Below, piece after piece: positions 1 to 64,000 of a stretch of DNA of 64,000 nucleotides. How positions within the stretch are numbered: the first letter of the stretch is position 1; the number at the start of each line of letters is the position of its first letter. Below the pieces are notes generated by a model. The model saw only the letters and a program-made list of their open reading frames with translations, had not been told where the DNA came from and made no database searches. Source of the DNA: an uncultured Poribacteria bacterium (lineage in GTDB: Bacteria > Poribacteria > WGA-4E > WGA-3G); contig OX639973.1 in NCBI GenBank assembly GCA_951828385.1, forward strand, positions 3,463,200-3,527,199, read 5' to 3'. A program made the translations under genes and the position numbers.

Positions 1-214
1 CCCACAATGCAATCAACTTCCGTTTCGCTGTCCCGACATCATCAGGATGGGTAGGATACTTTTGATAATATAGAAATTGTATCTCGCCATCCTGAATAAG
101 GGTTTGGGAAAAGTTCAAAAGTTGAATGAGTGTTTTAGCATCCATTTCGCACGCTCCAGTTCTGGCACCGAATAATAAAATCAATGCCCCAAGCAGGAAA
201 ACCAGAAATTGCAT
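1..214 (-). CDS. Partial secreted hypothetical protein (N-terminal part)
   Basis: An open frame starts with ATG at 214 and runs off the left edge of the window. The first 22 or so residues are a hydrophobic signal peptide (MQFLVFLLGALILLFGA then a Cys-containing cleavage region). The visible mature part has the stretch LIQDGEIQFLYYQKYP. I do not recognise the family. It was too short and too cut off to be listed as a full gene. A signal-peptide start and continuous reading to the edge support it as real. Confidence 0.5.
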   Translation of the reverse strand, partial: MQFLVFLLGALILLFGARTGACEMDAKTLIQLLNFSQTLIQDGEIQFLYYQKYPTHPDDVGTAKRKLIALW

Positions 215-602
215 AAATTATCCCTTTTTTATTTTAAATACTTAGTCTGTCTAAGATTTCTCATAATTCCGAACCTAATAACTATCAACACAAAACCCCA
301 GTTTTTCATCGGCTTCGGTGCGGTTGGAAACCCCGTCTAACGTGGATTTGATAGTTCGGTGCGGTTAGGAATGCAGATCGCATCTGGGCGAGTACGCCGC
401 AAAACCGCACCGAATTGGAGTTCTACCGAGTCCACATTACTATAACCTAAGTTGCCACCCTTTCTGATTCCGAGAATGCCCTTGTGAAAAGGAGGTCTAA
501 CCCCGATCTATAACTAAAATATCAGAATTAGCCGAAAATTCAATCAAAAACGGAGTTTACATACCTGAAATTTTGTAAGTAACAACTTGTGTTACTATAA
601 TC
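215..602. other. Intergenic region with two repeat structures, no gene seen
   Basis: No convincing coding frame. It holds a 12-base inverted repeat with arms at 355-366 and 403-414 (TTCGGTGCGGTT / AACCGCACCGAA), enclosing a copy of a motif (GCGGCGTAC...CGATCTGC) also found near 10980 and 14872. It also holds a MITE-like element at 436-601, listed separately. Confidence 0.6.
436..601. repeat. MITE-like element, copy 1 (about 166 bp)
   Basis: The ends are imperfect inverted repeats: TATAACCTAAGTTGCCAC at the left and, read on the minus strand, TATAGTAACACAAGTTGTTAC at the right. A second element of the same length and similar ends lies at 22618-22783. It contains no gene. The matching length and terminal sequences at two unrelated places suggest a non-autonomous mobile repeat; no transposase for it is visible in the window. 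Confidence 0.45.
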
Positions 603-1034
603 TCAGTTCATGGCAGTGTTGCTCTTACAAAGCGTAAAACTTTGTTGTGTTAGGTTAGATGTGTCGCGCCTACAGTAAAGACCATCGACGTTTTCATCGA
701 TCACGCATGGTGCTGTTCCTATTAGTTCCCACTTCGTCTTTGTGTAACAACGCGATCCGTAACTTTCAGTTACACAACCTTCCGATTCAGAATTCATCTT
801 ATATTCCACGCTGCCTGTGCACTTAGTTGGGTCGGAGGTTTTTGGACATGCGCCAACGACATCATGATCATGTGTACCTTTACAAGTCATATTATATACA
901 GGTAACCCCCAATCACTACCCTCCGATGACGAACCATTTCCATTGTTTTCATCGGATAAAATACTTGGAGGCACAACAAAAAACGCCATCAGTGCAAAGA
1001 GAACTATGGTGAGATTCAACATTTTTCTGAACAT
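603..1034 (-). CDS. Small secreted cysteine-rich hypothetical protein
   Basis: 143 residues. A signal peptide covers about residues 1-27 (MLNLTIVLFALMAFFVV). The mature part begins with an acidic Asn/Gly/Ser-rich linker and then has eight cysteines, so disulfide bonding outside the cytoplasm is likely. The start is supported by an AGGAG ribosome site just upstream of the ATG at 1034. I do not recognise the family and propose no function. It stands alone, downstream on the minus strand of the thioredoxin/CcdA fusion gene, which is in keeping with an exported disulfide protein but does not prove a link. Confidence 0.65.
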   Translation of the reverse strand: MFRKMLNLTIVLFALMAFFVVPPSILSDENNGNGSSSEGSDWGLPVYNMTCKGTHDHDVVGACPKTSDPTKCTGSVEYKMNSESEGCVTESYGSRCYTKTKWELIGTAPCVIDENVDGLYCRRDTSNLTQQSFTLCKSNTAMN

Positions 1035-1251
1035 TATTTTCTCCTTCTCATTTGAGAGATAAAAATTTGAAACGTTCTGACGCGTCCCTGAATAGGAGCG
1101 TCTTCGTCAACAGTTTCTCAAGTCGTGAAACTTGAGCGTTTTGGCTTGTAACGGTATCAACTACCGTAGCGTGCAGAAAACACATTTCGCCTTTTACATT
1201 CACCGAGCGTCGCTTTAGGCGATTTTCGGTGTCAAGATTTTTTGGCAGTGG

Positions 1252-3282
1252 CTAAGCGAAAACGCTCAGCACCAACCACGTACCAAGCCCGAAAAGCAGA
1301 ATACCTATCCCGACTTTCACGGCAACGAGGTGCCGCTGTAAAACACCGCCGAGCTGCATGCTTGTCGTGCCCCAATAGACACACCCGAAGACAACCAGCA
1401 GCGGCACAATAAACATCACGTTATACAATAGCAAGTAAGCAATCGCATCCGCGCGCATGCCCTCAATACTCGCTACGAATGTCAGTGTCGGTAGGTAGAC
1501 CTGTCCGGTGCACACCAACTCCAACGCCGAGATAACAAATCCGATGACCAAGGCCCCTGCAATAACGCCGGAGGTGCGCGTGCGTTCTCGGATTACTTTG
1601 TGGATCCTTAGTTTCAAGGCACGAGGTAGCTGTAAGAGTATCTCTTTCGTTTTCCCTTGCTTCGCTTTTACTGCATCGTAGAGACTCAATCCTGCTAATG
1701 CAAAGGTGACAGCAGCGGCGATCAGATAGACGCATTTGGCAACCCCGGAAAACCGGTTGAGATAGTTCATGAACGACAACGTGCCGAGGCCGACCAAGAG
1801 ATACGTCACGAATACAGCCAAGGCGAACGCACCGCCAGCAATGAGCATCTCTTTCCGACCGCGTCCGACGAGGTTCATGTAGGAGATGAAGAATACGATG
1901 GTGGCAAACGCGCAGGGGTTGATGCCATCCAACAACCCCGCGCCGGCGACTGCCAAGGTGCCGAACCCGTGAAAGCGGTTGACAATCTCAGATTCAGCGG
2001 TCTCCAATTGTCTTTCTGCTTCCTTTAATCGTGAGGGGGCACCGGTGTCAAGGTATTTTTCAATAACCCTCTCAAACTGTTGTGTATCCAATTCGCCTAT
2101 CAATGCGGTATCGCCAATAAAAATAGCAGGTGTTGTCAGCCGTTTCGCTTCGGGCACTTCGTAAAGACTTCCCATCGCTTCCAAAAGCGTCTGGTCTGTT
2201 TTGGCATTGTGCTGGTCAACGGCGATGTTCGGATACCGTTCTTTTAATCTTTTGAGTATTTTCACTGCACGGGCACATTTTTGGCATCCATGCTTGTGAA
2301 AATAAACGATATGAACGGCGTTGGTAGATACTGCTTCAGGCGTGTCGGTCTGAAACGGTGTCTCTGTGATTGTCAACGTCCGGTATGCGTCTAAGAGCTG
2401 CGAAATGTTCGCATCAGGTGTTATCTTTTCAGAAACTGCATGGTGCCGGTTGGTGAATGCCTGCAGCTGCGATGTCTCGTCAAGTTTTACTTCTAAAACG
2501 CCGAGGGCGGCACCTTGTGCTGCATTTGTCACAATCGCTGTTTGCTCACCACAGCGGAAACTCTCACACCTTAAAATTGCCTGCTGTTCATTCGCCACAA
2601 TCAGAATGTCTATCCAGGGGACCGTTTCGGCTAATGTCTGTGCTTCTGCTTGGGTCGCATGAAATACAACAACGACAACATCACTTTTACTGACAATTTC
2701 CGCTTCCAGTTCGGCTAAGGTGGTTTGCGGTCGCGTTAAATCGACGGTGGAGAACTCTGGCGTGTGGCTTTCGGATACCAAACTGACAATCGCCACATTC
2801 ACTGAAGAAACGGGACGTATCAGATATGGTGTTCCTATCGGTGGTGCAGCATTCGTGCAGACAAACCCGACTTCTGGGTGGTTCAGATGAAATGCCGTGA
2901 GTGTTTCAAGTGGGATGGCTAATTCGTTAGGTCCCAGGCACATTACATCTACCTTCATTGTGTCCAGTGCGGAGAGTCCAATCTGGTAAATCCACTCGGC
3001 GTTCGGGTCCGATGCGTCAATGAGGTTCCCAGTATGCAGGTTCAATACTGACCTATGTTTTGTGCGAAGGTCATCAATAAGTGTGTGTCTGTGTGCTAAC
3101 CCGCCCACTTGCTCTGTACCACAGCCGTGTAAGCCGAGTTGTCCGCGTTCCTCACCGGAATAGAGGATTATGAGTGCTTCAGCAGGAAGAGCTGCGAAGG
3201 TGAACAGTGTGAGAACAAAAAGCAAAGCGTGAATTAACACGCGCGGAGAACGGTAGACTTTCCAGAACGCGCGCCACGGCAC
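1252..3282 (-). CDS. Fusion: 5'-nucleotidase-like, thioredoxin-like and CcdA/DsbD-like membrane domains
   Basis: 676 residues. After a signal peptide (about residues 14-36) comes a region resembling the metallophosphatase/5'-nucleotidase fold (LHTGNLIDASDPN, MCLGPNELAIP). Near residue 330 a thioredoxin-like domain carries the pair CQKC. The C-terminal 230 residues have about six membrane segments and match the CcdA/DsbD transmembrane family (GLLDGINPCAFATIVFF, with the usual N-P-C-A, and a second cysteine in ELVCTGQVYLP). The expected role is moving reducing power across the membrane to the attached thioredoxin domain, for disulfide reduction or cytochrome c maturation. The start is a GTG with no clear ribosome site; a GTG at residue 15 is an alternative. 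Fusing a nucleotidase-like domain to this redox pair is unusual. A hairpin at 1201-1231 lies just beyond the stop codon. Confidence 0.75.
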   Translation of the reverse strand: MPWRAFWKVYRSPRVLIHALLFVLTLFTFAALPAEALIILYSGEERGQLGLHGCGTEQVGGLAHRHTLIDDLRTKHRSVLNLHTGNLIDASDPNAEWIYQIGLSALDTMKVDVMCLGPNELAIPLETLTAFHLNHPEVGFVCTNAAPPIGTPYLIRPVSSVNVAIVSLVSESHTPEFSTVDLTRPQTTLAELEAEIVSKSDVVVVVFHATQAEAQTLAETVPWIDILIVANEQQAILRCESFRCGEQTAIVTNAAQGAALGVLEVKLDETSQLQAFTNRHHAVSEKITPDANISQLLDAYRTLTITETPFQTDTPEAVSTNAVHIVYFHKHGCQKCARAVKILKRLKERYPNIAVDQHNAKTDQTLLEAMGSLYEVPEAKRLTTPAIFIGDTALIGELDTQQFERVIEKYLDTGAPSRLKEAERQLETAESEIVNRFHGFGTLAVAGAGLLDGINPCAFATIVFFISYMNLVGRGRKEMLIAGGAFALAVFVTYLLVGLGTLSFMNYLNRFSGVAKCVYLIAAAVTFALAGLSLYDAVKAKQGKTKEILLQLPRALKLRIHKVIRERTRTSGVIAGALVIGFVISALELVCTGQVYLPTLTFVASIEGMRADAIAYLLLYNVMFIVPLLVVFGCVYWGTTSMQLGGVLQRHLVAVKVGIGILLFGLGTWLVLSVFA

Positions 3283-3887
3283 CGTATGGCAAACGGGACG
3301 CTTGTGAGAGCCGCCCGGTTTGAAGTATGAAACTACATTGAAGACAGGGCGGAAAATACTTAACGATTGTAATGCGGGGGGGGGGACTGATGGTTAAACG
3401 TGAAAATGGAATATAAGCATGCAAGGCATTGACGCGTACGCAGCGAAAAATAACCGCCAAGGCACCCAGCACTTCGGTCACAAAATTGCTTATTCGGAAT
3501 TTTATATTAAGCCATCGATCCATTTGATTACTATCTGTTGTCAGAATCTTGCTGGAAAAGCCAGTACTAGCAAGTCAGATAAGACTTCGCTCTAATATAA
3601 ATAAATCCTCTTCAAAAAGGCATAACGTCACTAATTATACGCGGTAAAAAAAGGTTTGTCAAATTAAAATTGCAGAAAAAGCACAATTGGGGTCGAATTT
3701 TATCTTTTTTTGCGAAAAAAGGGGTTTTTGTCAATTTTTTAGGGGACAGCTACGATTTTTGATGTAATTTCGCGCGATTCTGTGCGAAGATCTGAATGCA
3801 GGCGGAATCCAAGATTGACTTTCACATCGGTATCCGATATAATACCGGTATTGACCATTTGAATGCTAACGGAACCCAGGAGCAAAG
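3283..3887. other. Intergenic region with promoter and a ten-G tract
   Basis: About 600 bases between divergently placed genes, with no supported gene. It contains a run of ten G at 3376-3385, an A/T-rich stretch near 3640-3750, and a near-consensus promoter reading rightward at 3815-3843 (listed separately). Confidence 0.6.
3815..3843 (+). promoter_or_regulatory. Sigma-70 type promoter for the AAA/nuclease gene
   Basis: TTGACT at 3815-3820 and TATAAT at 3838-3843 are separated by exactly 17 bases. The start codon of the next gene lies 45 bases downstream, giving a short leader. This is a direct match to the housekeeping promoter consensus. Confidence 0.75.
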
Positions 3888-5498
3888 ATGAGATATTTTG
3901 AAACCCGCGGCCCCGTATATCCTGAGGACAACTATGTCGTGGCTCGTACGGAAGAGCTTGCTGACTTCATCGATCGCGTAAAAAAAGGGCGATACATCGT
4001 CCTTTTCGCGCCGCGTCAAACTGGGAAGACCACCTTCTTCCAACGTGCCCTGGCTACACTTGAACGGGAGACGCACGCCTATTTTCCGATCCAACTGAAT
4101 TTTGAGACGTATGCAGACAGCGATGCTATCACCTTTTACGGATCTCTCTGCAAAGAAATTTGTAAGCAAATAATGACCGTTTATCAAAAACGCGCCGAGA
4201 CACCCTCTGATAGCCTCAACCGTTTTTTGGCGAACGCACAGATAACAGAGCCCATTTCGATGCGAGAGTTCTTTGAAGACCTCGGCAGCCTCTTGAAAAA
4301 CCGTCGGCTTGTTATGATTATTGACGAGTTTGATGCTATTCCTCACACTGCTGTAAGAGGGTTTCTGCATGCGCTTCGCTACATCTATCTCTCCGGGAAG
4401 ACTCGCTGTCCACACAGCGTTGGCATTGTTGGGGTCAAGAGTATCACGCAACTCAACTACGATCGTTCTATCTCACCTTTCAATATACAAGACGAGTTCA
4501 AATTACCGAACTTCACACGTGAACAAGTACGGGAACTCCTGGTACAATATACCGATGAGGTCGGACAACCCTTCGCACCGGAAGCCATTGCAGCACTCCA
4601 TAAACAGACTGCTGGACATCCCTTTCTCGTCAACCGCTTAGCACAGATACTTACAGAGGAGCTCGACATTCCAAAAACCGAGCCGATTACCAATACCCAC
4701 TTCGTCAAGGCCCACGCCCAACTCCTTGAGGAAGATAACGTCAACATCGCGCATCTGCTGACGAATATCCGCAGAGATTCTCGCTTTGAAACCCTTTTGA
4801 TGAAAATCGTTTCTTATGACAGAGGTGTACCGTTTACGCTCCGAAACGACATCATCAATGAACTCACAACCTATGGCATCATTGCAAAAGGCGAAGATGG
4901 GCTCTGTGAGATTGTCAACCCGATTTACCAGCATTGTATCCTGCTGGCTTTTAAACCGCTATTGAATGGGCTTGAGAGCGCCTACTTCCCAGAAGATATT
5001 GACACAGATTTTATTGATTACCTGACATCTGAGGGTTACCTTGAAATGGGAGGACTCCTTGAGCAGTTCGCTGATTTCATCGCACGTGCGGGCTTCAGAA
5101 TCTTGCAGGTGCCAGATACGCCTCAAGAATTTGTCGGGCAGTATCTCCTCTTTACCTACTTGGATCAATTCGTCCGAATTGTGCGCGGCGACATGTATCT
5201 TGAAGTGCAAAGTGGTCGTGGGCGGATAGATCTTCTCATCATTCACAACGGTCGAAAATACGTCGTTGAAACCAAGATTTGGGAGGGCAACAGCCGTTAT
5301 CAAGCTGGCAAAAAGCAGCTGTCCGCATACCTTAAGTTGGAAGGTGCCACCGAAGGTTACTATGTCGTGTTTGACCATCGCAGGATTCCTGAACTTCGGG
5401 TAGAGACCGAGGTAATAGAAGGGTTGACGATCCACAGCTACGTTATTCCGGTGCTTCAAACACGCCCATCAACAGATGCCCATATTACGGTTCAGTAG
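3888..5498 (+). CDS. AAA-like ATPase with C-terminal PD-(D/E)XK nuclease domain
   Basis: 536 residues, no signal peptide or membrane segment. An N-terminal AAA-like P-loop domain has Walker A APRQTGKTT (residues 41-49) and Walker B VMIIDEFDA with D146-E147. The C-terminal domain has the PD-(D/E)XK pattern GRIDLLI (D448) followed by VVETKIW (E461, K463) and the downstream Q of KKQLSAYL. The architecture matches the widespread AAA-ATPase/nuclease-like proteins of uncertain function that are often scattered in mobile or defence settings. It is a single gene with its own promoter; its neighbours are unrelated. ATP-dependent DNA handling is plausible, but substrate and role are unknown. The start ATG is preceded by AGGAGCAAAG. 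Confidence 0.85.
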   Translation: MRYFETRGPVYPEDNYVVARTEELADFIDRVKKGRYIVLFAPRQTGKTTFFQRALATLERETHAYFPIQLNFETYADSDAITFYGSLCKEICKQIMTVYQKRAETPSDSLNRFLANAQITEPISMREFFEDLGSLLKNRRLVMIIDEFDAIPHTAVRGFLHALRYIYLSGKTRCPHSVGIVGVKSITQLNYDRSISPFNIQDEFKLPNFTREQVRELLVQYTDEVGQPFAPEAIAALHKQTAGHPFLVNRLAQILTEELDIPKTEPITNTHFVKAHAQLLEEDNVNIAHLLTNIRRDSRFETLLMKIVSYDRGVPFTLRNDIINELTTYGIIAKGEDGLCEIVNPIYQHCILLAFKPLLNGLESAYFPEDIDTDFIDYLTSEGYLEMGGLLEQFADFIARAGFRILQVPDTPQEFVGQYLLFTYLDQFVRIVRGDMYLEVQSGRGRIDLLIIHNGRKYVVETKIWEGNSRYQAGKKQLSAYLKLEGATEGYYVVFDHRRIPELRVETEVIEGLTIHSYVIPVLQTRPSTDAHITVQ

Positions 5499-5514
5499 CC
5501 GTGATCTCGTCATC

Positions 5515-6519
5515 TTACGTGCCACGCGGTGCCATCACTGTTAATCCATCTTCGATGATCTCAATTGTTGCTGGTGTTTCGCACATCGGTTCGCCATCAG
5601 CATATAACAGCATCGGTGTGTCGGTTTCAATCGTTAAAGTGCGGGTTTGGTGTATGGATACGGCAGGGTGTCCGACATGGCCGCCCCAGAAAAGTGTTAC
5701 CAAGAGTCGGAGAACTGTTAGCGAAGAGACCGGGCGGATGATGCAGACATCGAAAAGCCCATCGTCGATGCGTGCGTTGGGGACGATCTGAAACCCGCCA
5801 CCGTAGCGACTTGTGATGCCGGTAGCGGCAAGGAGGAGGGGTCCCTCGTGGGTACCAAAGTCGCCTTCAAGACGGACGAAGGGTGGTTCGTAGTAGAACA
5901 GCGTCTCCACGGCTGCGTAGGCGTAGGAGGCGGTGCCAGCAAATAGGGGTGTGCCTTTGGCGGCGCGACGGCTGACTTCCGTATCGTAACCGCAGGTCGC
6001 AATGGTGGTGAAGTAGTTGTTGGTTGTTGGTTGTTGGTTGTCAGTATTTGGATGGAAGGATGGAACGGTGGAAGGATGGGGACCCACTTTTCCATCCTTT
6101 CCCTCTTCCATTCCAGGCTTTTGCTGACCGCTATTCTGATAGCAACGCCCTAAGTCTACACGGATAGGGGTGCCAGATAAGAGGGTTGCAATTGCAGCTT
6201 CAGGTTTCAGTGGGATACCAACCGCTGCGGCAAAATCGTTGCCGCGACCACATGGGAGCACACCCAAGGTTACATCTGGAACCATCGCGATGCCGTTGAC
6301 GACTTCGTGGAGGGTGCCATCACCGCCGCAAGCAATCACGTATCGCGTGCCATCAGTAGCGGCTTCTTGTGCGAAACGCTTCGCATCGCCAGATGCCGAA
6401 GTCAATACGAGCTGCCCGTGCTGTCCGGATTCGGTAAGGGCAGCGTAACCTTGCTCAGCAACATTTTTAGCATGTCCCTTGCCGGAGATTGGGTTTGCGA
6501 TGAGAATAAAATCGTTCAT
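5515..6519 (-). CDS. Diacylglycerol/lipid kinase family protein with a repeat-derived insert
   Basis: 334 residues, DAGK_cat (YegS/BmrU-like) family. The nucleotide-binding motif GGDGT is at residues 65-69, preceded by the N-terminal ANPISGKG loop. The family transfers phosphate from ATP to a lipid such as diacylglycerol or phosphatidylglycerol. Between the motif region and ATCGYDTEVSRRA there is a low-complexity segment (GMEEGKDGKVG, FHPNTDNQQPTTNN) coded by 6013-6140. That DNA is made of the short tandem words found between genes elsewhere in this window, and the family has no such segment, so it looks like an in-frame insertion of intergenic repeat DNA. It may tolerate the insert as a surface loop. 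It lies 17 bases downstream of the subtilase gene and may be co-transcribed. Confidence 0.85.
   Translation of the reverse strand: MNDFILIANPISGKGHAKNVAEQGYAALTESGQHGQLVLTSASGDAKRFAQEAATDGTRYVIACGGDGTLHEVVNGIAMVPDVTLGVLPCGRGNDFAAAVGIPLKPEAAIATLLSGTPIRVDLGRCYQNSGQQKPGMEEGKDGKVGPHPSTVPSFHPNTDNQQPTTNNYFTTIATCGYDTEVSRRAAKGTPLFAGTASYAYAAVETLFYYEPPFVRLEGDFGTHEGPLLLAATGITSRYGGGFQIVPNARIDDGLFDVCIIRPVSSLTVLRLLVTLFWGGHVGHPAVSIHQTRTLTIETDTPMLLYADGEPMCETPATIEIIEDGLTVMAPRGT
6013..6140. repeat. Tandem short-word repeat inside the lipid kinase gene
   Basis: The stretch contains four copies of TTGTTGG and several copies of GGATGGAA/GGAAGGATGG words. Similar CAACAAC/CAACCAACAACC words occur between genes at 19100-19130. 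It is read in frame through the kinase gene. Confidence 0.6.
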
Positions 6520-6536
6520 GGGTTATTGGTTGAAAA

Positions 6537-9500
6537 CTACTTAATCACTGCGATTTTCCCTATTTTTTTCTCAGTATTAAATTCAAGGACGTAGATATAG
6601 ATGCCCGTGGAGACATCTGCGGTGTTATTACTGGTCAGCCACCACTTCTTTTCGTTGTGATCCTGCTCGGTTACATCTAATGTTTCCAGCAATTCGCCTT
6701 TTGTAGTAAAGAGTTGGATGCGTGTGCCAATAGGTATCCTGTCGAAAGTAATCACCCCTTTATCAGCGACGTTGGGTCGCACCGGATTCGGATAGACGCG
6801 GACTTGTGTCAAATCCGATACGGCTGTTTCGCGAATACTGGTCGGTATTTCAAGGGGGCGCGTAGCACCGCGAATAGCGTTTTCATCAATATCAGCCACG
6901 TTGGAAACGGAAATTTCATACTGATCTGTTGCGGTAAGGGGCTGCCCAAAGTGCTCAAGGAGACTCTCTGTATCAAACGCTAAAAGTGCACGTTTCCCCA
7001 TCCGGTCGCGGATAGCAGACACCGGACTTACACCGTCAATCCGTTTCAGTTTCCGGAGTACATATCGACTCTCGTCGGCAATGCCGAGATTCATGCGTCG
7101 GTCATAAGTAACAATCACCCAGACGTTTTCGGACATAGACTTTTTCCCAGAAACTGCTTTAGGTGCGTCAATTTGAAACTCAAGTTGTGTTGGCTGCGTC
7201 TCTGCTCCGGGTTGGTGATAGGCAGCACGAATTAATTGGGGTGGCTCCCTCGGTGTGGCAGCAACAGGTTCAGTGCGCGCGGTTTCGGTGCCGTTGGTAT
7301 CCTTTGTAGTGATAGCATACCAGTAGGTATTATTTGTTGTCACCCGTCTATCCAAGAATCTTGTAACGGTTAGGTTTTCCCTAATTTGCTCAAACGCATC
7401 ATCCGATGGTGCCTCTTCCTTTTCACCTTCCGCCCGATAAACGGTAAAAGCTTGGAAGGTTGGAAGGTTGGGGGGCTGGACGATGGCTGTTTCCGCAGTT
7501 AACGGTGTCTGGCGTGTGTCTACGACTTTCGGTTCCATAGGCATTGCTGTCCACGTAACCTGTACTGCCTTCTCTGTCAACGGTTTTGCCTCAACATTCC
7601 AAGGTGTGAGCCTATCAACACCGTCTGGGTCTGTTGCGAAAACGGATTCAAAACGGTAAATTCCGTCCTCAAGGTTAATGTAAAATTCGTTAAACCCATT
7701 TTGATTGAGCTCAGCCGTGAAGAGCATCGGCGTTTTCTCTACCCTCTGGTGCCACAATGCCCTCAAGGCAGTGCCATCCCACTGTGTCACGTAGAGGTTC
7801 GGATAGGTCGCAATGATCAAGTTATTAGCGCCATCACGATCTAAATCTGCGATAGCGAGACTGTTCGCATTCCGCCGGTGCGGTGCGATTGCGAGCGTTG
7901 CCTCTCGTTCCCCTTCCGTCAGTAGTGCGTAGCCGCGCGGTGTATGCGTAAAGACGAAAAACTTCCAGAGCACGGGGCCTGAAGGGTTATCGGGTAGTGA
8001 AAGCAAGCCACCGACGACAAACTCTGGGCTGTCATCTCCGGTGAGATCGCCTGAAGCGAGTTGGGTAATATTTTTCAGTGGGAGTTGCGTTTGCCATTCA
8101 AGCCGGAAGGTATTGGTGGCAGCGGATTCATAAATGAAAAGATCGCCTTCGCTATCGCCTGCTACCAGCTCCGTGTTTCCATCACCATCAAAATCGTCAA
8201 TAGCAAAACGTTGTGCGAATACGTTAGAACCGAGGGTTTCATTGACTAACGCTGCTTTTTCGACAAGGGTGTTCGTGGCATTGTCGTACTCAAAAATCAG
8301 GAGTCGATCATTGTTGTTATCCGCGCCGAGGATCTCCTTCTGTCCATCTCGATCAAGGTCCGTGATAGTGCCACCCGAAAGAAACGGTGTCTCCCAGATA
8401 ATTTGATGTGGGTACCCTTGAGGCGTGCTACTTTCAATGAGAAAAGTCCGCTCATCATCCGTCGCGAGTATTTCGAGCAAACCGTCGCCATCCGTATCAT
8501 CTACCGCCCATGTGATAACCCCTTCGAGATTAGAGAGATTTTCGACACTCTCAACGGTATGCACGAGTTCATATCTACCGCTTGGCAGGCGTTCATAGAT
8601 TGCGAGGATAGCAGCCTGTAACTCGTCGTTAGCAGCATCTGATGACAACGGGCTTCCGACGATTTCAGGTTGACCATCCGTGTCAAAGTCAGCAGTGACA
8701 CTTGCGATATGAAGTGGCGGAATATCAAGAGATTTTTCAGTGAACCCACTCGGGGAAATATGTCCACCAACGACATCAATAACATAAAACGCGCCGCCGT
8801 TGTCCTCTCTCGTCTTAAGGTTCGTTATATTCTCCGATTCAACGAAAAATTGGTAGGTTCCGGTATCAAAACCTAAGGAGAGGGAATGCTCTACGCCGAG
8901 ATCTGTTGTGCTAAAAGGTGCAAAGGGCGCGAGGCTCCCCTCGCGTCGGTAATAGAGCGTATTCCGGGTGACATCATCCGTTGCCCAAGTGAAAACAGTA
9001 AGGCTCCGGTCACCATAAAGCGTTTCTGTTGCAGTAAGGGAGATAACTTGCGGCGGTGTCCGGTCTACGCTCAAGACGACCTGATCGTGTGTTTGGTGTC
9101 CGTCCGTGGCGGTTACCGTTAATCGGACAGTGTAGATTCCCTCTGGCACGGTTGTCGTATTCCAAACAGCCAACGTTTCGCTGATTTTTTGTGTCACTGC
9201 GGGTTGCGTGAAAGGGATAAATTCAGTGGGAACTGTAGATTCGCCATAACTCAGCTGCCACGATTGAAACTTATAGCCGCCTGTGTCGCCGATAAAGGTA
9301 ATTGCATCTGCACCGCCGCTATTGGTTTCAGGTGCGAGGATGCGTGCCTGTAACGCGCCACTTGCAAAGAGTGCGCGTTCAGCGTTAACGGTGCCTGCCC
9401 CGACGAATTTTTCGTCTAATTCATCGCTATCCTCTTGATAGACCGGGTCGGCGGTGTTAATGAGTATGTGTCGCACCTCTTCATGTGTGAGTGCGGGTCG

Positions 9501-10736
9501 TTTTGCGAGGAGTAGCGCTGCGACACCCGCGACGTGCGGGGATGCCATAGAGGTACCGGTGAGCAGCCGGTAGCGGTTATCAATCTGTGTGCTGAGAATC
9601 ACGTTGCCGGGGGCACCGATATCTATGGAGGCCCCGAAATTGGATTGATAGAACCGCTGCTGATTCTGCTCGGTAGATGCGACAGCGATGACTTTCCGGT
9701 AAGCAGCGGGGAAGATAGCAGCAGCCTTCTGAGAATTGCCGGCAGCAGCGACTAATACAGCACCATGTGCATAAGCGTAATCAATTGCATCCTGAATAAC
9801 GAAAGAGCGGCGCTCACTGCCCCAACTCATGTTAATGACGCTTGCACCGTTGTCGGCTGCGTAGACGATCGCCGATGCAGAGTCATCATCCTGCATGCGC
9901 GAACTTCCACCGAGCGAGAGCCCTGCGCGTATCGCCATGAGCGGACACTCCCATGCGACCCCAGCGATTCCGATCCCGTTATCTGGCATAGCCCCTGCAA
10001 TGCCAGCGACATGTGTGCCGTGTCCGCTTTCATCAATAGGTTCGTTATCCCCTTCAAGATAATCACCCTCTGCTTGTATATTGGGGGCATCGGTAAAATC
10101 CCACCCATAAACATCGTCAATGTAGCCGTTGCCGTCGTCATCAAGCCCGTTTTCTGGGATCTCGCGAGGATTTATCCACGCTTTGGGTGCCAAATCACTG
10201 TGTCTATAATCAATACCGGAATCGATAATAGCAATGACGACGCTCCGGTTCCCTTTTTCGATTGCCCAGGCCTGCGGTAATTTCATCAGTGGCAGACTCC
10301 ACTGCTCAGGATATTTCGGGTCATTCGGGACGACCGCGTCTGCCAGTGTCGGACGGAGATAATTATATTCGACGGCTTCAACGAGCGGGTTCTGTTGGTA
10401 TGCTGCTTTGAGTGCTTCAAGGGGTGCGTCCGGAGAAAACCGTAACAGGTAGATACGCTTTAGATTCGGATTGAGCGATGGACGCGCGAGATATGGAAAG
10501 AGTAGATGCAGCGATTCTACATTGTGTTTTGCGTGCAGAATGGAGATGGGGGCGTTCGCATGCAACTGCTCAAGGTCTGTTGCTGCCTCTGGTGTCAAAC
10601 GGATTAGCAGTTCGCCGGGAGTGATATGTGAACGGATATCCGTCAAAGGTGGCTCCTCTGCTTTAATCAGCGAGAATTCGGAGCAGATTATAATTAGAAG
10701 TAAGATGCCTATCGGCAAAATCTTAGAACATTTCAT
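6537..10736 (-). CDS. Large secreted subtilisin-like serine protease with FG-GAP repeats and T9SS-type tail
   Basis: 1399 residues. A signal peptide (residues 1-26) is followed by a prodomain resembling fervidolysin-type propeptides (ITPGELLIRLTPEA), then an S8 catalytic domain with D172 (IIDSGID), H239 (SGHGTHVAG) and S396 (GTSMASPHVAG); all three catalytic residues are present. After about residue 640 come FG-GAP/VCBS-type repeats with calcium-loop words such as DTDGDG and DFDGDGN, then a fibronectin-III-like section, and a C-terminal domain from about 1310 (VRVYPNPVRP ... GIYIYVLEF) like those that direct secretion through the type IX system or the related FlgD-like fold. An extracellular or surface-bound protease is the likely product. 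ATG at 10736. The lipid kinase follows closely on the same strand. The substrate cannot be told from sequence. Confidence 0.9.
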   Translation of the reverse strand: MKCSKILPIGILLLIIICSEFSLIKAEEPPLTDIRSHITPGELLIRLTPEAATDLEQLHANAPISILHAKHNVESLHLLFPYLARPSLNPNLKRIYLLRFSPDAPLEALKAAYQQNPLVEAVEYNYLRPTLADAVVPNDPKYPEQWSLPLMKLPQAWAIEKGNRSVVIAIIDSGIDYRHSDLAPKAWINPREIPENGLDDDGNGYIDDVYGWDFTDAPNIQAEGDYLEGDNEPIDESGHGTHVAGIAGAMPDNGIGIAGVAWECPLMAIRAGLSLGGSSRMQDDDSASAIVYAADNGASVINMSWGSERRSFVIQDAIDYAYAHGAVLVAAAGNSQKAAAIFPAAYRKVIAVASTEQNQQRFYQSNFGASIDIGAPGNVILSTQIDNRYRLLTGTSMASPHVAGVAALLLAKRPALTHEEVRHILINTADPVYQEDSDELDEKFVGAGTVNAERALFASGALQARILAPETNSGGADAITFIGDTGGYKFQSWQLSYGESTVPTEFIPFTQPAVTQKISETLAVWNTTTVPEGIYTVRLTVTATDGHQTHDQVVLSVDRTPPQVISLTATETLYGDRSLTVFTWATDDVTRNTLYYRREGSLAPFAPFSTTDLGVEHSLSLGFDTGTYQFFVESENITNLKTREDNGGAFYVIDVVGGHISPSGFTEKSLDIPPLHIASVTADFDTDGQPEIVGSPLSSDAANDELQAAILAIYERLPSGRYELVHTVESVENLSNLEGVITWAVDDTDGDGLLEILATDDERTFLIESSTPQGYPHQIIWETPFLSGGTITDLDRDGQKEILGADNNNDRLLIFEYDNATNTLVEKAALVNETLGSNVFAQRFAIDDFDGDGNTELVAGDSEGDLFIYESAATNTFRLEWQTQLPLKNITQLASGDLTGDDSPEFVVGGLLSLPDNPSGPVLWKFFVFTHTPRGYALLTEGEREATLAIAPHRRNANSLAIADLDRDGANNLIIATYPNLYVTQWDGTALRALWHQRVEKTPMLFTAELNQNGFNEFYINLEDGIYRFESVFATDPDGVDRLTPWNVEAKPLTEKAVQVTWTAMPMEPKVVDTRQTPLTAETAIVQPPNLPTFQAFTVYRAEGEKEEAPSDDAFEQIRENLTVTRFLDRRVTTNNTYWYAITTKDTNGTETARTEPVAATPREPPQLIRAAYHQPGAETQPTQLEFQIDAPKAVSGKKSMSENVWVIVTYDRRMNLGIADESRYVLRKLKRIDGVSPVSAIRDRMGKRALLAFDTESLLEHFGQPLTATDQYEISVSNVADIDENAIRGATRPLEIPTSIRETAVSDLTQVRVYPNPVRPNVADKGVITFDRIPIGTRIQLFTTKGELLETLDVTEQDHNEKKWWLTSNNTADVSTGIYIYVLEFNTEKKIGKIAVIK

Positions 10737-11199
10737 AATGGCTGTTCAGTTGTTCAAATCAGGATTTACAGGATGATGTGTCTTTTTCGTCAACTACCCA
10801 GGCCAAAATTGGGTATTGTAAAAAGCATAAAAATAACGCATATATTGGCGTTAACAAGTTGAGTTATTTTAGCATATTACTGAATAAAAAAATAGCAAAA
10901 GCGAAATTAGGACATCTATCGGTTATTAACTGCCCATCTTTAAATTGTAGATAGATTAGTTCATAGTTGTGCAATTTTTGCGGCGTACTTGGTCAAATAC
11001 GATCTGCATCACCGCACTGCTTCGCAGTGAGTACCGGTCAGAACGGGCAATGAATGGTTTCCCTACTACAAACGGGGCTACTCCCAAGTTTAGAACGGGC
11101 AGATTACCAGTTTATAGAAACGCTTAAATAAAAGCAAGAGCCTTGCCATTAGCGAATAGTTGATGACAAGGCTCCTGTTATGTCTATCTAACGGTCAGA
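10737..11199. other. Intergenic region with dispersed repeat and terminator
   Basis: No gene supported. The part near 10979-11015 carries the dispersed motif GCGGCGTACTTGG...CGATCTGCAT also found at 369-400 (opposite strand) and at 14872-14905. The stretch 11041-11060 contains GAACGGGCAATGAAT and a CTACTACAAACG word resembling the 41330-41460 repeat. A terminator lies at 11138-11174. Confidence 0.55.
11138..11174 (-). terminator. Rho-independent terminator of the substrate-binding protein gene
   Basis: On the minus strand, GAGCCTTG pairs with CAAGGCTC (arms 11167-11174 and 11138-11145), and the stem is followed by TTGCTTTTATTT. It lies 25 bases past the stop codon of the gene ending at 11200. 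Confidence 0.65.
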
Positions 11200-12393
11200 T
11201 TATTCTTCTCCGAAGGGCTGAAGTTGCCCATCTTTCACGATATGCACAACCCGTTCTTCAACCTGATCATACATCGCCTCGCCGTTCTCGTCGAAAGAGA
11301 ACTTGCCTAAAATAGTGTCGAAATCCATTGTCATCGCCAATGCATCTCGGATAGCTGCTGCGTCTGTCGATTGCGCATTCATAACCGCGTTAGCGAGAAT
11401 ATGAAGGGTCGCATACGCCTGCGCCGCCCACGGTAAAGGTTCAGAACCGTATTCGTCCATATAGGCCTGGACGAAGTCTTGGTTTCTCGGTGCCTCAGAC
11501 CCAACAGACCATCCAGAAATAGTTATTGCACCCTCGGCAGCATCGCCTGCTGCTTGGATCTCTTTTATAGTCAAATCAGCAACAATAAAGTGAACGGAGT
11601 CGGGAATACCGATATCGCGCCCTTGTTTGATAATCTCAACCATCTCTGTTGACAGAGCAGAGATAAAGAGTGCCTCAGGCTGCGGATCCAGGTTCATTAT
11701 ATTGGTTAATTGCGTCATAAAATCGGGATCGTCGGTTTGGAAGGTTTCTTGGGTCAGAATCTTAACATCGTTCGCCTCAAGTTCCTTCACTACTACCTCG
11801 TTGTTGCTTGTAGAGTAGGTATCCTCGGCATCATATATCGTTGCCACTTGTGTATAACCGAGTCCCGCCTGCGTTATCTTCATACCAACTGGGGTCAGTA
11901 TATTTGTGGCGAGACCGGTGCGGAAGACGAAATCTCCAATCTCTCCGCTCAAACCGGCAGCGGCAGAGATCGGGCTAAAAGCGATCACCCCCGCCTCTTG
12001 TGCGATCGGAAACGCTTGTTCAAGATGCGTTGAGATACCAATCCCAATGATAGCGGGTACTTCTTGATCCACCAATGTCTGAACGGCTGCTTTTGCGCCC
12101 TCTGCGGTACTTAGAGTGTCCTCAGGGACGAAGGTGATACTCGGACCGCCGAGCATATTGATCTCTTCTCTTGCTAACTCAAGGCCCTGTTGCATTGGAA
12201 TTCCATAGGGTTCGGCATAAGTCCCCGTCCGTGATACAGCAACACCGATAGTAATCTCTTTATCCATCATTGGAGGCGTTTCAGCATCAGGCATTATTGA
12301 AGACTTAATTCTTTCGCAGCTGGAAAGCCCGACAGTCATAGCAGTAATTGCTGCCACTACAAACGTGAATGTCATGATTCTTCTTATGTTCAT
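11200..12393 (-). CDS. ABC transporter substrate-binding lipoprotein (Peripla_BP_6, branched-chain amino acid type)
   Basis: 397 residues. The N-terminus has a lipoprotein signal with lipobox LSSC at about residues 23-26. The rest matches the type I periplasmic binding fold of the Leu/Ile/Val family (ITIGVAVSRTGTYAEPYG, LAREEINMLGG, PAIIGIGISTHLEQAFPIAQEAGVIAFSPISAA). The start is supported by AGGAG upstream of the ATG at 12393. No permease or ATPase gene is adjacent, so this is an orphan receptor or works with a transporter coded elsewhere. The ligand may be an amino acid, urea, an amide or an aromatic compound; sequence does not decide. It has its own terminator, so it is probably transcribed alone. 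Confidence 0.88.
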   Translation of the reverse strand: MNIRRIMTFTFVVAAITAMTVGLSSCERIKSSIMPDAETPPMMDKEITIGVAVSRTGTYAEPYGIPMQQGLELAREEINMLGGPSITFVPEDTLSTAEGAKAAVQTLVDQEVPAIIGIGISTHLEQAFPIAQEAGVIAFSPISAAAGLSGEIGDFVFRTGLATNILTPVGMKITQAGLGYTQVATIYDAEDTYSTSNNEVVVKELEANDVKILTQETFQTDDPDFMTQLTNIMNLDPQPEALFISALSTEMVEIIKQGRDIGIPDSVHFIVADLTIKEIQAAGDAAEGAITISGWSVGSEAPRNQDFVQAYMDEYGSEPLPWAAQAYATLHILANAVMNAQSTDAAAIRDALAMTMDFDTILGKFSFDENGEAMYDQVEERVVHIVKDGQLQPFGEE

Positions 12394-12727
12394 GTTAAAT
12401 CTCCTTTACTTTACAAATGAAAAATTCTGGCGGGACCCATTATGAAAACGCCACCGCTCTTAACCCTATTCGTTATCAAAAAACGAGTTATTATACCAAG
12501 TTACTCTAATACCTAAAACCACCTTGACACCAAGCATTCCAACCAGACGTTTCGGTGTAGATATTTTAGCTTTACCTATTATTTCATAGTTGGAAGTTAT
12601 TGTCAACGGAAAACGGATAGATCAGGAAATATTTACAATCTAAGTTAACGTAGGTTAGTTTGTTGGGTTTCGCTCTATTTATCTTTTTGAGTGGGTCATC
12701 GAACATCGGAAGCACAATTCACACACG
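12394..12727. other. Intergenic region upstream of the substrate-binding protein gene
   Basis: No gene seen. A TATAAT with an upstream TG (extended -10) reads leftward at 12490-12495 and could serve the binding-protein gene, but it overlaps a sequence (ATACCAAGTTACTCTAA) like the ends of the MITE-like elements at 436 and 22618, so its role is uncertain. Confidence 0.4.
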
Positions 12728-13636
12728 CTAAAATACATCCAACACTTTTGCAGTCTTTTCATCAACAATTGCGGTCAGGATATTTCCGCGGCTGTGATTA
12801 GAGAAACGGACTACCCATACGAACCCTTGAAAAGAGGGGTAGGCGTGAACCCCGATTTGATCACCTAAAGCGACTTTGACACGCGCATCCGATTTTGCAA
12901 TGAGAAGTATAGCGTCCCCTTTTTGGCAGGGATAAAGTCTTCGAGTTTCGAGCGAACTTATTATCTCTTTGCCTTTATCTGCCTCTGTGGGCAACACCTT
13001 CAGGTTTTGCTGCGTGAGCCTCCGAAGCAGTGCAGCGTGTCGTCGATACGCGCCTTGGTGTTTCTGATAACCTTCGAGTCCGTAGGCAATCGGAATCTTT
13101 TCATATTGTGCTGCGCACATCTCTGCAGCATCTGCTTCAAGTTGGAGTGCCTTTACATAATCGCCTTGCTGTTCCGCCATTTCCCGTTGTTTCCTGAAAA
13201 ATGTCGGATAGATACCGAACTCGTAAAACCGATTCGGGTAGCGCGGCAGCCACATTGCGATAAACTTTGCGATATTTTCACGTTCAGCATTCAGGATCGA
13301 TTCGGTAGTTTCTGATTTCTGCCAAGCAATTCTGGCACGCTTGCGATGGTGTTCATAGCGATCCTGAATCTCGCGCGTCTCTTTTTTTGAGCGTGCCGTC
13401 CACTGCTTGTATCCGCGCCGGATGTAGTAGTCGTGTGCGATCTCGTTCATAGGGACAGAGATGCGTTTAAGGCATTCTGCGGCGGCTTCGTGCCAGAGAG
13501 CGAGTTTTCCGAAGTCCGCAGTCCGTGTGTAGCGTTTAATAAAGATGTCAGCAGTCGCTGTGCCTTCGCGGATTGCTATACACGGCTGCGTAATTAGAAG
13601 GAATAAGGGAAAAAGCAATGGGGCAATAATTTTCAT
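12728..13636 (-). CDS. Secreted hypothetical protein rich in charged helices
   Basis: 302 residues. A signal peptide covers about residues 1-22 (MKIIAPLLFPLFLLITQPCIA). The mature part is rich in Arg, Lys, Glu and Trp and looks mostly helical (FGKLALWHEAAAECLKRI, RAWIAWQKSETTE-like stretches). The C-terminal third (DAILLIAKSDARVKVALGDQIGVHAYPSFQGFVWVVRFSNHS) looks like a small beta domain. I do not recognise the family. It is a single gene on the minus strand between the binding-protein and epimerase genes, with no shared operon signal. Confidence 0.6.
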   Translation of the reverse strand: MKIIAPLLFPLFLLITQPCIAIREGTATADIFIKRYTRTADFGKLALWHEAAAECLKRISVPMNEIAHDYYIRRGYKQWTARSKKETREIQDRYEHHRKRARIAWQKSETTESILNAERENIAKFIAMWLPRYPNRFYEFGIYPTFFRKQREMAEQQGDYVKALQLEADAAEMCAAQYEKIPIAYGLEGYQKHQGAYRRHAALLRRLTQQNLKVLPTEADKGKEIISSLETRRLYPCQKGDAILLIAKSDARVKVALGDQIGVHAYPSFQGFVWVVRFSNHSRGNILTAIVDEKTAKVLDVF

Positions 13637-13654
13637 GGCAGAAACCTGTGAACG

Positions 13655-13751
13655 GCAGTTTCTATAGACATAATACCCCTACGGGGTGAAGAAAGTGTCG
13701 GAAAAACCGTGTTACAATGCTCAAAATCCGTTGGTAGCAACTTGGGTTACT
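13655..13751. repeat. Partial MITE-like repeat overlapping the epimerase stop codon
   Basis: GTAGCAACTTGGGTTACT at 13734-13751 matches the right-hand end of the elements at 436-601 and 22618-22783, and TCTATAGACATAATACCCC...GGGGTG at 13660-13688 matches their internal hairpin motif. The left end is missing or lost. The stop codon of the aldose epimerase (13747-13749) lies inside it. Confidence 0.4.
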
Positions 13752-14742
13752 TTAGCATGAAGCGGACGGTTCCAGAGAATGTTTCATCAGGTGCGAGTAC
13801 GATTACGCCTGCGGGAATGCCTCGCGCCTCAAGGTTGATAGCATCTGTTGGACACGTATAAGGCTCAAAACAGATAGCATCCCTGTCCGGGGGTGTATAG
13901 ACAACCAATTCTCTGAACTGCGCGTCGGATTCCATTACCATACCGTATCCGGTATCCTTATTCTCAATGAGGCATCGACTGACACCGTCAGTTAATTGAA
14001 CATCTGTGAAAACGTGATCTAACTTCAGTTGCGAAAACGGTTGTCCATTTTGTAGATCAAGCGTGCCGGTAACATCGTGCTGTTCTCCAGTTGGAACAAG
14101 GACTTCATCAAGCTCCCAATATTTGGCGGCGGGGACAGTAATAATTGCCTCAGCTGCATCTGCTTCGGTGCCGAGGTCAACACTAAAATAAGGGTGGATA
14201 CCGAAACCTACTGGCATATTCTGGTTGCCTGTATTTTTGATGGAAATCCCCATGGTTAATACGGCATCTTTGAGCGTATAGGTAATCTCAATTTTAAAAG
14301 GGAACGGATATTGGCGGACGACTTCGGGAAAATCTTGAGAATTAAGCGAGCACACCAAAGTCGCTCCGTTTTCATCAGCGATATGGCTTTCGACCTGATA
14401 CGGCTGATTTAATAACAGACCGTGGATTGTCGTTGGAGCTTCGGGTGATTTGTCAAATTGATAGGTCTCACCGTCAAACTGCCATGTGCCGTTTCGGATT
14501 CGGTTCGGGAACGGGAACAGAATCGGATTGCCATAAGCGGTCGGGCGTTCTTCCAATGTGGCAAGGTCCGGCGGTGCGTCTATTAAGTTCAACCAAGTAT
14601 CTCCGTCTGCGACCTTGAAAGCGTAGCAGTTATTTCCGAGTGCAGGCACGATCTCAGCGACTGCTTTTCCATCTTGCTGGACGTAGTAAACCTGAAATCC
14701 GTCAACCGTCTTTACTGCGACTGAATACGTTGTATGCGCCAT
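13747..14742 (-). CDS. Aldose 1-epimerase (galactose mutarotase family)
   Basis: About 331 residues from the ATG at 14742. The family interconverts alpha and beta anomers of aldoses. Visible landmarks are TIHGLLLNQPY (substrate His), GFGIHPYF (catalytic His) and CFEPYTCPTDAINL (catalytic Glu). I chose 14742 over the longer frame opening at 14901 because GGAG lies 8 bases upstream, the protein then begins MAHTTYSV, and the upstream part of the longer frame is coded by a dispersed repeat (14795-14930). The last codons and the stop lie in a MITE-like repeat end. It is followed on the same strand side by a ThuA-like gene upstream, consistent with sugar metabolism. Confidence 0.85.
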   Translation of the reverse strand: MAHTTYSVAVKTVDGFQVYYVQQDGKAVAEIVPALGNNCYAFKVADGDTWLNLIDAPPDLATLEERPTAYGNPILFPFPNRIRNGTWQFDGETYQFDKSPEAPTTIHGLLLNQPYQVESHIADENGATLVCSLNSQDFPEVVRQYPFPFKIEITYTLKDAVLTMGISIKNTGNQNMPVGFGIHPYFSVDLGTEADAAEAIITVPAAKYWELDEVLVPTGEQHDVTGTLDLQNGQPFSQLKLDHVFTDVQLTDGVSRCLIENKDTGYGMVMESDAQFRELVVYTPPDRDAICFEPYTCPTDAINLEARGIPAGVIVLAPDETFSGTVRFMLK

Positions 14743-14794
14743 CGTCTTTACTCCATCTGCGTTTACGAGTATTGTTGAAAGTAAGAGAAGAATT

Positions 14795-14930
14795 TTTATT
14801 ATACCTTGCGGAGAAACGCCGTGAATTTGAACCTTTGACGTGCCTTCCATACATCCGCCCTCCATTTTGCGGCGTACCCGTCCATAAGCGATCTGCTTCA
14901 TTACGGGCTACGGGTTTGGTTAGAAAGATG
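14795..14930. repeat. Dispersed intergenic repeat (ends in CATTACGGGCTA)
   Basis: Shares words with the two-copy repeat at 30200-30426 (CCTTGCGG..., CCGCCCTCCATTT, TTCATTACGGGCTACG) and with the GCGGCGTAC...CGATCTGC motif at 369-400 and 10979-11015. It looks like a composite of two repeat families. Confidence 0.5.
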
Positions 14931-14972
14931 GAAGCCTACCATTCTTCCTTTTTTCCACACCACTATCTTCTA

Positions 14973-15584
14973 CTACGCTTTGGCACACCAGTGAATGCCG
15001 CGTTGTAATACCTCTCGGAAATTCGGATTAGAAAAAGTGACATCGTCGTGTCCACTTTGGAGGCAGAAGACGCGGGATTGTCCATATTCACGCGCCCACC
15101 CCAGTACATCCATGCTGTTTGGATGATCGACTGTCAGCAGGATCGCGCTATCGTCGCCAGCGGATGTCATGGTATAGGTTTCATCTCCCATCTCCCATTC
15201 GGTGAGTCCTTTGGTGATCGGATGGTTTGCATCAGCGATTTGTACCTGCAGTGTTTGTCGTGGATGGTATCCGAAATCTCGATCCTGAATTCCGCACATT
15301 TCGGAATAGGCATCCCATTCTGGAAACGCGAGGATCGCATGATGGAGAATCACCATGCCCTGTCCGCGTTCTGTTAAACCGAGAATTGCGCTGGCTTGTG
15401 ACTCCGTCGGATATGGACGGTGAAAGTTGTAAAAGACAACAGTGTCATAGTCCGTTTGATCAGGATCGTCTACAAAGTCATCCAGATCTTCTCGGACGAA
15501 TTGGAGTCCCTCCATACTTTCAAACACTGCATCAAATTGTTTTTCCTGAAATCCATGTTCGCCGGTAACGACTGCGACTTTCAT
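14973..15584 (-). CDS. ThuA-like domain protein
   Basis: 203 residues, ThuA family with a class I glutamine amidotransferase-like fold. Typical stretches are MKVAVVTGEHGFQEKQFD, TVVFYNF, GQGMVILHHAILAFPEW and GWAREYGQSRVFCLQSGHD. In this family the nucleophile Cys of true amidotransferases is not kept, and roles in trehalose or other sugar conversion are proposed. The ATG at 15584 has GAGAGG seven bases upstream and gives the usual family N-terminus; a frame from 15608 is possible. No signal peptide, so cytoplasmic. It may be transcribed with the aldose epimerase downstream, separated by a 230-base repeat-containing gap. Confidence 0.85.
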   Translation of the reverse strand: MKVAVVTGEHGFQEKQFDAVFESMEGLQFVREDLDDFVDDPDQTDYDTVVFYNFHRPYPTESQASAILGLTERGQGMVILHHAILAFPEWDAYSEMCGIQDRDFGYHPRQTLQVQIADANHPITKGLTEWEMGDETYTMTSAGDDSAILLTVDHPNSMDVLGWAREYGQSRVFCLQSGHDDVTFSNPNFREVLQRGIHWCAKA

Positions 15585-15637
15585 AATTTTTCCTCTCAAA
15601 GTTTCCATTCATTTCGGAAGATTAAAGACAGAAATTT

Positions 15638-15886
15638 TTAATATCGCGCCCACTGCCATAATTGTCCTAAGGTCGGGCGTTTGCCGTACATCAGAATCCC
15701 AACCCGATAGATTTTTCCGCTGATAAGTGTAACGAGCAGGACAGTCGCGCACATCACTAAGATGTTCAGCAGAATTTCCCACAAAGGCGGCATTAGCACA
15801 TTGATACGCATGAACATAAGTATCGGCGAGAAAAACGGAATGTGTGAGAGCAGTACACTGAGTGTCGAATCGGGGATCCTAAACAA
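15638..15886 (-). pseudogene. Remnant of ABC-2 type permease (C-terminal end only)
   Basis: The frame carries PDSTLSVLLSHIPFFSPILMFMRI and ends SGKIYRVGILMYGKRPTLGQLWQW, which is the last 80 or so residues of a NatB/YhaP-like ABC-2 permease of about 400 residues. The N-terminal 80 percent is missing. It is joined in a different frame to the truncated ATPase gene upstream, as expected after a deletion with both end points inside the two genes. Confidence 0.7.
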
Positions 15887-16395
15887 AGGAGTGTCATGTT
15901 AATCGGGTCCAGTCCGGAAAAGGGTTCATCAAGGATAATCAACTCGGGTTTGTGGATGACCGTCGTGATGAACTGAATTTTCTGGGCCATTCCTTTAGAA
16001 AGTTCATCAATCCGCTTGTTTCCCCATTCCGACAGCTGCATTTTCTCTAACCACCGCTCAATTTCACTGAGTGCTTGCTGCTTGTACAAACCTTTTAATT
16101 CAGCGATAAAGAGAATGACATCCCGTACCTTCATTTTGCGGTACAAGCCGCGTTCCTCCGGCAGATACCCAATCTGGTCCAAAAAATCTCGGACCTGCCG
16201 ATTGTCACTGAACGTTATGCTGCCTATATCTGGCGCAATAATGTCCATTATCATGCGAAGTGTCGTTGTTTTTCCAGCACCGTTGGGACCCAAGAGTCCG
16301 TATACACTCCCCTTTTCAATACCGAAGGAGATATCCGACACCGCCGTGAAGTCACCAAAGCTTTTATGAACGTTTTCGAGTTGAAGGAGGTTCAT
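15793..16395 (-). pseudogene. Truncated ABC transporter ATP-binding subunit
   Basis: The first 168 or so residues are a normal NatA-type ABC ATPase: Walker A GPNGAGKTT (36-44), signature LSKGMAQ (132-138), Walker B ELIILDE (151-157) and the D-loop SGLDP. After INMTLL the similarity stops, and the frame runs through permease DNA in the wrong frame to a stop at 15793. About 100-130 C-terminal residues, including the H-loop histidine, are gone. With the permease remnant this points to a single deletion of roughly 1.3-1.6 kb near 15885-15895. An assembly join is the other explanation. The pair would once have formed an exporter. Confidence 0.75.
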
Positions 16396-16446
16396 CGTTT
16401 TTATACCAAAATTCGCGAAAGCGTACTGACACGTATTGTGTCCGAT

Positions 16447-17625
16447 CTAATCGATAATTGCCTGATAGGTGAGGACACGGAATTGGGCGTGGAATGGGGA
16501 ATCGCCGATCAATTGGGTCATTAAGATGCCGATTAAGTTTTCAACGGGATCAATCCAAAATGTCGTACTCGCGAGACCGCCCCAACTGTAAGTGCCTTCA
16601 GACCCCAAGCTATTGGTATCGGCGACGTTGGTGACAACGGCAAATCCGAGTCCGAAGCCGCATCCGGTTCTCTCAAGGGGGTGCCAATCGTCAGAGATAT
16701 GATTCATTCTGATGAGTTCAACGGTTTTTCTTCCGAGGAGTCGCACGCCATCGAGTTCACCATCGTTGAGCAACATCTGACAGAATCGGAGATAATCCGC
16801 GGCTGTCGATTGTAAACCTGCGCCACCGGAGTGGAAGAAACTCAGAGGTCCGCTCGAAACAGGCGCGTTCTCAATTACCTGAATACCACCGTCTTCTGCG
16901 GGTTCATATAACGTCGCATATCTATCAGCCTTATCGTCCGGCACCGAGAAAGCGGTGTCGTTCATACCTAACGGGTTAAGGATACGAGTTTTCAAAAATT
17001 CCTCAAAGGGTATACCCGATACGACCTCTACAAGATAACCGAGTACGTCGGTAGACATCCCGTAGTTCCACGCACCACCAGGATGGTGAAGGAGCGGAAT
17101 ATTTCCGAGTTCTTGCGCCATATTTGCGAGGTCTCCGCCGTAGAAATTCGCTGCTCTATACCGCTCATTAATCGGATGCTCCCAGTCCCCACCGTAGATA
17201 AGCCCAGAGGTATGTGTCAGCAGATGCTTTATTGTCATCTCTCGCTCGGCATCAACAATAGCCTCGCCACCTTCCGTGTAAACCTGCATATCCTTGAAAG
17301 CGGGAATCAATTCAGAGACGGGTGTGCCGAGCTGGAAATGTCCTTCTTCGTAGAGCATCATCACAGCGATGCTGGCAATCGGTTTCGTCATAGAATAGAT
17401 GCGGAAGATGGTATCAAATCCAACGGGTTTCGCAGTCGCGACATCTTGCGTGCCGAATTTTTCAAAATGGACGAGTCTGCCTTCACGTGCGATCATTGTT
17501 AAAGCGCATGGGATTTTACCGTCGTCAACCCAGCGTTGCATGACTGGGCTAATACGCGCTAACCGCGAGGTTGACATGCCGACATCTTCAGGCACCGCCC
17601 GCGGTAATCCTTCATATATTGTCAT
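16447..17625 (-). CDS. Serine hydrolase, beta-lactamase/EstB family (copy 1 of 4)
   Basis: 392 residues, class C beta-lactamase/penicillin-binding-protein fold as in family VIII esterases. The nucleophile motif is S78-M-T-K81, with Y188 in WNYGMSTD as the second motif; WGG in TYSWGGLASTTFW stands in place of KTG. No signal peptide, so cytoplasmic, unlike copies 3 and 4. AGGAG lies six bases before the ATG at 17625. It is most similar to the next copy (GLPRAVPEDVGMSTSRL in both). Esterase or amidase activity is more likely than antibiotic hydrolysis, but the substrate is unknown. The four copies lie head to tail on one strand and came from tandem duplication. Confidence 0.85.
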   Translation of the reverse strand: MTIYEGLPRAVPEDVGMSTSRLARISPVMQRWVDDGKIPCALTMIAREGRLVHFEKFGTQDVATAKPVGFDTIFRIYSMTKPIASIAVMMLYEEGHFQLGTPVSELIPAFKDMQVYTEGGEAIVDAEREMTIKHLLTHTSGLIYGGDWEHPINERYRAANFYGGDLANMAQELGNIPLLHHPGGAWNYGMSTDVLGYLVEVVSGIPFEEFLKTRILNPLGMNDTAFSVPDDKADRYATLYEPAEDGGIQVIENAPVSSGPLSFFHSGGAGLQSTAADYLRFCQMLLNDGELDGVRLLGRKTVELIRMNHISDDWHPLERTGCGFGLGFAVVTNVADTNSLGSEGTYSWGGLASTTFWIDPVENLIGILMTQLIGDSPFHAQFRVLTYQAIID

Positions 17626-17635
17626 CAAAATCTCC

Positions 17636-17818
<183 letters not shown>

Positions 17819-17820
17819 CC

Positions 17821-19005
17821 TCACTCAGTGAGTGCCTGATAGGTTAGGGTACGAAATTGGGCGTGGAATGGCGAATCGGCACCGACCAATTGTGTCATGA
17901 AAACACCGATTAAGTCTTCCACAGGATCAATCCAAAATGTGGTGCTCGCCATGCCGCCCCAACTGCAAGTGCCTACGGAACCGAGACTGCTGGTATCAGC
18001 GACATCGGTGACAACGGAGAACCCAAGCCCGAAACCGGTACCGCTTCTCTTAGGTGCTAACCAATCGGGTGGAACGTGGTTCATCGTGACGAGTTCAGCA
18101 GTTTTCCTTCCGAGCAGCCGTACACCATCGAGTTCACCACCGTTGAGCACCATTTGGCAAAAGCGGAGATAATCCGCGGCAGTCGATTGTAGCCCTCCGC
18201 CACCAGAGTGGAAAAAACTCAGCGGTCCAGTTGCAGCATGAATCTTCTCAATTGGCTGAAGCTCACTGTCTGCCCCGAATTCATATACCTTTGAATATCG
18301 GTCCACATTTTCAACCTTCACTGAAAAACCGGTGTCGTTCATGCCTAAAGGCTCAAAAATACGAGTTTTCAGAAACGTCTCAAACGGCATCCCCGATACG
18401 ATTTGTACAAGGTAGCCGAGTACATCGGTAGACATCCCGTACTTCCACGCGTCCCCTGGATGGTAAAGGAGCGGAATATCTCCGAGTTTTTGTATCATGT
18501 TCGCGAGATCGCCGCCGTAGAGATCCGCGTCTTCATATTGCTGATCGATCGGATGATCATCCCTATCGCTCTCATAGATAAGCCCAGCGGTATGCGTGAG
18601 CAAATGTTTAATTGTCACCTCGCGTTCTGCATCCACAATCGCACTGCCATCTTCAGTGTAAACCTTCATGTCTTTGAAAGCGGGAACAAATTCGGAGACA
18701 GGTGTCGTGAGTTGAAAGTGCCCTTCTTCGTAGAGCATCATAACCGCGACACTGGTAATCGGCTTCGTCATTGAGTAGAGGCGGAAGATGGTGTCAAATT
18801 GTATCGGTTTCGCGGCGGCGATATCCTGCATGCCGAACTTTTCAAAATGGACGAGCTTGCCTTCACGCGCGATCATTGTTAATGCACATGGGATTTTTCC
18901 GTTGTCAACATAGCCTTGCATGACCGGTGTCATACGTCCCAACCGCGAGGTTGACATGCCCACATCTTCAGGCACCGCCCGCGGTAATCCTCCATATACT
19001 GTCAT
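17821..19005 (-). CDS. Serine hydrolase, beta-lactamase/EstB family (copy 2 of 4)
   Basis: 394 residues. The SMTK nucleophile motif (in FRLYSMTKPITSVAV), WKYGMSTDVLGYLV and CSWGGMASTTFWIDP line up with copy 1 over the full length, so the fold and active site are complete. No signal peptide. AGGAG precedes the ATG at 19005. It lies between two repeat-filled gaps, so the copies may be transcribed separately. The long, near-identical N-termini of copies 1 and 2 suggest the most recent duplication in the array is between them. Confidence 0.85.
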   Translation of the reverse strand: MTVYGGLPRAVPEDVGMSTSRLGRMTPVMQGYVDNGKIPCALTMIAREGKLVHFEKFGMQDIAAAKPIQFDTIFRLYSMTKPITSVAVMMLYEEGHFQLTTPVSEFVPAFKDMKVYTEDGSAIVDAEREVTIKHLLTHTAGLIYESDRDDHPIDQQYEDADLYGGDLANMIQKLGDIPLLYHPGDAWKYGMSTDVLGYLVQIVSGMPFETFLKTRIFEPLGMNDTGFSVKVENVDRYSKVYEFGADSELQPIEKIHAATGPLSFFHSGGGGLQSTAADYLRFCQMVLNGGELDGVRLLGRKTAELVTMNHVPPDWLAPKRSGTGFGLGFSVVTDVADTSSLGSVGTCSWGGMASTTFWIDPVEDLIGVFMTQLVGADSPFHAQFRTLTYQALTE

Positions 19006-19009
19006 TAAG

Positions 19010-19163
19010 TTCTCCTGTAGAATAGTTGTCGGTTTGCCTCGCAGTGAGAGTTATCAGTTAAAGAGGTTTCTTGTGGCAGTAACAGGAAACGTCCCCGACA
19101 CAAAGTCTTAACTAATAACCAACAACTAACAACCAACAACCAGTACTCCGATAACTGATAACC
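19010..19163. repeat. Intergenic TCAGTTATCAG/CAACAACC repeat
   Basis: Carries GAGTTATCAGTTAAAGAGG, then a run of AACCAACAACTAACAACCAACAACC and CGATAACTGATAACC words broken by short spacers. The same word families occur at 38905-39015, 47805-47890, 54183-54320 and 56908-57047. Confidence 0.55.
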
Positions 19164-19164
19164 A

Positions 19165-20442
19165 TTACTCAGTTAATGCCTGATAGGTTAGGACTTTAAA
19201 TTGTTGTTGAAAAGGGTGAGGGTTATTGAGGAGTTGTGTCATGAGCAAGCCAATCAATTCCTCTTGTGGATCAATCCAGAAGGTGGTAGCGGCGGCACCG
19301 CCCCAACTGAAATTCCCAACAGAATCCAGGATATTCGGCGGGTTTTTATGGGTAACAACACTAAAACCGAGTCCAAACCAGTCATCGTGATGCGGGTAGC
19401 GCATCAGTTCCACGGTTTTCTTGCCCAATATACGGACACCGTCGAGTTCACCGCCGTTGAGCAACATCTGAGAAAAGCGCATGTAATCCGCAGCGGTTGA
19501 GACGAGTCCGCCACCGCCGGATGGGAAAAAACTGACCTCATCGTTAGCGAGTGGTGCATCCTCTCCTACGCGTTTCATCATCGCCTCTCTTCTGTTATGT
19601 CGATACAATGCCGCAAACCTATTCACCTTCTCCGGCGGTACTGAAAATGCAGTGTCCATCATACCAAGCGGTTTAAAGAGACGGGTTTGGAGGAATTCTT
19701 CAAACGGCATACCCGATACGACCTCCACGAGATAACCAAGCACATCAACGGAGACTCCATAGGTCCACCTTTCATTCGGTTCGTGAACGAGCGGGATATC
19801 GCCGAGTTTCTTCACCATGTCCGCCAACGTCGTGCCGCGTTCAAAAATTTTCGCTTCTTTATAGCGTTCATCAACAGGTTTATTGCCCCAACCATAAGTT
19901 AACCCTGCGGTATGCATGAGGAGATGCTTGATTGTAATCGGCTTCTTCGCATCTAATATTTCAGTTTGATCCGCGTTGTAGACCTTCATGTTTTTAAATT
20001 CGGGAATAAACTTGGAGACCGGTGTACCGAGTTGAAAATGCCCTTCCTCGTAGAGCATCATCACGGCGACACTGGTAATCGGTTTTGACATGGAGTAGAT
20101 ACGGAAGATCGTGTCTGGCTCAACGGGTTTGTTATTTTCAACATCTCGCATGCCGATGGTTTCAAAATGTACAATCTTCCCGCGTCGCGCCACAACTGTT
20201 AGGAATCCGGAAACTTGTCCTGAATTGTAGTAACCTTGCAGGAAAGAGCGGATGCGTTCAAGACGCTCGGCAGAAACACCAACCTTCTCCGGTATTGCCG
20301 TAGGGAGTCCTTGCGTCAAGGCGGCATTAACATTTTTGAGCGTTGCTGTCTGAATATCTTGTTTGGTGGCCAGGTTAACTGTTCCGCACGCAAGTATAGT
20401 GATGCAGAAAAGTAGCAACAATACACACGTTAATTTTTTCAA
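19165..20442 (-). CDS. Serine hydrolase, beta-lactamase/EstB family, lipoprotein (copy 3 of 4)
   Basis: 425 residues. Unlike copies 1 and 2 it has a lipoprotein signal with lipobox LAC (CITILACGTVN), so it should be anchored in a membrane facing the periplasm or outside. The active-site motif SMSK (IYSMSKPITS), WTYGVSVDVLGYLV and FSWGGAAATTFWIDP are present. The start codon is TTG at 20442, with GGAG six bases upstream; the paralogue at 21769 uses the same kind of start. Reaction expected: hydrolysis of an ester or amide through an acyl-serine intermediate; substrate unknown. It begins 16 bases after the next copy ends, so these two are probably one operon. Confidence 0.85.
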   Translation of the reverse strand: MKKLTCVLLLLFCITILACGTVNLATKQDIQTATLKNVNAALTQGLPTAIPEKVGVSAERLERIRSFLQGYYNSGQVSGFLTVVARRGKIVHFETIGMRDVENNKPVEPDTIFRIYSMSKPITSVAVMMLYEEGHFQLGTPVSKFIPEFKNMKVYNADQTEILDAKKPITIKHLLMHTAGLTYGWGNKPVDERYKEAKIFERGTTLADMVKKLGDIPLVHEPNERWTYGVSVDVLGYLVEVVSGMPFEEFLQTRLFKPLGMMDTAFSVPPEKVNRFAALYRHNRREAMMKRVGEDAPLANDEVSFFPSGGGGLVSTAADYMRFSQMLLNGGELDGVRILGKKTVELMRYPHHDDWFGLGFSVVTHKNPPNILDSVGNFSWGGAAATTFWIDPQEELIGLLMTQLLNNPHPFQQQFKVLTYQALTE

Positions 20443-20458
20443 TCTATGCTCCTTATCG

Positions 20459-21769
20459 TTATTCAGATAGTGCTTGATAGGTTAGTTCCTTAAATTGATC
20501 GTGGGAAGAGGCTGGGTCACTGATCTGCGTCATGAGCAAACCGATTAACTCCTTTTCGGGGTCAATCCAGAAGAGGGTACCGGCAGCACCGCCCCAACTG
20601 TAACTTCCTGTTGACTCAGGTGTGTCTGACGGCTCCTTATCGGCGGTCGGTTCGTTATCGGTAACAATCGCGAAACCGAGCCCAAACCAATTATCATGAT
20701 GTGGGGTGCGCATGAGGTCAACCGTTTCTTTCTTTAATATGCGGACACCCTCGAGTTCGCCACCGTTGAGCAACATCTGACAAAACCGCATATAGTCTGG
20801 AGCCGTTGAGACGAGTCCGCCACCGCCCCCTGGAAAGAAACGGATCTCATCGTTCTCGAGGCGTGGATCTTTCTTAACACGTTCCAACCTCATTTTTCGG
20901 TCTTTATCACCGTCCATCCGCTTTTCTTTTTCTTTAGCACCGTCGGTCTTTTTTTCTTTCTCTTTATCACCTTTCATTCCGCCTTCTTTGTTAAGTTGAT
21001 ACAGTGCGGCAAACCTGTCCAACTTCTCTAAAGGCACTGAAAATGCCGTATCAACCATACCGATCAGTTCAAAGAGACGGGTTTGAAGGAATTTTTCAAA
21101 CGGCATACCGGAAACCACCTCCACGAGGTAGCCGAGTACATCGGTAGATAACCCATAGGTCCACCTTTCACCCGGTTCGTGAACGAGCGGAATAGTACTC
21201 AGTTTTTTCGCCATATCCGCCAAAGTCGTGCCGCGTTTAAAAATGTTCGCCTCCCGATAGCGTTTATCAACCGGTTCACTGCCCCAGCCATAGGTTAACC
21301 CTGCGGTATGCATGAGAAGGTGTTTGATCGTTACCTCTTTCTTCGCATCCAAGATTTCCGTCTGGTCTGCGTTGTAGACCTTCATATCCTTAAATTCAGG
21401 GATGAAATCGGACACGGGTGTATCGAGCTGAAAATGTCCCTCCTCATAGAGCATCATCACTGCGACACTGGTAATCGGTTTTGACATCGAGTGGATACGA
21501 AATATTGTGTCTGCTTCAATGGGCTTTTTGTTTTCAACATCCCGCATGCCGATGGTTTCAAAATGAACGATTTTTCCGCGTCTCGCCACGACCGTGAGGA
21601 ATCCCGGGACGTGTCCTTTATCAACATAATCTTGCATCACAGGGCGGATACGTTCAAGACGTTCGGTGGAGACACCGACCCCTTCCGGCACCACCATCGG
21701 GAGCCCTTGCGCGAAGGCAAGGGTAGTGATGCCAAAAAGCAGTAACAGTGTGCACGTTAATTTTTCCAA
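20459..21769 (-). CDS. Serine hydrolase, beta-lactamase/EstB family, secreted, with Lys/Glu-rich insert (copy 4 of 4)
   Basis: 436 residues. A Sec signal peptide (to about LAFAQ, residue 20) replaces the lipobox of copy 3. The nucleophile motif is SMSK and the late motif YSWGGAAGTLFWIDP. After FAALYQLNKEGG there is an extra, highly charged segment of about 35 residues (KGDKEKEKK, AKEKEKRMDGDKD) missing from the other copies; it looks like expansion of a short repeat. The start is TTG at 21769 with GGAG six bases upstream. An ATG four to six bases before it is out of frame and would give only five residues, so TTG is the better call. It is followed closely by copy 3 and preceded closely by the LamG gene. 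Confidence 0.85.
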   Translation of the reverse strand: MEKLTCTLLLLFGITTLAFAQGLPMVVPEGVGVSTERLERIRPVMQDYVDKGHVPGFLTVVARRGKIVHFETIGMRDVENKKPIEADTIFRIHSMSKPITSVAVMMLYEEGHFQLDTPVSDFIPEFKDMKVYNADQTEILDAKKEVTIKHLLMHTAGLTYGWGSEPVDKRYREANIFKRGTTLADMAKKLSTIPLVHEPGERWTYGLSTDVLGYLVEVVSGMPFEKFLQTRLFELIGMVDTAFSVPLEKLDRFAALYQLNKEGGMKGDKEKEKKTDGAKEKEKRMDGDKDRKMRLERVKKDPRLENDEIRFFPGGGGGLVSTAPDYMRFCQMLLNGGELEGVRILKKETVDLMRTPHHDNWFGLGFAIVTDNEPTADKEPSDTPESTGSYSWGGAAGTLFWIDPEKELIGLLMTQISDPASSHDQFKELTYQALSE

Positions 21770-21780
21770 TCCATTCTCCT

Positions 21781-22593
21781 TTATTTTACGACCTTGAGGT
21801 ATCCCCAGCGTGTTGCGAGTTTTCCGCCGGGTTCAACACTGAGGATTTGTGCTAATCCGACATCCATCGCCTCTTGGATTTCCTTTTCGGTGCGTGCGAC
21901 GTTAGAGATGCGTATCTCATCAATGATCCCTTTTAACCCATTTGCGTTATCAAGGTTCGGCACGCCAATCGTAATGGGGTCGTTGCTCTGAAAGGTCTCA
22001 GCATTTGGAGCAGCGGTCTCTAATTTACCATCAACATACACGCGTCCCCTGTTGCCATCATAGGTAAAGGCGAGATGGTGCCATTTGTTGTCGGTAATGT
22101 CGCTTGTGCCATCTATACTGAACGCGCATCCGCCGTTTGCACCGATCTGTGCATGTAAAGTGCTTTTATCTACATGAACCCAGATGCCGTAGTTTCGATT
22201 GGTACATCCTGCCTGCTGTTTGCAGACTATACCCTGCCATTTACCTGTGCCCTCTTCCACTTTAACCCATGCTTCAATACTGAGTGTTTCCAATTCCAGT
22301 TTTTTGGTAGAATCCACGACGAGGTAGCCACCAGCATCACCGGGTAACTCTAATCCAGTTCCGAATTTTGCCTTTACCCACTTCGGGCTTCCTTTGAATT
22401 TGCCATCGTGTCCATTCCCAGACGCGTCTTTTGCAGTCCGTCCATTACCTTCTTCAAAAAGCCAGACGGCGACTGTATTTTTATCCACTGCTGCATCCAC
22501 TTGTACAATGCCAATGAGGCTTGTAACCGTAAGTGCGAGAAAAAAACAAACGACACTATAGAAAGTTTTCGTATCGGTGATATGGCTAACCAT
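21781..22593 (-). CDS. Secreted LamG (concanavalin A-like) domain protein
   Basis: 270 residues. A signal peptide (about residues 10-35) is followed by a LamG/laminin-G jelly roll: VAVWLFEEGNGRTAKDASGNGHDGKF, LSIEAWVKVEEG, NKWHHLAFTYDGNRGRVYVDGKL and GIIDEIRISNVARTEKEI. The C-terminus PGGKLATRWGYLK is shared with the second LamG protein at 63136. Such domains bind sugars or act as adhesion modules; no catalytic part is visible. The start has AGGAGG upstream of the ATG at 22593. It lies just 12 bases upstream of the fourth serine hydrolase, so the LamG protein and hydrolases 4 and 3 may form one transcript for surface or extracellular proteins. Confidence 0.85.
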   Translation of the reverse strand: MVSHITDTKTFYSVVCFFLALTVTSLIGIVQVDAAVDKNTVAVWLFEEGNGRTAKDASGNGHDGKFKGSPKWVKAKFGTGLELPGDAGGYLVVDSTKKLELETLSIEAWVKVEEGTGKWQGIVCKQQAGCTNRNYGIWVHVDKSTLHAQIGANGGCAFSIDGTSDITDNKWHHLAFTYDGNRGRVYVDGKLETAAPNAETFQSNDPITIGVPNLDNANGLKGIIDEIRISNVARTEKEIQEAMDVGLAQILSVEPGGKLATRWGYLKVVK

Positions 22594-22617
22594 CTTTTTT
22601 TCCTCCTTTATTTTTCT

Positions 22618-22783
22618 ATATTAACCCAAGTTGCTACTAACAAATTCTGAACGTTCCAACGAGGGGCTTAGGCGTTTTCCCCACCCCAGCGGGGTGATAT
22701 GTCTATAGAAACCGCGATTCACAACTTCTTGCACTCCAGCGGAGTGCTATGGGCACAAATAGGTGGCAACTTAGGTTATATTA
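22618..22783. repeat. MITE-like element, copy 2 (about 166 bp)
   Basis: Imperfect terminal inverted repeats: TTAACCCAAGTTGCTACT at the left and, on the minus strand, ATAACCTAAGTTGCCACCT at the right. Inside are two small GC hairpins, CACCCCAGCGGGGTG at 22683-22696 next to ATGTCTATAG, and GCACTCCAGCGGAGTGC near 22731-22747. Same length as the element at 436-601. Confidence 0.5.
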
Positions 22784-22856
22784 TCAGAAAGATTTTTAAA
22801 GTCAAGTGTTTTTGAGAGATTTGATATTAGCCGTGATCCCTCATTGGTCCCTCGTT

Positions 22857-22909
22857 AAAAAAAGAGGTGTGATGGCATTCGGCAGGAAGCCTACTCACCA
22901 TCACACCTC
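22857..22909 (-). terminator. Rho-independent terminator of the Rpn-family gene
   Basis: A perfect 12-base stem, GAGGTGTGATGG (22864-22875) with CCATCACACCTC (22898-22909), is followed on the minus strand by seven T. It lies downstream of the Rpn-type gene that ends at 23026. The gap 22910-23025 contains two more copies of the hairpin-plus-ATGTCTATAGA motif. Confidence 0.75.
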
Positions 22910-23025
22910 GGGTTGTGTATTTGGAAACGTTCTTAAATCCATACCCCGGAGCGATATGTCTATAGATAGCATCCAACGCGATTTTTGCACGCCAGCGGAG
23001 TGTTATGTCTGAAAAAATGTCTAAA

Positions 23026-24102
23026 CTACTGTAGTTCGTGTTGGAATGCCTGAAAACTATTTGCTAATGAAGCGTTTAGGAGCAACTGCTTCAGATGGTC
23101 CAGTTCGACAATCGCTTCAAGTGCGGGTTTTAGGGTGTTAACATCGGTGTTTGGAAACCGTGCGGCGAGAACTGATAGTATGTTTTCAATAGTGGTTTCC
23201 CGCGCCCCGCGCTCAATACCCTGGGCAAGTAGGAATTCTGCTGTCGTTTCTGCCATCGTAGAAACCTCCTTATCAGATGTTCGTTCTTCGACCAAACGGA
23301 CCAATTCCTCTCGTTCATCCACAGGATGACGGTGGAAGATCAGCATCAATAGATAGACTAACGCCTCACGCTTTTGCAACGCTTCGGACGCGTCAAGACT
23401 TTCAAGGAACGATACCGCTTCAACTAATGCACGACTTAACGACTCCTTGTCACTATTCTCATTTTGAAGCACACGTAGCAACCAACCCAACAGACTCCCT
23501 GTCCCCGTTAACGTCTCTACATCTGCTGATTTTACGCCTAAAAATAGCGTCCCAAATCGCGGAACGAAACGAGACAACTCTGCCGGAATGTCCATCACCG
23601 CCTCAAGTGTCAACGGGGTTTCCCAGTGCCGATCTCCAGTATAAAACACTATCGGTAAGATAGGCGGAAATTTACGCTCATTTTTCGGGGTATTTTGATT
23701 TTCCCATTCCCGACGATGTCTGTCCCAGATCAGCATCATATAAAACAGCACCCGAAACCCCATCATTTCATCCACCGTGGATTGATGTTCTATCAAGATA
23801 TGAATGAACAATGCCTCACTTGTGTCTTGGCTCCTAAATGGGACACTAAAGAGGAGATCTGCTTGCTGTTCGCGAAGTGTCTCTGATATAAAAGTACTAC
23901 TCGCGGGCGCGAGGGCTTCAAAATAGATAAGTTCGGCGAGATCGGGTTCAATCATTTTGACTAACGCCTCAACATTTAGTTTGTTTTGGAACAACCGTCG
24001 TATACTTCGGTCAGGAAAATGTTCAATCTATTCCTGTAAAAAGTCGTAAAGTTCTTGGTGTTGAGAAGTTGGGTCTTTTGTTTCTCGCAGTATAAGTGTC
24101 AC
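23026..24102 (-). pseudogene. Rpn-family nuclease/putative transposase gene broken by an in-frame stop
   Basis: Residues coded from 23994 down match the Rpn (PD-(D/E)XK, formerly YhgA-like transposase) family: REQQADLLFSVPFR, FIHILIEHQST, RVLFYMMLIWD. The frame continues upstream past 23994 with family-like sequence (HQELYDFLQE, stop, IEHFPDRSIRRLF), but a TAG at 24028-24030 interrupts it. A possible GTG start is at 24102, 24 codons before the stop. The only start after the stop is a TTG at 23994, inside the conserved region. The simplest reading is a recent CAG or GAG to TAG change. Rpn proteins are DNA nucleases linked to recombination. Its terminator at 22857-22909 is intact. Confidence 0.7.
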
Positions 24103-24269
24103 CTCAAGTGTGAAGATTTTAGGGGTATTATATCATGTTCTGTAGAAAATATGCCAACCTTTTTTGTCTATTCTCTACAGTTTCCTACCCGCACCTACCG
24201 GGCCTGGGGGTCTAAAATTGGACGAAAAAACCGAAAACTGAATGGCTCTGGTACACGCCCTAAAAAATG

Positions 24270-24298
24270 TTGACACAAGGTTTCACATCGCATATAAT
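24270..24298 (+). promoter_or_regulatory. Consensus sigma-70 promoter for the Gfo/Idh-SDR pair
   Basis: TTGACA at 24270-24275 and TATAAT at 24293-24298 with a 17-base spacer: a perfect match to the housekeeping consensus, which is rare. The Gfo/Idh start codon is 66 bases downstream. Confidence 0.85.
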
Positions 24299-24363
24299 TT
24301 CGCATATCCTGTTAGACGCGTTGGACGCGCGAATCGTGATTTGGAACACATAAGGAGGCTTAC

Positions 24364-25536
24364 ATGGCAGAACGAATTAAGATGGGATTGGTCGGATGCG
24401 GCGGTATGTCCGGTGCACACATGGGCGGTTATCGTCAACTCTGGTCGAAAGGACTTAGGGATTTTGAGATTGTGGCGGCGTGCGACATCGCCGAAGAACG
24501 TGCCGAGGAACGCGCGAATCAGGCACACGAATTTCAAGGCGGTACGAAGCCAGCAGTCTATACAGAGCTCGATGCAATGCTGGCGAAACATCCTGATTTA
24601 GAATGTGTAGACATCTGTGCACTCCATAGTGCGCACCATTCACTCGCTGTGCCTGCGCTCGATGCTGGAAAGCATGTTATCATCGAAAAGCCGTTCGGTA
24701 TCACAATGCGGGCATGCCAATTGATGATGGAAGCGGCAGCGCGGAACGACAAAATTATTTCCGTGGCAGAAAATTATCGTCTGGCGCGCATCCAACGCAC
24801 CCGAAGTTGGGCAATCGCACAAGGACGGATCGGTGAACCGCGTATGTTCTTTTGGATCGAAGTTGGCGAAGGTTTAGGCAAATGGGGATGGCGCAACTTC
24901 AAGATGGATGCAGGCGGCGGTTGGGCATTAGATGGTGGTGTGCATTTCACCGATCTGATGCGCTATATTCTCGGTCTGGAAGCCGAGGAAGTTTACGCGA
25001 TTAACAAGGCTTACGAACCTTACCGCTACGATAATCCGGGTGAGCGTGAAGGGGGTTATGCCGTTGATGTTGAAGACGCGATGATCGCCACCATCAAGTT
25101 TGAACAAGGCGTTACCGCGCAGTGGACGTGGGTCGGTTCGGCACCGGGACACGGGTTTGGGCAACACACTGTTTACGGCAGTGAGGGCGCGCTTGATTGG
25201 GGTAGAGGTTTAGTGCCACGCGGCGGTGAACCGATTTCCAACGAAGATTTGATGAAAGAATTCACGGAGAGTCTCAGCGATTCGGAACGGGAATACTACT
25301 TCCCAAGTGGCATTGAAGACACCGTCGCGATTGAGTTGAAATACTTCGCCGATGCGATTCGGAGCGGTGGCAAACCCGAAGTGGACGCTGTTGAAGGGAT
25401 GCGATCTGAAGCGATCTGCATGGCGGTCTATGAATCCGGCTGGTTCGGTCGTCCCGTGACGATCGCAGAGATCGAAAACTGTGAACTTGAAGGTTATCAG
25501 AAAGAGATTAACGATAAGTTGGGGATTGGCGGTTAG
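24364..25536 (+). CDS. Gfo/Idh/MocA family NAD(P)-dependent oxidoreductase
   Basis: 390 residues. The N-terminal Rossmann fold has KMGLVGCGGMSGAHMGGY; the conserved EKPFG (in HVIIEKPFGITM) marks the cofactor/active-site loop. The C-terminal substrate domain has the usual GGGWALDGGVHFTDLMRY with the catalytic-region His. The family oxidises or reduces sugars, inositols and related compounds. AAGGAGG lies a few bases before the ATG, and a consensus promoter lies upstream, so expression should be strong. Cytoplasmic. The SDR gene follows after a 210-base repeat-filled gap and may act on a related substrate; that link is inference. Confidence 0.9.
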   Translation: MAERIKMGLVGCGGMSGAHMGGYRQLWSKGLRDFEIVAACDIAEERAEERANQAHEFQGGTKPAVYTELDAMLAKHPDLECVDICALHSAHHSLAVPALDAGKHVIIEKPFGITMRACQLMMEAAARNDKIISVAENYRLARIQRTRSWAIAQGRIGEPRMFFWIEVGEGLGKWGWRNFKMDAGGGWALDGGVHFTDLMRYILGLEAEEVYAINKAYEPYRYDNPGEREGGYAVDVEDAMIATIKFEQGVTAQWTWVGSAPGHGFGQHTVYGSEGALDWGRGLVPRGGEPISNEDLMKEFTESLSDSEREYYFPSGIEDTVAIELKYFADAIRSGGKPEVDAVEGMRSEAICMAVYESGWFGRPVTIAEIENCELEGYQKEINDKLGIGG

Positions 25537-25552
25537 CGGTTAGCAGTCGTTG

Positions 25553-25733
25553 TAGGGGCGGGTTCTCGCGGTTCGATCACACGGGCGTGGAAACCACGCC
25601 CCTACGAACAAACTTGCTAATCGGAAAGTGAAGACCTTGTTGAAGGGCGGGTTCTCGCGGTTCGATCACACGGGCGTGGAAACCACGCCCCTACGAACAA
25701 ACTTGCTAATCGGAAAGTGAAGACCTTGTTGAC
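25553..25733. repeat. Two tandem copies of an 89-base repeat
   Basis: Copies at 25556-25644 and 25645-25733 are almost identical. Each contains the palindrome GGGCGTGGAAACCACGCCC, and the left copy also has TAGGGGCG pairing with CGCCCCTA. It is related to the GTAGGGGCGAGG-type palindromes at 41917-41943 and 44433-44459. Confidence 0.85.
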
Positions 25734-25745
25734 AGGGAGCAAATA

Positions 25746-26546
25746 ATGGATCGATTGAATGGGAAGGTTGCGATTGTCACAGGTGCCGGGAAAAAAGGTG
25801 AAGTTGACGGGACGGGCTACGCGACCTCCATGCTCTTCGCGAGAGAAGGTGCGAAAGTGCTATTGGCGGACATCTCTCCTGAAAACGCCAATGCCACACT
25901 ATCAGAAATTGAGGCAGAAGGTGGCGAAGCCTCTGTGTTCATTGGGGATCTATCCACAGAGGCAGCTTGCGCTGGCATGGTAGAGGCTGCTGTTGAACAG
26001 TTCGGTAAAGTGAATATCCTTTTCAATAATGTTGGACTCGGCGGTTCTGGGATGGTCACGGAGGTAGACGAAGCGAAATGGGATAGGGTGATGGATGTCA
26101 ACCTCAAAAGCATGATCATGGCGTGTAAGCATGCGGTGCCTCGGATGGCTGAGGCGGGCGGTGGCTCGATTATTAACGTTTCGTCTATTGACGCGTTGCG
26201 TGCAGGTTCTGTCCGAAATGTGCCTTACGCGGCGGCGAAAGGCGGGATGATTTCTACAACAAAGGTGATGGCAGTCCATCACGGACGCGATAACATTCGA
26301 GTGAATTGTATCGCGCCTGGGCACCTCTATGCCTCGTTTCCTGCACCGTATCTGAGCGAAGCGGAACGAGAACGCCGCCGTCTCATTGGCCCGCTTGGTA
26401 CTGAAGGAACCGCATGGGACGTGGCGTGGGCGACTGTTTTTCTCGCCAGTGACGAGTCAAAATGGATTTCTGGTGTTGTTATTCCTATTGATGCAGGCTT
26501 ACTCGCAGCGACACCGCTTGCCGTTGTGCATCAACTCGGCGAGTAA
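25746..26546 (+). CDS. SDR family oxidoreductase
   Basis: 266 residues, classical short-chain dehydrogenase. The cofactor motif is VTGAGKKGEVDGTGYA (a longer TGxxxGxG than usual, with an inserted KKGEVD). Also seen are NNVG in ILFNNVGLGG, the catalytic Ser in NVSSIDAL and the YAAAK pair. PGHLYASF follows in place of the usual PGxxxT. Substrate unknown; the family handles sugars, steroids, acyl compounds and others. GGGAG lies upstream of the ATG at 25746. It is downstream of the Gfo/Idh gene on the same strand, separated by the two-copy repeat, and probably shares its promoter. Confidence 0.88.
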   Translation: MDRLNGKVAIVTGAGKKGEVDGTGYATSMLFAREGAKVLLADISPENANATLSEIEAEGGEASVFIGDLSTEAACAGMVEAAVEQFGKVNILFNNVGLGGSGMVTEVDEAKWDRVMDVNLKSMIMACKHAVPRMAEAGGGSIINVSSIDALRAGSVRNVPYAAAKGGMISTTKVMAVHHGRDNIRVNCIAPGHLYASFPAPYLSEAERERRRLIGPLGTEGTAWDVAWATVFLASDESKWISGVVIPIDAGLLAATPLAVVHQLGE

Positions 26547-26586
26547 AACAGCAAGCGACATATATTTGAATTGGTAGATAATAGCG

Positions 26587-27480
26587 TTATTGCGCGTTCC
26601 ACAAGTAGTTTATGTTGAATTTCACTGGATCCTCAGCAGCGAGGACCCCTTCCATCTGCACCTTTAGATCCAAAAGTTCTGCGGATTTAGTTTCATAGAA
26701 GAACTGAACGCCTACTTCGTTATTGGGGCCAATGAATTGTGCAAAACCCGTTATATCATCGTCTGTTAGCTGCCTTCCATTTATCGTAATTGTTACGCCG
26801 CTCTCGCTAAGTGTTGGTGGATTTTGGGGTGCTGCTCCCTCTGGGTAGTATATCCAGATAATCCATCCGTGTCCATCATTGGTATCATCTGGATTATTGC
26901 CGTTATTCCCGTTGTTACCATTATTCCCGTTATTGTTCCCATTATTCCCGTTGTTACCACCATTCCCGTTATTGTTCCCATTATTCCCGTTGTTACCACC
27001 ATTCCCGTTATTATTCCCGTTATTCCCGCTGTTACCACCATTCCCGTTGTTATTACCGTTATTCCCGTTGTTACCACCATCGCCGTTATTATTACCGTTA
27101 TTGCCACTATTCCCGTTGTTATTACCGTTATTGCCTCCGCCGTTATTGCCACCACCACCGTTATTGCCGTTGTTATTGCCTACCCTCGCTGCGCGCAAAA
27201 TAGGGTTCCCTTCATGATAGAACAGATAAAGTTGTTTCTCAGGATAGATGTGGATGGCAGGTCCGCCGTTCTGCGTTTCTGGTATAAGCTTTAGACAGGT
27301 TGAGTCGATACCGTCCTGAAAGCAGACGACATTTCCATCCGTTGAGATAAGATAGCGGTCTACCTCAGGAGCAGTTAGTACTGAACCTGTATAAGGCATA
27401 TCGGAACAGCCGGTGATGCTGAAAAGGATAATTAGGATTCCAACGATAAAGCTTAACGCTAAAGGTTGAATTTTTCTCAT
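26587..27480 (-). CDS. Lipoprotein with long Gly/Asn repeat linker (paralogue of next gene)
   Basis: 297 residues. Lipoprotein signal with lipobox ITGC. The N-terminal domain (CSDMPYTGSVL, VVCFQDGIDSTCLKL, GNPILRAARV) and the start of the C-terminal domain (GWIIWIYYPEG) align with the protein coded at 27502. Between them lie about 100 residues made almost only of Asn and Gly, in units such as GNNGNNNGNGGN. The C-terminal domain (PTLSESGVTITINGRQL, VGVQFFYETKSAELLDLKVQMEG) looks beta-rich. Likely surface or periplasmic, with the repeat as a flexible stalk. Family not recognised. AGGAG precedes the ATG at 27480. Confidence 0.75.
   Translation of the reverse strand: MRKIQPLALSFIVGILIILFSITGCSDMPYTGSVLTAPEVDRYLISTDGNVVCFQDGIDSTCLKLIPETQNGGPAIHIYPEKQLYLFYHEGNPILRAARVGNNNGNNGGGGNNGGGNNGNNNGNSGNNGNNNGDGGNNGNNGNNNGNGGNSGNNGNNNGNGGNNGNNGNNNGNGGNNGNNGNNNGNNGNNGNNGNNPDDTNDGHGWIIWIYYPEGAAPQNPPTLSESGVTITINGRQLTDDDITGFAQFIGPNNEVGVQFFYETKSAELLDLKVQMEGVLAAEDPVKFNINYLWNAQ
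26892..27180. repeat. In-frame Gly/Asn-coding tandem repeat
   Basis: On the plus strand this is a near-regular array of CCGTTATTCC/CGTTGTTACC words, coding NNG/GNN on the minus strand. Longer units of about 30 bases (CCGTTATTGTTCCCATTATT and variants) recur. It is likely to change copy number by slippage. Confidence 0.85.
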
Positions 27481-27501
27481 GACGTTACTCCTGCTTAGAT
27501 A

Positions 27502-28284
27502 CTACTGTAGTGGGCGTAACTGGAGAATATTTGTGTCATCGTCAGATTCCACGCTATCTGCACTGATGTGGAATGTTGCTGTATTGCCTGGAACTAACGC
27601 ATCCACTTGAATTGTTATTTCCGGTGCCTCAGTTTCGACGGAAAATTGAACACAGCGACTGCCATCATATTTATCCGTTTGCGTAAAGTTGATTATCTCC
27701 AGATCTCTTCGCCTATTTGTTCCAATTGTTGTGCCTTCAACGATCCTGATGTCGAGTCCGCTGGTTTCAGGTGTTTGCCCACGATCTGCTTCGGGGAATG
27801 TGTCTGGGTAGTATATCTGGATAATCCAGCCTTCGGGGACATAGCCGGCATTCCCACTATTGAGATTATCAACATTTGACGGTAGTTGCGCTCTGCCAGT
27901 CGCCACCAATTCCTGTACAATTTGAGTGGTGTCCATGAGTCTCTTCGCTTCCAAAATAGGATTCCCTTGATAATCAAACACATAGGTGATATTTGTTGGA
28001 TGAACGTGGACGGTAGGTGTATAGTCTATACCTGTCGCATCGATTTCTGTTGTATCCAACAGAAGTTTTACACAGACTGTGTCAAATCCATCCTGAAAAC
28101 AGACTGTATCTTGCCCATCGGTAATCGCGTTAATAACCTGGTCTACATTACCGACAGACAGCGTTGGACCGGTATAAGGGACATCGGAGCAGCCGACTAT
28201 GCTGATAAGCATAATCAGGATACTGCTGATTAAACTCAACGATAAAGATATGTTCCTTTTCATTGTTTCAAAACCTGCTTCCAT
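27502..28284 (-). CDS. Lipoprotein, paralogue of the Gly/Asn-repeat lipoprotein
   Basis: About 260 residues. Lipobox IVGC, then CSDVPYTGPTL, TVCFQDGFDTVCVKLLLD, TVHVHPTNITYVFDYQGNPILEAKRL and GWIIQIYYPD, all matching the neighbour at 26587. In place of its Gly/Asn tract there is an ordinary 40-residue segment. The C-terminal part (CVQFSVETEAPEITIQVDALVPG) also aligns. The two paired cysteines in each copy could form a disulfide. I chose the ATG at 28284, five bases after GGAGG; the ATG at 28263 is also possible. The gene lies 21 bases upstream of its paralogue, so they are probably co-transcribed. Function unknown. Confidence 0.72.
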   Translation of the reverse strand: MEAGFETMKRNISLSLSLISSILIMLISIVGCSDVPYTGPTLSVGNVDQVINAITDGQDTVCFQDGFDTVCVKLLLDTTEIDATGIDYTPTVHVHPTNITYVFDYQGNPILEAKRLMDTTQIVQELVATGRAQLPSNVDNLNSGNAGYVPEGWIIQIYYPDTFPEADRGQTPETSGLDIRIVEGTTIGTNRRRDLEIINFTQTDKYDGSRCVQFSVETEAPEITIQVDALVPGNTATFHISADSVESDDDTNILQLRPLQ

Positions 28285-28858
28285 AAGTGCCTCCAAGGCA
28301 TTAGTTCATGTTTTACACACTACTAAGTTTTTATAGCGAAGTCCGTAGATAAGTGGATATTTTTGTAGCATAAACTTTTAGTTTGTGCCAGTCTGAATGC
28401 CTGTTATAGGTATTCAAACTGTTTGAGAGTGCCCAATTAATTATAGGTTTTACTATAATGCTATTTTCCCGCGATGTTATTCCTCTATTGGAAAATTGCG
28501 CCTACATGAATGGCATATTGGAATCGCAGCGCGCATTAGCCGATCTCAGTAGGATCGGTTATCTTCCGGGTTTGTATGCTATCCCTAAGGTGCTCCAATT
28601 AGAATGAACCCAAACGCTATAAATAAACGATGGGTACCGATGTTGGGTTTCATCTAATCTTCGGGCAGGAAACCCAATGCTTTAGCGTTGGGAGGAATGC
28701 TCGCTCCTTTTTTCTTCATAAAACAGGAAATCTAAGCAGGTCTCCCAATGCCTTCAGGCTTGGGTAACGGAATCAGAGTCGTTCAGTTTTCGGTTGGTCG
28801 TTGTTTTTTGTGGAAAGTGTAGCGATTCGGAGAGTGCTTCTATAAGAAGTTAGATGTC
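28285..28858. other. Intergenic region with IS605-end-like hairpins
   Basis: No gene firmly supported; a 49-codon frame on the plus strand (28458-28607) has no ribosome site or known match. Two hairpins, at 28675-28694 and 28744-28764, have the form CCCAATGC-TTTA-GCGTTGGG and CCCAATGCC-TTCA-GGCTTGGG. They resemble the subterminal hairpins of IS200/IS605-type elements and the pair around the IsrB gene at 55134 and 56342. The region could be the wreck of such an element. Confidence 0.45.
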
Positions 28859-29164
28859 TCAGTATTTTTCATAAAAATTTACCCCAATACGTTGAATCTG
28901 TTCAACCATATCGGGGTTGTCAATCTGATGAAAAATGGATAAGTCAATTGTATAGGGTAGGAGAAGATCGTCGAGTTGAGTATCAATTCGGGAGAGTATG
29001 CTGTGCGTTAAGGCATCCCCACAAAGCGTAAGGTCAATATCAGAACCATTTCGGTAGGTGCCTGTGGCGCGCGACCCGTACAAAATTGCTCTTTCAACTT
29101 GGGGGTAATGGCTTAAAACGCCCTGGATCTTTTGAAGGGTGCGATCTGATAAACCGTATTTCAT
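28859..29164 (-). CDS. MNT-type minimal nucleotidyltransferase (antitoxin-like)
   Basis: 101 residues. The nucleotidyltransferase signature GSx10DxD is complete (GSRATGTYRNGSDIDL), with metal-binding Asp residues in DID and a third candidate in IDLSIF. The protein is the size of stand-alone MNT proteins. In known HEPN/MNT pairs the MNT enzyme adds AMP to the HEPN partner and blocks its RNase activity. Its ATG overlaps the stop of the HEPN gene by four bases (ATGA), so the two are translated together. Cytoplasmic. The pairing and order (HEPN first) support a toxin-antitoxin role here, but this is inference. Confidence 0.85.
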   Translation of the reverse strand: MKYGLSDRTLQKIQGVLSHYPQVERAILYGSRATGTYRNGSDIDLTLCGDALTHSILSRIDTQLDDLLLPYTIDLSIFHQIDNPDMVEQIQRIGVNFYEKY

Positions 29165-29583
29165 AGCGATTGCTCCTGTTTCAGACGCTCTATTTTTGCC
29201 AGCAATGCTTCAAATTCAGAGAAATACGTATTGAGAAGTGCAGAAACGACCTCGTTAGCGAAACTCTCGTTGTAGGTATGCGTCGTTAAATTGCGGTGGC
29301 GAATCATCTCCATCCACACTTCTCCATTCTCAATTAATCCGTCTTTAAAAGCAGCTCGGGTCGTATCTCTTGAACCGTACAATTTAAGATCTTGCGTTTG
29401 AAGAAAATCTTTTAGCGTATTCCATGCCAATTCATGGGTATATTCAAAACCCTGTATCAATCCTTGTGCTTCCAAGTCTGACAGTTCACGTTGTCGTGCC
29501 AAATCCACCCCTTGTTTCAATCGCGAAAATGCTCTCCGAAAACTATCGGCTCTTTGTATCCAACGAGTGTTTTGAGAGTTCAT
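29161..29583 (-). CDS. HEPN-domain nucleotidyltransferase partner (HI0074-like, toxin-like)
   Basis: 140 residues, all helical, matching the nucleotidyltransferase substrate-binding (HI0074-type HEPN) family: FRRAFSRLKQGVDLAR, IQGFEYTHELAWNTLKDFLQ, TRAAFKDGLI. The HEPN active-site pattern R-x4-H is present as RNLTTH, followed by TYNE, matching the Rx4-6H motif of RNase HEPN proteins. Paired with the MNT gene that overlaps it. In related type VII systems the HEPN protein is the toxin. It could instead be a simple substrate-binding partner, as first proposed for HI0073/HI0074. Confidence 0.85.
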   Translation of the reverse strand: MNSQNTRWIQRADSFRRAFSRLKQGVDLARQRELSDLEAQGLIQGFEYTHELAWNTLKDFLQTQDLKLYGSRDTTRAAFKDGLIENGEVWMEMIRHRNLTTHTYNESFANEVVSALLNTYFSEFEALLAKIERLKQEQSL

Positions 29584-29662
29584 TGTGCAAGTTCCTTCTT
29601 ATCCACATTTGTTTCATTTGGCCGAAGATAGCGTATTGATGTTAGGAACGCAATCCACGGCT

Positions 29663-30193
29663 TTAGAATTGGGCGGGGAAGTTGCCGCGGGCGGCATCCA
29701 TGACTTCGGCTGTAATTTCATCGTGGCCGTTGTCTTTGGCGAAACTTTCAATTCCCATCTTCGCCATCGGACGGACGAAAGCGGGGATCCGCTCTAAGCG
29801 TTCGAGTGCCTCCGCTGTCCAAGTGGGACCGGTCGGTTCGGTAGGCGTTGCGTCTTCCTGAAATGCATCCGAGATAACGCCAGTAAAGGGACATTTGCCG
29901 CCTTCAGCCGTCTCGCCTGAACTGGTTTCTGACGAAAACATATTAGGCATTGATTCGCCCTTTGCTGTCTCTAATTGTGAGCGGACCAGCTGCATCGGTT
30001 GTGCTGCTTCGTTAGTGCCACCGAGTTTAAGGTCTAAGGATTTCAGCATCTGAGTCTCCGACGGATTGAGGTACATGGCGATCTCTGTAAAGCAGTCAGG
30101 GCATTCAAAAAGTGCTGTTACGGAGCCTTGTTCAGGGCGGGTCACGTCTTTAAACTTCATCGCTGTGTCGCAGTCTGTACATAAAAATTTCAT
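29663..30193 (-). CDS. Zinc-ribbon protein with C-terminal PCP_red domain
   Basis: About 176 residues from the ATG at 30193. The N-terminus holds a zinc ribbon, CTDC...CPDC (MKFLCTDCDTAMKF, LFECPDCFTEI). A low-complexity middle part contains a lone CPFTG. The C-terminal 45 residues (WTAEALERLERIPAFVRPMAKMGIESFAKDNG) match PCP_red, the small domain found at the C-terminus of the light-independent protochlorophyllide reductase B subunit; no photosynthesis genes are present. The same domain occurs three times in the protein coded at 35042. Function unknown; perhaps metal or cofactor binding. I preferred 30193 to a frame opening at 30268 because AAGGAAAG lies upstream and the longer part is repeat DNA. 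Confidence 0.75.
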   Translation of the reverse strand: MKFLCTDCDTAMKFKDVTRPEQGSVTALFECPDCFTEIAMYLNPSETQMLKSLDLKLGGTNEAAQPMQLVRSQLETAKGESMPNMFSSETSSGETAEGGKCPFTGVISDAFQEDATPTEPTGPTWTAEALERLERIPAFVRPMAKMGIESFAKDNGHDEITAEVMDAARGNFPAQF

Positions 30194-30199
30194 AATTTT

Positions 30200-30426
30200 A
30201 ACTTTCCTTGCGGTTCGGTTAGGGTGGATTTGAAATTTGAAGTCTCTCTCCGTAGATCCGCCCTCCATTTCATTACGGGCTAAGTTTCATTTTTCTAATA
30301 GAACTTACGCAATTCCGTTTTTTACTTTTCCTTACGGTTAGGTCAGGCGGGTTTAAAATTTGAAGTCTCCCCGTAGATATGCAGAAATACCTGAGCAAAA
30401 ACCCCTTCATTTCATTACGGGCTACG
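30200..30426. repeat. Two diverged copies of a roughly 110-base intergenic repeat
   Basis: Both copies run from CCTTNCGGTT..GGTTAGG through TTGAAGTCTC...CCGTAGAT to CATTTCATTACGGGCTA (about 30207-30289 and 30332-30424). A third, partial copy lies at 14795-14930. Confidence 0.6.
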
Positions 30427-31314
30427 TTATGTTTTCTCGCCAAAAAAGTCTTGGATTTTTTTAGCCACTTGCACGAGTGCCTTACTTGCAGGAGTATCCG
30501 GGTATTTGTCAATATAAGGGGTTCCGTTGTCGTTGGCATGCGCGAGTCGTGGGTCAAAGGGGATGCTGCCGAGAAGGGTCTGCTGGAATGCTGTATCAGG
30601 CGTTTCGTCTGCGGAAAAGAGGGGTTCTTCCTCGCCGCAGTGCTGACATATATAGAAAGCCATATTTTCGACAACACCGATGATCGGGACTTTGAGAATA
30701 TCTCTCGCCATGGTCACCGATTTTTTGACGATCAACTGCGAGACTTCAGAGGGGATTGTCACAACGACGATGCCACCGAGATTCGGAATAAGTTCTGCTA
30801 CGTTTGGCAGTCTATCGGTCCCGGGTGGCAGATCCAACAGGAGGTAATCCAAGTTGCCCCACTCGGTATCGGCGATGAACTCTCGGAGCGCGCCGACCTC
30901 CATCGTGGCACGCCATGTGAATGCGTCCTTCTGAGAATGCGCATTCCAAAGCACGGGTGCATCGTCCTCAGCCAAGAGCAGATCCATGGAGATCAGTTTA
31001 GTGCCGAGTGCGGTTATCGCAGGTTTGACACCTGTAGGCGTGTATTCCAATGTAGCGGTGCGGACACCCATCATCTTCGCAAGCGTTGGTCCATTGATGT
31101 CAGCATCAACAACTCCGACCGTGTTGCCTTTTAGCGTGAGTGCGGCGGCAAGATTCGCGGTGAGCGAACTCTTTCCAACACCCCCTTTTCCGCTCATAAC
31201 GGCTACGGTGTGTTTTACGGAAGTGAGTCGCTGTTGGAGTCGGTTTGCCTGCGCTGTGACTTGCCCGATAATGTTGGAACCGGCATCGCTCGGCAAATCG
31301 GTGTAAGTTTTCAT
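30427..31314 (-). CDS. Mrp/NBP35-type P-loop ATPase (iron-sulfur carrier)
   Basis: 295 residues. Deviant Walker A GKGGVGKSS (in VAVMSGKGGVGKSSLTANLA), Walker B-like LDLPPGTD and the family CxxC (YICQHCG) that holds a bridging Fe-S cluster at the dimer interface. The N-terminal DUF59/MIP18 domain of longer Mrp proteins is absent. The family helps deliver Fe-S clusters to target proteins, fitting the many Fe-S and heme proteins in this window. The start overlaps the stop of the PQQ-propeller gene by four bases, so the two are translationally coupled. Cytoplasmic. Confidence 0.88.
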   Translation of the reverse strand: MKTYTDLPSDAGSNIIGQVTAQANRLQQRLTSVKHTVAVMSGKGGVGKSSLTANLAAALTLKGNTVGVVDADINGPTLAKMMGVRTATLEYTPTGVKPAITALGTKLISMDLLLAEDDAPVLWNAHSQKDAFTWRATMEVGALREFIADTEWGNLDYLLLDLPPGTDRLPNVAELIPNLGGIVVVTIPSEVSQLIVKKSVTMARDILKVPIIGVVENMAFYICQHCGEEEPLFSADETPDTAFQQTLLGSIPFDPRLAHANDNGTPYIDKYPDTPASKALVQVAKKIQDFFGEKT

Positions 31315-32585
31315 TCTTCTGCACCAATGGCATAGAGTGCCTGATAACTCCGGAGATAGAGTGTGCCGTTTGCGATAGCCGGAGACGCAGCGATGGCTTC
31401 ACCTATAGCGTTGCTGGCGACGATTTCAAATTTACGTCCTGTTTTTACAACATTGACAATGCCGTCACGAGATGTTAGATAGATGTGTCCGTTCGCATAG
31501 ACAGGCGAGGCGCGATGTCGGTGTCGATGCGTTCGTTCTCGATAGAGTTGTTCACCGGTTTTGGCATCAAGACATATCAGATCGCCCCTCTCTCGACAGA
31601 GATAAACCAAACCATTGTGAATAAGCGGGGAGGGAACATCGGGGGTGCCCTGTCGAAGTTTCCAAAGTTGCCATTTGCTATCAGTGATGTCCCCCTGTGC
31701 AGCTGGATCGATGCCGACAACGGGTCCGTTTTTCGCGGAAGGGACGACGATGAGTCCCTCTGTTGCAACAGGAGAAGCGACGAACCGGAGGCTGTGGTTA
31801 TAACTCGATATTGGGTTAAAGCCGCCACATCGCCAGATTTCGTTGCCGTCCTCCAAACTATGTGCGGTGACATAGTCCGCGCCGTGGACAACAAGGTATT
31901 CACGTTCAGCGTCACGATAGAGAATTGGAGAGGTATACGCCTGTTCACATTCATCGGTCGCGTCACTATCTCTATTATGTTTCCAAATCTCCGCGCCAGT
32001 CATTTTGTCAAGTGCTAAGACAACCCATGCGTTGCTATGGATGAGTTGGAAATAGAGTCGGTCTTTGTCAAGGAGCGGGGTCGTTGACATGACGAAGTAG
32101 AGGTTAAATTTGCCGTAACGGTCAGCGAGATTGGTGTGCCAAACCTGATTCCCCTGAAAATCGTAGCAGGCGAGGTCACCGGTTCCGAGGAATGCCCAGA
32201 CGTGTTCGCCATCTGTTACAGGAGAGGGTGCGGCGGAATTGCCTTCGCCGCCCCGGACGCTTCGGTTGCCGTGCCCTAAAGTCCGTTTCCAGAGTTCTTC
32301 ACCATCGGTACTAACACACATGAAAACAAGTGCGTCTTGCTCAGCCGAGGTGAGGAAAATTTTATCTTCCCAAACGACAGGTGTAGAGGCGGCTTCGCCG
32401 GGGAGCGATAAACGCCACTTGACATTTTCGGTTTGACTCCACTGGATGGGTGCCTCGGTTTCTTTGCTGATACCGTCGTTGTGTGTCCCGCGCCATTGTT
32501 GCCAATTGTCGGCGAAACTGTTAGCTGTTAGGATAAATACCGCAAGTAAGAATGTCAACGCATTTTTCAAAGCATGCTTTTGCAT
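31311..32585 (-). CDS. Secreted PQQ-like beta-propeller protein
   Basis: About 424 residues. A signal peptide (ALTFLLAVFILTANSFA) is followed by WQQWRGTHNDGISKE, the usual opening of PQQ-binding-like repeat proteins of this type, and by repeated blades such as STPVVWEDKIFLTSAEQ, PSPLIHNGLVYLCRERGDLICLDAKTG and ASPVYANGHIYLTSRDG. The fold is an eight-bladed propeller like BamB; enzymatic use of PQQ is not shown. I chose ATG 32585, which has GGAGG six bases upstream, rather than the TTG at 32609. It shares an overlap with the Mrp gene. Confidence 0.85.
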   Translation of the reverse strand: MQKHALKNALTFLLAVFILTANSFADNWQQWRGTHNDGISKETEAPIQWSQTENVKWRLSLPGEAASTPVVWEDKIFLTSAEQDALVFMCVSTDGEELWKRTLGHGNRSVRGGEGNSAAPSPVTDGEHVWAFLGTGDLACYDFQGNQVWHTNLADRYGKFNLYFVMSTTPLLDKDRLYFQLIHSNAWVVLALDKMTGAEIWKHNRDSDATDECEQAYTSPILYRDAEREYLVVHGADYVTAHSLEDGNEIWRCGGFNPISSYNHSLRFVASPVATEGLIVVPSAKNGPVVGIDPAAQGDITDSKWQLWKLRQGTPDVPSPLIHNGLVYLCRERGDLICLDAKTGEQLYRERTHRHRHRASPVYANGHIYLTSRDGIVNVVKTGRKFEIVASNAIGEAIAASPAIANGTLYLRSYQALYAIGAEE

Positions 32586-32640
32586 AATGAACCTCCACTT
32601 TTCAGTCAACTTTGTTACGATTCCGCGCCTCTACCAAGTT

Positions 32641-33069
32641 TCAACGTTTCTCGTCTGTCCATAAGCCGCGATCAGATCCCTTCCACTGGTAAGGTACTAT
32701 TTTCGACAAGTCGCCAACACTATACTCCAGAAATTCACACCCTGCTTCTATAACATACCCTTCGTTTGTGAAAACAGGGAACTCTAATTTGGCGAGCGAA
32801 TCAAAAGGTTCAATTGCCAGCCATACATCCAGCTGACCTTCCACTGTCTTGTAAAAAAAATCTGCAGAATGGCTTTCATGTTTCAGGATCATGACAGTGC
32901 CGGACTGTTGAACTTCTCCATTAGATGCGCAAACCTTCACGCCGACGAGAAGATTACTCGCCGGTGGGGGATCTGAATGCACCTTAAACCATAAACCTTT
33001 GTGTGAACCCTCTGCAACGCCCTCATTTGGACCGAGTATTTGAAATGTGACCGTTGGAATATCGCTCAT
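32641..33069 (-). CDS. Hypothetical protein downstream of the restriction gene
   Basis: About 142 residues from ATG 33069 (MSDIPTVTFQILGPNEG). It looks beta-rich, with no signal peptide or membrane part in this form. The family is not recognised. It lies 28 bases after the restriction endonuclease gene on the same strand, so it is probably in the same transcript; a role in the restriction-modification cassette is possible but unproven. A longer frame from 33144 would overlap the restriction gene. Confidence 0.55.
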   Translation of the reverse strand: MSDIPTVTFQILGPNEGVAEGSHKGLWFKVHSDPPPASNLLVGVKVCASNGEVQQSGTVMILKHESHSADFFYKTVEGQLDVWLAIEPFDSLAKLEFPVFTNEGYVIEAGCEFLEYSVGDLSKIVPYQWKGSDRGLWTDEKR

Positions 33070-33097
33070 TATTTTCCATCCTAAAAAATAGTCGTAC

Positions 33098-33661
33098 CTA
33101 TACGTCAATACCAAGAATAAGGACTGGAATATCAATGTCAGCAACGCCCCGCTGCTCTAAATCCCACACAACCTGCTCAAAATATGAAACTCCAGTAGAC
33201 ATATCAGCAGCAAAAGATTTCACAGGGACAATCTCAATTCCGGCATCAATGTAGCCTAAGTTACGAAAAATAGTCATTTTGGCACACACGTTGTAGACCA
33301 TAAATGCATACTTTCCAAACTGTACCTCTATCCCAAGGCGTTCTTTTAGAAAGTCTATTTCTCGGTATGCAGGACGCATTTGTTTCGGTGAATATCCAGG
33401 GCGGTAGTAGTCTATCGAATAGTGGCACGTTATACGTTTTTTCTGCCATCCTTTGGATCCAAAACTCTGAGCGAAAGCGCGATTAAGGTTAGCCGGACTA
33501 TACAACATTTTGCCCGGCATTGTGATTTCCTTACTTTCTTTAATTTTGTGGTGTGCAGCATCAACAGAAACAATAATATCCTCAATCTCTTGTAACAAGT
33601 AAGGGTGCGTCCGTCGAATGGAATGCCCATCATTGAATGAATATTCGGCAGCAATAATCAT
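33098..33661 (-). CDS. Type II restriction endonuclease, BglII/BstYI family
   Basis: About 187 residues from ATG 33661 (MIIAAEYSFNDGHSI), which resembles the start of BglII/BstYI-type enzymes; an ATG at 33691 that overlaps the methyltransferase stop is the alternative. Family-like stretches include LLQEIEDIIVSVDA, YREIDFLKERLGIEVQFGKYAFMVYNVCAKM, GIEIVPVKSFAADMSTGVSYFEQ and the PVLILGI end; GIEVQFGK gives the acidic/basic active-site pattern. Known members cut AGATCT or RGATCY. The adjacent methyltransferase completes the cassette. Recognition here is not proven; the match comes from recalled family sequence features. Confidence 0.75.
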   Translation of the reverse strand: MIIAAEYSFNDGHSIRRTHPYLLQEIEDIIVSVDAAHHKIKESKEITMPGKMLYSPANLNRAFAQSFGSKGWQKKRITCHYSIDYYRPGYSPKQMRPAYREIDFLKERLGIEVQFGKYAFMVYNVCAKMTIFRNLGYIDAGIEIVPVKSFAADMSTGVSYFEQVVWDLEQRGVADIDIPVLILGIDV

Positions 33662-33681
33662 GATCGTTCCGCTTTCACTGC

Positions 33682-34665
33682 CTATTTCCATTCTAAAGGC
33701 AGTTGTGCAATACGTTCTTTCCCGGTTGGTTGGTGAATAGGTTTTCCTAACGGACGGAGCGGCAATTTCCCTTGCGCGAATTTCTGTATCCGCTCACGAG
33801 TAATAGCCACATAGTTCGAATCTTGTTCGGCAGCGATAGCTTTTCGGTCATGCTGTAAGGCACCGATGATAGTTGATCCCACACCACAATATGGATCTAA
33901 AACAATTCCTTGAGGTTGTGTGAGTGCTAAGACACATCGCTGGACCAATTCGACAGGAAATTGGCACGGGTGTTCGGTTTTCTCTGGATGGTTCGCTTTC
34001 ACGTTTGGGATATCCCAAACTTCGTCTTCCCAGTCCTGTCTGACTACATCCCAAACATCAGAAGGGTTTTTACCAAGCGGGTTTCCTGAAAGCTGACCTT
34101 TTTTTGGGCCTTTGAAATGTCGCTTGCCGGGATATTTTGCAGGAATTCGCACTGGGTCGAGATTGAAAACATATTCATCATCCTTGGTAAACCACAAAAT
34201 AGTTTCATATCTACCTGAAAACCGCTTTGTGCAGTGCAAGCCGTGATTAAACCGCCAGATAATCCGATTCCGCAATTTTAAGTCAAAGCGTTTGAAAATT
34301 TCATAAAAGTAAATATCAAGCGGAAATACCTCACCCTTTTGGACGTAATTTCCGACTTGCCAACAGAGACTGCCAGTCCCAGCGATCACCCGAACCAACG
34401 CCGCAATTACAGGCTCCATATCTTTTAGATATGACGCTAAGGAGGTTTTTTTTTCGTATCTTTTGCCTATGTTGTATGGTGGTGATGTGATGACTAAATC
34501 CACCGAATTTGATGGAATATCCTTTAGCAGATCGCTACAATCCCCATTAAAGAGAACAACATCCATATTAGCCTGATATGTATCTGAAACTGTAACTCGA
34601 CGTGGTTCATTGAAGACATCCGTCGTAAAGTTAACTGTTTCAATGTGAGAATTTTGGGATCCCAT
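33682..34665 (-). CDS. DNA methyltransferase of a type II restriction-modification system (SPPYN)
   Basis: 327 residues. The catalytic motif TSPPYNIGKRYE (motif IV, S-P-P-Y) comes before the AdoMet-binding motif I (VLDPYCGVGSTIIGAL), the beta-class order. The target base is N4-cytosine or N6-adenine; M.BglII-type enzymes are N4-cytosine, so that is my guess. GGAGG precedes the ATG at 34665. It overlaps or abuts the restriction gene downstream, so methyltransferase is made first, as expected for safe establishment of the cassette. Confidence 0.88.
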   Translation of the reverse strand: MGSQNSHIETVNFTTDVFNEPRRVTVSDTYQANMDVVLFNGDCSDLLKDIPSNSVDLVITSPPYNIGKRYEKKTSLASYLKDMEPVIAALVRVIAGTGSLCWQVGNYVQKGEVFPLDIYFYEIFKRFDLKLRNRIIWRFNHGLHCTKRFSGRYETILWFTKDDEYVFNLDPVRIPAKYPGKRHFKGPKKGQLSGNPLGKNPSDVWDVVRQDWEDEVWDIPNVKANHPEKTEHPCQFPVELVQRCVLALTQPQGIVLDPYCGVGSTIIGALQHDRKAIAAEQDSNYVAITRERIQKFAQGKLPLRPLGKPIHQPTGKERIAQLPLEWK

Positions 34666-34700
34666 GTCAACCTCCTAAAGAAGAAAAAGAGAATCGCCAG

Positions 34701-34913
34701 TTATGGAAGTTGGTGACTCTCTGGAGTCATAACATTATTTTTTAGATGTTTTTTTTTTCGCGGTGCCGGAGGTGGCTCCGTGAATGGTTCGCCTCGCGTC
34801 TCGGCTTGCTTTCTACACTGATCCCAATCTTCGATCTCTTTGTAGACCTCATTTTTCGCCTTAGCGATAAGTCGTTCTTCTTTCTTGAGGGTATCTCTGA
34901 TACGCTGAAACAT
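34701..34913 (-). CDS. Small charged hypothetical protein leading the restriction-modification operon
   Basis: About 70 residues from ATG 34913 (MFQRIRDTLKKEERL), with AAGGA nine bases upstream; an ATG at 34922 is equally possible. Highly charged, mostly helical, with EPPPAPRKKK near the end. It is not recognisably a helix-turn-helix controller protein, though its place in front of the methyltransferase gene and behind the promoter at 34971-34999 is where such regulators lie. Function unknown. Confidence 0.5.
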   Translation of the reverse strand: MFQRIRDTLKKEERLIAKAKNEVYKEIEDWDQCRKQAETRGEPFTEPPPAPRKKKHLKNNVMTPESHQLP

Positions 34914-34970
34914 GATGTCCATTCCTTTGAGCTCTTTTCTTCTCGGACCTTCTGGTAGCAGATATACAAA

Positions 34971-34999
34971 AGGATACCATATCCCACACAAAAATTCAA
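34971..34999 (-). promoter_or_regulatory. Promoter of the restriction-modification operon
   Basis: On the minus strand TTGAAT (34994-34999) and TATCCT (34971-34976) are 17 bases apart. The first gene begins about 50 bases downstream. Confidence 0.55.
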
Positions 35000-35041
35000 G
35001 GAAAATTACTCAATATAGACTAACAAGCGATTTAGAGAATA

Positions 35042-36949
35042 TCAATCCTGATCCGGCTGTTGATAATACTGCCCAAGCACTTCATTCGCAAGGCTTCTGC
35101 CATCCTCAATGACACGCGCGGCGAAATCGAGTGTAACCTGTTCGATGCTGTTTTCCTGTGCGCGTTGCTCGATTCGGGTTTGTGTGATGTTCCGCATAAA
35201 ACCAGCAGGCACCAAGTTCAAACGCTCAATCGCTTCCTCAGTCCACTCTACCGGACTTTCAAAACCTTGCACAATTTCAGTGTTCTGGGAGTCGGAAGTC
35301 TGTGCTTGCAAGGTTCTGAGTTCAGGTGCATCCTCACGAACCGCTGCCGCTTCCCCCATACTGTCGTTAATAATCTCTGTTGCGAAGGCATTCGTGATAG
35401 TGCCAATTTTTTGGGCGCGTGCGGATTTTTCGATCCGTGCTTTGACGTTTCGGCGCATATAGCCGCGCGGCACCCCGCGCAGTGCTTTTTTCGCCTGTTC
35501 TGACCATTGGAGTCGCACACCATCAAACGTCTCTTCCTCGGCAGCACCGCCTTCGTCTACGGCAACGTTCTCCAGAGAAGTTTTGTCCACCATCTGAAAA
35601 CGTTCCGGTGGTGAACTACAGACAGGACACTGGACGGGTTGCTGGTTGTGTGCGGCGTAGCCACACTCGCCACAGATATATGTCTGGACGGCATCTGACT
35701 CCAGCACCTTCTGTTCCGCGATCTCTTTTGCGACACGCGTCAGTTTTTCAGAGGCACGTTGTGGCATAATCGCTTCCATTGCCATATCAATAACGCTCTC
35801 GGTAATAACAGAATGACCGCGTTCTATGGCAAACCGATGTACGGCTGTCTTCGCGATGCCACGGACTAAGGGTGGGGCTTTCTCCATCCTATCTAACGCC
35901 TCCTGCGTCCAGACGAGGATCTCTTCCGCCTTCACATCTATTTGTGGGAAATACCGTTGACTGGATAAGAGCACATTGCAAGGGGCAAGACGTAACAGAT
36001 TTTCGGCAGTGCTTCCGATGTCCATATCTTGTTCACTGTGGACACCGATTCTACCTAAGACAAGGAGCCACGGGTTTGTTTTTCGGGCGTATTGTAGGAT
36101 TTTTTCGTAGGCTTTTCCATCAAGCAGGGTAATTTTTAGAGCGTAGTCGTGTTCATCTTTTGCAATGGCGCGTGCAACTTCCAAATGCGACTGATAAATT
36201 TTTGCCAATCCGGTATCAATCACCTCTTCGTGGAGTTGCTCTTGCTCTTTAAATCTGAAAGTTCTTGCGGCACGTTCCGTGAGCACATTCACAACGGAAT
36301 TGAAGACGATATAGTGTAGATAGGGATCGTAGACACCAACGGCTTCAACCTGTTTGTTGAACTTACGTCCGAGTTGTATTGCGGTTTTCAAACCTGAGAA
36401 AGATTCAGGGCTGCCATCAATGCCGACGAGGATATTTCCTTCATGCGCTTCAATGGGTTCAAGGTCCCGGACAACAAGCACATCGGTATTAATACGGCGG
36501 ACGACGCGTTCAGTGACACCGCCGATAAGGCTATCTTTGACTGCCCCCATGCCGAGTGCACCCATAATGACGAGATCGTAATCGCTTTCCTGAATGTCTT
36601 CAACGAGTTTTATAAAGTGTTTGCCTTCCGGCATTTTGGGTTCAAACGGGATGTCAAATTCGGTGCACTTCTGTTTCATCACCTCAAGATAGGAATCGGA
36701 GATCAGTTGCAGTCCCATTGTAATGAGGGTATCGTGGATGCGGCGTTGTTTTTCAAGCTCGACCTCGTCCTGATACTCTTCGGGAAGGGTGTATTCCATC
36801 TGCTTGAAGCGGACATCGTGCATCTTTGCGGCGTAAACGTGTGAACCGACGAGATGTGAGCCGAATCTCTTCGCGAATTCAACCGCCAAAGCGATACTCG
36901 CATCGGAGTAGTCCGAATTATCAACTGGCACGTAAATCTTTTTAATCAT
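35042..36949 (-). CDS. Two universal stress domains fused to PCP_red-rubredoxin-PCP_red-PCP_red
   Basis: 635 residues, cytoplasmic. Residues 1-150 and about 165-335 are UspA domains (IKKIYVPVDNSDYSDAS; GNILVGIDGSPESFSGLKTA), each with the ATP-binding type GxxGxG-S/T ending in part (MGALGMGAVKDSLIGG in the first). Then comes a PCP_red domain (VWTQEALDRMEKAPPLVRGIA), a rubredoxin-like metal site (YICGECGYAAHNQQ then CPVCSSP, two CxxC pairs) and two more PCP_red domains (LQWSEQAKKALRGVPRGYMRR; VEWTEEAIERLNLVPAGFMRN). I know of no standard description of this order. It ends the respiratory cluster, overlapping the gene before it by four bases. Possible role: redox or stress sensing tied to respiration; inference only. 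Confidence 0.85.
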   Translation of the reverse strand: MIKKIYVPVDNSDYSDASIALAVEFAKRFGSHLVGSHVYAAKMHDVRFKQMEYTLPEEYQDEVELEKQRRIHDTLITMGLQLISDSYLEVMKQKCTEFDIPFEPKMPEGKHFIKLVEDIQESDYDLVIMGALGMGAVKDSLIGGVTERVVRRINTDVLVVRDLEPIEAHEGNILVGIDGSPESFSGLKTAIQLGRKFNKQVEAVGVYDPYLHYIVFNSVVNVLTERAARTFRFKEQEQLHEEVIDTGLAKIYQSHLEVARAIAKDEHDYALKITLLDGKAYEKILQYARKTNPWLLVLGRIGVHSEQDMDIGSTAENLLRLAPCNVLLSSQRYFPQIDVKAEEILVWTQEALDRMEKAPPLVRGIAKTAVHRFAIERGHSVITESVIDMAMEAIMPQRASEKLTRVAKEIAEQKVLESDAVQTYICGECGYAAHNQQPVQCPVCSSPPERFQMVDKTSLENVAVDEGGAAEEETFDGVRLQWSEQAKKALRGVPRGYMRRNVKARIEKSARAQKIGTITNAFATEIINDSMGEAAAVREDAPELRTLQAQTSDSQNTEIVQGFESPVEWTEEAIERLNLVPAGFMRNITQTRIEQRAQENSIEQVTLDFAARVIEDGRSLANEVLGQYYQQPDQD

Positions 36950-37233
36950 TTTTTTAACTTTCCTTGCGGATTTTTAATTATACCTTTTCTGTAACGCGCC
37001 CCTAAAAAGCCGCCGAGTATATGGGCGATGAGTGTTGCTGGCCATAAGTAAACCATCGCAGTTTGCCATTCCCAGTGGAGGATAAAACGCCGAACAACGA
37101 TGTTCATCACAATCGGAATATAGAGACATCTGCCCCACGGACGACTGAATCGCTTAAACCGTGCCCGGAAAAATCCGAAGGCGAAGTGAACCACAAAAGC
37201 TGCGAGAGAGATTAGAAAATTCACATCTCTCAT
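36946..37233 (-). CDS. Small membrane protein of unknown function
   Basis: 95 residues with about two to three membrane segments (FLISLAAFVVHFAFGFF, TAMVYLWPATLIAHILGGFLG). It overlaps the SCO1 gene before it and the stress/rubredoxin gene after it by four bases each (ATGA), so the three are translated together. Not recognised; perhaps an accessory of oxidase assembly. Confidence 0.65.
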   Translation of the reverse strand: MRDVNFLISLAAFVVHFAFGFFRARFKRFSRPWGRCLYIPIVMNIVVRRFILHWEWQTAMVYLWPATLIAHILGGFLGARYRKGIIKNPQGKLKK

Positions 37234-37865
37234 TTTCTGAGAAGCACTTTGACATCCCGCCGTAAGCGCAGCATCGCGGATTTGCTTTGACTATTGTAGT
37301 AGTCATGGATGTTCCCATCTGGTTTGACGAGAACAAACCGTGGACTATGCAGTATTTCGCCGCCTTTGGGGCCCGCATCCAAAAAGAAGCCTTGCTCGGC
37401 TAACTGGTAGATATGTGCCTTGTCGCCAGTGAGAAAATGCCAACGCCTATCGTCTGCGCCATAAGCCTTTGCGTAGCGCGTGAGGACCTCTGTCGTATCC
37501 CGCTCTGGATCAACAGAGAACGAGACGAAATAGACAGGGTCTGCAACAAATTCGGATTGTAGGCGTGCCATCTCTTGTGTCATCGCTGGACAAATCGTTG
37601 GGCAATTGGTGAAGATGAAATCCGCGATCCAAACTTTGCCTGCCATATCGGACAACCCTAATGACTTCCCCTGCTGGTTCGTCAGGCTAAAGTCTGGCAC
37701 GCTGATAGAGACAGTCTCAGTGAGTACCTCTGGTTTGGTGTCAAATACCGACCATAAGTTGATAGCCGCGATAGCGATAATGATAACACCCAGCATTACC
37801 CAGATCAGGGTGCTTTTGTCAAGTTTTCGCCTCGTTTTAGCGGCATTATCGGCTTGTGCTTCCAT
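37230..37865 (-). CDS. SCO1/SenC/PrrC family copper chaperone
   Basis: 211 residues. One membrane anchor (STLIWVMLGVIIIAIAAINLW) and a thioredoxin fold with copper-binding C88 and C92 (FTNCPTICPAM) and H173 (EILHSPRF). SCO proteins put copper into the CuA site of cytochrome c oxidase subunit II and are placed here with the oxidase genes. The domain should face the periplasm. Confidence 0.92.
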   Translation of the reverse strand: MEAQADNAAKTRRKLDKSTLIWVMLGVIIIAIAAINLWSVFDTKPEVLTETVSISVPDFSLTNQQGKSLGLSDMAGKVWIADFIFTNCPTICPAMTQEMARLQSEFVADPVYFVSFSVDPERDTTEVLTRYAKAYGADDRRWHFLTGDKAHIYQLAEQGFFLDAGPKGGEILHSPRFVLVKPDGNIHDYYNSQSKSAMLRLRRDVKVLLRK

Positions 37866-37885
37866 ATTCCAAACCCAGTGGGTAG

Positions 37886-38224
37886 TTAGTGAGATAACGT
37901 ATCAACAACTTCTGCCGCCGGTTTCTCTATACCGTCAAGTCGTGTATCTAACGTGAGGTCGGGCATCAGCATGATGACAAGAAAAACGCAGATAATAAAA
38001 GGTGTTAGCACGATAGCTGCCAATGTCCTTCTTTCAAACTTCAGATGCATGAAATAGATAGCGACCAAAGCAGCTTTAGAACAAGCTAATCCGATGAGCA
38101 GTATAGCCTTTAGCACAACTGCGTATTCCGGTATCGCCACAGCAACCTCAATAATAGTTAGCGCAAGCAGCCACCAGAAAATCCTAAAGTATTTTGGATG
38201 CTCTTTGTGTCCGTTTTCTGCCAT
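37886..38224 (-). CDS. ctaF: Cytochrome c oxidase subunit IV family protein
   Basis: About 112 residues with three membrane segments (FRIFWWLLALTIIEVAVAI, VLKAILLIGLACSKAALVAIYFMHLKFE, LAAIVLTPFIICVFLVIML). KAALVAIYFMHLKFE is the hallmark of prokaryotic COX4. A small structural subunit of the oxidase. The ATG at 38224 has GGAGG eight bases upstream; the ATG at 38230 is only two bases from it. It follows subunit III closely. Confidence 0.85.
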   Translation of the reverse strand: MAENGHKEHPKYFRIFWWLLALTIIEVAVAIPEYAVVLKAILLIGLACSKAALVAIYFMHLKFERRTLAAIVLTPFIICVFLVIMLMPDLTLDTRLDGIEKPAAEVVDTLSH

Positions 38225-38236
38225 TTCCATATCCTC

Positions 38237-38887
38237 CTACAATAGATAGATGAAGGTGAAAACCATAATCCAGATAAGGTCAACGAAGTGCCAATAAAGT
38301 CCAACAATTTCCACTTCATGGTTAAACTCGGCGGTATACCTACCGGACCATCCATTTCTTAGTATAACAATGAGATAAATGACTCCACCGGTCACGTGCA
38401 TTCCGTGAAAACCTGTGATAGCATAGAAAGTCGGACCAAAAAGCGTTGATCCGCCAATCGCTGCACCTGATAATCCGTGCTCAGGAATACCGGTAAGTGT
38501 CAACCCATGGTGAATTAGATGATACCATTCATAAGCTTGCAGCCCGAGGAAGATGATACCGCCCAAAATCGTTAACCCCAGAAAGTCGCACATCCTCCCG
38601 ACATTACCGTCCTGAATGGATTCGAGGGCTTTCACCATAGTGACACTACTGCATATCAGGAGGAATGTCATGAACGCTGTTAGATTAATACCGAGAATTT
38701 CGCTCGGTGGGACCCAACCGACTATGCCTGCACCCGCTCGAAGAGCCGCATACGCTGCAAGCAACGCACCAAATGACATAGTATCCCCGACGAGGAAAAC
38801 CCACATGCCGAGCTTGCCGAGACTATCCGGCGTAAGCGAAGGCTCGTATACGTCTTCAGCGTGATCTAAAGTGGTAGCGTGTTCCAC
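38237..38887 (-). CDS. ctaE: Cytochrome c oxidase subunit III
   Basis: 216 residues, five or so membrane helices: LGMWVFLVGDTMSFGALLAAYAA, LTAFMTFLLICSSVTMVKAL, FYAITGFHGMHVTGGVIYLIVI and EIVGLYWHFVDLIWIMVFTFIYLL. YWHFVDLIWI is the usual C-terminal motif. GTG start with AAAGGAG upstream. It stabilises the catalytic core and is membrane-bound. Confidence 0.9.
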   Translation of the reverse strand: MEHATTLDHAEDVYEPSLTPDSLGKLGMWVFLVGDTMSFGALLAAYAALRAGAGIVGWVPPSEILGINLTAFMTFLLICSSVTMVKALESIQDGNVGRMCDFLGLTILGGIIFLGLQAYEWYHLIHHGLTLTGIPEHGLSGAAIGGSTLFGPTFYAITGFHGMHVTGGVIYLIVILRNGWSGRYTAEFNHEVEIVGLYWHFVDLIWIMVFTFIYLL

Positions 38888-38904
38888 TATATTTAAACTC
38901 CTTT

Positions 38905-39015
38905 ATTTATTATCAGTTGTCAGTTATCAGTTGTCAGTCGTCAGTTAAGAATTTCTGATGCGTAGCAGACGCTTCTTTAACCGACTACCGATAACTGATA
39001 ACCGATAACCGTTCC
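38905..39015. repeat. TCAGTTATCAG-type repeat split by, and entering, a gene end
   Basis: TATCAGTTGTCAGTTATCAGTTG at 38911-38943 and its inverted counterpart CGATAACTGATAACC near 38985-39013. The second arm is inside the frame of the small membrane protein ending at 38945 and codes its last residues. Confidence 0.6.
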
Positions 39016-39208
39016 AATGTAAGAAAATCGTGCCGCCGATGACCCCGAAAACCATAAATGGCATTGCCATCATAAAGAGGACACTAAAATTAAAACCTTT
39101 ACCGATAGGGTCATCAAGTGTTTTACATGCAGGACATGCCTCAAGATATGTCGGTACGATGAGCATGACGACCATCAAGAGAGAGACCCACAAAAAAAAT
39201 CTATACAT
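38945..39208 (-). CDS. Small membrane protein in the oxidase operon
   Basis: About 87 residues from ATG 39208, which has AAGGAG upstream (a frame opening at 39355 reads through subunit III DNA and is rejected). Two membrane helices surround YLEACPACKTLDDPIGKGFNFS, which has a CxxC in a loop. The last 20 or so residues (YRLSVIGSRLKKRLL) are coded by an intergenic-type repeat, so the original stop may have been lost by repeat insertion. Function unknown; the CPAC pair might help copper or heme handling. Confidence 0.6.
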   Translation of the reverse strand: MYRFFLWVSLLMVVMLIVPTYLEACPACKTLDDPIGKGFNFSVLFMMAMPFMVFGVIGGTIFLHWNGYRLSVIGSRLKKRLLRIRNS

Positions 39209-39230
39209 TCTGACGCTCCTTTCAGGATGC

Positions 39231-39824
39231 CTACGAGAGATATACCAAAACATAGAGAATTGGCCAGAGTGCGACAACAAAAATCCAGTAAATAGTACAA
39301 GTATCAACACCGGTATAACGGCTTGCCGAGAACCGTCCTGCCATTGCCATGCCAAAAACTATGAACACCCATATCACAGCACTCAGGACGTGAACAGCGT
39401 GGCATCCGATCAACACATAGAAGATACCGCCATACACACCCGACTGGAGTGTAAGCCCGTTGCGGATGAGTTGTACCCATTCGCTGCCTTGTACACCGAG
39501 AAAAAGTAGTCCAAGTACCCCGGTGATTAGTAGCCAATTACGGAGCTGCTTCACCCTGTCTTTTTGAATTGCACGCCACGCTTGAAACATTGTGTAACCA
39601 CTGAGCAGCAGCAGCGCGGTATTAATGCCGGTTACGACACGTGGCAGCTCAATCCCAATATGCGATGGCGGGGGCCATGTAACATTCCCGACCCGAAACA
39701 CGAGAAATGTCCCGATGAGTCCCGAAAATAACATCGTCTCTGCGCCGAGTAGGACCAATATGCCCAATCGTGCGTTACTTAAGGGTTGGCGATCGCGTAT
39801 TTCAACGTTATTCTGTGCCATCAT
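39231..39824 (-). CDS. Second cytochrome c oxidase subunit III-like protein
   Basis: About 197 residues from ATG 39824; a longer frame from 39905 overlaps the previous gene. Helices LGILVLLGAETMLFSGLIGTFLVF, GINTALLLLSGYTMFQAW, GIFYVLIGCHAVHVLSAVIWVF and IYWIFVVALWPILYVLVYL fit subunit III, with IGCHAVHV close to the GFHGMHV of the other copy. Two subunit III-like genes in one operon suggest either a split or paired subunit, as in some caa3/bo-type operons, or divergence to a new role. Confidence 0.8.
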   Translation of the reverse strand: MMAQNNVEIRDRQPLSNARLGILVLLGAETMLFSGLIGTFLVFRVGNVTWPPPSHIGIELPRVVTGINTALLLLSGYTMFQAWRAIQKDRVKQLRNWLLITGVLGLLFLGVQGSEWVQLIRNGLTLQSGVYGGIFYVLIGCHAVHVLSAVIWVFIVFGMAMAGRFSASRYTGVDTCTIYWIFVVALWPILYVLVYLS

Positions 39825-39858
39825 TATTCCAATCTCGTAATCAAGATGCTTTTCATTT

Positions 39859-40326
39859 TCAGTCTTTCGGCGGATCCGAATAACGATTTCCAACGATTGC
39901 TCCAATAATCAGTAGCAATCCTCCAATGATACCCCAAAAAATCGAGGCAACAAGATCGCTAACAGGACTTTCTCCTCTTTTCATAATCTGAAAAACAATC
40001 CCAACGACTATTCCGACAATCAGTAGCAATCCAATGGTCCCTAAAAGGGGGGCAACAAGATTGCTAACAAGGCTTTCTCCTTTTTTCATAATCTGAAAAA
40101 CAACCTCAACGACTGCCCCGATAATCAGCAGAAGCCCAATAACACCTAAAGTCGGAGAAATAATGCCGCTCATAATTTTTTCAATGAGCGGAGGTGTTTT
40201 GCTACCTGTAACAATCGTTGCTGTCACAACGACAAACAGACCTACAAACAGTAGACCCAAGATAAGTCCGAGGCGGCGATTTCGCTGACTATGCTCTGGT
40301 GCGTTCATGGTTTGTAGGCTCCTCAT
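39859..40326 (-). CDS. Membrane protein made of three 35-residue repeats
   Basis: 155 residues. A membrane helix near residues 20-40 is followed by three tandem units of about 35 residues: GVIGLLLIIGAVVEVVFQIMKKGES, GTIGLLLIVGIVVGIVFQIMKRGES and GIIGGLLLIIGAIVG. The unit is repeated in the DNA too, so it grew by duplication. The start overlaps the stop of the heme O synthase gene (TAATG); an ATG at 40308 with GAGGAG upstream is the alternative. Family not recognised; placed between heme O synthase and subunit III genes. Confidence 0.65.
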   Translation of the reverse strand: MRSLQTMNAPEHSQRNRRLGLILGLLFVGLFVVVTATIVTGSKTPPLIEKIMSGIISPTLGVIGLLLIIGAVVEVVFQIMKKGESLVSNLVAPLLGTIGLLLIVGIVVGIVFQIMKRGESPVSDLVASIFWGIIGGLLLIIGAIVGNRYSDPPKD

Positions 40327-41252
40327 TAGATTTTATCCAATGCCATTGTTATAAACACCACTGGCAAATAAAGCAATGATGCATATAAAAGGTAGCGTGC
40401 AGCTTTTATGGTGCGTGTCCGTTCTAAATAGATACCGAACGCCAAGAATGCCACACCGGATACGAATGCTGTAAAGAAATAGATACTACCGGCAACGTTG
40501 TACAACGCAGGTAATAAACCGATTCCAAGGAGTGCGACGCAATTAATCACAATTTGACGGCACGTGCTTGCGCCATCTGGATGAATAACTGGCAATAGGC
40601 GGAATCCAGCGTTAGCATAATCTTCGCGATAGATATAGGCGATTGCGAGAGAATGCGGCAGCTGCCACAAAAAGAGTATCGCAAATAGCACCCATGCCTC
40701 ACCTGTCAGCGCGCCTCGCGCTGCGACCCATCCGACGACAGGGGGGAGCGCGCCCGGCACTGCCCCGATAAGCGTACACAGCGAAGTCTTCCGCTTCAGC
40801 GGCGTATAGAGAAACAGGTAACTCACGACTATCAGCGAAATAACAAATCCGCTCAGTGGATTGACGATGAACGCCAAGTAAAGCATTCCGCTACCTGTGA
40901 GAACCACACCAACGATTAATGCCTCCAACGGGTTCATCCTACCACCGGGGAGCGGTCTTTCCTGCGTCCGTTTCATCTGTGCATCTACATCGCGCTCAAG
41001 GTATTGGTTAAGTCCTAACACACCCGCCGCTGTCAATCCTGCCCCGATAAGCGTATGCAAGCAGAGAAGCCAATCTACGGTCTGCTGTGCGCCGAGATAA
41101 AAACCGGCAGCGGTCGTAATGAGGATCATCACCACTAATCTCGGTTTGATGAACTCAACATAGTCAGCGGCGCGTCGCGCAAAAACCGTGTGCTTCGCCG
41201 GTGGATTTGCCGTTTCTGTGTTGTCTGGTAATGTTACTGTTGTTGAAGGCAT
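40326..41252 (-). CDS. ctaB: Protoheme IX farnesyltransferase (heme O synthase)
   Basis: 308 residues, UbiA superfamily with about nine membrane helices. The prenyl-pyrophosphate binding motif is NQYLERDVDAQMKRTQERPLP (Asn and Asp residues in place), with YTPLKRKTSLCTLIGAVPGALPP as the second conserved region. It adds a farnesyl group to heme B to make heme O, the precursor of heme A. It works with the heme A synthase gene just upstream. Confidence 0.95.
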   Translation of the reverse strand: MPSTTVTLPDNTETANPPAKHTVFARRAADYVEFIKPRLVVMILITTAAGFYLGAQQTVDWLLCLHTLIGAGLTAAGVLGLNQYLERDVDAQMKRTQERPLPGGRMNPLEALIVGVVLTGSGMLYLAFIVNPLSGFVISLIVVSYLFLYTPLKRKTSLCTLIGAVPGALPPVVGWVAARGALTGEAWVLFAILFLWQLPHSLAIAYIYREDYANAGFRLLPVIHPDGASTCRQIVINCVALLGIGLLPALYNVAGSIYFFTAFVSGVAFLAFGIYLERTRTIKAARYLLYASLLYLPVVFITMALDKI

Positions 41253-41315
41253 TTTTTTAAACCATTAAATCTGGTCACCGTTCCATTAGTTCGTAGTAGG
41301 GTAATTTATTGCCCG

Positions 41316-41517
41316 TTGTATGTACGTTCAGAACGTGCGATGAATCGCCCTACTACAAACGTACTCAGTATGTCTATCTCATTCTGTAGCCAATGCGCCA
41401 CTTGCAGGTGCATCAATTGTATGTACGTTCAGAACGTGCGATGAATCGCACTACTACAAACGTACTCAGTATGTCTATCTCATTCTGTGACCAGTGTGCC
41501 GCTTGCTGCTGTTTCAA
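41316..41517. repeat. Tandem duplication covering the 3' end of the heme A synthase gene (period 101)
   Basis: TGTACGTTCAGAACGTGCG occurs at 41321 and again at 41422, and the match continues through CTACTACAAACGTACTCAG and TATGTCTATCTCATTCTGT. The right copy includes the real stop codon (41480-41482) of the synthase; the left copy still codes a look-alike ending (APASGALATE, stop) on the minus strand. Confidence 0.8.
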
Positions 41518-42427
41518 TAGTTACCGAGGCATCAGTGAACCGGTAAATTTTCAAAGTAAGCACAAAACTGCTTACTAACATGAGTGCACCGACTGCGACA
41601 TGCGCGGTGGTAATTGTGACCGTGAGTGCTGCTGCGAATGTCTCGCCGAATGCAGTCAGTTTCGCAAAAAACGCCCCGGTGCCGAGCATCAACTGAACAA
41701 CAAGCAGCCCAAGTAATAACAGTGGCATTGATTGTCCAATTCCGTCTGATTCACTGTCCATTGCTAACATACGTCTTGCCAGCAAAAAGATATGTAGTGC
41801 CACCAAGAAAGCAAAGATCAGATGCGCATCAAGTCTGCTGCCGGTATGTCGCAAAATCGCCCCAAAGATGAGCTGCATGTAAATGAGGCATGTTGTAATC
41901 AGGCTTAACCGGCGTAGTACGGGCGAGGGGACCTCGCCCCTACGAATCGCGGTTTCAGTTTTATGTTGCCACCAGTCCTGCGAGGCGAACCAAGCGATGC
42001 CACAGAGCAGTGCGAAAAACGCTTGTGCGAGACAGGCATGTACTATTGCGAAATTACGATTAATCTGTGTGACTCGAAGTCCACCGAGTACACCCTGTAC
42101 AATAACAGCAATGAGTGCAGCGAGTCCAAGCCATTTCAGCCATTTTCGGGAATCCTTCGCTAATATCAAGACAAAGAGAGCGATTGTCAAGATTCCGACG
42201 AGAGACCCCATGAGTCGATGACTATGTTCATACAAGATGCCGCCTACCATCTCCGATAAGGGATAGAGGAACATATTGTATCCGAAGGTTGTTGGCCAAT
42301 CAGGGACAGCCAATCCAGAATCTGTGCTTGTGACAATCCCACCAATGACAATCAACAAGAATGTCGCGCCTGCGGTGAGGCGTGCGATTCTATGGAGCCA
42401 TGGGCTATAATTAGCGCGATTTTCCAT
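41480..42427 (-). CDS. ctaA: Heme A synthase (COX15/CtaA family) with a palindromic insert
   Basis: 315 residues, eight membrane helices, with conserved His residues (YEHSHRLMGSLVGI; FAIVHACLAQAFF; LRHTGSRLDAHLIFAFLVALHIFLL; TAHVAVGALMLVSS). It oxidises the C8 methyl of heme O to give heme A for the aa3 oxidase. In the cytoplasmic or periplasmic loop between helices 4 and 5, residues RRGEVPSPVLRR are coded by an intergenic-type palindrome (41917-41943). The last codons lie in a tandem duplication. Heme ligands are intact, so the enzyme is probably active. Confidence 0.92.
   Translation of the reverse strand: MENRANYSPWLHRIARLTAGATFLLIVIGGIVTSTDSGLAVPDWPTTFGYNMFLYPLSEMVGGILYEHSHRLMGSLVGILTIALFVLILAKDSRKWLKWLGLAALIAVIVQGVLGGLRVTQINRNFAIVHACLAQAFFALLCGIAWFASQDWWQHKTETAIRRGEVPSPVLRRLSLITTCLIYMQLIFGAILRHTGSRLDAHLIFAFLVALHIFLLARRMLAMDSESDGIGQSMPLLLLGLLVVQLMLGTGAFFAKLTAFGETFAAALTVTITTAHVAVGALMLVSSFVLTLKIYRFTDASVTIETAASGTLVTE
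41917..41943. repeat. Palindromic repeat inside the heme A synthase gene
   Basis: Arms GTACGGGCGAGG and CCTCGCCCCTAC pair with one mismatch. The same palindrome lies at 44433-44459 at the end of the subunit II gene, and relatives lie at 25553-25733. Confidence 0.75.
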
Positions 42428-42499
42428 GCTGCGTCTTCAGGATTTATGTAGGTACGGTTGAATGAAGCTGAAAAAATTAATTCGGCAATTTTTTGTGAA

Positions 42500-42534
42500 A
42501 GTCCGGTGCGGTTTGAAACCGCACCTACCGGACT
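42500..42534. other. Hairpin between oxidase subunit I and heme A synthase genes
   Basis: AGTCCGGTGCGGTTT and AAACCGCACC(T)ACCGGACT form a strong stem with a very short loop. On the minus strand it lies 50 bases past the stop of subunit I and 70 before the start of heme A synthase. It lacks a T run, so it may set mRNA stability or be a REP-like repeat; GGTGCGGTT words also occur at 315 and 355. Confidence 0.6.
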
Positions 42535-42586
42535 GGGGAATTACCCATTTAAATATTCAATCTTTATAAAACCATACCTCCATCAG

Positions 42587-44410
42587 TTAGTCTCCGCTTG
42601 TTGCGGGTGCATGTTCAGGTTGTGCCTGCGGAATCCAATCAGATTCTTCACCGGGTACACTATATTCATAGGGACCGCGGTAGACAGTTGGGATTTGACC
42701 GAAGTTGCCGTGTGGCACAGGTGTCGGTGCTTCCCACTCCAGTGTATTGACGTGCCACGGATTCTGTTCGGCGACTTTCCCTTTGTACATACTCCAGAAG
42801 TAGTTAAAGACGAGTATTAACTGTGCGAAGCCGAGTGTGAACGCGCTCATGGTGATAAAGATGTTCATGCCTTCAAAAACTTGTAAGTATTCATACTGCT
42901 GTGGGTTGGCGATTCTCCGCAGGTGTCCGCCGACACCAAGAATATGCATCGGGAAGAATGTGCAGTTAAACGCGATGAACGTCAACCAAAAGTGAATTTT
43001 GGAGAGTGCATCGTTCATATAGCGTCCGTACATCTTTGGGAACCAAAAGATGATGCCACCGAAGATAGCGAACAGACTTCCGCCGAACACAACGTAGTGA
43101 ATATGTGCTACAATGTAGTAAGTATCATGGATGTAGATATCGACTGGCGTATTTGCCATGTAGATACCGCTAAGTCCACCGATGACAAACATCGAAACGA
43201 AGGCGATCCCGTGGAGCATTGGGGTTGTAAATCGGATTGAACCGCGGAACATTGTCCCCAGCCAGTTAAATGTTTTAATGGCTGAAGGCACCGCAATGAG
43301 CATCGTTGTTGTCATGAAGAAATTACCCATGCCGGGACGCATACCACTTTGGAACATGTGGTGTCCCCAGACAATCCATCCCAAAAACGCGATGGCGATC
43401 ATGGCGTAGACCATGGACCGGTATCCGAAGATCGGTTTCCGTGAAAAGACGGGAATCAACTCGGAAGCGATCCCCATGCCGGGTAATATGAGGATATAGA
43501 CCTCTGGGTGTCCGAAGAACCAGAAGAGATGTTGCCAGAGCAGCGGGTCACCGCCGCCTTCTGCGGTCGCGGAGAAGAATGTTGTTCCTGCCAGTCTATC
43601 AAAGATGAGCAGGGCAAGTGCAGAAGATAACACAGGGAATGCAAGTAGCAAGAGGATCGCGACAATGAAGAGCGACCAGATGACTAATGGCATGCGAAAG
43701 AAGGTCATCCCCGGTGCGCGCATATTGATAATCGTGGTGATGTAGTTAATAGAACCGACCAGAGAGGAGAAGCCTTGAATGAGTAGACTGATTGCCCAGA
43801 GGTTCTGTCCCCACTCTACGCCTGTCCACTGCGGATCAGCAGAGAGTGGCGCGTAGCCCGTCCATCCGGCTGCAGCGTGTCCACCGGGTACAAAAAACCC
43901 GATCGCCATCACAATTGCCGCAAGGACAGCGAGCCAAAAAGAGAGCATGTTGAGGATCGGAAACGCCATATCGCGTGTACCAATCATCAACGGAATTAGG
44001 AAGTTTCCGAAAGCACCCACCAAAATGGGAACGACGACAAAAAAGACCATAATGGTGGCATGCATCGTAAAGAGCATGTTGTAAAATTCGGGTGTGATAA
44101 CACCACTCGGCATGCTTACCTCAAGCCATTCCTCTTTATCAGAGTCATAGATACGTTCCCACATCCTATCAGCACCTGTAACGACTTCACCCTCGTCAAG
44201 ATACTGTTGAGAGGCACCGATGATCGGTAGCGGTTGATCGGGGTAGGCGAGTTGCCATCTAAAGAGCAGGGCAAGTCCGCCACCGACAAAAAACATAATC
44301 AGTCCATAGATAAGGAACTGCTTACCGATTGTCTTGTGGTCGAGCGAAAAGATGTATTTACGAATAAAACTTTCTTCGTGATGATGTTCCGTATGTTCGT
44401 TATCGTGCAT
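42587..44410 (-). CDS. ctaD: Cytochrome c oxidase subunit I (A-type heme-copper oxidase)
   Basis: 607 residues, twelve or more membrane helices. WFFGHPEVYILILPG holds the CuB His, the cross-linked Tyr and the Glu typical of A1-type enzymes; WGHHMF gives the other two CuB ligands; HDTYYIVAHIHYVVFGG holds the heme a3 and heme a His ligands. The N-terminus is His-rich (HDNEHTEHHHEE). It reduces O2 to water and pumps protons. GGAGG precedes the ATG at 44410. Followed by heme A and heme O synthases; preceded by subunit II. Confidence 0.96.
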   Translation of the reverse strand: MHDNEHTEHHHEESFIRKYIFSLDHKTIGKQFLIYGLIMFFVGGGLALLFRWQLAYPDQPLPIIGASQQYLDEGEVVTGADRMWERIYDSDKEEWLEVSMPSGVITPEFYNMLFTMHATIMVFFVVVPILVGAFGNFLIPLMIGTRDMAFPILNMLSFWLAVLAAIVMAIGFFVPGGHAAAGWTGYAPLSADPQWTGVEWGQNLWAISLLIQGFSSLVGSINYITTIINMRAPGMTFFRMPLVIWSLFIVAILLLLAFPVLSSALALLIFDRLAGTTFFSATAEGGGDPLLWQHLFWFFGHPEVYILILPGMGIASELIPVFSRKPIFGYRSMVYAMIAIAFLGWIVWGHHMFQSGMRPGMGNFFMTTTMLIAVPSAIKTFNWLGTMFRGSIRFTTPMLHGIAFVSMFVIGGLSGIYMANTPVDIYIHDTYYIVAHIHYVVFGGSLFAIFGGIIFWFPKMYGRYMNDALSKIHFWLTFIAFNCTFFPMHILGVGGHLRRIANPQQYEYLQVFEGMNIFITMSAFTLGFAQLILVFNYFWSMYKGKVAEQNPWHVNTLEWEAPTPVPHGNFGQIPTVYRGPYEYSVPGEESDWIPQAQPEHAPATSGD

Positions 44411-44432
44411 ATTTATTATCCTCCTTGAGCCT

Positions 44433-44459
44433 GTAGGGTCGAGGTAACCTCGCCCCTAC
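44433..44459. repeat. Palindromic repeat overlapping the subunit II stop codon
   Basis: GTAGGGTCGAGGT and ACCTCGCCCCTAC pair with one mismatch, the same family as 41917-41943. The stop codon of subunit II (44456-44458) is part of the right arm. Confidence 0.75.
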
Positions 44460-45112
44460 GGCCATCTTTCTTGTACCCAGGCATCGTAGTCCGCTTGTGC
44501 GTGCACATTAAGGTAGCCGAGCATTCCAGAGTGTCCGAACCCACAGAGTTCGGCACAGGGAATCTCATAGCGTCCTGCCTTTGTCGCCTCAAACCAGACG
44601 TTGATAAATCGGTTAGGCAATGCGTCCTGTTTGACCCTTAAGTGTGGGAGAAAAAAGCTGTGGATGACATCCTCAGAGGTTAATCGGATATGCACGACCG
44701 CGTTGATCGGGACATGCAATTCGTTTTCCAATTCCAGGTCATCATCTGTCCCGAATTCGTTATCGGGGCCGGGATACGTCATATCCCAGTTAAACTGCTT
44801 TCCACTGACCTGGACGACAACATCTGGATTTTCAGGAAATTGTGACTTAATATTGTTCCATTGCGGGTAGCTAAACATAGCGAGGACAAAGACAATCACC
44901 GTTGTAGCAGCTGTCCAGACGATTTCCAATGTTGTGCTCCCCTCAATGTAGTCTGCCTTTTTGCCTTCCTGATGTCGATATTTAATTAGAAAAACAATAA
45001 GCGTGCCCATCACAAGGATAAACACAACGAGTGTCAGATAATAGATAGCGTGAAAGAGGTTATCAACGCCTTGCCCGAACGTTGATACGTTCTCTGGTAG
45101 CCATTGAAGCAT
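44456..45112 (-). CDS. ctaC: Cytochrome c oxidase subunit II (CuA)
   Basis: 218 residues. Two membrane helices (AIYYLTLVVFILVMGTLIVFLI; IVWTAATTVIVFVLAMFSYP) and a periplasmic cupredoxin domain. The CuA site is complete: DVIHSFFLPHLRVK (His), then CAELCGFGHSGM (two Cys, His, Met). No cytochrome c domain is fused. It accepts electrons from a soluble or membrane cytochrome c; several candidates are coded nearby. GGAGG precedes the ATG at 45112. There is no lipobox or separate signal peptide. Confidence 0.95.
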   Translation of the reverse strand: MLQWLPENVSTFGQGVDNLFHAIYYLTLVVFILVMGTLIVFLIKYRHQEGKKADYIEGSTTLEIVWTAATTVIVFVLAMFSYPQWNNIKSQFPENPDVVVQVSGKQFNWDMTYPGPDNEFGTDDDLELENELHVPINAVVHIRLTSEDVIHSFFLPHLRVKQDALPNRFINVWFEATKAGRYEIPCAELCGFGHSGMLGYLNVHAQADYDAWVQERWP

Positions 45113-45184
45113 CCAGTCCTCCTTAATAGTGCGCTTCGCTCGTTGAAAAGCGACAAGCGCGTAAGAGTTTCGTTTCTAACAAAG

Positions 45185-45967
45185 CTAATTCGTTTGTGCG
45201 GACGCTGTAAGGGTTGCGCCTACGTACGTCAAAACACAAAACAGCCCGGTAATCAGCAGAGAGAGTGTCCAAAGGGGGCCTTCTCCAAATGCGTTTGCGG
45301 TGGTATCCAAGTAGAGGCTGTGTCGAAAAGCTGCAAGCCCATACGTTAGTGGATTCAATTTCATTGTCCATGCTAACCAACCGGGTACGCCAGTACTCGG
45401 GAAAAACGCGCCGGAAAGGAGCCAAATCGGAATCAACAAGAGATTCATAATTGCATGGAACCCTTGCGTTGAATCCATCCGCCACGCGATAAGTAAACCA
45501 AGATTTGTCAAGCCAAACGCTAAAAGTGCCATCACACCGATAGAGAGTAGGATCGATGTTGCGCCGAACCGAATGCCTACTGTTGGTGCAAGTAGCAATA
45601 GCAGTAGACCTTGTAAGAGTGCTAAAGTTGTCCCCCCTAATGCTTGCGCCATGACAACCCGCCACCTTGGGACAGGGGCGACGAGTATACTTTGTAAGAA
45701 GCCTTCGCGCCGATCATTGACAACAGAAATTGTAGCGAAAATAGATGTAAAAAGCAAGACTAAAACAACGATACCCGGATAAAAGTATGCAATATAACCG
45801 GTTCCGTTTGCTGCCCCAGTCGGTTGAAAAGAGGCACTCAAGCCGCTTCCGATGAGAAGCCAAAATACCAAAGGTTGCGCGATAGCACTGAAGAGTCGGC
45901 TCCGTTGGCGATAAAATCTGATGATTTCGCGCCACCATATCGTTGCAATCGGTAGCAGATTTTTAAT
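45185..45967 (-). CDS. ABC-2 type permease, probably with a non-standard start codon
   Basis: About 260 residues, six membrane helices of the DrrB/NodJ type (PGIVVLVLLFTSIFATISVVNDRREGFLQSILVAPVPR; GWLAWTMKLNPLTYGL). The frame clearly continues upstream of the first TTG (45871) with the family-typical WWREIIRFYRQRSRLFSAIAQPLVFW, but no ATG, GTG or TTG occurs between the preceding gene's stop and that point. An ATT at 45967, overlapping the ATPase stop (ATTAA) and eight bases after AAGGA, or a CTG at 45958, are the best starts. It forms an exporter with the ATPase coded just upstream. Confidence 0.75.
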   Translation of the reverse strand: MKNLLPIATIWWREIIRFYRQRSRLFSAIAQPLVFWLLIGSGLSASFQPTGAANGTGYIAYFYPGIVVLVLLFTSIFATISVVNDRREGFLQSILVAPVPRWRVVMAQALGGTTLALLQGLLLLLLAPTVGIRFGATSILLSIGVMALLAFGLTNLGLLIAWRMDSTQGFHAIMNLLLIPIWLLSGAFFPSTGVPGWLAWTMKLNPLTYGLAAFRHSLYLDTTANAFGEGPLWTLSLLITGLFCVLTYVGATLTASAQTN

Positions 45968-46964
45968 TTTCGCTATCCTTTTTCTCCACGAATGGGTTGC
46001 CTGTCAATTTTATGAACACGTCCTCCAGCGTCGGTTTTCCAAATCGAATCGTCTGAATCTCGTCTGGAAACGCGGCAACGACATCTCGAACGAATTCATG
46101 CCCGCGTTTACACTCAATGCGCAGTCGGTTATCCGTAAACACGGTTGAAACGCGGAACCTTTCGGCAATAGCCGTCCCAAGCGTTTCATTGTCTGTACTC
46201 TCTATGAGGATAACATCGCCCGCCACTTCTGCCTTGAGCGCATCAGGCTTTCCGAGAGCGACTAACTTACCGGCATCCAGAATGCCGACCCGATTGCATG
46301 CCTCGGCATCATCTAAAAGATGTGTTGTCAGCAAAACGAGGATATTCTCCGTCTGTGCAATCGTCCCGAGGTAATCACTGAGTTGTCGGCGTGCGGTCAC
46401 ATCCAACCCGCTGGTCGGTTCGTCAAGGAGTAGAACGCGCGGGGAATGGAGCATGGCTTTCGCTATTTCAACCCGTCTTTGTAAACCGCCGGATAAGATT
46501 TCAACCCGTTCCTTAGCTCTATCGGAGACCCCAAAACGTTCAAGGAGCTCCGAAATTCGGTGACGCAGGGTTTTACCAGCGAGTCCGTAAAGGTGTCCGT
46601 GGTGCCTTAAATTCTCAACGACGGTAAGTTTAGCATCTAACCCTGGGTGTTGAAAAACGACCCCTAAAAGGTTCCGAATCGCTTTCACCTCGGTGGCTAA
46701 GTCATGTCCGAGGATGCGAACAGTGCCAGAAGTTACTGGCATGAGTGTAGACAGAATCCTGAAAAGGGTCGTTTTTCCACTTCCGTTCGGTCCGAGGAGT
46801 CCAAAAATCTCACCACATGAGACATCAAAACTGACATTATCAAGTGCCTGCCGCTTCTGATAAGCGTGCGAGAGATTTTCTACCTCAATTCGGTTGTCGG
46901 AGACCATCGGAAACCGTCGGAAACCCTCAGGCGTTATGGAATGCAAAACTTCTGTGTCTACCAC
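45963..46964 (-). CDS. ABC transporter ATP-binding protein (DrrA/NodI type)
   Basis: 333 residues. Walker A GPNGSGKTT, Q-loop VFQHPGLDAKLTVVENL, signature LSGGLQRRVEIAKAM, Walker B LLLDEPTSGLD and H-loop LLTTHLLDDAE are all complete. The last 100 residues form the regulatory domain usual in DrrA-type subunits. GTG start at 46964 with GAGG eight bases upstream. It lies inside the oxidase cluster between a copper-protein-like gene and subunit II, so the exported substrate may concern oxidase or cytochrome assembly; that is inference. Confidence 0.88.
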   Translation of the reverse strand: MVDTEVLHSITPEGFRRFPMVSDNRIEVENLSHAYQKRQALDNVSFDVSCGEIFGLLGPNGSGKTTLFRILSTLMPVTSGTVRILGHDLATEVKAIRNLLGVVFQHPGLDAKLTVVENLRHHGHLYGLAGKTLRHRISELLERFGVSDRAKERVEILSGGLQRRVEIAKAMLHSPRVLLLDEPTSGLDVTARRQLSDYLGTIAQTENILVLLTTHLLDDAEACNRVGILDAGKLVALGKPDALKAEVAGDVILIESTDNETLGTAIAERFRVSTVFTDNRLRIECKRGHEFVRDVVAAFPDEIQTIRFGKPTLEDVFIKLTGNPFVEKKDSEN

Positions 46965-47007
46965 AAGGAAAACCTCTTGCTGACCGCTGATCGCCGATTG
47001 CTGATGG

Positions 47008-47790
47008 CTACTTCAGTTTGAGCGTGAAATCTTGTGTAACAGTGCCGGCAGCTTCTACAGTAACAGCGACGGGTGCCTTGCTGTTTGTGCCACACGCTTC
47101 ATGCCAATAGCCGAGTTTATATTCACCTGCGGGGACATTTTCAAGCGTGAATTCACCCTTTTCGTTGGTGACAGCAAAATAGGGGTGCGGTACGTAGGAA
47201 ATCCAAGCGGACATCCATCCGTGAACGTCGCATTTGACTTCGACGGGTCCCTCCGCCTTCTTGACAGCCTTGAGGGGCATCTTCCGACGGGCTTTTGGCT
47301 GCGCTTTGTTAACCGGTTTGTTGATCTTACTGAAGATATGCACATTGTGCATAATCTTATCGGAATTCAACATTGTTAGGCGTGCGCCAATAGGAACGAT
47401 CTGGATATGTGGCGTGAATTTGCAACCCTTCTGGTCGATCTCCACTTTGGCATCTTTGTCAAAATCTTTACCTGCTGAAATGTCGATTAGGTAGACAATT
47501 GTATTTTTTAAAGCGTTGCCCTCACCGACGACCAGCGACTCATCAAATTTTTCGTCAGCACCACAAACTTTTTCGTCTTTGGTGATTTCCAGTGCTTTCT
47601 TCTCAGGCACATCTCCTTCAAACTTCACAACGCCACTAATTGTGCCACCGTCGTTCACAGCCATAGCTTTATAGTTTTCAGGAAATACCAACATTTCCAT
47701 GTCGCCCGCATCAGAGTCAGCTGCGAAAACAGTACCGACGTAGCAGCACACGAGAAGTATCGTGAGACTTGCCAACAAATAGGATTTCAT
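47008..47790 (-). CDS. Secreted cupredoxin-like protein with carboxypeptidase-regulatory-like domain (copy 1)
   Basis: 260 residues. Signal peptide to about residue 23. After GGTISGVVKFEGDVPEKK comes a beta domain with a blue-copper-like set of ligands: His in MHNVHIF, then C, H and M in VKCDVHGWMSAW. The C-terminus (AVTNEKGEFTLENVPAGEYKLGYWHEACG) is a carboxypeptidase-regulatory-like beta sandwich. Probably a periplasmic copper or electron-transfer protein serving the oxidase. A paralogue lies at 54330, on the far side of the cytochrome genes. AAAGGAG precedes the ATG at 47790. Confidence 0.8.
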   Translation of the reverse strand: MKSYLLASLTILLVCCYVGTVFAADSDAGDMEMLVFPENYKAMAVNDGGTISGVVKFEGDVPEKKALEITKDEKVCGADEKFDESLVVGEGNALKNTIVYLIDISAGKDFDKDAKVEIDQKGCKFTPHIQIVPIGARLTMLNSDKIMHNVHIFSKINKPVNKAQPKARRKMPLKAVKKAEGPVEVKCDVHGWMSAWISYVPHPYFAVTNEKGEFTLENVPAGEYKLGYWHEACGTNSKAPVAVTVEAAGTVTQDFTLKLK

Positions 47791-47804
47791 TTTTTTCTCC
47801 TTTT

Positions 47805-47890
47805 TAATAGTTATCAGTTATCGGTTGTCAGTTAAAGAGGCTTTCGATTCGGCTCAGGTATCTTTTGAACTGAGTGCTGATAACTGATGA
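47805..47890. repeat. TCAGTTATC-type intergenic repeat
   Basis: GTTATCAGTTATCGGTTGTCAGTTAAAGAGGC at one side and GAACTGAGTGCTGATAACTGATG at the other can fold into a long imperfect stem. Same family as 19010-19163 and 56908-57047. Confidence 0.55.
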
Positions 47891-47969
47891 TCGTAGATTT
47901 TATAGCTAACTACACACCACCAATCGGTGCGCTTCCAAAGCGCGCCCACCAGCAGGTATTTTCATATTT

Positions 47970-49685
47970 TTAGACTTCTTCTGAATTTCTGCGTTGTACG
48001 AACGCCCGTAAACCGAAGAGGAAACCAACAGAGAGCAGTGCGATTAAAGGCGGATAAACGAACCGCTTTGAAGATGGTACAGGTTCAAGCACAAAAGTAT
48101 ACCAACTTGTCATAACCCGTTTTGTGTCAACATCACCGTTCGCGCCGTCCCATGCCGAGAAAGCGATAGGCACGAAGACACCGGGGTCAAGTTGCAAGTC
48201 CTTTTTGTCATCAGTCTTTAAGGCGCGTTTCACCCATAATTTGTATTGCCCCTCTGTGTAGGTGCCTTGCGCTTTTAATTCGCCCTGTGCTTCCTGCACT
48301 TCTGCATTGCTAATACCTTTGGCGGTCAGCTCGGTCACCTGTTCAGGTGCGGAGGCTTTCCAGTGCCATAGATAGACCGGCAGTCTACCGCCCCATAAAA
48401 AATAGGGTTTCGGTGCGGTCGGTCCTTGGGGTACCTTCACGGGAAACTGGACTGCTAAAGCGTCCTCAAGGATTTTTCCAGTCTCTTCATCGGTCTCGTC
48501 AGTCGTGTGTGTTCGGTCGTCCCATATAAAGAGGAAAGCGACCTCTGTATCGCTGTAATACGATTTAACATTCACAGCATCAACCGTTGGATTAAACTGC
48601 CGTGGCTCAATGACGACTTGCCCAACGAGCGGGAAGTAACTGGCTTCAAGCGTCCCCCATGCGGCATCATCCATTTCAGGCAACTCACCTTGAACGTATT
48701 GTGAACGGAGTACGTTGTTGCCGATAGCGGGTTCAGGACGTTTTTCAGGCATAAGCGATTTAACGTAGTTCGCCAAATGCCAACTCTTTTCATAGACAAC
48801 TTTCATCGCATCATCATAAATCTGTTTTTCTTCTGCCGACAGTTCTGTGCCTTCTGCAAGATTGAGAGCGATGTCAACAGCAGCATCGTATTTCTCGTAA
48901 AGTTGCGCGGATTCTTCTTCCTCTGCTTCTGTCATTTCATCTTTGTTATCCAATTCAATCATGCGACTGGATTCTTCAGCTGTCAGTCCGAAGCCTGGAA
49001 AGCTATCGCCCTCAAACGCTGGCATGGCTGAACCAGCGAGTCCCCCAACAAATCGTTTGAAGATGTCTTCGGTATCCGAACCCCCTCGGAAATTCCAACC
49101 CTGCGTCAGATTTGCGGGCCAGCTCTGGTCTCCCCACTCATCGGTCAGGTCTGGTGCTGAAGTGCCATCCCCTCTTCCGATATTTCCGTGGCATTCCACA
49201 CAACCGAGTTCGCTATAAAGTGCTTTTCCGGTTTCCACACTCTGTTCAGAGTTAGCGACTTTCCCGGACAGGCTAATCTGCTTTGGTGGTGTTTCAGCCT
49301 CCTTAAAGCCGTCGTAGAAAGTTTTGATGTATGCCGTCACTTCCCAGCGGTCATTGGCACTCAAGGCAGTTTCCCATGGCGGCATAGACGAGCCGGGCAT
49401 CCCTTCGGTGATGATGTCAAACAGGTCCTGATCAGTGGGGAGTTGTCCAGTTTCTGTAGACCGGATTTTATACAAACCGCGTGTGAAATCCCTCGGTTTT
49501 GGGAGCAGATTCTCAGCAGCGGAGCCGTCGCCTCTGCCTTCAACACCGTGGCAGTGTGCGCAGGAATTTTCATAAACCTGTTTTCCTTTTTCGGAAGCCT
49601 CCGGTGCATTTTGCGCGTATGTAAGGCTAAGCACAACAAGCATTCCAAACAGGATAATTAGGAGAGCAACTGTTCTGATTCTCAT
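47970..49685 (-). CDS. Diheme cytochrome c with ethylbenzene-dehydrogenase-like heme-binding domain
   Basis: About 571 residues from ATG 49685, which directly follows the stop of the preceding gene and has GGGAGG upstream; the long frame from 49856 is rejected. Signal peptide, then two class I cytochrome c domains (CAHCH, CVECH), a charged helical linker, and a domain starting AIGNNVLRSQYVQGELPEMDDAAW with VAFLFIWDDRTHTTDE and RVMTSWYTF, resembling the heme b-binding EB_dh fold. A C-terminal membrane helix anchors it. It should pass electrons in the periplasm. The substrate or partner is not clear. Confidence 0.85.
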   Translation of the reverse strand: MRIRTVALLIILFGMLVVLSLTYAQNAPEASEKGKQVYENSCAHCHGVEGRGDGSAAENLLPKPRDFTRGLYKIRSTETGQLPTDQDLFDIITEGMPGSSMPPWETALSANDRWEVTAYIKTFYDGFKEAETPPKQISLSGKVANSEQSVETGKALYSELGCVECHGNIGRGDGTSAPDLTDEWGDQSWPANLTQGWNFRGGSDTEDIFKRFVGGLAGSAMPAFEGDSFPGFGLTAEESSRMIELDNKDEMTEAEEEESAQLYEKYDAAVDIALNLAEGTELSAEEKQIYDDAMKVVYEKSWHLANYVKSLMPEKRPEPAIGNNVLRSQYVQGELPEMDDAAWGTLEASYFPLVGQVVIEPRQFNPTVDAVNVKSYYSDTEVAFLFIWDDRTHTTDETDEETGKILEDALAVQFPVKVPQGPTAPKPYFLWGGRLPVYLWHWKASAPEQVTELTAKGISNAEVQEAQGELKAQGTYTEGQYKLWVKRALKTDDKKDLQLDPGVFVPIAFSAWDGANGDVDTKRVMTSWYTFVLEPVPSSKRFVYPPLIALLSVGFLFGLRAFVQRRNSEEV

Positions 49686-49687
49686 TT

Positions 49688-50464
49688 TTAGTGTGCCTCC
49701 CCAAAGGTTCGTGGTTGATAACCGGTGTAATCCGATAGAAACAGGATAACGTCCCAAATTTCGTCTTTTGTCAAGGTGTCTTCCCAGACAGGCATTGCTG
49801 AATCCCACGGCCCACCGGCTGCTGGTAATCCCGGCCCGCCCTTTGCTATTCGCCAAAAAAAGAAAGATTCTTGGAAGTTCGGAATAATCCCTGGGTCTTG
49901 GAAATTAGCGGGTAGCGGTTGGAGGTATGGTGCGAAATGTCCTTGCCCATCCAAGTGGTCTCCGTGGCAGTAAAAGCAATTCTGATGATAGACCCGTTTA
50001 CCGTTTTCAACATGCGCTTTGAACGCCTCTGGGTCATCTTTTTCATAGTGCCGGAAGGGGTTCACGACATCTTGCATCGTGCCGATGACCTCATCTTTGT
50101 AGGTCAATTCAAGCGGCGGCGATGGGTGTGCGTCACGCGGGCTGCCCGGTGGATTCGCTCGTTGTGCGATAATCAAGTAGGTATAACCGAGTAGAAGGAG
50201 CGGGATCAACACCACAAGAACCCGGCGGTGGAGACGGCGTTTGTCATCCACCAGCGTTTCGAGGATAGGGCGGCGAAACTCCCGAAATAGCGAGTCCTCA
50301 ACGGAGATATGCACCAAGATAGCGATGACTATCAGCCCCATATACATCGCAATCACGCTACCCGGTATCGGTACTGAGATGATGCCGCCAACGACGAACC
50401 GCAGGAAGACCCAAGAACCCACCAGAATTATGAGACATATTGTGAAAAGCGACAATTTTTTCAT
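49688..50464 (-). CDS. Membrane-bound monoheme cytochrome c
   Basis: 258 residues. Three membrane helices in the N-terminal 105 residues, then a periplasmic class I cytochrome c domain with CFYCH (NCFYCHGDHLDGQGHFAPYL) and a Met ligand candidate in DSAMPVWEDTLT. Followed without a gap by the diheme cytochrome gene, so they are coupled. Resembles membrane cytochromes found in alternative complex III and related clusters, but without the partner genes of that complex. Confidence 0.82.
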   Translation of the reverse strand: MKKLSLFTICLIILVGSWVFLRFVVGGIISVPIPGSVIAMYMGLIVIAILVHISVEDSLFREFRRPILETLVDDKRRLHRRVLVVLIPLLLLGYTYLIIAQRANPPGSPRDAHPSPPLELTYKDEVIGTMQDVVNPFRHYEKDDPEAFKAHVENGKRVYHQNCFYCHGDHLDGQGHFAPYLQPLPANFQDPGIIPNFQESFFFWRIAKGGPGLPAAGGPWDSAMPVWEDTLTKDEIWDVILFLSDYTGYQPRTFGEAH

Positions 50465-50495
50465 GTTTTATTTTTTTAAATATTAAGTTTCTGCT

Positions 50496-50572
50496 CCGAT
50501 TTTTCCGTTTTGATCATCAACTCGTGCCTTTCTATATTATGTTCGGAGTCGAGTTGATGGTCAAAAAATCGG
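50496..50572. other. Long imperfect stem-loop between cytochrome genes
   Basis: TGATCATCAACTCG pairs with CGAGTTGATGGTCA (13 of 14), extended by CCGATTTTT with AAAAAATCGG. There is no T run in a place that would make it a terminator for minus-strand genes. GTTTC(T/C)GCTCCG(A/T)TTTTT also occurs at about 60206, suggesting a repeat family. Confidence 0.6.
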
Positions 50573-50690
50573 GTTTCTGGTGAAAAACATCAGAAACGTA
50601 AGCCTGTAAGGAAATGGAGGGCGACTCTACATAGAATCGCGTGAAATCTTTAATTAACATGACTCAACCGAAAGGAAATATAAAAATCTG

Positions 50691-52205
50691 TTATTCTGCA
50701 GGCATATCTCCAGTCTCCTCTGGTGCTGCCTCTGCTGTTGCACCAGTGAGCGTGCTTAAGAAAGAGAGTAGATTGGTCAAATCTGCGACCGATAAAAGTA
50801 TCGGGAAGTTTTCAGGCATCGGTGATGTAACACGGAGTCTCTTGCCAAGCGCACGGGCTAAAGTCGCTTCCTCGATATCTAAGGCAACATCAATTACGAC
50901 CTCGCTACCATCAACGCTTAAGACGATTTCGTCATCTTTAAGCGTACCCGACACGACTTCACCGGCAATTTCATCACCATCAAAAGTGAGGATAGTCATC
51001 TGACTTTTGACATCTGTTTTAGAAAACGTTTGATTTTCCTCACCAACCTTAAGCGTCACAGTGCCATCGGTTTCCGAAACGATTTCACCACTTACCGGTG
51101 TGTCTGCATCCATAGGCGTTAGTGTTAAAGTCAAATAACCTTTTACTTTCAGATTTGCGAGATCATCAATCGGTTCGTCATCAAGTTCGCTCAATAAGAT
51201 AGTATGCTCTTCTTCCACACCATCTGCCGTTTTAGTTCGGACGACAATTTTCTCTTCGTCTTGCGAGACGAGTGTTCCTTGGAAAGTTGTTCCTTTGGCA
51301 CGGACAGTAACGGTACCGTAGCCGCTCACAATTTGCGCACCGGGTACAAGGATTGACTCCTCAAGGTAACGCATGTCGTTAAAGGCAGCAATTTCAGAGA
51401 GGTCGGGTGCAGTGACGACTTCAAAGTCTTCATTTGTTGTTTCACCCGCTGCTGGGCTCTCTATTCCTGTCACAGCATGGCATGAGATACATGCGGCATC
51501 CACAAACACCTTTTTGCCGAGTTCCGCGTCACCGGTCAACAAGGGCGGAAGTGCTTCAGCAGTGGTCCCCACGTCCGCTCTATCTATAGGTTCATCAAAC
51601 GGTGTCGGGTCAATTTCGCCGCCTTGACTCTGGAGATAGGCGATAACCGCCTCAATTTCTAATTTTGAGAGACTGATAGGCGGTTTCCATACCTCTGGCA
51701 TAATTTTGCCGTAGCCGGGCACAAGAAAGTTCGCGGGCTGATACATGGACTCGATCAAATACGCTTTGGCATCCATGCCGGATACACGGGTTGCAGCGTT
51801 AGTGCCGATGTCTGTCAAGTCGGGACACCTTCCTGGCGGTGCGGTGGTATCTACAGTATGGCATGCGCTACACTGTCCTTTTCCATTAAACACCAAAGCA
51901 CCCTGCTCAGCAACTGCGTCTGGATCGCTCCAATCCAGTTCAGTTAAATTTACCGCAGTGGAACTTTCGGGGACAAGTCCAGCAACAAAGGCATAAAACC
52001 ATATCACGGCAAGCGAGAACGTTAGCAATCTCATAACGCTGGACCACAAGACGATGTTTACAATAACCGCGAGGAGAAACCAGACCGACCAAGGGAGCAG
52101 ATTCTCCGAGGCGATTGGGAACGCAGATGCGCCAGCAATATAGGCGATGAAACTCACCACCATCAAAATTAGGCTCGCGATTTTTATAAGCGTATTTCTT
52201 GACAT
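50691..52205 (-). CDS. Membrane-bound diheme cytochrome c with beta-rich tail
   Basis: 504 residues. Three membrane helices near the N-terminus, then two cytochrome c domains with CSACH (GKGQCSACHTVDTTAPPGRCPDL) and CISCH (DAACISCHAVTG). Within and after the second domain is a beta-rich stretch of repeats about permitted modifications of heme-protein surfaces (FQGTLVSQDEEKIVVRTKTADG, VSGEIVSETDGTVTLKVGEE, IAGEVVSGTLKDDEIVLSVDG), each a GxxxxxxxxxIxVxxxDG-like unit. Directly upstream is the CydA-like gene; together they may form a cytochrome c-linked bd-like complex. Confidence 0.83.
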   Translation of the reverse strand: MSRNTLIKIASLILMVVSFIAYIAGASAFPIASENLLPWSVWFLLAVIVNIVLWSSVMRLLTFSLAVIWFYAFVAGLVPESSTAVNLTELDWSDPDAVAEQGALVFNGKGQCSACHTVDTTAPPGRCPDLTDIGTNAATRVSGMDAKAYLIESMYQPANFLVPGYGKIMPEVWKPPISLSKLEIEAVIAYLQSQGGEIDPTPFDEPIDRADVGTTAEALPPLLTGDAELGKKVFVDAACISCHAVTGIESPAAGETTNEDFEVVTAPDLSEIAAFNDMRYLEESILVPGAQIVSGYGTVTVRAKGTTFQGTLVSQDEEKIVVRTKTADGVEEEHTILLSELDDEPIDDLANLKVKGYLTLTLTPMDADTPVSGEIVSETDGTVTLKVGEENQTFSKTDVKSQMTILTFDGDEIAGEVVSGTLKDDEIVLSVDGSEVVIDVALDIEEATLARALGKRLRVTSPMPENFPILLSVADLTNLLSFLSTLTGATAEAAPEETGDMPAE

Positions 52206-52283
52206 TTTTTAATTATTCCTTACACATCCAATATTTAATAAGGCAAACAGGGATAAAAGCAATATTACCTTCATTCTCGCATG

Positions 52284-54182
52284 CTAATCATCGCTCTCCG
52301 TAGCGACCTCTGCTTCTACAGGAGTGGTGGCTTGTTTTTTCTTTTCACCCCATAGGCCGAGCCAGAAGATAAACCCGACGAGTGCGAAGAAAATGACCAT
52401 GATAATCGCTACCATGTTTACTGCCTCGCTGAGAGGCGGTGTAAACGCGTCAGGGGACGTATCTGGCATGACTCCAAAGACATGCCACTGTTCGCGTAAC
52501 CCTGAGCGAGCGTAGCCCATCAAGCCCATCAAGGAGGTAAATGTAATCGCCAAGAGAATTAACACGTATTGTGACCGGTCTGTCATCTCACCCCACTCGA
52601 TAGTCCCCGATGTCTGCGCTCTCCTATACATGAAAACATCAAGGACCGTCACTGCGAACATCACAGCGAGCGCGATCACGACCTGCCACGGGGTTAGCAC
52701 GTTGACACGAAAATCTGTCGGAACCGCAAATCCAACGATACCGATAACCACAATTGCGACCACCGCGAAAAAGAAGATAGACGAGATCGCTATGTTGCCG
52801 ACTTTTCGCCAACTCGCCGTTGGTGTTTTCCCGGAACGCCGATAGAACAGAAAACTCAAGAAGGTCGTGAGGATAACGATGTTCACAGCTGTATTCTTGG
52901 CAGTCATTAATCCGAAAAATCCGAGATGCGGATGGTTCGCGCCGCCCATAGCACTCAGTTCACTGGCAGTTGAGATTTTAGAGAGTGTCCGCGGGGTCAT
53001 CCAGATGGCGACACAGACAATGATCGCGATAATCATGTACGGACGGTAGCGCGCGTAGATCTCTGCCCCTTGAATCCGTCCCATGCCGGACCAGAGGTAG
53101 TAGTTCGCGCCGATGAATAGGACACCGATCATTACCGCCTGAATGATAAATAGCCAAGAGAAGAGGCTGCCCATCATGTTGATGCCCATCGTGTTGTTGA
53201 ACATGTAGATTTCGCGGCCAAGCCAATACCCTGCAAACGGTAATGGAATGAGTCCACAGAGTGCTATAAAGTTTCCGGTATACCCCATCCAATCGTAGTG
53301 TGCTTTGTCCGCCTTCGTCTTGGCGACGAGGAATCGAAACGCGGCATAAGCCGCTACAATGGAACCCCCGAAGGCAATATTTCCGATCAGACGGTGAATG
53401 TTAACTGGCATCCACGTAAAGTTGTTGACGGCATCCCAAACGGTAGCCATGAACTCGCCTGTTGTCTCGTTGTGGAGCGGTATCATGGTATGGTCTGTAA
53501 CCCCCTCCATAACGGTTTCAGGGGTCAACGCCGGATCTGAGGCTAACTGTTCGTCCATCCAAGATTTCTTTCGCATCTCAGAGATGATACCGTGTTGTGT
53601 TGCCGGGCTCGTCTGATAAGTAAGCCATGAATTAGAGACAAACATAATCGCCGTGCCCCACACATTTAATAAAACACCGAGGAAAAGATGCCATCCTTTA
53701 TGCCGTCCCTGCATCTTATCCCATCCGTAGGAATAGAGGTAGAGGGTAAAGGTTTCGCCGAAAAACAGGATGACGTAAAAAATCATCGTCGGTCCGAATA
53801 TCCCGCTGAGCTTGCTCATTACTTTCGGATAGCACCAGATAAGAATGAAGACGAGGACCCCACCGAGTAAGGCCGTTGTCGAAAACGCGCCCATACAGAG
53901 TTTAATAAACTCCTGTGCCATCCGATCATACCGTTCATCCTTGGTCTTCCAACCGATAAATTCGATGATAACAGCGAACATCGGTACACCGAGGATAAAG
54001 GAGCCAAATAAGAGATGGAGCTGCGCGGCAATCCATGCTGCAGTTCGGCTGCCGATTACCGGGAAAGGGCGATATTCCGCATCACTCATGTCCTGTGCGA
54101 ACGCGGGTGCGATAGCCAACACGGCATAAAAGACGAGCACACAACCCAGTATGAGATAGAGCCTCTTTTTAGATATTTTCAT
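52284..54182 (-). CDS. CydA-like oxidase subunit I (no CydB neighbour)
   Basis: 632 residues, about nine to ten membrane helices, cytochrome bd subunit I fold. The N-terminal His (AAQLHLLFGSFILGVPM) matches the heme b595 ligand, and VNIHRLIGNIAFGGS a heme b558 ligand region. The GRQPW motif of quinol-oxidising CydA proteins is not present, and no cydB gene lies next to it. Instead it lies in a run of membrane c-type cytochromes. Such quinol-site-lacking bd relatives with cytochrome c partners are known in several phyla; whether they reduce O2 is not settled. It has an N-terminal signal-like helix. Confidence 0.82.
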   Translation of the reverse strand: MKISKKRLYLILGCVLVFYAVLAIAPAFAQDMSDAEYRPFPVIGSRTAAWIAAQLHLLFGSFILGVPMFAVIIEFIGWKTKDERYDRMAQEFIKLCMGAFSTTALLGGVLVFILIWCYPKVMSKLSGIFGPTMIFYVILFFGETFTLYLYSYGWDKMQGRHKGWHLFLGVLLNVWGTAIMFVSNSWLTYQTSPATQHGIISEMRKKSWMDEQLASDPALTPETVMEGVTDHTMIPLHNETTGEFMATVWDAVNNFTWMPVNIHRLIGNIAFGGSIVAAYAAFRFLVAKTKADKAHYDWMGYTGNFIALCGLIPLPFAGYWLGREIYMFNNTMGINMMGSLFSWLFIIQAVMIGVLFIGANYYLWSGMGRIQGAEIYARYRPYMIIAIIVCVAIWMTPRTLSKISTASELSAMGGANHPHLGFFGLMTAKNTAVNIVILTTFLSFLFYRRSGKTPTASWRKVGNIAISSIFFFAVVAIVVIGIVGFAVPTDFRVNVLTPWQVVIALAVMFAVTVLDVFMYRRAQTSGTIEWGEMTDRSQYVLILLAITFTSLMGLMGYARSGLREQWHVFGVMPDTSPDAFTPPLSEAVNMVAIIMVIFFALVGFIFWLGLWGEKKKQATTPVEAEVATESDD

Positions 54183-54329
54183 GGCTTTCGGCTGTCAGCC
54201 ATCGGCTGTCAGCGGGATCCCTTTCAGTTTTCTGAACCTATCAAATCAAACAGACTATCAGCTGTCGCTTTTCGGTTTCCGTCAGCAAAGCAGGTTTCTG
54301 GCTGACCGCCGAAGGCTGGCTGCTGCCTG

Positions 54330-55082
54330 TTATTTTTTGGCTTTTTTCTTAAAATCAGCACTTGTGAAGTTTACGTTAAGATCACCACTCTCAGGGACTT
54401 CAACGGTTTTGTTGGCTGTGCCGAGTTCTTCATGCCATGCGACAACGCGCGCTCTACCGGCTGGAACATTTTCGAGTGTATACTTACCGGTGTCTGCTGA
54501 CTTTTCATAAGCATTTGCACTCAGCCATTCGCCTTTATCGTCTTTCCCACCGGTAACTGTATAAAAGTTGCTCGGAACAGCAACGATGTAACCGGTCATC
54601 CACGCGTGAATATCGCAGGTGAACTTAATTTCTTCAGCCTTTTCAATTTTATGCGGGACAACTACCCCGGGCTTCGGAATCAGCGTATTCACTGCTTCAT
54701 TCTTCTGGGCATGTGAGTGGACGTTGTGCGCCACTGGGTCTCTGGAGGTAAGATCCACCGTAGCACCTACAGGCACAACAAGCACGTGCGGGTAGTAAGC
54801 GCAATCTTTCTGATCCATAACCGGATTGTTCTCTGGCAAGGTTACTTTTGCGCCACGGACGCGGGCATAAATCACAACGTTCTTAATGCCCTTGCCTTTT
54901 GAGACAACGAGTGCCTCTGACTTTGTGCCTTTTACAGTTTTAATGCAATGATCGTCTTTATTAGCCGTTAGTTCTGGACGCGCCGGTGCGTCGCCTTCAT
55001 ACATTACCGTGCCGGTGATATTACCCGCGAATGCAACGCTCGCCAGCATTCCAAAGACAAGCAGCGCCATTAGAGTTTTCAT
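54330..55082 (-). CDS. Secreted cupredoxin-like protein with carboxypeptidase-regulatory-like domain (copy 2)
   Basis: 250 residues. Signal peptide to about residue 19, then ITGTVMYEGDAPARPEL and a beta domain with the same ligand set as the paralogue at 47008: His in AHNVHSH, then C, H and M in FTCDIHAWMTGY. The tail GKYTLENVPAGRARVVAWHEELG is the regulatory-like domain. AAAGGAG precedes the ATG at 55082. The IsrB element begins about 50 bases upstream of this gene and may have separated it from the cytochrome gene at 56547. Confidence 0.8.
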   Translation of the reverse strand: MKTLMALLVFGMLASVAFAGNITGTVMYEGDAPARPELTANKDDHCIKTVKGTKSEALVVSKGKGIKNVVIYARVRGAKVTLPENNPVMDQKDCAYYPHVLVVPVGATVDLTSRDPVAHNVHSHAQKNEAVNTLIPKPGVVVPHKIEKAEEIKFTCDIHAWMTGYIVAVPSNFYTVTGGKDDKGEWLSANAYEKSADTGKYTLENVPAGRARVVAWHEELGTANKTVEVPESGDLNVNFTSADFKKKAKK

Positions 55083-55142
55083 GATTTTTTCTCCTTTTAT
55101 CGTTTAAATTTATCAACCTCTTTAGTGGCAAAACTCCATGCT

Positions 55143-56162
55143 TTAGCTTGGAGATGTAGCCACTTTGTATTTGAAGTTAAGTCGTCTCAGTATTCTGAAA
55201 CTCTCTTGTTTCTGCATAGGTCTTTGTTTTTTCGTTGACATCTGCGTAAGATTAATTTTGCCGTTTTGATGACCGCTAATCCAACAAAGACCCCACTTAA
55301 TACTCTTTACCAAAGTCCCTTTAGTGAAACCCAAGCATCTGGTGCCGCCATATCTATGTCTGACACCCCCTTTCTTAGGAACTTCTCTGTGCAAGTTGCG
55401 CCTTTGTATAGGTATAGGTGCTATACAAAACACACTGGCGTTGTCTACAATAGTGTCACCCCCTATAGCGTGATATGCCAAGCACCAGGAGTCCACACAA
55501 TGCGCTTCAAAAGACTCCGACATCTTATCCTTGGATTTATTAAGTCCAAGCCTGTCGCGTATATCCTTTGTTTCGTAGCCTTGAATAGTTAACAAATCCC
55601 ATTTCTTGCGAATTTCACCATAGAACCACTCCTTACCAACTTCTAATGGGCTAAAAGACTGGTTCCACTTCTTCTGATATTGCTTCGGGCGTGCCTTAAT
55701 ATCTTCCACGCATACATGTGTGATTGGATACAACTTGGACAACCAATCCAATATGCGTATCTTCCAGTGCCACCTGGCACGTGTACCCGCAGGTAGCCTG
55801 TTCCTATTAGACAGATTGTGATTCTTTTTCTTTCTATTCGGACACTTACGTGAACGCCTACTGCGACGCAACTCACGCCTCTTGGCAACTTTCTTACCCA
55901 CCTTGTTATGAGCATCCGCCTGAACATTCAGAAAAGTATGCGATTCAGACTTAACCGTAAAGCCTTCCTTTTTACTTCCAGGATCAACACCCACAACAAT
56001 ATCTTGCGTATACTCTGTGGTTTCGTAGTTTAATCTGATACAGAATATACCATTACTCCAGTAAGGCGTTGCTAATCCTTTCTTGATTAACATACCTGCC
56101 TTATTCGGATGCGTAGGCATTAACACTTTACCATCTTTACTCTTGACAGGAACGAAATTCAT
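55143..56162 (-). CDS. isrB: IsrB-type OMEGA RNA-guided nickase (RuvC only, no HNH)
   Basis: 339 residues. The N-terminal PLMP-like domain (KVLMPTHPNKAGMLIKKGLA, residues 12-31) is followed by RuvC-I with D60 (VVGVDPGSKKEGF), an Arg-rich bridge helix (residues 94-113), RuvC-II with E153 (HVCVEDIKA) and RuvC-III with H221 and D224 (EAHCVDSWCLA). Only about 65 residues separate RuvC-II from RuvC-III, and no HNH motif is present, which separates IsrB from IscB and Cas9. A C-terminal target-binding-like region (residues 265-335, RYGGTRCLGFTKGTLVKS) follows. All RuvC residues are present. GGGAGG lies five bases before the ATG. In known IsrB proteins an omega RNA guides nicking of one DNA strand. 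Confidence 0.85.
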   Translation of the reverse strand: MNFVPVKSKDGKVLMPTHPNKAGMLIKKGLATPYWSNGIFCIRLNYETTEYTQDIVVGVDPGSKKEGFTVKSESHTFLNVQADAHNKVGKKVAKRRELRRSRRSRKCPNRKKKNHNLSNRNRLPAGTRARWHWKIRILDWLSKLYPITHVCVEDIKARPKQYQKKWNQSFSPLEVGKEWFYGEIRKKWDLLTIQGYETKDIRDRLGLNKSKDKMSESFEAHCVDSWCLAYHAIGGDTIVDNASVFCIAPIPIQRRNLHREVPKKGGVRHRYGGTRCLGFTKGTLVKSIKWGLCWISGHQNGKINLTQMSTKKQRPMQKQESFRILRRLNFKYKVATSPS

Positions 56163-56361
56163 CGTAACCTCCCTTGCGGGTTATATGTTGCCCCGTCGAG
56201 ATCGCAATACCAGCATTTACATAGGACTTGAGGAGCATCCTAAATACCTCTGCGTGCCACCACAGAATATTACGATATATTACTCTATTCAGTGTGTTTA
56301 TAATCATCCAACCTATAGACTCAGCTGCCGTGTTGAACAATCTCCAGACTTTAGTCTGGAG
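56163..56361 (-). ncRNA. Candidate omega RNA of the IsrB element
   Basis: The 200 bases between the right-end hairpin and the isrB start hold no gene. In IscB/IsrB loci the guide RNA is coded just upstream of the protein gene, with the guide taken from outside the element. On the minus strand the stretch has several short pairings (the CTCCAGAC hairpin at the 5' side, GACGGGGCAAC and ACCCGCAAGGG near the gene). Guide and exact ends cannot be set without an alignment of related loci. Confidence 0.45.
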
Positions 56362-56546
56362 TCACTGAATCTGCAATATATTAACATTACAGCAATTAAG
56401 AACGCAAATAAAAAAGCATTCAGTTGTCAGCAGTCAGCGAGAATCGCGGCTACAGCGAAGAAATCTTGAGCGCAAAATCGAAACTACGGGAGAACTGAAT
56501 GACTCTGCCTCAGATATAGATTAATTTTTTAAAGATTGTTTTTGTG
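56362..56546. other. Gap between the element and the small cytochrome gene
   Basis: No gene. Contains CATTCAGTTGTCAGCAGTCAGCGAGAATCG-type repeat words near 56418-56450. On the minus strand the bases right next to the hairpin would form the guide of any omega RNA. Confidence 0.4.
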
Positions 56547-56903
56547 TTACGGACGAAATGTTTCCTTAATATAAGCAAGAATTTCGCGTTGTTCTTCATC
56601 ACTGAGATAGTAGTAGAACGCCGGCATGTCGTTCTTTCCGGTGTTAATGCTATCCAGCAATTGTTCATCGTCGTGCATTTCCCAGAGACTGTTGTCGGTT
56701 AGGTTTGCCGGGTCCAGTTTCTTGAAACGCCCGATGCGTCCATTCCCTTCGCCATGGTTGCCATGGCATCCTCCGCAGTAGCGGGCGTACTTGTATTCAA
56801 CCTCCGAGGCATACTTCGTACTCGGATCGACCTGCTTACCCAACCAGATTAAACCGTTGAGCCACACAATGATCATGAGGATAACGACAACGAGGTGTCT
56901 CAT
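56547..56903 (-). CDS. Small membrane-anchored monoheme cytochrome c
   Basis: 118 residues. One N-terminal membrane anchor (VVVILMIIVWLNGLIWLG) and a class I cytochrome c domain with CGGCH (ARYCGGCHGNHGEGNGRIG) and a Met ligand candidate in GKNDMPAFYYYL. A likely electron carrier between the bc-type complex upstream and the oxidases downstream in the cluster. It is separated from its downstream neighbours by the IsrB element. Confidence 0.88.
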   Translation of the reverse strand: MRHLVVVILMIIVWLNGLIWLGKQVDPSTKYASEVEYKYARYCGGCHGNHGEGNGRIGRFKKLDPANLTDNSLWEMHDDEQLLDSINTGKNDMPAFYYYLSDEEQREILAYIKETFRP

Positions 56904-56907
56904 AATA

Positions 56908-57047
56908 GTTATTAGTTTTAAGAGTTGTCAGTTTGCTTCGCAGTGAGAATACGATTTTTCTGCGAAAAATCTTTCAGTGGTCAGAAAGAGACTTTAGGAC
57001 TATCAAAAACCTCTTGTAACTGACAACTGATGACTGATAACTGATAA
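56908..57047. repeat. TCAGTTATCAG-type intergenic repeat with inverted arms
   Basis: GTTATTAGTTTTAAGAGTTGTCAGTTTG at one side faces TAACTGACAACTGATGACTGATAACTG at the other, with ATACGATTTTTCTGCGAAAAATC, a hairpin, between. Related to 17636-17818, 19010-19163 and 47805-47890. Confidence 0.6.
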
Positions 57048-57050
57048 CTA

Positions 57051-60000
57051 TTAACGTCCTAACGAGATGAGATAATCTCGAACGAGTTGAATCTGTTTTT
57101 CAGCGTCATCGCCAGCATACCCCTCAACCGCCAGGTGTTGTCCACCGACGAGCGGCCAGGCTTGTGGCATCGCCGTTCCGCGCTGGAACGACTGCGGGTC
57201 TTTCATCCAATCAACGAGCCAATCCGGTTTGAGACGTCCTTTTGCCAATGAGAGATCGGGCCGTCCTGCCTTGTCACTTCCTTCAGGAATAACTTCACCC
57301 TGTGAAGGGTGACAAGAGATACACTGGAGCTCGTCAAAAATCTGCTTACCGACCCGCAATTCAGCACGTGTTGGGGTTGGCACTTCAAGCGTCTCATAAG
57401 GGAACGGTTCATCGTCAAGCGCAGAGAAGTATTCAACAAGCGTGGTCGCTTCATCATCAGATAGACCAAATGTCGGCATCCGTACTTTGAGTCCATAGCG
57501 GATGTCAGAGGGTTTCTTAAGGAACTCAAACAACCAGTCTGGATAGACTCTCGCGCCTTCAGCCTTCAATGGTGGCGGTGCAAGCTGCGTGGCAATCATA
57601 TCACTGAGTCCTTCATGTGCGATGATAACGTCGCGATAATCACCGCCCGCGCCCTCAATCTCGTGGCAGCCGCTGCAGTTATATTTTTTGACGAGTCGTC
57701 TACCGGCATCAATACGGTTCAATTTCTCGGATCGGTTATGGATGTAACTGAGCGGGTACTTCTCCGGTTGGAAACTCTTCAAAAGCACGGCAAGAGCCCT
57801 TGCGTTTTCTTCGTTGTCCTTAATTTGATGAAAGACGGGCATCCGCGAGGCAATCCGTCGGGTTTGATAACGCCGCGGGTCGGTAACTTTGCCGATCGTC
57901 CATCCGGTCCAACTGTGTTCAATACCTACTGTATCGCCGAAGTCAAGTTCATCAGCGAGTTTCGCGCCGAATTCGCCGAGGTCAGCACCGACCTTCGATT
58001 CATCTTCAAAGCCAGGTATTTCGTGGCAACCGAAACATCCGTAAGTTCTGACGAGTGTTTCGCCCTCTGCTACGTCCACTTCACCGATGGATTCACCCGC
58101 TGCGTTGGGAGTTGCTTGCTGTAAACTCATCAAATAGGCGACGACGTTGTCAATTTCGCGGTTACTTAACCGCAAACTCGGCATACTTGTATCGGGATCA
58201 TAAGCCTTTGGATCGTTAATCCACTGACGGAGGTAATTCGGCGTGACCTTCGCCCCGACGCTGTCCAGTGCTGGTGCAAAATCGGTACCTAAGCCATCAA
58301 CGGCATGGCACGTGAGACAACCGACAGTTTTAACAGTCTCCTCGCCTGCCTTAATAACGCTTTCAGATGTGGAATAGTTTACGGAGGATTCATCAAGATT
58401 CGCATCACTCATCGTTGCGAGATATGCTGCAATAGATTTCACCTCATCAACGATACGGAGGACATAATCGTCCGGATAGGGATATACAGTGCCATCATCT
58501 GTTTTAATCTCAATACCGTTAGCGGTTTTCGTGACAACACCTGTGCGCGTTCCACCGTTCTTGAGGTAGACGACTTGACTCATCCCCTCGGCGGGGAAGA
58601 AGTTCGGCATCGTCGTCTTTGGCAGATAAGCTTCGGGTTTCTTAATCCAACTTTCGAGCCAAGCTGTGTCTTTCACCTTACTACCGACTTTTGCAAGCGA
58701 TGGACCGACTTTAGCGATGTTTTCGATTGCACTATACCCTTCCACAGCATGGCAACCGTGGCAACCGAGGTCTTCAAAGAGTGCTAACCCTTTTGTGAGA
58801 TTCGGGGCATAGTCCACAGGTTCATCCGTTTCAGGATCTACACCGTAATCTAATTTCATGACCCCGTCATGGCACCGGCGGCAGTTAGATTCCATATACC
58901 CTTTCGTCTCTTCAGACGTTCTACCGGTATGTTCATCTAACCCGAGTACAGGACTGAGCCAATATTCAGCATGTGTTAGCGCGTGCGCGGCTTTCGCTGT
59001 CAGGGCTTGCGCCTGTCCCCCGTGACACGGTGTACACCCAAATCTATCAATCGGGTGCTTTGCGAGGAGGACATCGCGGTGCGGATGTGTCTGAAGGACG
59101 GACCGGTAGCCGGTCTCATAAGAAATCTCAACTTCACCGAAGACATCCAGATCACTGAAAGTAAGCGTTCCATTTTCTTTTAATGTATATTCGTCTGCTT
59201 CTGCATCAAACCCATCAATTACGAGGCTTTCACTACCGACCTTGACCTCGGCGTGCTTGAGGCGTTGTACGACAGGATCTTGGCCATCACCTTCGATCTC
59301 AAACGTCTCTTGTGCGGATCGTTCATAGCCGCTTCTATCGGCAGAAAAGTGGCACGTAGCACACCGATCTGCGGTGTGATTAAAATCTTCAAGATAATAT
59401 TGCGTAATGGTTCGTGTTTCACGGAAAGGATTTTCCAATAGGCTGCCGAGGAAGGTTCGCTTGATACCCCCGACAGAATTCAATTTTTCCTGCAGGCGCG
59501 CAACTTCATCATACTTGGCTTTGTCGGCTTGTAGTGCTTGAAGGGCTGCTTGCGCGGCAGTAATACCATCAGTGATCTCCGCGTCTGTAGCGTTATATTT
59601 CAGTGCGATGAGGTAAGTACTAAGTGCCTGTCGTGGGTCGTTATTGGTTTGATAGAATTGCGCCAAGTCCTTGTTAGCATCAGCAAAAGTTGCCTCCGCT
59701 GCCAAGACAGCCTCCGTCAGCTCGCCTTCAATACGCGATTCAAGTTCAGCTAATTTCTCTTGCCACTTGTCAACCGTCTCATTACGTCTACCTTTTGCTT
59801 CGTGGAGACTATGCTGATACTTATAGTTGATCGCGTCCGATTCACTCTGTCGAAACTTGCGCGCCTGCAATGCTTCCTCAAGTGTAACGTGAGCGTTCCG
59901 TACGGCTTTAGTCAACCTACCCAATTCTTTCGCATCGGGTTCTTGAGGCGTGGAAAGTTCTGGCAAAGCCAACTTTGCGTTTTCTAATTCCGCGTGTGTT

Positions 60001-60188
60001 TTCTCATATTCATACTGATAAAACTGCTGCTGGATTTGCTTCCATGGGCGGCGGGTGATCATCTCACTCCAGAACCCCCATAAGGTTACGAGTCCTAACA
60101 GTCCGGACAGAATAAAGAACAAAGCAGAATACGATTTATTTTCAGCAGGAATTTCTTTTTTGTTCCTCACGAACTTTACTCCCTCCAT
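57051..60188 (-). CDS. Octaheme membrane-anchored cytochrome c of a bc-type complex
   Basis: 1045 residues. One N-terminal membrane helix (ALFFILSGLLGLVTLWGFW), then about 200 charged, coiled-coil-like residues, then eight heme-binding CxxCH sites: CATCH, CTPCH, CRRCH, CHGCH, CLTCH, CFGCH, CSGCH and CISCH. The last four belong to class I cytochrome c domains with typical P-x-Met tails (TTMPNFFP, TSMPSLRLS, RMPTFGLS, TAMPQAWP). It follows the cytochrome b and subunit IV genes, so it probably replaces cytochrome c1 or f. ATG at 60188; a GTG at 60170, eight bases after GGGAG, is as good. Hemes are attached in the periplasm. Confidence 0.88.
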   Translation of the reverse strand: MEGVKFVRNKKEIPAENKSYSALFFILSGLLGLVTLWGFWSEMITRRPWKQIQQQFYQYEYEKTHAELENAKLALPELSTPQEPDAKELGRLTKAVRNAHVTLEEALQARKFRQSESDAINYKYQHSLHEAKGRRNETVDKWQEKLAELESRIEGELTEAVLAAEATFADANKDLAQFYQTNNDPRQALSTYLIALKYNATDAEITDGITAAQAALQALQADKAKYDEVARLQEKLNSVGGIKRTFLGSLLENPFRETRTITQYYLEDFNHTADRCATCHFSADRSGYERSAQETFEIEGDGQDPVVQRLKHAEVKVGSESLVIDGFDAEADEYTLKENGTLTFSDLDVFGEVEISYETGYRSVLQTHPHRDVLLAKHPIDRFGCTPCHGGQAQALTAKAAHALTHAEYWLSPVLGLDEHTGRTSEETKGYMESNCRRCHDGVMKLDYGVDPETDEPVDYAPNLTKGLALFEDLGCHGCHAVEGYSAIENIAKVGPSLAKVGSKVKDTAWLESWIKKPEAYLPKTTMPNFFPAEGMSQVVYLKNGGTRTGVVTKTANGIEIKTDDGTVYPYPDDYVLRIVDEVKSIAAYLATMSDANLDESSVNYSTSESVIKAGEETVKTVGCLTCHAVDGLGTDFAPALDSVGAKVTPNYLRQWINDPKAYDPDTSMPSLRLSNREIDNVVAYLMSLQQATPNAAGESIGEVDVAEGETLVRTYGCFGCHEIPGFEDESKVGADLGEFGAKLADELDFGDTVGIEHSWTGWTIGKVTDPRRYQTRRIASRMPVFHQIKDNEENARALAVLLKSFQPEKYPLSYIHNRSEKLNRIDAGRRLVKKYNCSGCHEIEGAGGDYRDVIIAHEGLSDMIATQLAPPPLKAEGARVYPDWLFEFLKKPSDIRYGLKVRMPTFGLSDDEATTLVEYFSALDDEPFPYETLEVPTPTRAELRVGKQIFDELQCISCHPSQGEVIPEGSDKAGRPDLSLAKGRLKPDWLVDWMKDPQSFQRGTAMPQAWPLVGGQHLAVEGYAGDDAEKQIQLVRDYLISLGR

Positions 60189-60410
60189 TTTTTAACGATT
60201 GGGTTTCCGCTCCGTTTTTTCTCGCCCATACGCTGATCGCTATGGGGCCCCTGTCAAAAACGGGTTTCCTATGCGCTTCAAAACGATGTTCGTGAACATT
60301 AAAGCGGTTCAGAGTATTATAATCAGACAACAAGTGCCACCCGGGGATCTTAAAAACAAGACTCATGTTTACTAAACCTGCTCCTTTTACGCTTGCGACT
60401 GGCGAAAAAA

Positions 60411-61277
60411 TTAGACGTTGAACCACGGGGATACCCAAATGTATTTTACATTGAAGAATATTCGCAAGATCATCTTGATTGGCAGTGCAAGCATAGTTAA
60501 AAACAGAAACGAGACAATGATATATCGAACGAGCCCGAGCTCCTGTAAGAAACGGTTACTCCTACCTTTCCATAAATAGACAATCGGCCCGATTGCGAAA
60601 TACCCCGCGACGACGGCGAAGCCGAAAAAGTTTGCAGTAGCCTCACTCCGAATCCCGATAAAATACGATAAATTTACGTTCGTCAGCGGCACAACGAGGT
60701 GTGGATCCCACGCTTCCCATGGCGCGAAGAAGTTCCAACCGGGGCCTCTGAGGAATGTCCCGACGACCATCAAAACGATCCACAAAATGATAAATCCGAA
60801 GCAGAATACGGAGAGTGCGAACGGCCGTTCTTTGATCGTATAATAGCCTTTACCTTTTGGGTTCGTGTCAATGTACGGAATAGCAATCAAGCCTGCGATA
60901 ATTAGGCCGGGCAGGACCACGCCTGCGATCCAAGGATCAAAGTAAACGAGCATCTCCTGAAGCGCGAGGAAATACCAGGGCGCTTTAGAGGGGTTCGGCG
61001 TTTTCGTCGGATCGCTCGGCTCTTCAAGTGGGGCATCAATCATAATAGACCAGACACCGAGCACCAGCATCACGATAATTGCGCAGATAAACTCGTTCCG
61101 GCAGAGGTAGGGCCACACATAGACTTTATCGTTGAGTGCAGCATCCGAGGGTACACCTGTCTTGTCAGTCAGGCGTGCTTGCCGGTAAGAGAGCCAGATG
61201 AAATAGGGTATCAAAAAAAGGATAGCAACAATAGGGACATTATCCGGCTTCGTTACCAGTGCTATAAAATGCTCCAT
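60411..61277 (-). CDS. Cytochrome b C-terminal subunit (subunit IV/PetD-like)
   Basis: 288 residues, about five to six membrane helices. The quinol-site motif PEWY appears as APWYFLALQEML, with the usual PNPSK ahead of it. The length exceeds b6f subunit IV (about 160), with two extra helices. With the next gene it makes a split cytochrome b, as in b6f-type complexes of many bacteria. AAAGGAG precedes the ATG at 61277. Confidence 0.9.
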   Translation of the reverse strand: MEHFIALVTKPDNVPIVAILFLIPYFIWLSYRQARLTDKTGVPSDAALNDKVYVWPYLCRNEFICAIIVMLVLGVWSIMIDAPLEEPSDPTKTPNPSKAPWYFLALQEMLVYFDPWIAGVVLPGLIIAGLIAIPYIDTNPKGKGYYTIKERPFALSVFCFGFIILWIVLMVVGTFLRGPGWNFFAPWEAWDPHLVVPLTNVNLSYFIGIRSEATANFFGFAVVAGYFAIGPIVYLWKGRSNRFLQELGLVRYIIVSFLFLTMLALPIKMILRIFFNVKYIWVSPWFNV

Positions 61278-61368
61278 ACGATTCTGCTCCTTTGAAGATA
61301 GGATTGCTTGCCGATGCTAACAGAAACTGCGTTCCGCCGCCACAAAAGATTTGTTCCAGCAATTCCGT

Positions 61369-62139
61369 CTATAGGGGTCCAGAGATGCCTCCATCTTTAC
61401 GGACACGCCAGAAATGCAAAGCCATCAAGACGCTTGCCAAAAGCGGCACAGCGACACAGTGTAGAATATAGAACCTCAAGAGCGTTGAGGGGCCTACAAT
61501 CGTACCTGCAAGCAGTGCGAATCGGACATCGTTGGATTGTGTGATGTCTTGTGGTGCGAATGGGCCTTCGTGTCCCAATACAGGTGTTGCGCGTGCCATG
61601 TTGGTTCCGACAGTCACCGCCCAAAAAGCCAATTGATCCCAAGGTAACAGGTAGCCAGTGAAACTTAGGAAAAATGTCACCAGTAGTAAGATAACACCCA
61701 CTGCCCAGTTGAATTCGCGTGGCTTCTTGTAGGAACCGGTCAAGAAAACTCTGAACATGTGCAACATCACCGAAATCACCATCCCGTGTGCTGCCCAGCG
61801 GTGCATGTTCCGGAGGAGCATCCCGAACGGAATGTCAAATTCGAGGTATTGAACATCGTGGAAGGCGTATTCAGCGGTCGGACGGTAATAGAACATCAGG
61901 AGCACGCCTGTGACAGCTGTGACGAGGAACATGAGGAAGGTAATACCGCCCATGCACCATGTAAAACGGAAGTTGAGTGCATGGCGAGAAACCCGAGGAG
62001 GATGGAGATGCAACCAGACGTTTTGGAGAATTTGTAAGGTGTACCTGCGCCCTGTGTCTTCATATCCGTGGCGGAATATAGAGCGCCAAATATCGGAATT
62101 CGTAATCTTTTCTTTGAGCCCTTTACGTTCTTCGTTCAT
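61369..62139 (-). CDS. Cytochrome b N-terminal subunit (b6-like)
   Basis: About 256 residues from ATG 62139; a TTG at 62187 is possible but has no ribosome site. Four membrane helices with the four heme His ligands in two pairs: RNMHRWAAHGMVISVMLHMFRVFL (His in helix B) and RFYILHCVAVPLLASVLMALHFWRVRK (helix D). GYLLPWDQLAFWAVTVGTNM is the conserved Qo-site region. It moves electrons from quinol to the Rieske protein and across the membrane. Confidence 0.93.
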   Translation of the reverse strand: MNEERKGLKEKITNSDIWRSIFRHGYEDTGRRYTLQILQNVWLHLHPPRVSRHALNFRFTWCMGGITFLMFLVTAVTGVLLMFYYRPTAEYAFHDVQYLEFDIPFGMLLRNMHRWAAHGMVISVMLHMFRVFLTGSYKKPREFNWAVGVILLLVTFFLSFTGYLLPWDQLAFWAVTVGTNMARATPVLGHEGPFAPQDITQSNDVRFALLAGTIVGPSTLLRFYILHCVAVPLLASVLMALHFWRVRKDGGISGPL

Positions 62140-62255
62140 ATTTTTTATAGCAAGTTCCGACGTGTACGTTGTAGTATGGGCACTCAAGGTGCGCCCAACA
62201 ACGCCGAAACGCCTTTTCTACCTGACCGGAGCCAGGCACAAATGCTCTCCTTTCT

Positions 62256-62750
62256 TCAGACCTTCAAAAAGGAGCTTGGGTCGGTCCACTGCCCCTTCTC
62301 ACCTAAAAACTTCACAGACTTATCGATTTCGATCTGACCATCTTCTGCCAATGTAATTTTAACGCGTTCAAGGGGGCGTGGTGCGGGACCTTCGTAGTTC
62401 ACACCTTCGCGGTCGAAACCGCTACCGTGGCAAGGACATTTGAATTTGTTTTCAGAGCCGAGCCAGCGCGGTGTACATCCGAGATGCGTGCAAATGGTTA
62501 AGAGTGCATAGAATTCGCCATCCTGCTTCCGGACAATCCAAACACCATACGGTTCCTTTTTGAACTTTTCGCTAACGCTGCCCGGTGGATACTCTGCCGG
62601 GAACCCTGCTTTAAAAATAGAGGACGGTTCAAACAACACGCGTGGATACAGATACCGAACCAGCCCAGGTCCCAAGGTTAAACCCAGTGCTGCAGTGAAA
62701 TTTCCCCAACCGAGGAATTTGAAAAATTTACGTCGAGATACCACTTCCAC
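62256..62750 (-). CDS. Rieske iron-sulfur protein
   Basis: 164 residues. A twin-arginine-type N-terminus (SRRKFFKFLGWGNFTAALGL) acts as the anchor. The [2Fe-2S] site is complete: CTHLGC and CPCHGSGFD. GTG start at 62750; another GTG at 62744 is possible. It takes the first electron from quinol in the bc-type complex and begins the respiratory cluster. Confidence 0.95.
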   Translation of the reverse strand: MEVVSRRKFFKFLGWGNFTAALGLTLGPGLVRYLYPRVLFEPSSIFKAGFPAEYPPGSVSEKFKKEPYGVWIVRKQDGEFYALLTICTHLGCTPRWLGSENKFKCPCHGSGFDREGVNYEGPAPRPLERVKITLAEDGQIEIDKSVKFLGEKGQWTDPSSFLKV

Positions 62751-62811
62751 CCCCGATTTAGTAGATAGACGCGCACGCGCCAGTTCTACGAAACTAAAGG
62801 CAACTGCCTAC

Positions 62812-62842
62812 ATTATAATATGATGCCAAAGAAATTCATCAA
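62812..62842 (-). promoter_or_regulatory. Candidate promoter of the respiratory cluster
   Basis: On the minus strand TTGATG (62837-62842) stands 16 bases before TATTAT (62815-62820) and 19 before an overlapping TATAAT (62812-62817). It lies about 60 bases before the Rieske start codon. The rest of 62751-63135 holds no gene and is A/T-rich. Confidence 0.45.
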
Positions 62843-63135
62843 AATCTTTTCCACTTGAAAGCCATTCATTTCTGAGCGTTAAATATTATAACATGTTCTT
62901 AGAAGTTTGTCAACCATTTTTTTCAATTTTTTCACAGAATTTGGAAAAATTTTAGGCAAACGCTTCATATTTTCTTATTGGCATCTTCAATGCGGTTATA
63001 TTACGCACTATACACAACAAATCAAATGCAATTAGCACAATTTTGTTCAGTTTTCTGGCAATCTGTGCTACAATCCACCGTAGGAATATCCTTAGTTTTC
63101 AAAGATTAACAACCCATAAACAGAGGAGAATCAAG

Positions 63136-63912
63136 ATGGTACGCCTTACAATTAGTTTAATCATCGTAGTTTCCATGTTTGCCCAGTTCAGCGACGCTGA
63201 AATCGATCCGAAGTCTATTGTCGGCGCATGGTTGTTTGACGAAACGAACGGAAAAGTGGCTAAAGATTCATCTGACAACGGTAACGATGGCAATCTTGTC
63301 GGCGGTGCTAAATGGGTGAAAGGTAAATTCGGCAACGCCATAGAACTCAACGGAAAAGACGCTTGGGTCACTGTCCCAGAGATTGGACCGCTCGAAGACT
63401 TTACGCTCATCAAATGGTTCAATTCAACAGGAAGAGTTGGCGCGTGGAGATGTTTTTTCAACCGTGACGGTTGGGCAGCTGGATATGTCCATTATCAATT
63501 CCGACCAGATAATAAGATGGAAATGGCTATTCATTCCAACAACCCTGTTCGACATCCGGGTTGGCCTGATTCAGACTTTACAGCAGATAAAAGTATCTTG
63601 AATAAATGGTTCCATCTTGCAGTCGCTTACAGCAGCAACGATGAAGAGGTTCGTGTCTACTTCGATGGCGAACTTGATGCTGAGGGTAAATGGGGGCCCT
63701 TGCCGGGCGAATTTGGACCTGGACGTATCGGTTCATGGAGTGGCGGCGGCAGAGAGTGGGAAGGTATGTTCGATGAAATGCTACTCTTTGATGTTGCCCT
63801 TGAGGAAGATGACATTCAGTCGCTGATGGATAACGGTTTAGAAGCGACATTGGCAGTTGATCCCGTAGGTAAAGTTGCAACAATTTGGGGGGCAATTAAG
63901 CAAAACAGATAG
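63136..63912 (+). CDS. Secreted LamG domain protein
   Basis: About 258 residues from ATG 63136, which has GAGGAG upstream; a frame from 63043 adds residues without any signal. Signal peptide (LTISLIIVVSMFAQFSDA), then a LamG jelly roll: IVGAWLFDETNGKVAKDSSDNGNDGNLVGGAKWVKG, NKWFHLAVAYSSNDEEVRVYFDGEL and GMFDEMLLFDVALEEDDI. The C-terminal PVGKVATIWGAIK matches the other LamG protein at 21781. Binding or adhesion module, outside the cytoplasm. It is transcribed away from the respiratory cluster. Confidence 0.87.
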   Translation: MVRLTISLIIVVSMFAQFSDAEIDPKSIVGAWLFDETNGKVAKDSSDNGNDGNLVGGAKWVKGKFGNAIELNGKDAWVTVPEIGPLEDFTLIKWFNSTGRVGAWRCFFNRDGWAAGYVHYQFRPDNKMEMAIHSNNPVRHPGWPDSDFTADKSILNKWFHLAVAYSSNDEEVRVYFDGELDAEGKWGPLPGEFGPGRIGSWSGGGREWEGMFDEMLLFDVALEEDDIQSLMDNGLEATLAVDPVGKVATIWGAIKQNR

Positions 63913-64000
63913 GTCCGAATAGTAGACGGTAATCTTTGGCAGGATAGGCGACTGGGGTTAGAGCAAGGTCGAAAACCTCATTCGCAGCTGGGTTGCGTAA
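63913..64000. other. Right edge, no gene seen
   Basis: The last 88 bases after the LamG stop codon hold no supported feature. Confidence 0.5.

What the first reader, a model, noticed from the sequence alone, without database searches (positions are those of the whole stretch)
55143..56162. IsrB-type OMEGA nickase inside a respiratory gene cluster
The protein has a PLMP-like N-terminus, a bridge helix and all three RuvC motifs (D60, E153, H221/D224), but no HNH between RuvC-II and RuvC-III. That is the IsrB plan. All catalytic residues are kept, so it may be active. IsrB members are fewer than IscB or TnpB, and one in this lineage, placed between cytochrome genes, would be a useful new orthologue.
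Basis: partly seen in the sequence, partly recalled or inferred. Interest (0 to 1): 0.85.

Follow-up and report, generated by a model that had tools for sequence, protein, structure and literature searches.

The report
Mobile RNA-guided nickase, altered target motif
This is an intact, small RNA-guided DNA-nicking gene (IsrB) on a 1.26 kb jumping element in a Poribacteria genome, and its relatives suggest that one amino acid and two bases of the element's own end changed together to give it a DNA landing motif not reported for this enzyme family in the papers I could read.

Summary
Confirmed: the 339-aa ORF at 55143-56162(-) is IsrB. Its best PDB match by sequence and by fold is 8DMB (DtIsrB). 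It has RRXRR/PLMP, no HNH, and D60/E153/H221/D224 are invariant in 60 relatives. The whole unit is a 1256-bp non-autonomous IS200/IS605-type element (55114-56369): a 207-nt omega-RNA scaffold (23 of 33 base pairs with compensatory changes; HEARO-like in relatives), isrB, and a right-end hairpin. It is one of 8 copies in a Poribacteria genome; genus members carry up to 18. Orthologous loci show the empty site, in the promoter/5' region of a respiratory-cluster gene. The unexpected part: about 120 Poribacteria elements show a two-residue code. At DtIsrB positions 323/326, Arg + Gln/Thr goes with NTGA, Arg+Arg with ATGG, Gln+Leu/Phe with ATAA, Gln+Arg with ATAG. Bases 3-4 of the motif also equal the reverse complement of two bases in the right-end hairpin, where IS605-type transposases keep a DNA guide. 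The window element is of the ATAA class; its end resembles that of resident tnpA-tnpB elements that also sit at TTAT. The family is known; the predicted NTAA/NTAG motif class and its co-evolution with the transposon end look new. Nicking, motif and trans-mobilisation are inferred, not assayed.

The parts
55114..56369 (-). complete IsrB element, 1256 bp, non-autonomous (no tnpA inside)
   Evidence: ends set by near-identical copies L006-L008 with different flanks, by alignment with 79 elements and by empty sites
55143..56162 (-). isrB, 339 aa: PLMP/RRXRR, RuvC-I D60, bridge helix, RuvC-II E153, RuvC-III H221/D224, C-terminal TAM-interacting domain; no HNH
56163..56369 (-). omega-RNA scaffold, 207 nt (5' end at 56369), ending in a hairpin-like stretch that carries the isrB Shine-Dalgarno sequence
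   Evidence: alignment A3; 23 of 33 pairs with changes on both sides, covariation score 0.389 vs 0.152 shuffled; the homologous interval L001:1289-1491 matches HEARO RF02033 over the full model, E=8e-5, below gathering
56370..56389 (-). predicted guide: 20 nt of host flank just 5' of the scaffold, TAATGTTAATATATTGCAGA
   Evidence: position by analogy with DtIsrB (PMC9581776); its 18-nt core occurs exactly once in the own genome, plus one 2-mismatch site
55110..55113 (-). target-adjacent motif, ATAA on the isrB strand (TTAT on the + strand)
   Evidence: sequence; empty site GCAGA|ATAAATTTAAACC in L149 and L152; same junction logic for L162 and L099
55124..55164 (.). right-end hairpin (the side where tnpA-bearing elements have their left end); overlaps the isrB stop codon
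   Evidence: z=14.8 against the left end of resident tnpA-tnpB element L011 and z=18.2 against IsrB element L099
55129..55133 (+). putative transposase DNA guide CAAAA (isrB strand TTTTG); two of its bases are complementary to TAM bases 3-4
   Evidence: covariation over four TAM classes
55224..55226 (-). codon of Gln313, equivalent of DtIsrB Arg323 (reads TAM base 3)
   Evidence: profile alignment to 8dmb and family alignment; a one-residue deletion next to it makes the column slightly ambiguous

Best explanation
This is an intact, non-autonomous IS200/IS605-type element whose only protein is the RNA-guided nickase IsrB. Steps, each marked: (1) a transcript entering from the left flank would give an omega-RNA whose 5' guide is host flank (inferred from DtIsrB). 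(2) IsrB binds it and nicks sites matching the flank and followed by the motif on the right (inferred; catalytic residues and RNA are conserved). (3) The site with flank plus motif is the locus after the element has been excised, so nicking an empty copy would favour repair from a copy that still has the element (inferred by analogy with TnpB/IscB). (4) The element is moved in trans by a resident IS605 TnpA; its right end and its TTAT target match those of tnpA-tnpB elements in the same genome (similarity shown, mobilisation inferred). (5) In this clade the motif is ATAA instead of NTGA because two bases of the end hairpin (transposase DNA guide) and residue 323 of the TAM-interacting domain (Arg to Gln) changed together (covariation shown, mechanism inferred).
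For: PDB and fold matches to DtIsrB. Invariant RuvC residues and no HNH. Purifying selection. Covarying omega-RNA ending at the isrB start codon, with HEARO matches in relatives. Empty sites in orthologues for the window and for related ATAA elements at dxs and yebC. Residue/TAM table: R323 with non-Arg 326, NTGA 91 of 94; R/R, ATGG 9 of 10; Q/L or Q/F, ATAA 10 of 10; Q/R, ATAG 3 of 3; window trio, ATAA 3 of 3. The switches are spread over the tree, not one event. End-hairpin dinucleotide is the reverse complement of TAM bases 3-4 in all four classes. DtIsrB R323 contacts TAM G3, Q326 contacts A4, and Q326R accepts TGG (PMC9581776). Ends shared with resident tnpA-tnpB elements L011 and L016.
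Against: No assay was possible: nicking, TAM and mobilisation are inferred from sequence. The window protein has a one-residue deletion beside the TAM-reading residue, and its close relative L161 has His there but the same ATAA. Element ends are ambiguous for a few members (the window could be read as TTGA but for the empty-site length; L104 could be read as ATAA). Exceptions: L079 AGGA, L119 ACAA, L235 ATGG, L177 ATGA. Window relatives mostly read ACAA at the empty site; only L149 and L152 read ATAA. Rfam does not detect the window's own omega-RNA even at relaxed threshold. No consensus sigma-70 promoter was found that would make the guide.
Confidence: 0.83

Rival explanations
1. The element is an ordinary NTGA-type IsrB whose right flank reads TTGA (ending ...GAGG|TTGATAAA), so there is no TAM shift in the window copy.
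For: The four bases TTGA do occur at 55116-55113 on the isrB strand, and TTGA is the DtIsrB motif at 60 C (PMC9581776).
Against: The empty site in relatives is three bases too short for this: GCAGA followed directly by ATAAATTT or ACAAATTT. In L162 the junction CATAGG|ATAAAAAAAC matches the uninterrupted CATAGGATTAAAAAAC of L385 in length. The elements L161, L162 and the window share [AT]TG just before ATAAA although their flanks differ. The end-hairpin dinucleotide is TT, as in all ATAA elements.
Confidence: 0.12
2. The element is decaying or catalytically silent and is kept only as a passenger, or IsrB acts as a programmable binder (TldR-like) that represses promoters instead of nicking.
For: Not every copy in the genome is intact (L003 is broken). 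The predicted guide overlaps a conserved AT-rich promoter-like stretch.
Against: RuvC residues are invariant in 60 relatives, dN/dS is about 0.1, and the omega-RNA covaries. TldR-type repressors have lost their RuvC catalytic residues (own knowledge); here all are kept.
Confidence: 0.1
3. The residue/TAM association is only shared ancestry: each TAM class is one clade, so the residue change is a hitch-hiker.
For: The ATAA elements fall in one to three groups on the tree.
Against: Several co-switches are nested or independent: ATAG (Q/R) arises inside an ATGG (R/R) clade; L226 (R/L, TTGA) lies inside an ATGG clade; L099 (Q/L, ATAA) is sister to L192 (R/R, ATGG); four of four residue combinations give the four expected motifs. 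By eye, distant viral IsrBs with Arg or Lys at 326 abut [AG]TGG. The same two contacts are seen in the DtIsrB structure (PMC9581776).
Confidence: 0.15

Closest known systems
IsrB of Desulfovirgula thermocuniculi (DtIsrB, PDB 8DMB; PMC9581776)
   Same: Domain order, size, RuvC residues, no HNH, omega-RNA directly upstream with the Shine-Dalgarno sequence near its 3' end, C-terminal TAM-interacting domain
   Different: 29% identity in the fold match; scaffold 207 nt instead of 262; predicted TAM ATAA instead of NTGA/TTGA; Gln where DtIsrB has Arg323
Other characterised IsrBs (Cw, Ds, Cs, K2: NTG; Bb: NTGG; PMC9581776)
   Same: Compact RuvC nickases with structured omega-RNA
   Different: All reported TAMs keep G at position 3; the window clade has A there
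IscB / HEARO (RF02033, NF040563)
   Same: PLMP and RuvC-I/bridge-helix half, HEARO-like omega-RNA
   Different: IscB carries HNH between RuvC-II and RuvC-III; here it is absent, and the NCBIfam IscB cut-off is not met
IS200/IS605 tnpA-tnpB elements in the same genome (L011, L016)
   Same: End hairpin and TTAT target
   Different: They encode TnpA and a second protein; the IsrB element encodes no transposase

Membership tests
IsrB | About 350 aa with N-terminal PLMP/RRXRR domain | tested here: met
   339 aa; PF14239 107 bits over cut-off 25
IsrB | RuvC split by a bridge helix, three catalytic motifs kept | tested here: met
   D60, E153, H221, D224 invariant in A1; arginine-rich helix H88-102 in the model, though at low confidence there
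IsrB | No HNH domain | tested here: met
   no HNH in Pfam scans of 12 members; only 67 residues lie between E153 and H221
IsrB | Fold of DtIsrB | tested here: met
   Foldseek best hit 8dmb_P E=1.2e-22, TM 0.60-0.62, rmsd 6.8; model pLDDT 71, pTM 0.65
IsrB | omega-RNA encoded directly upstream | tested here: met
   covarying 207-nt RNA
IsrB | RNA-guided nicking of the non-target strand | not testable with these tools
   needs biochemistry
IsrB | NTG-type TAM (G at position 3), as in the characterised members | tested here: not met
   flank and empty site give ATAA for the window; this is a property of characterised members and not part of the definition
IscB | HNH inserted in RuvC | tested here: not met
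IS200/IS605-type element | Hairpin ends, no target-site duplication, fixed short motif at one end | tested here: met
IS200/IS605-type element | DNA guide in the end that pairs with the target motif | tested here: met
   covariation of hairpin dinucleotide with TAM bases 3-4 in four classes; physical pairing not tested
IS200/IS605-type element | Own Y1 transposase TnpA | tested here: not met
   none in the element; 12 Y1 genes elsewhere in the genome

The most novel reading that the evidence does not exclude
IsrB target motifs are set by a two-residue protein code (position 323: Arg reads G3, Gln reads A3; position 326: Gln/Thr goes with A4, Arg with G4) that has evolved in step with a two-base DNA guide in the transposon end. 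The window's lineage thereby has NTAA (and a sister lineage NTAG) TAMs not reported before for IsrB, which also moves insertions away from start codons.
Probability: 0.7. Interest if true: 0.75.

Novelty: new variant of a known kind. Interest (0 to 1): 0.6.

Why it matters
IsrB is the compact nickase on the line towards Cas9. A natural code linking one residue to one TAM base, with matching changes in the transposon end, would show how a transposase's target choice and an RNA-guided nuclease's motif are kept in step, and would let TAMs be predicted from sequence. It offers AT-rich TAMs (NTAA, NTAG) in a 340-aa protein, useful for targeting, and can be tested directly by swapping one or two residues.

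Tried and rejected
Rfam at gathering over the whole window and relaxed on the omega-RNA region found nothing for the window itself; relatives gave sub-threshold HEARO. One alignment call failed for a wrong reference. First automatic searches for right ends used wrong patterns or offsets and were redone (then 32). Regex reading of hairpin loops misframed some classes and was redone by stem search (then 54); malformed hairpins still give noise. Trans targets of the guide: the 18-nt core matches only the element's own left flank and one 2-mismatch site, so no second target is claimed. A TCAT-target tnpA carrying NTGA-type ends was looked for and not found. Consensus promoter scan was uninformative. 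Considered and rejected: IscB (no HNH), TldR-like dead effector (RuvC intact), decaying pseudogene (dN/dS about 0.1), a dedicated respiratory function (empty site in relatives).

Full report
What is there. The ORF at 55143-56162 on the minus strand is real, 339 aa, with an ATG start preceded by a Shine-Dalgarno sequence in a hairpin-like stretch. Pfam finds only RRXRR. The best PDB sequence match is DtIsrB 8dmb (E=5.5e-37, residues 4-297), extended into the C-terminal domain with a profile (E=6.5e-44). The AlphaFold model is modest (pLDDT 71, pTM 0.65), but its best PDB neighbour is again 8dmb (E=1.2e-22), ahead of IscB and plain RuvC. D60, E153, H221 and D224 are invariant in 60 relatives, no HNH is found in 12 members, and dN/dS against relatives is about 0.09-0.15.

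The whole element. Three near-identical copies in the same genome with different flanks (L006, L007, L008) fix both ends. Applied to the window, the element runs from 56369 (left end, TTCAGTGACTCCAG...) to 55114, 1256 bp. About 80 elements were delimited this way in the genus and its order, most 1250-1340 bp long. The interval from the left end to the isrB start is a structured RNA: 23 of 33 consensus pairs have changes on both sides, 94.8% of cells are paired, and the covariation score is 0.389 against 0.152 in shuffles and at most 0.062 when slid. In L001 exactly this interval matches the full HEARO model (E=8e-5, below the gathering score). The window's own RNA is not recognised by Rfam. 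Orthologous loci of relatives read through the site without the element...TTAATATATTGCAGA|ACAAATTTAAAC... or, in L149 and L152, GCAGA|ATAAATTTAAACC. The insertion lies just downstream of a conserved AT-rich, promoter-like stretch of a gene in a respiratory cluster.

Host and copy number. The window lies in a 6.66 Mb single-contig genome with 8 RRXRR genes. Close relatives with names are Candidatus Poribacteria. In one search, 36 of the 60 genomes searched have a match over the cut-off, most of them in the same genus, with up to 18 copies in one genome. The element carries no transposase; 12 Y1 transposase genes lie elsewhere in the genome.

The target-motif code. In DtIsrB, Arg323 contacts TAM base G3, Gln326 contacts A4, and Q326R allows TTGG/ATGG (PMC9581776). 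The profile alignment places these at chain residues 473 and 476 of 8dmb and at the KRxxQ motif of the Poribacteria proteins (the numbering offset of 150 was worked out from the PLMP residues). Reading the four bases next to the right end against these two residues gives: Arg323 with Gln/Thr/Ala/Leu326, NTGA in 91 of 94; Arg/Arg, ATGG in 9 of 10; Gln/Leu or Gln/Phe, ATAA in 10 of 10; Gln/Arg, ATAG in 3 of 3; the window and its two nearest relatives (Gln, Gln, His, each with a one-residue deletion beside it), ATAA in 3 of 3. A few ends were assigned by hand where two readings were possible. For the window and L162 the empty-site length decides for ATAA, and ATAA is host sequence at the yebC site of L099 (for example L381). 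On the tree the classes are not single events: ATAG lies inside an ATGG clade, L226 (TTGA) inside another, and L099 (ATAA) beside L192 (ATGG). In 43 distant viral IsrBs Arg323 appears universal in the alignment, and by eye those with Arg or Lys at 326 abut [AG]TGG while most with Gln abut ATGA, with one apparent exception, L326.

The transposon end. In well-formed right-end hairpins the 3' side reads T-Y-T-C-C for NTGA, TCCC(C/T) for ATGG, T-Y-T-T-G for ATAA and TCCTG for ATAG. Its third and fourth bases are the reverse complement of TAM bases 3-4 in each class. This is where IS608/ISDra2-type ends hold the guide by which TnpA chooses its target (own knowledge). The window's end, read on the other strand, is TTAT|CAACCTCTTTAGTGGCAAAACTCCATGCTTTAGCTTGGAGATGTAGCCAC. 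The left ends of tnpA-tnpB elements L011 and L016 in the same genome read TTAT|CAAATTCTTCGGTGTCAAAACCCC...GGGGGATGTAGACACC (z = 14.8 and 13.1 against shuffles). This supports movement in trans by that transposase, with the target chosen by the element's own end.

Mechanism. Most likely TnpA peels the element out and pastes it 3' of TTAT. The omega-RNA guide (56370-56389) plus ATAA describes the re-joined donor site, which IsrB would nick, promoting repair from an intact copy. The sequence parts are shown; the activities are inferred. The guide core has no second exact match in the genome, which fits self-site targeting.

Known versus new. The family, the plan and the omega-RNA are known (PMC9581776). 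Reported IsrB TAMs there are NTGA/TTGA, NTG and NTGG. I found no report of A at position 3, of a natural Gln323, or of Poribacteria IsrBs in the open-access library. That library lacks many papers, including, to my knowledge, the original OMEGA and HEARO reports, which I could not read. Hence 'new variant of a known kind'.

Noticed in passing
L001, L002, L003, L005 and about 30 further loci: NTGA/NTGG-type IsrB elements often sit exactly between a Shine-Dalgarno sequence and the start codon of the next gene: 34 of 86, against 3.5% of 5497 control motifs; genes hit look like purD, dprA and a UvrD-type helicase by their N-termini. ATAA/ATAG elements rarely do (1 of 12).
   Followed up: partly
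L276 (G017:C2, about 221800) and L222: An IsrB element is inserted at the start codon of a tnpA gene.
   Followed up: partly
L153 (G006:C3): A different hairpin-ended element lies in the same intergenic region as the window element, just upstream of the promoter-like stretch.
   Followed up: no
L003 (G000:C1, about 4960200): An isrB copy whose frame is broken by an inserted stretch flanked by a 30-bp direct repeat.
   Followed up: no
L009, L010, L012, L013, L017 (own genome): A second tnpA-bearing family with flank TTTAAC and end guide CAAAT, so two IS605 target types seem to coexist in this genome.
   Followed up: partly
57051-60188 (-): A 1045-aa protein with many c-type haem motifs near the insertion, in a respiratory cluster with a cytochrome-bd-like subunit (52284-54182).
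   Followed up: no
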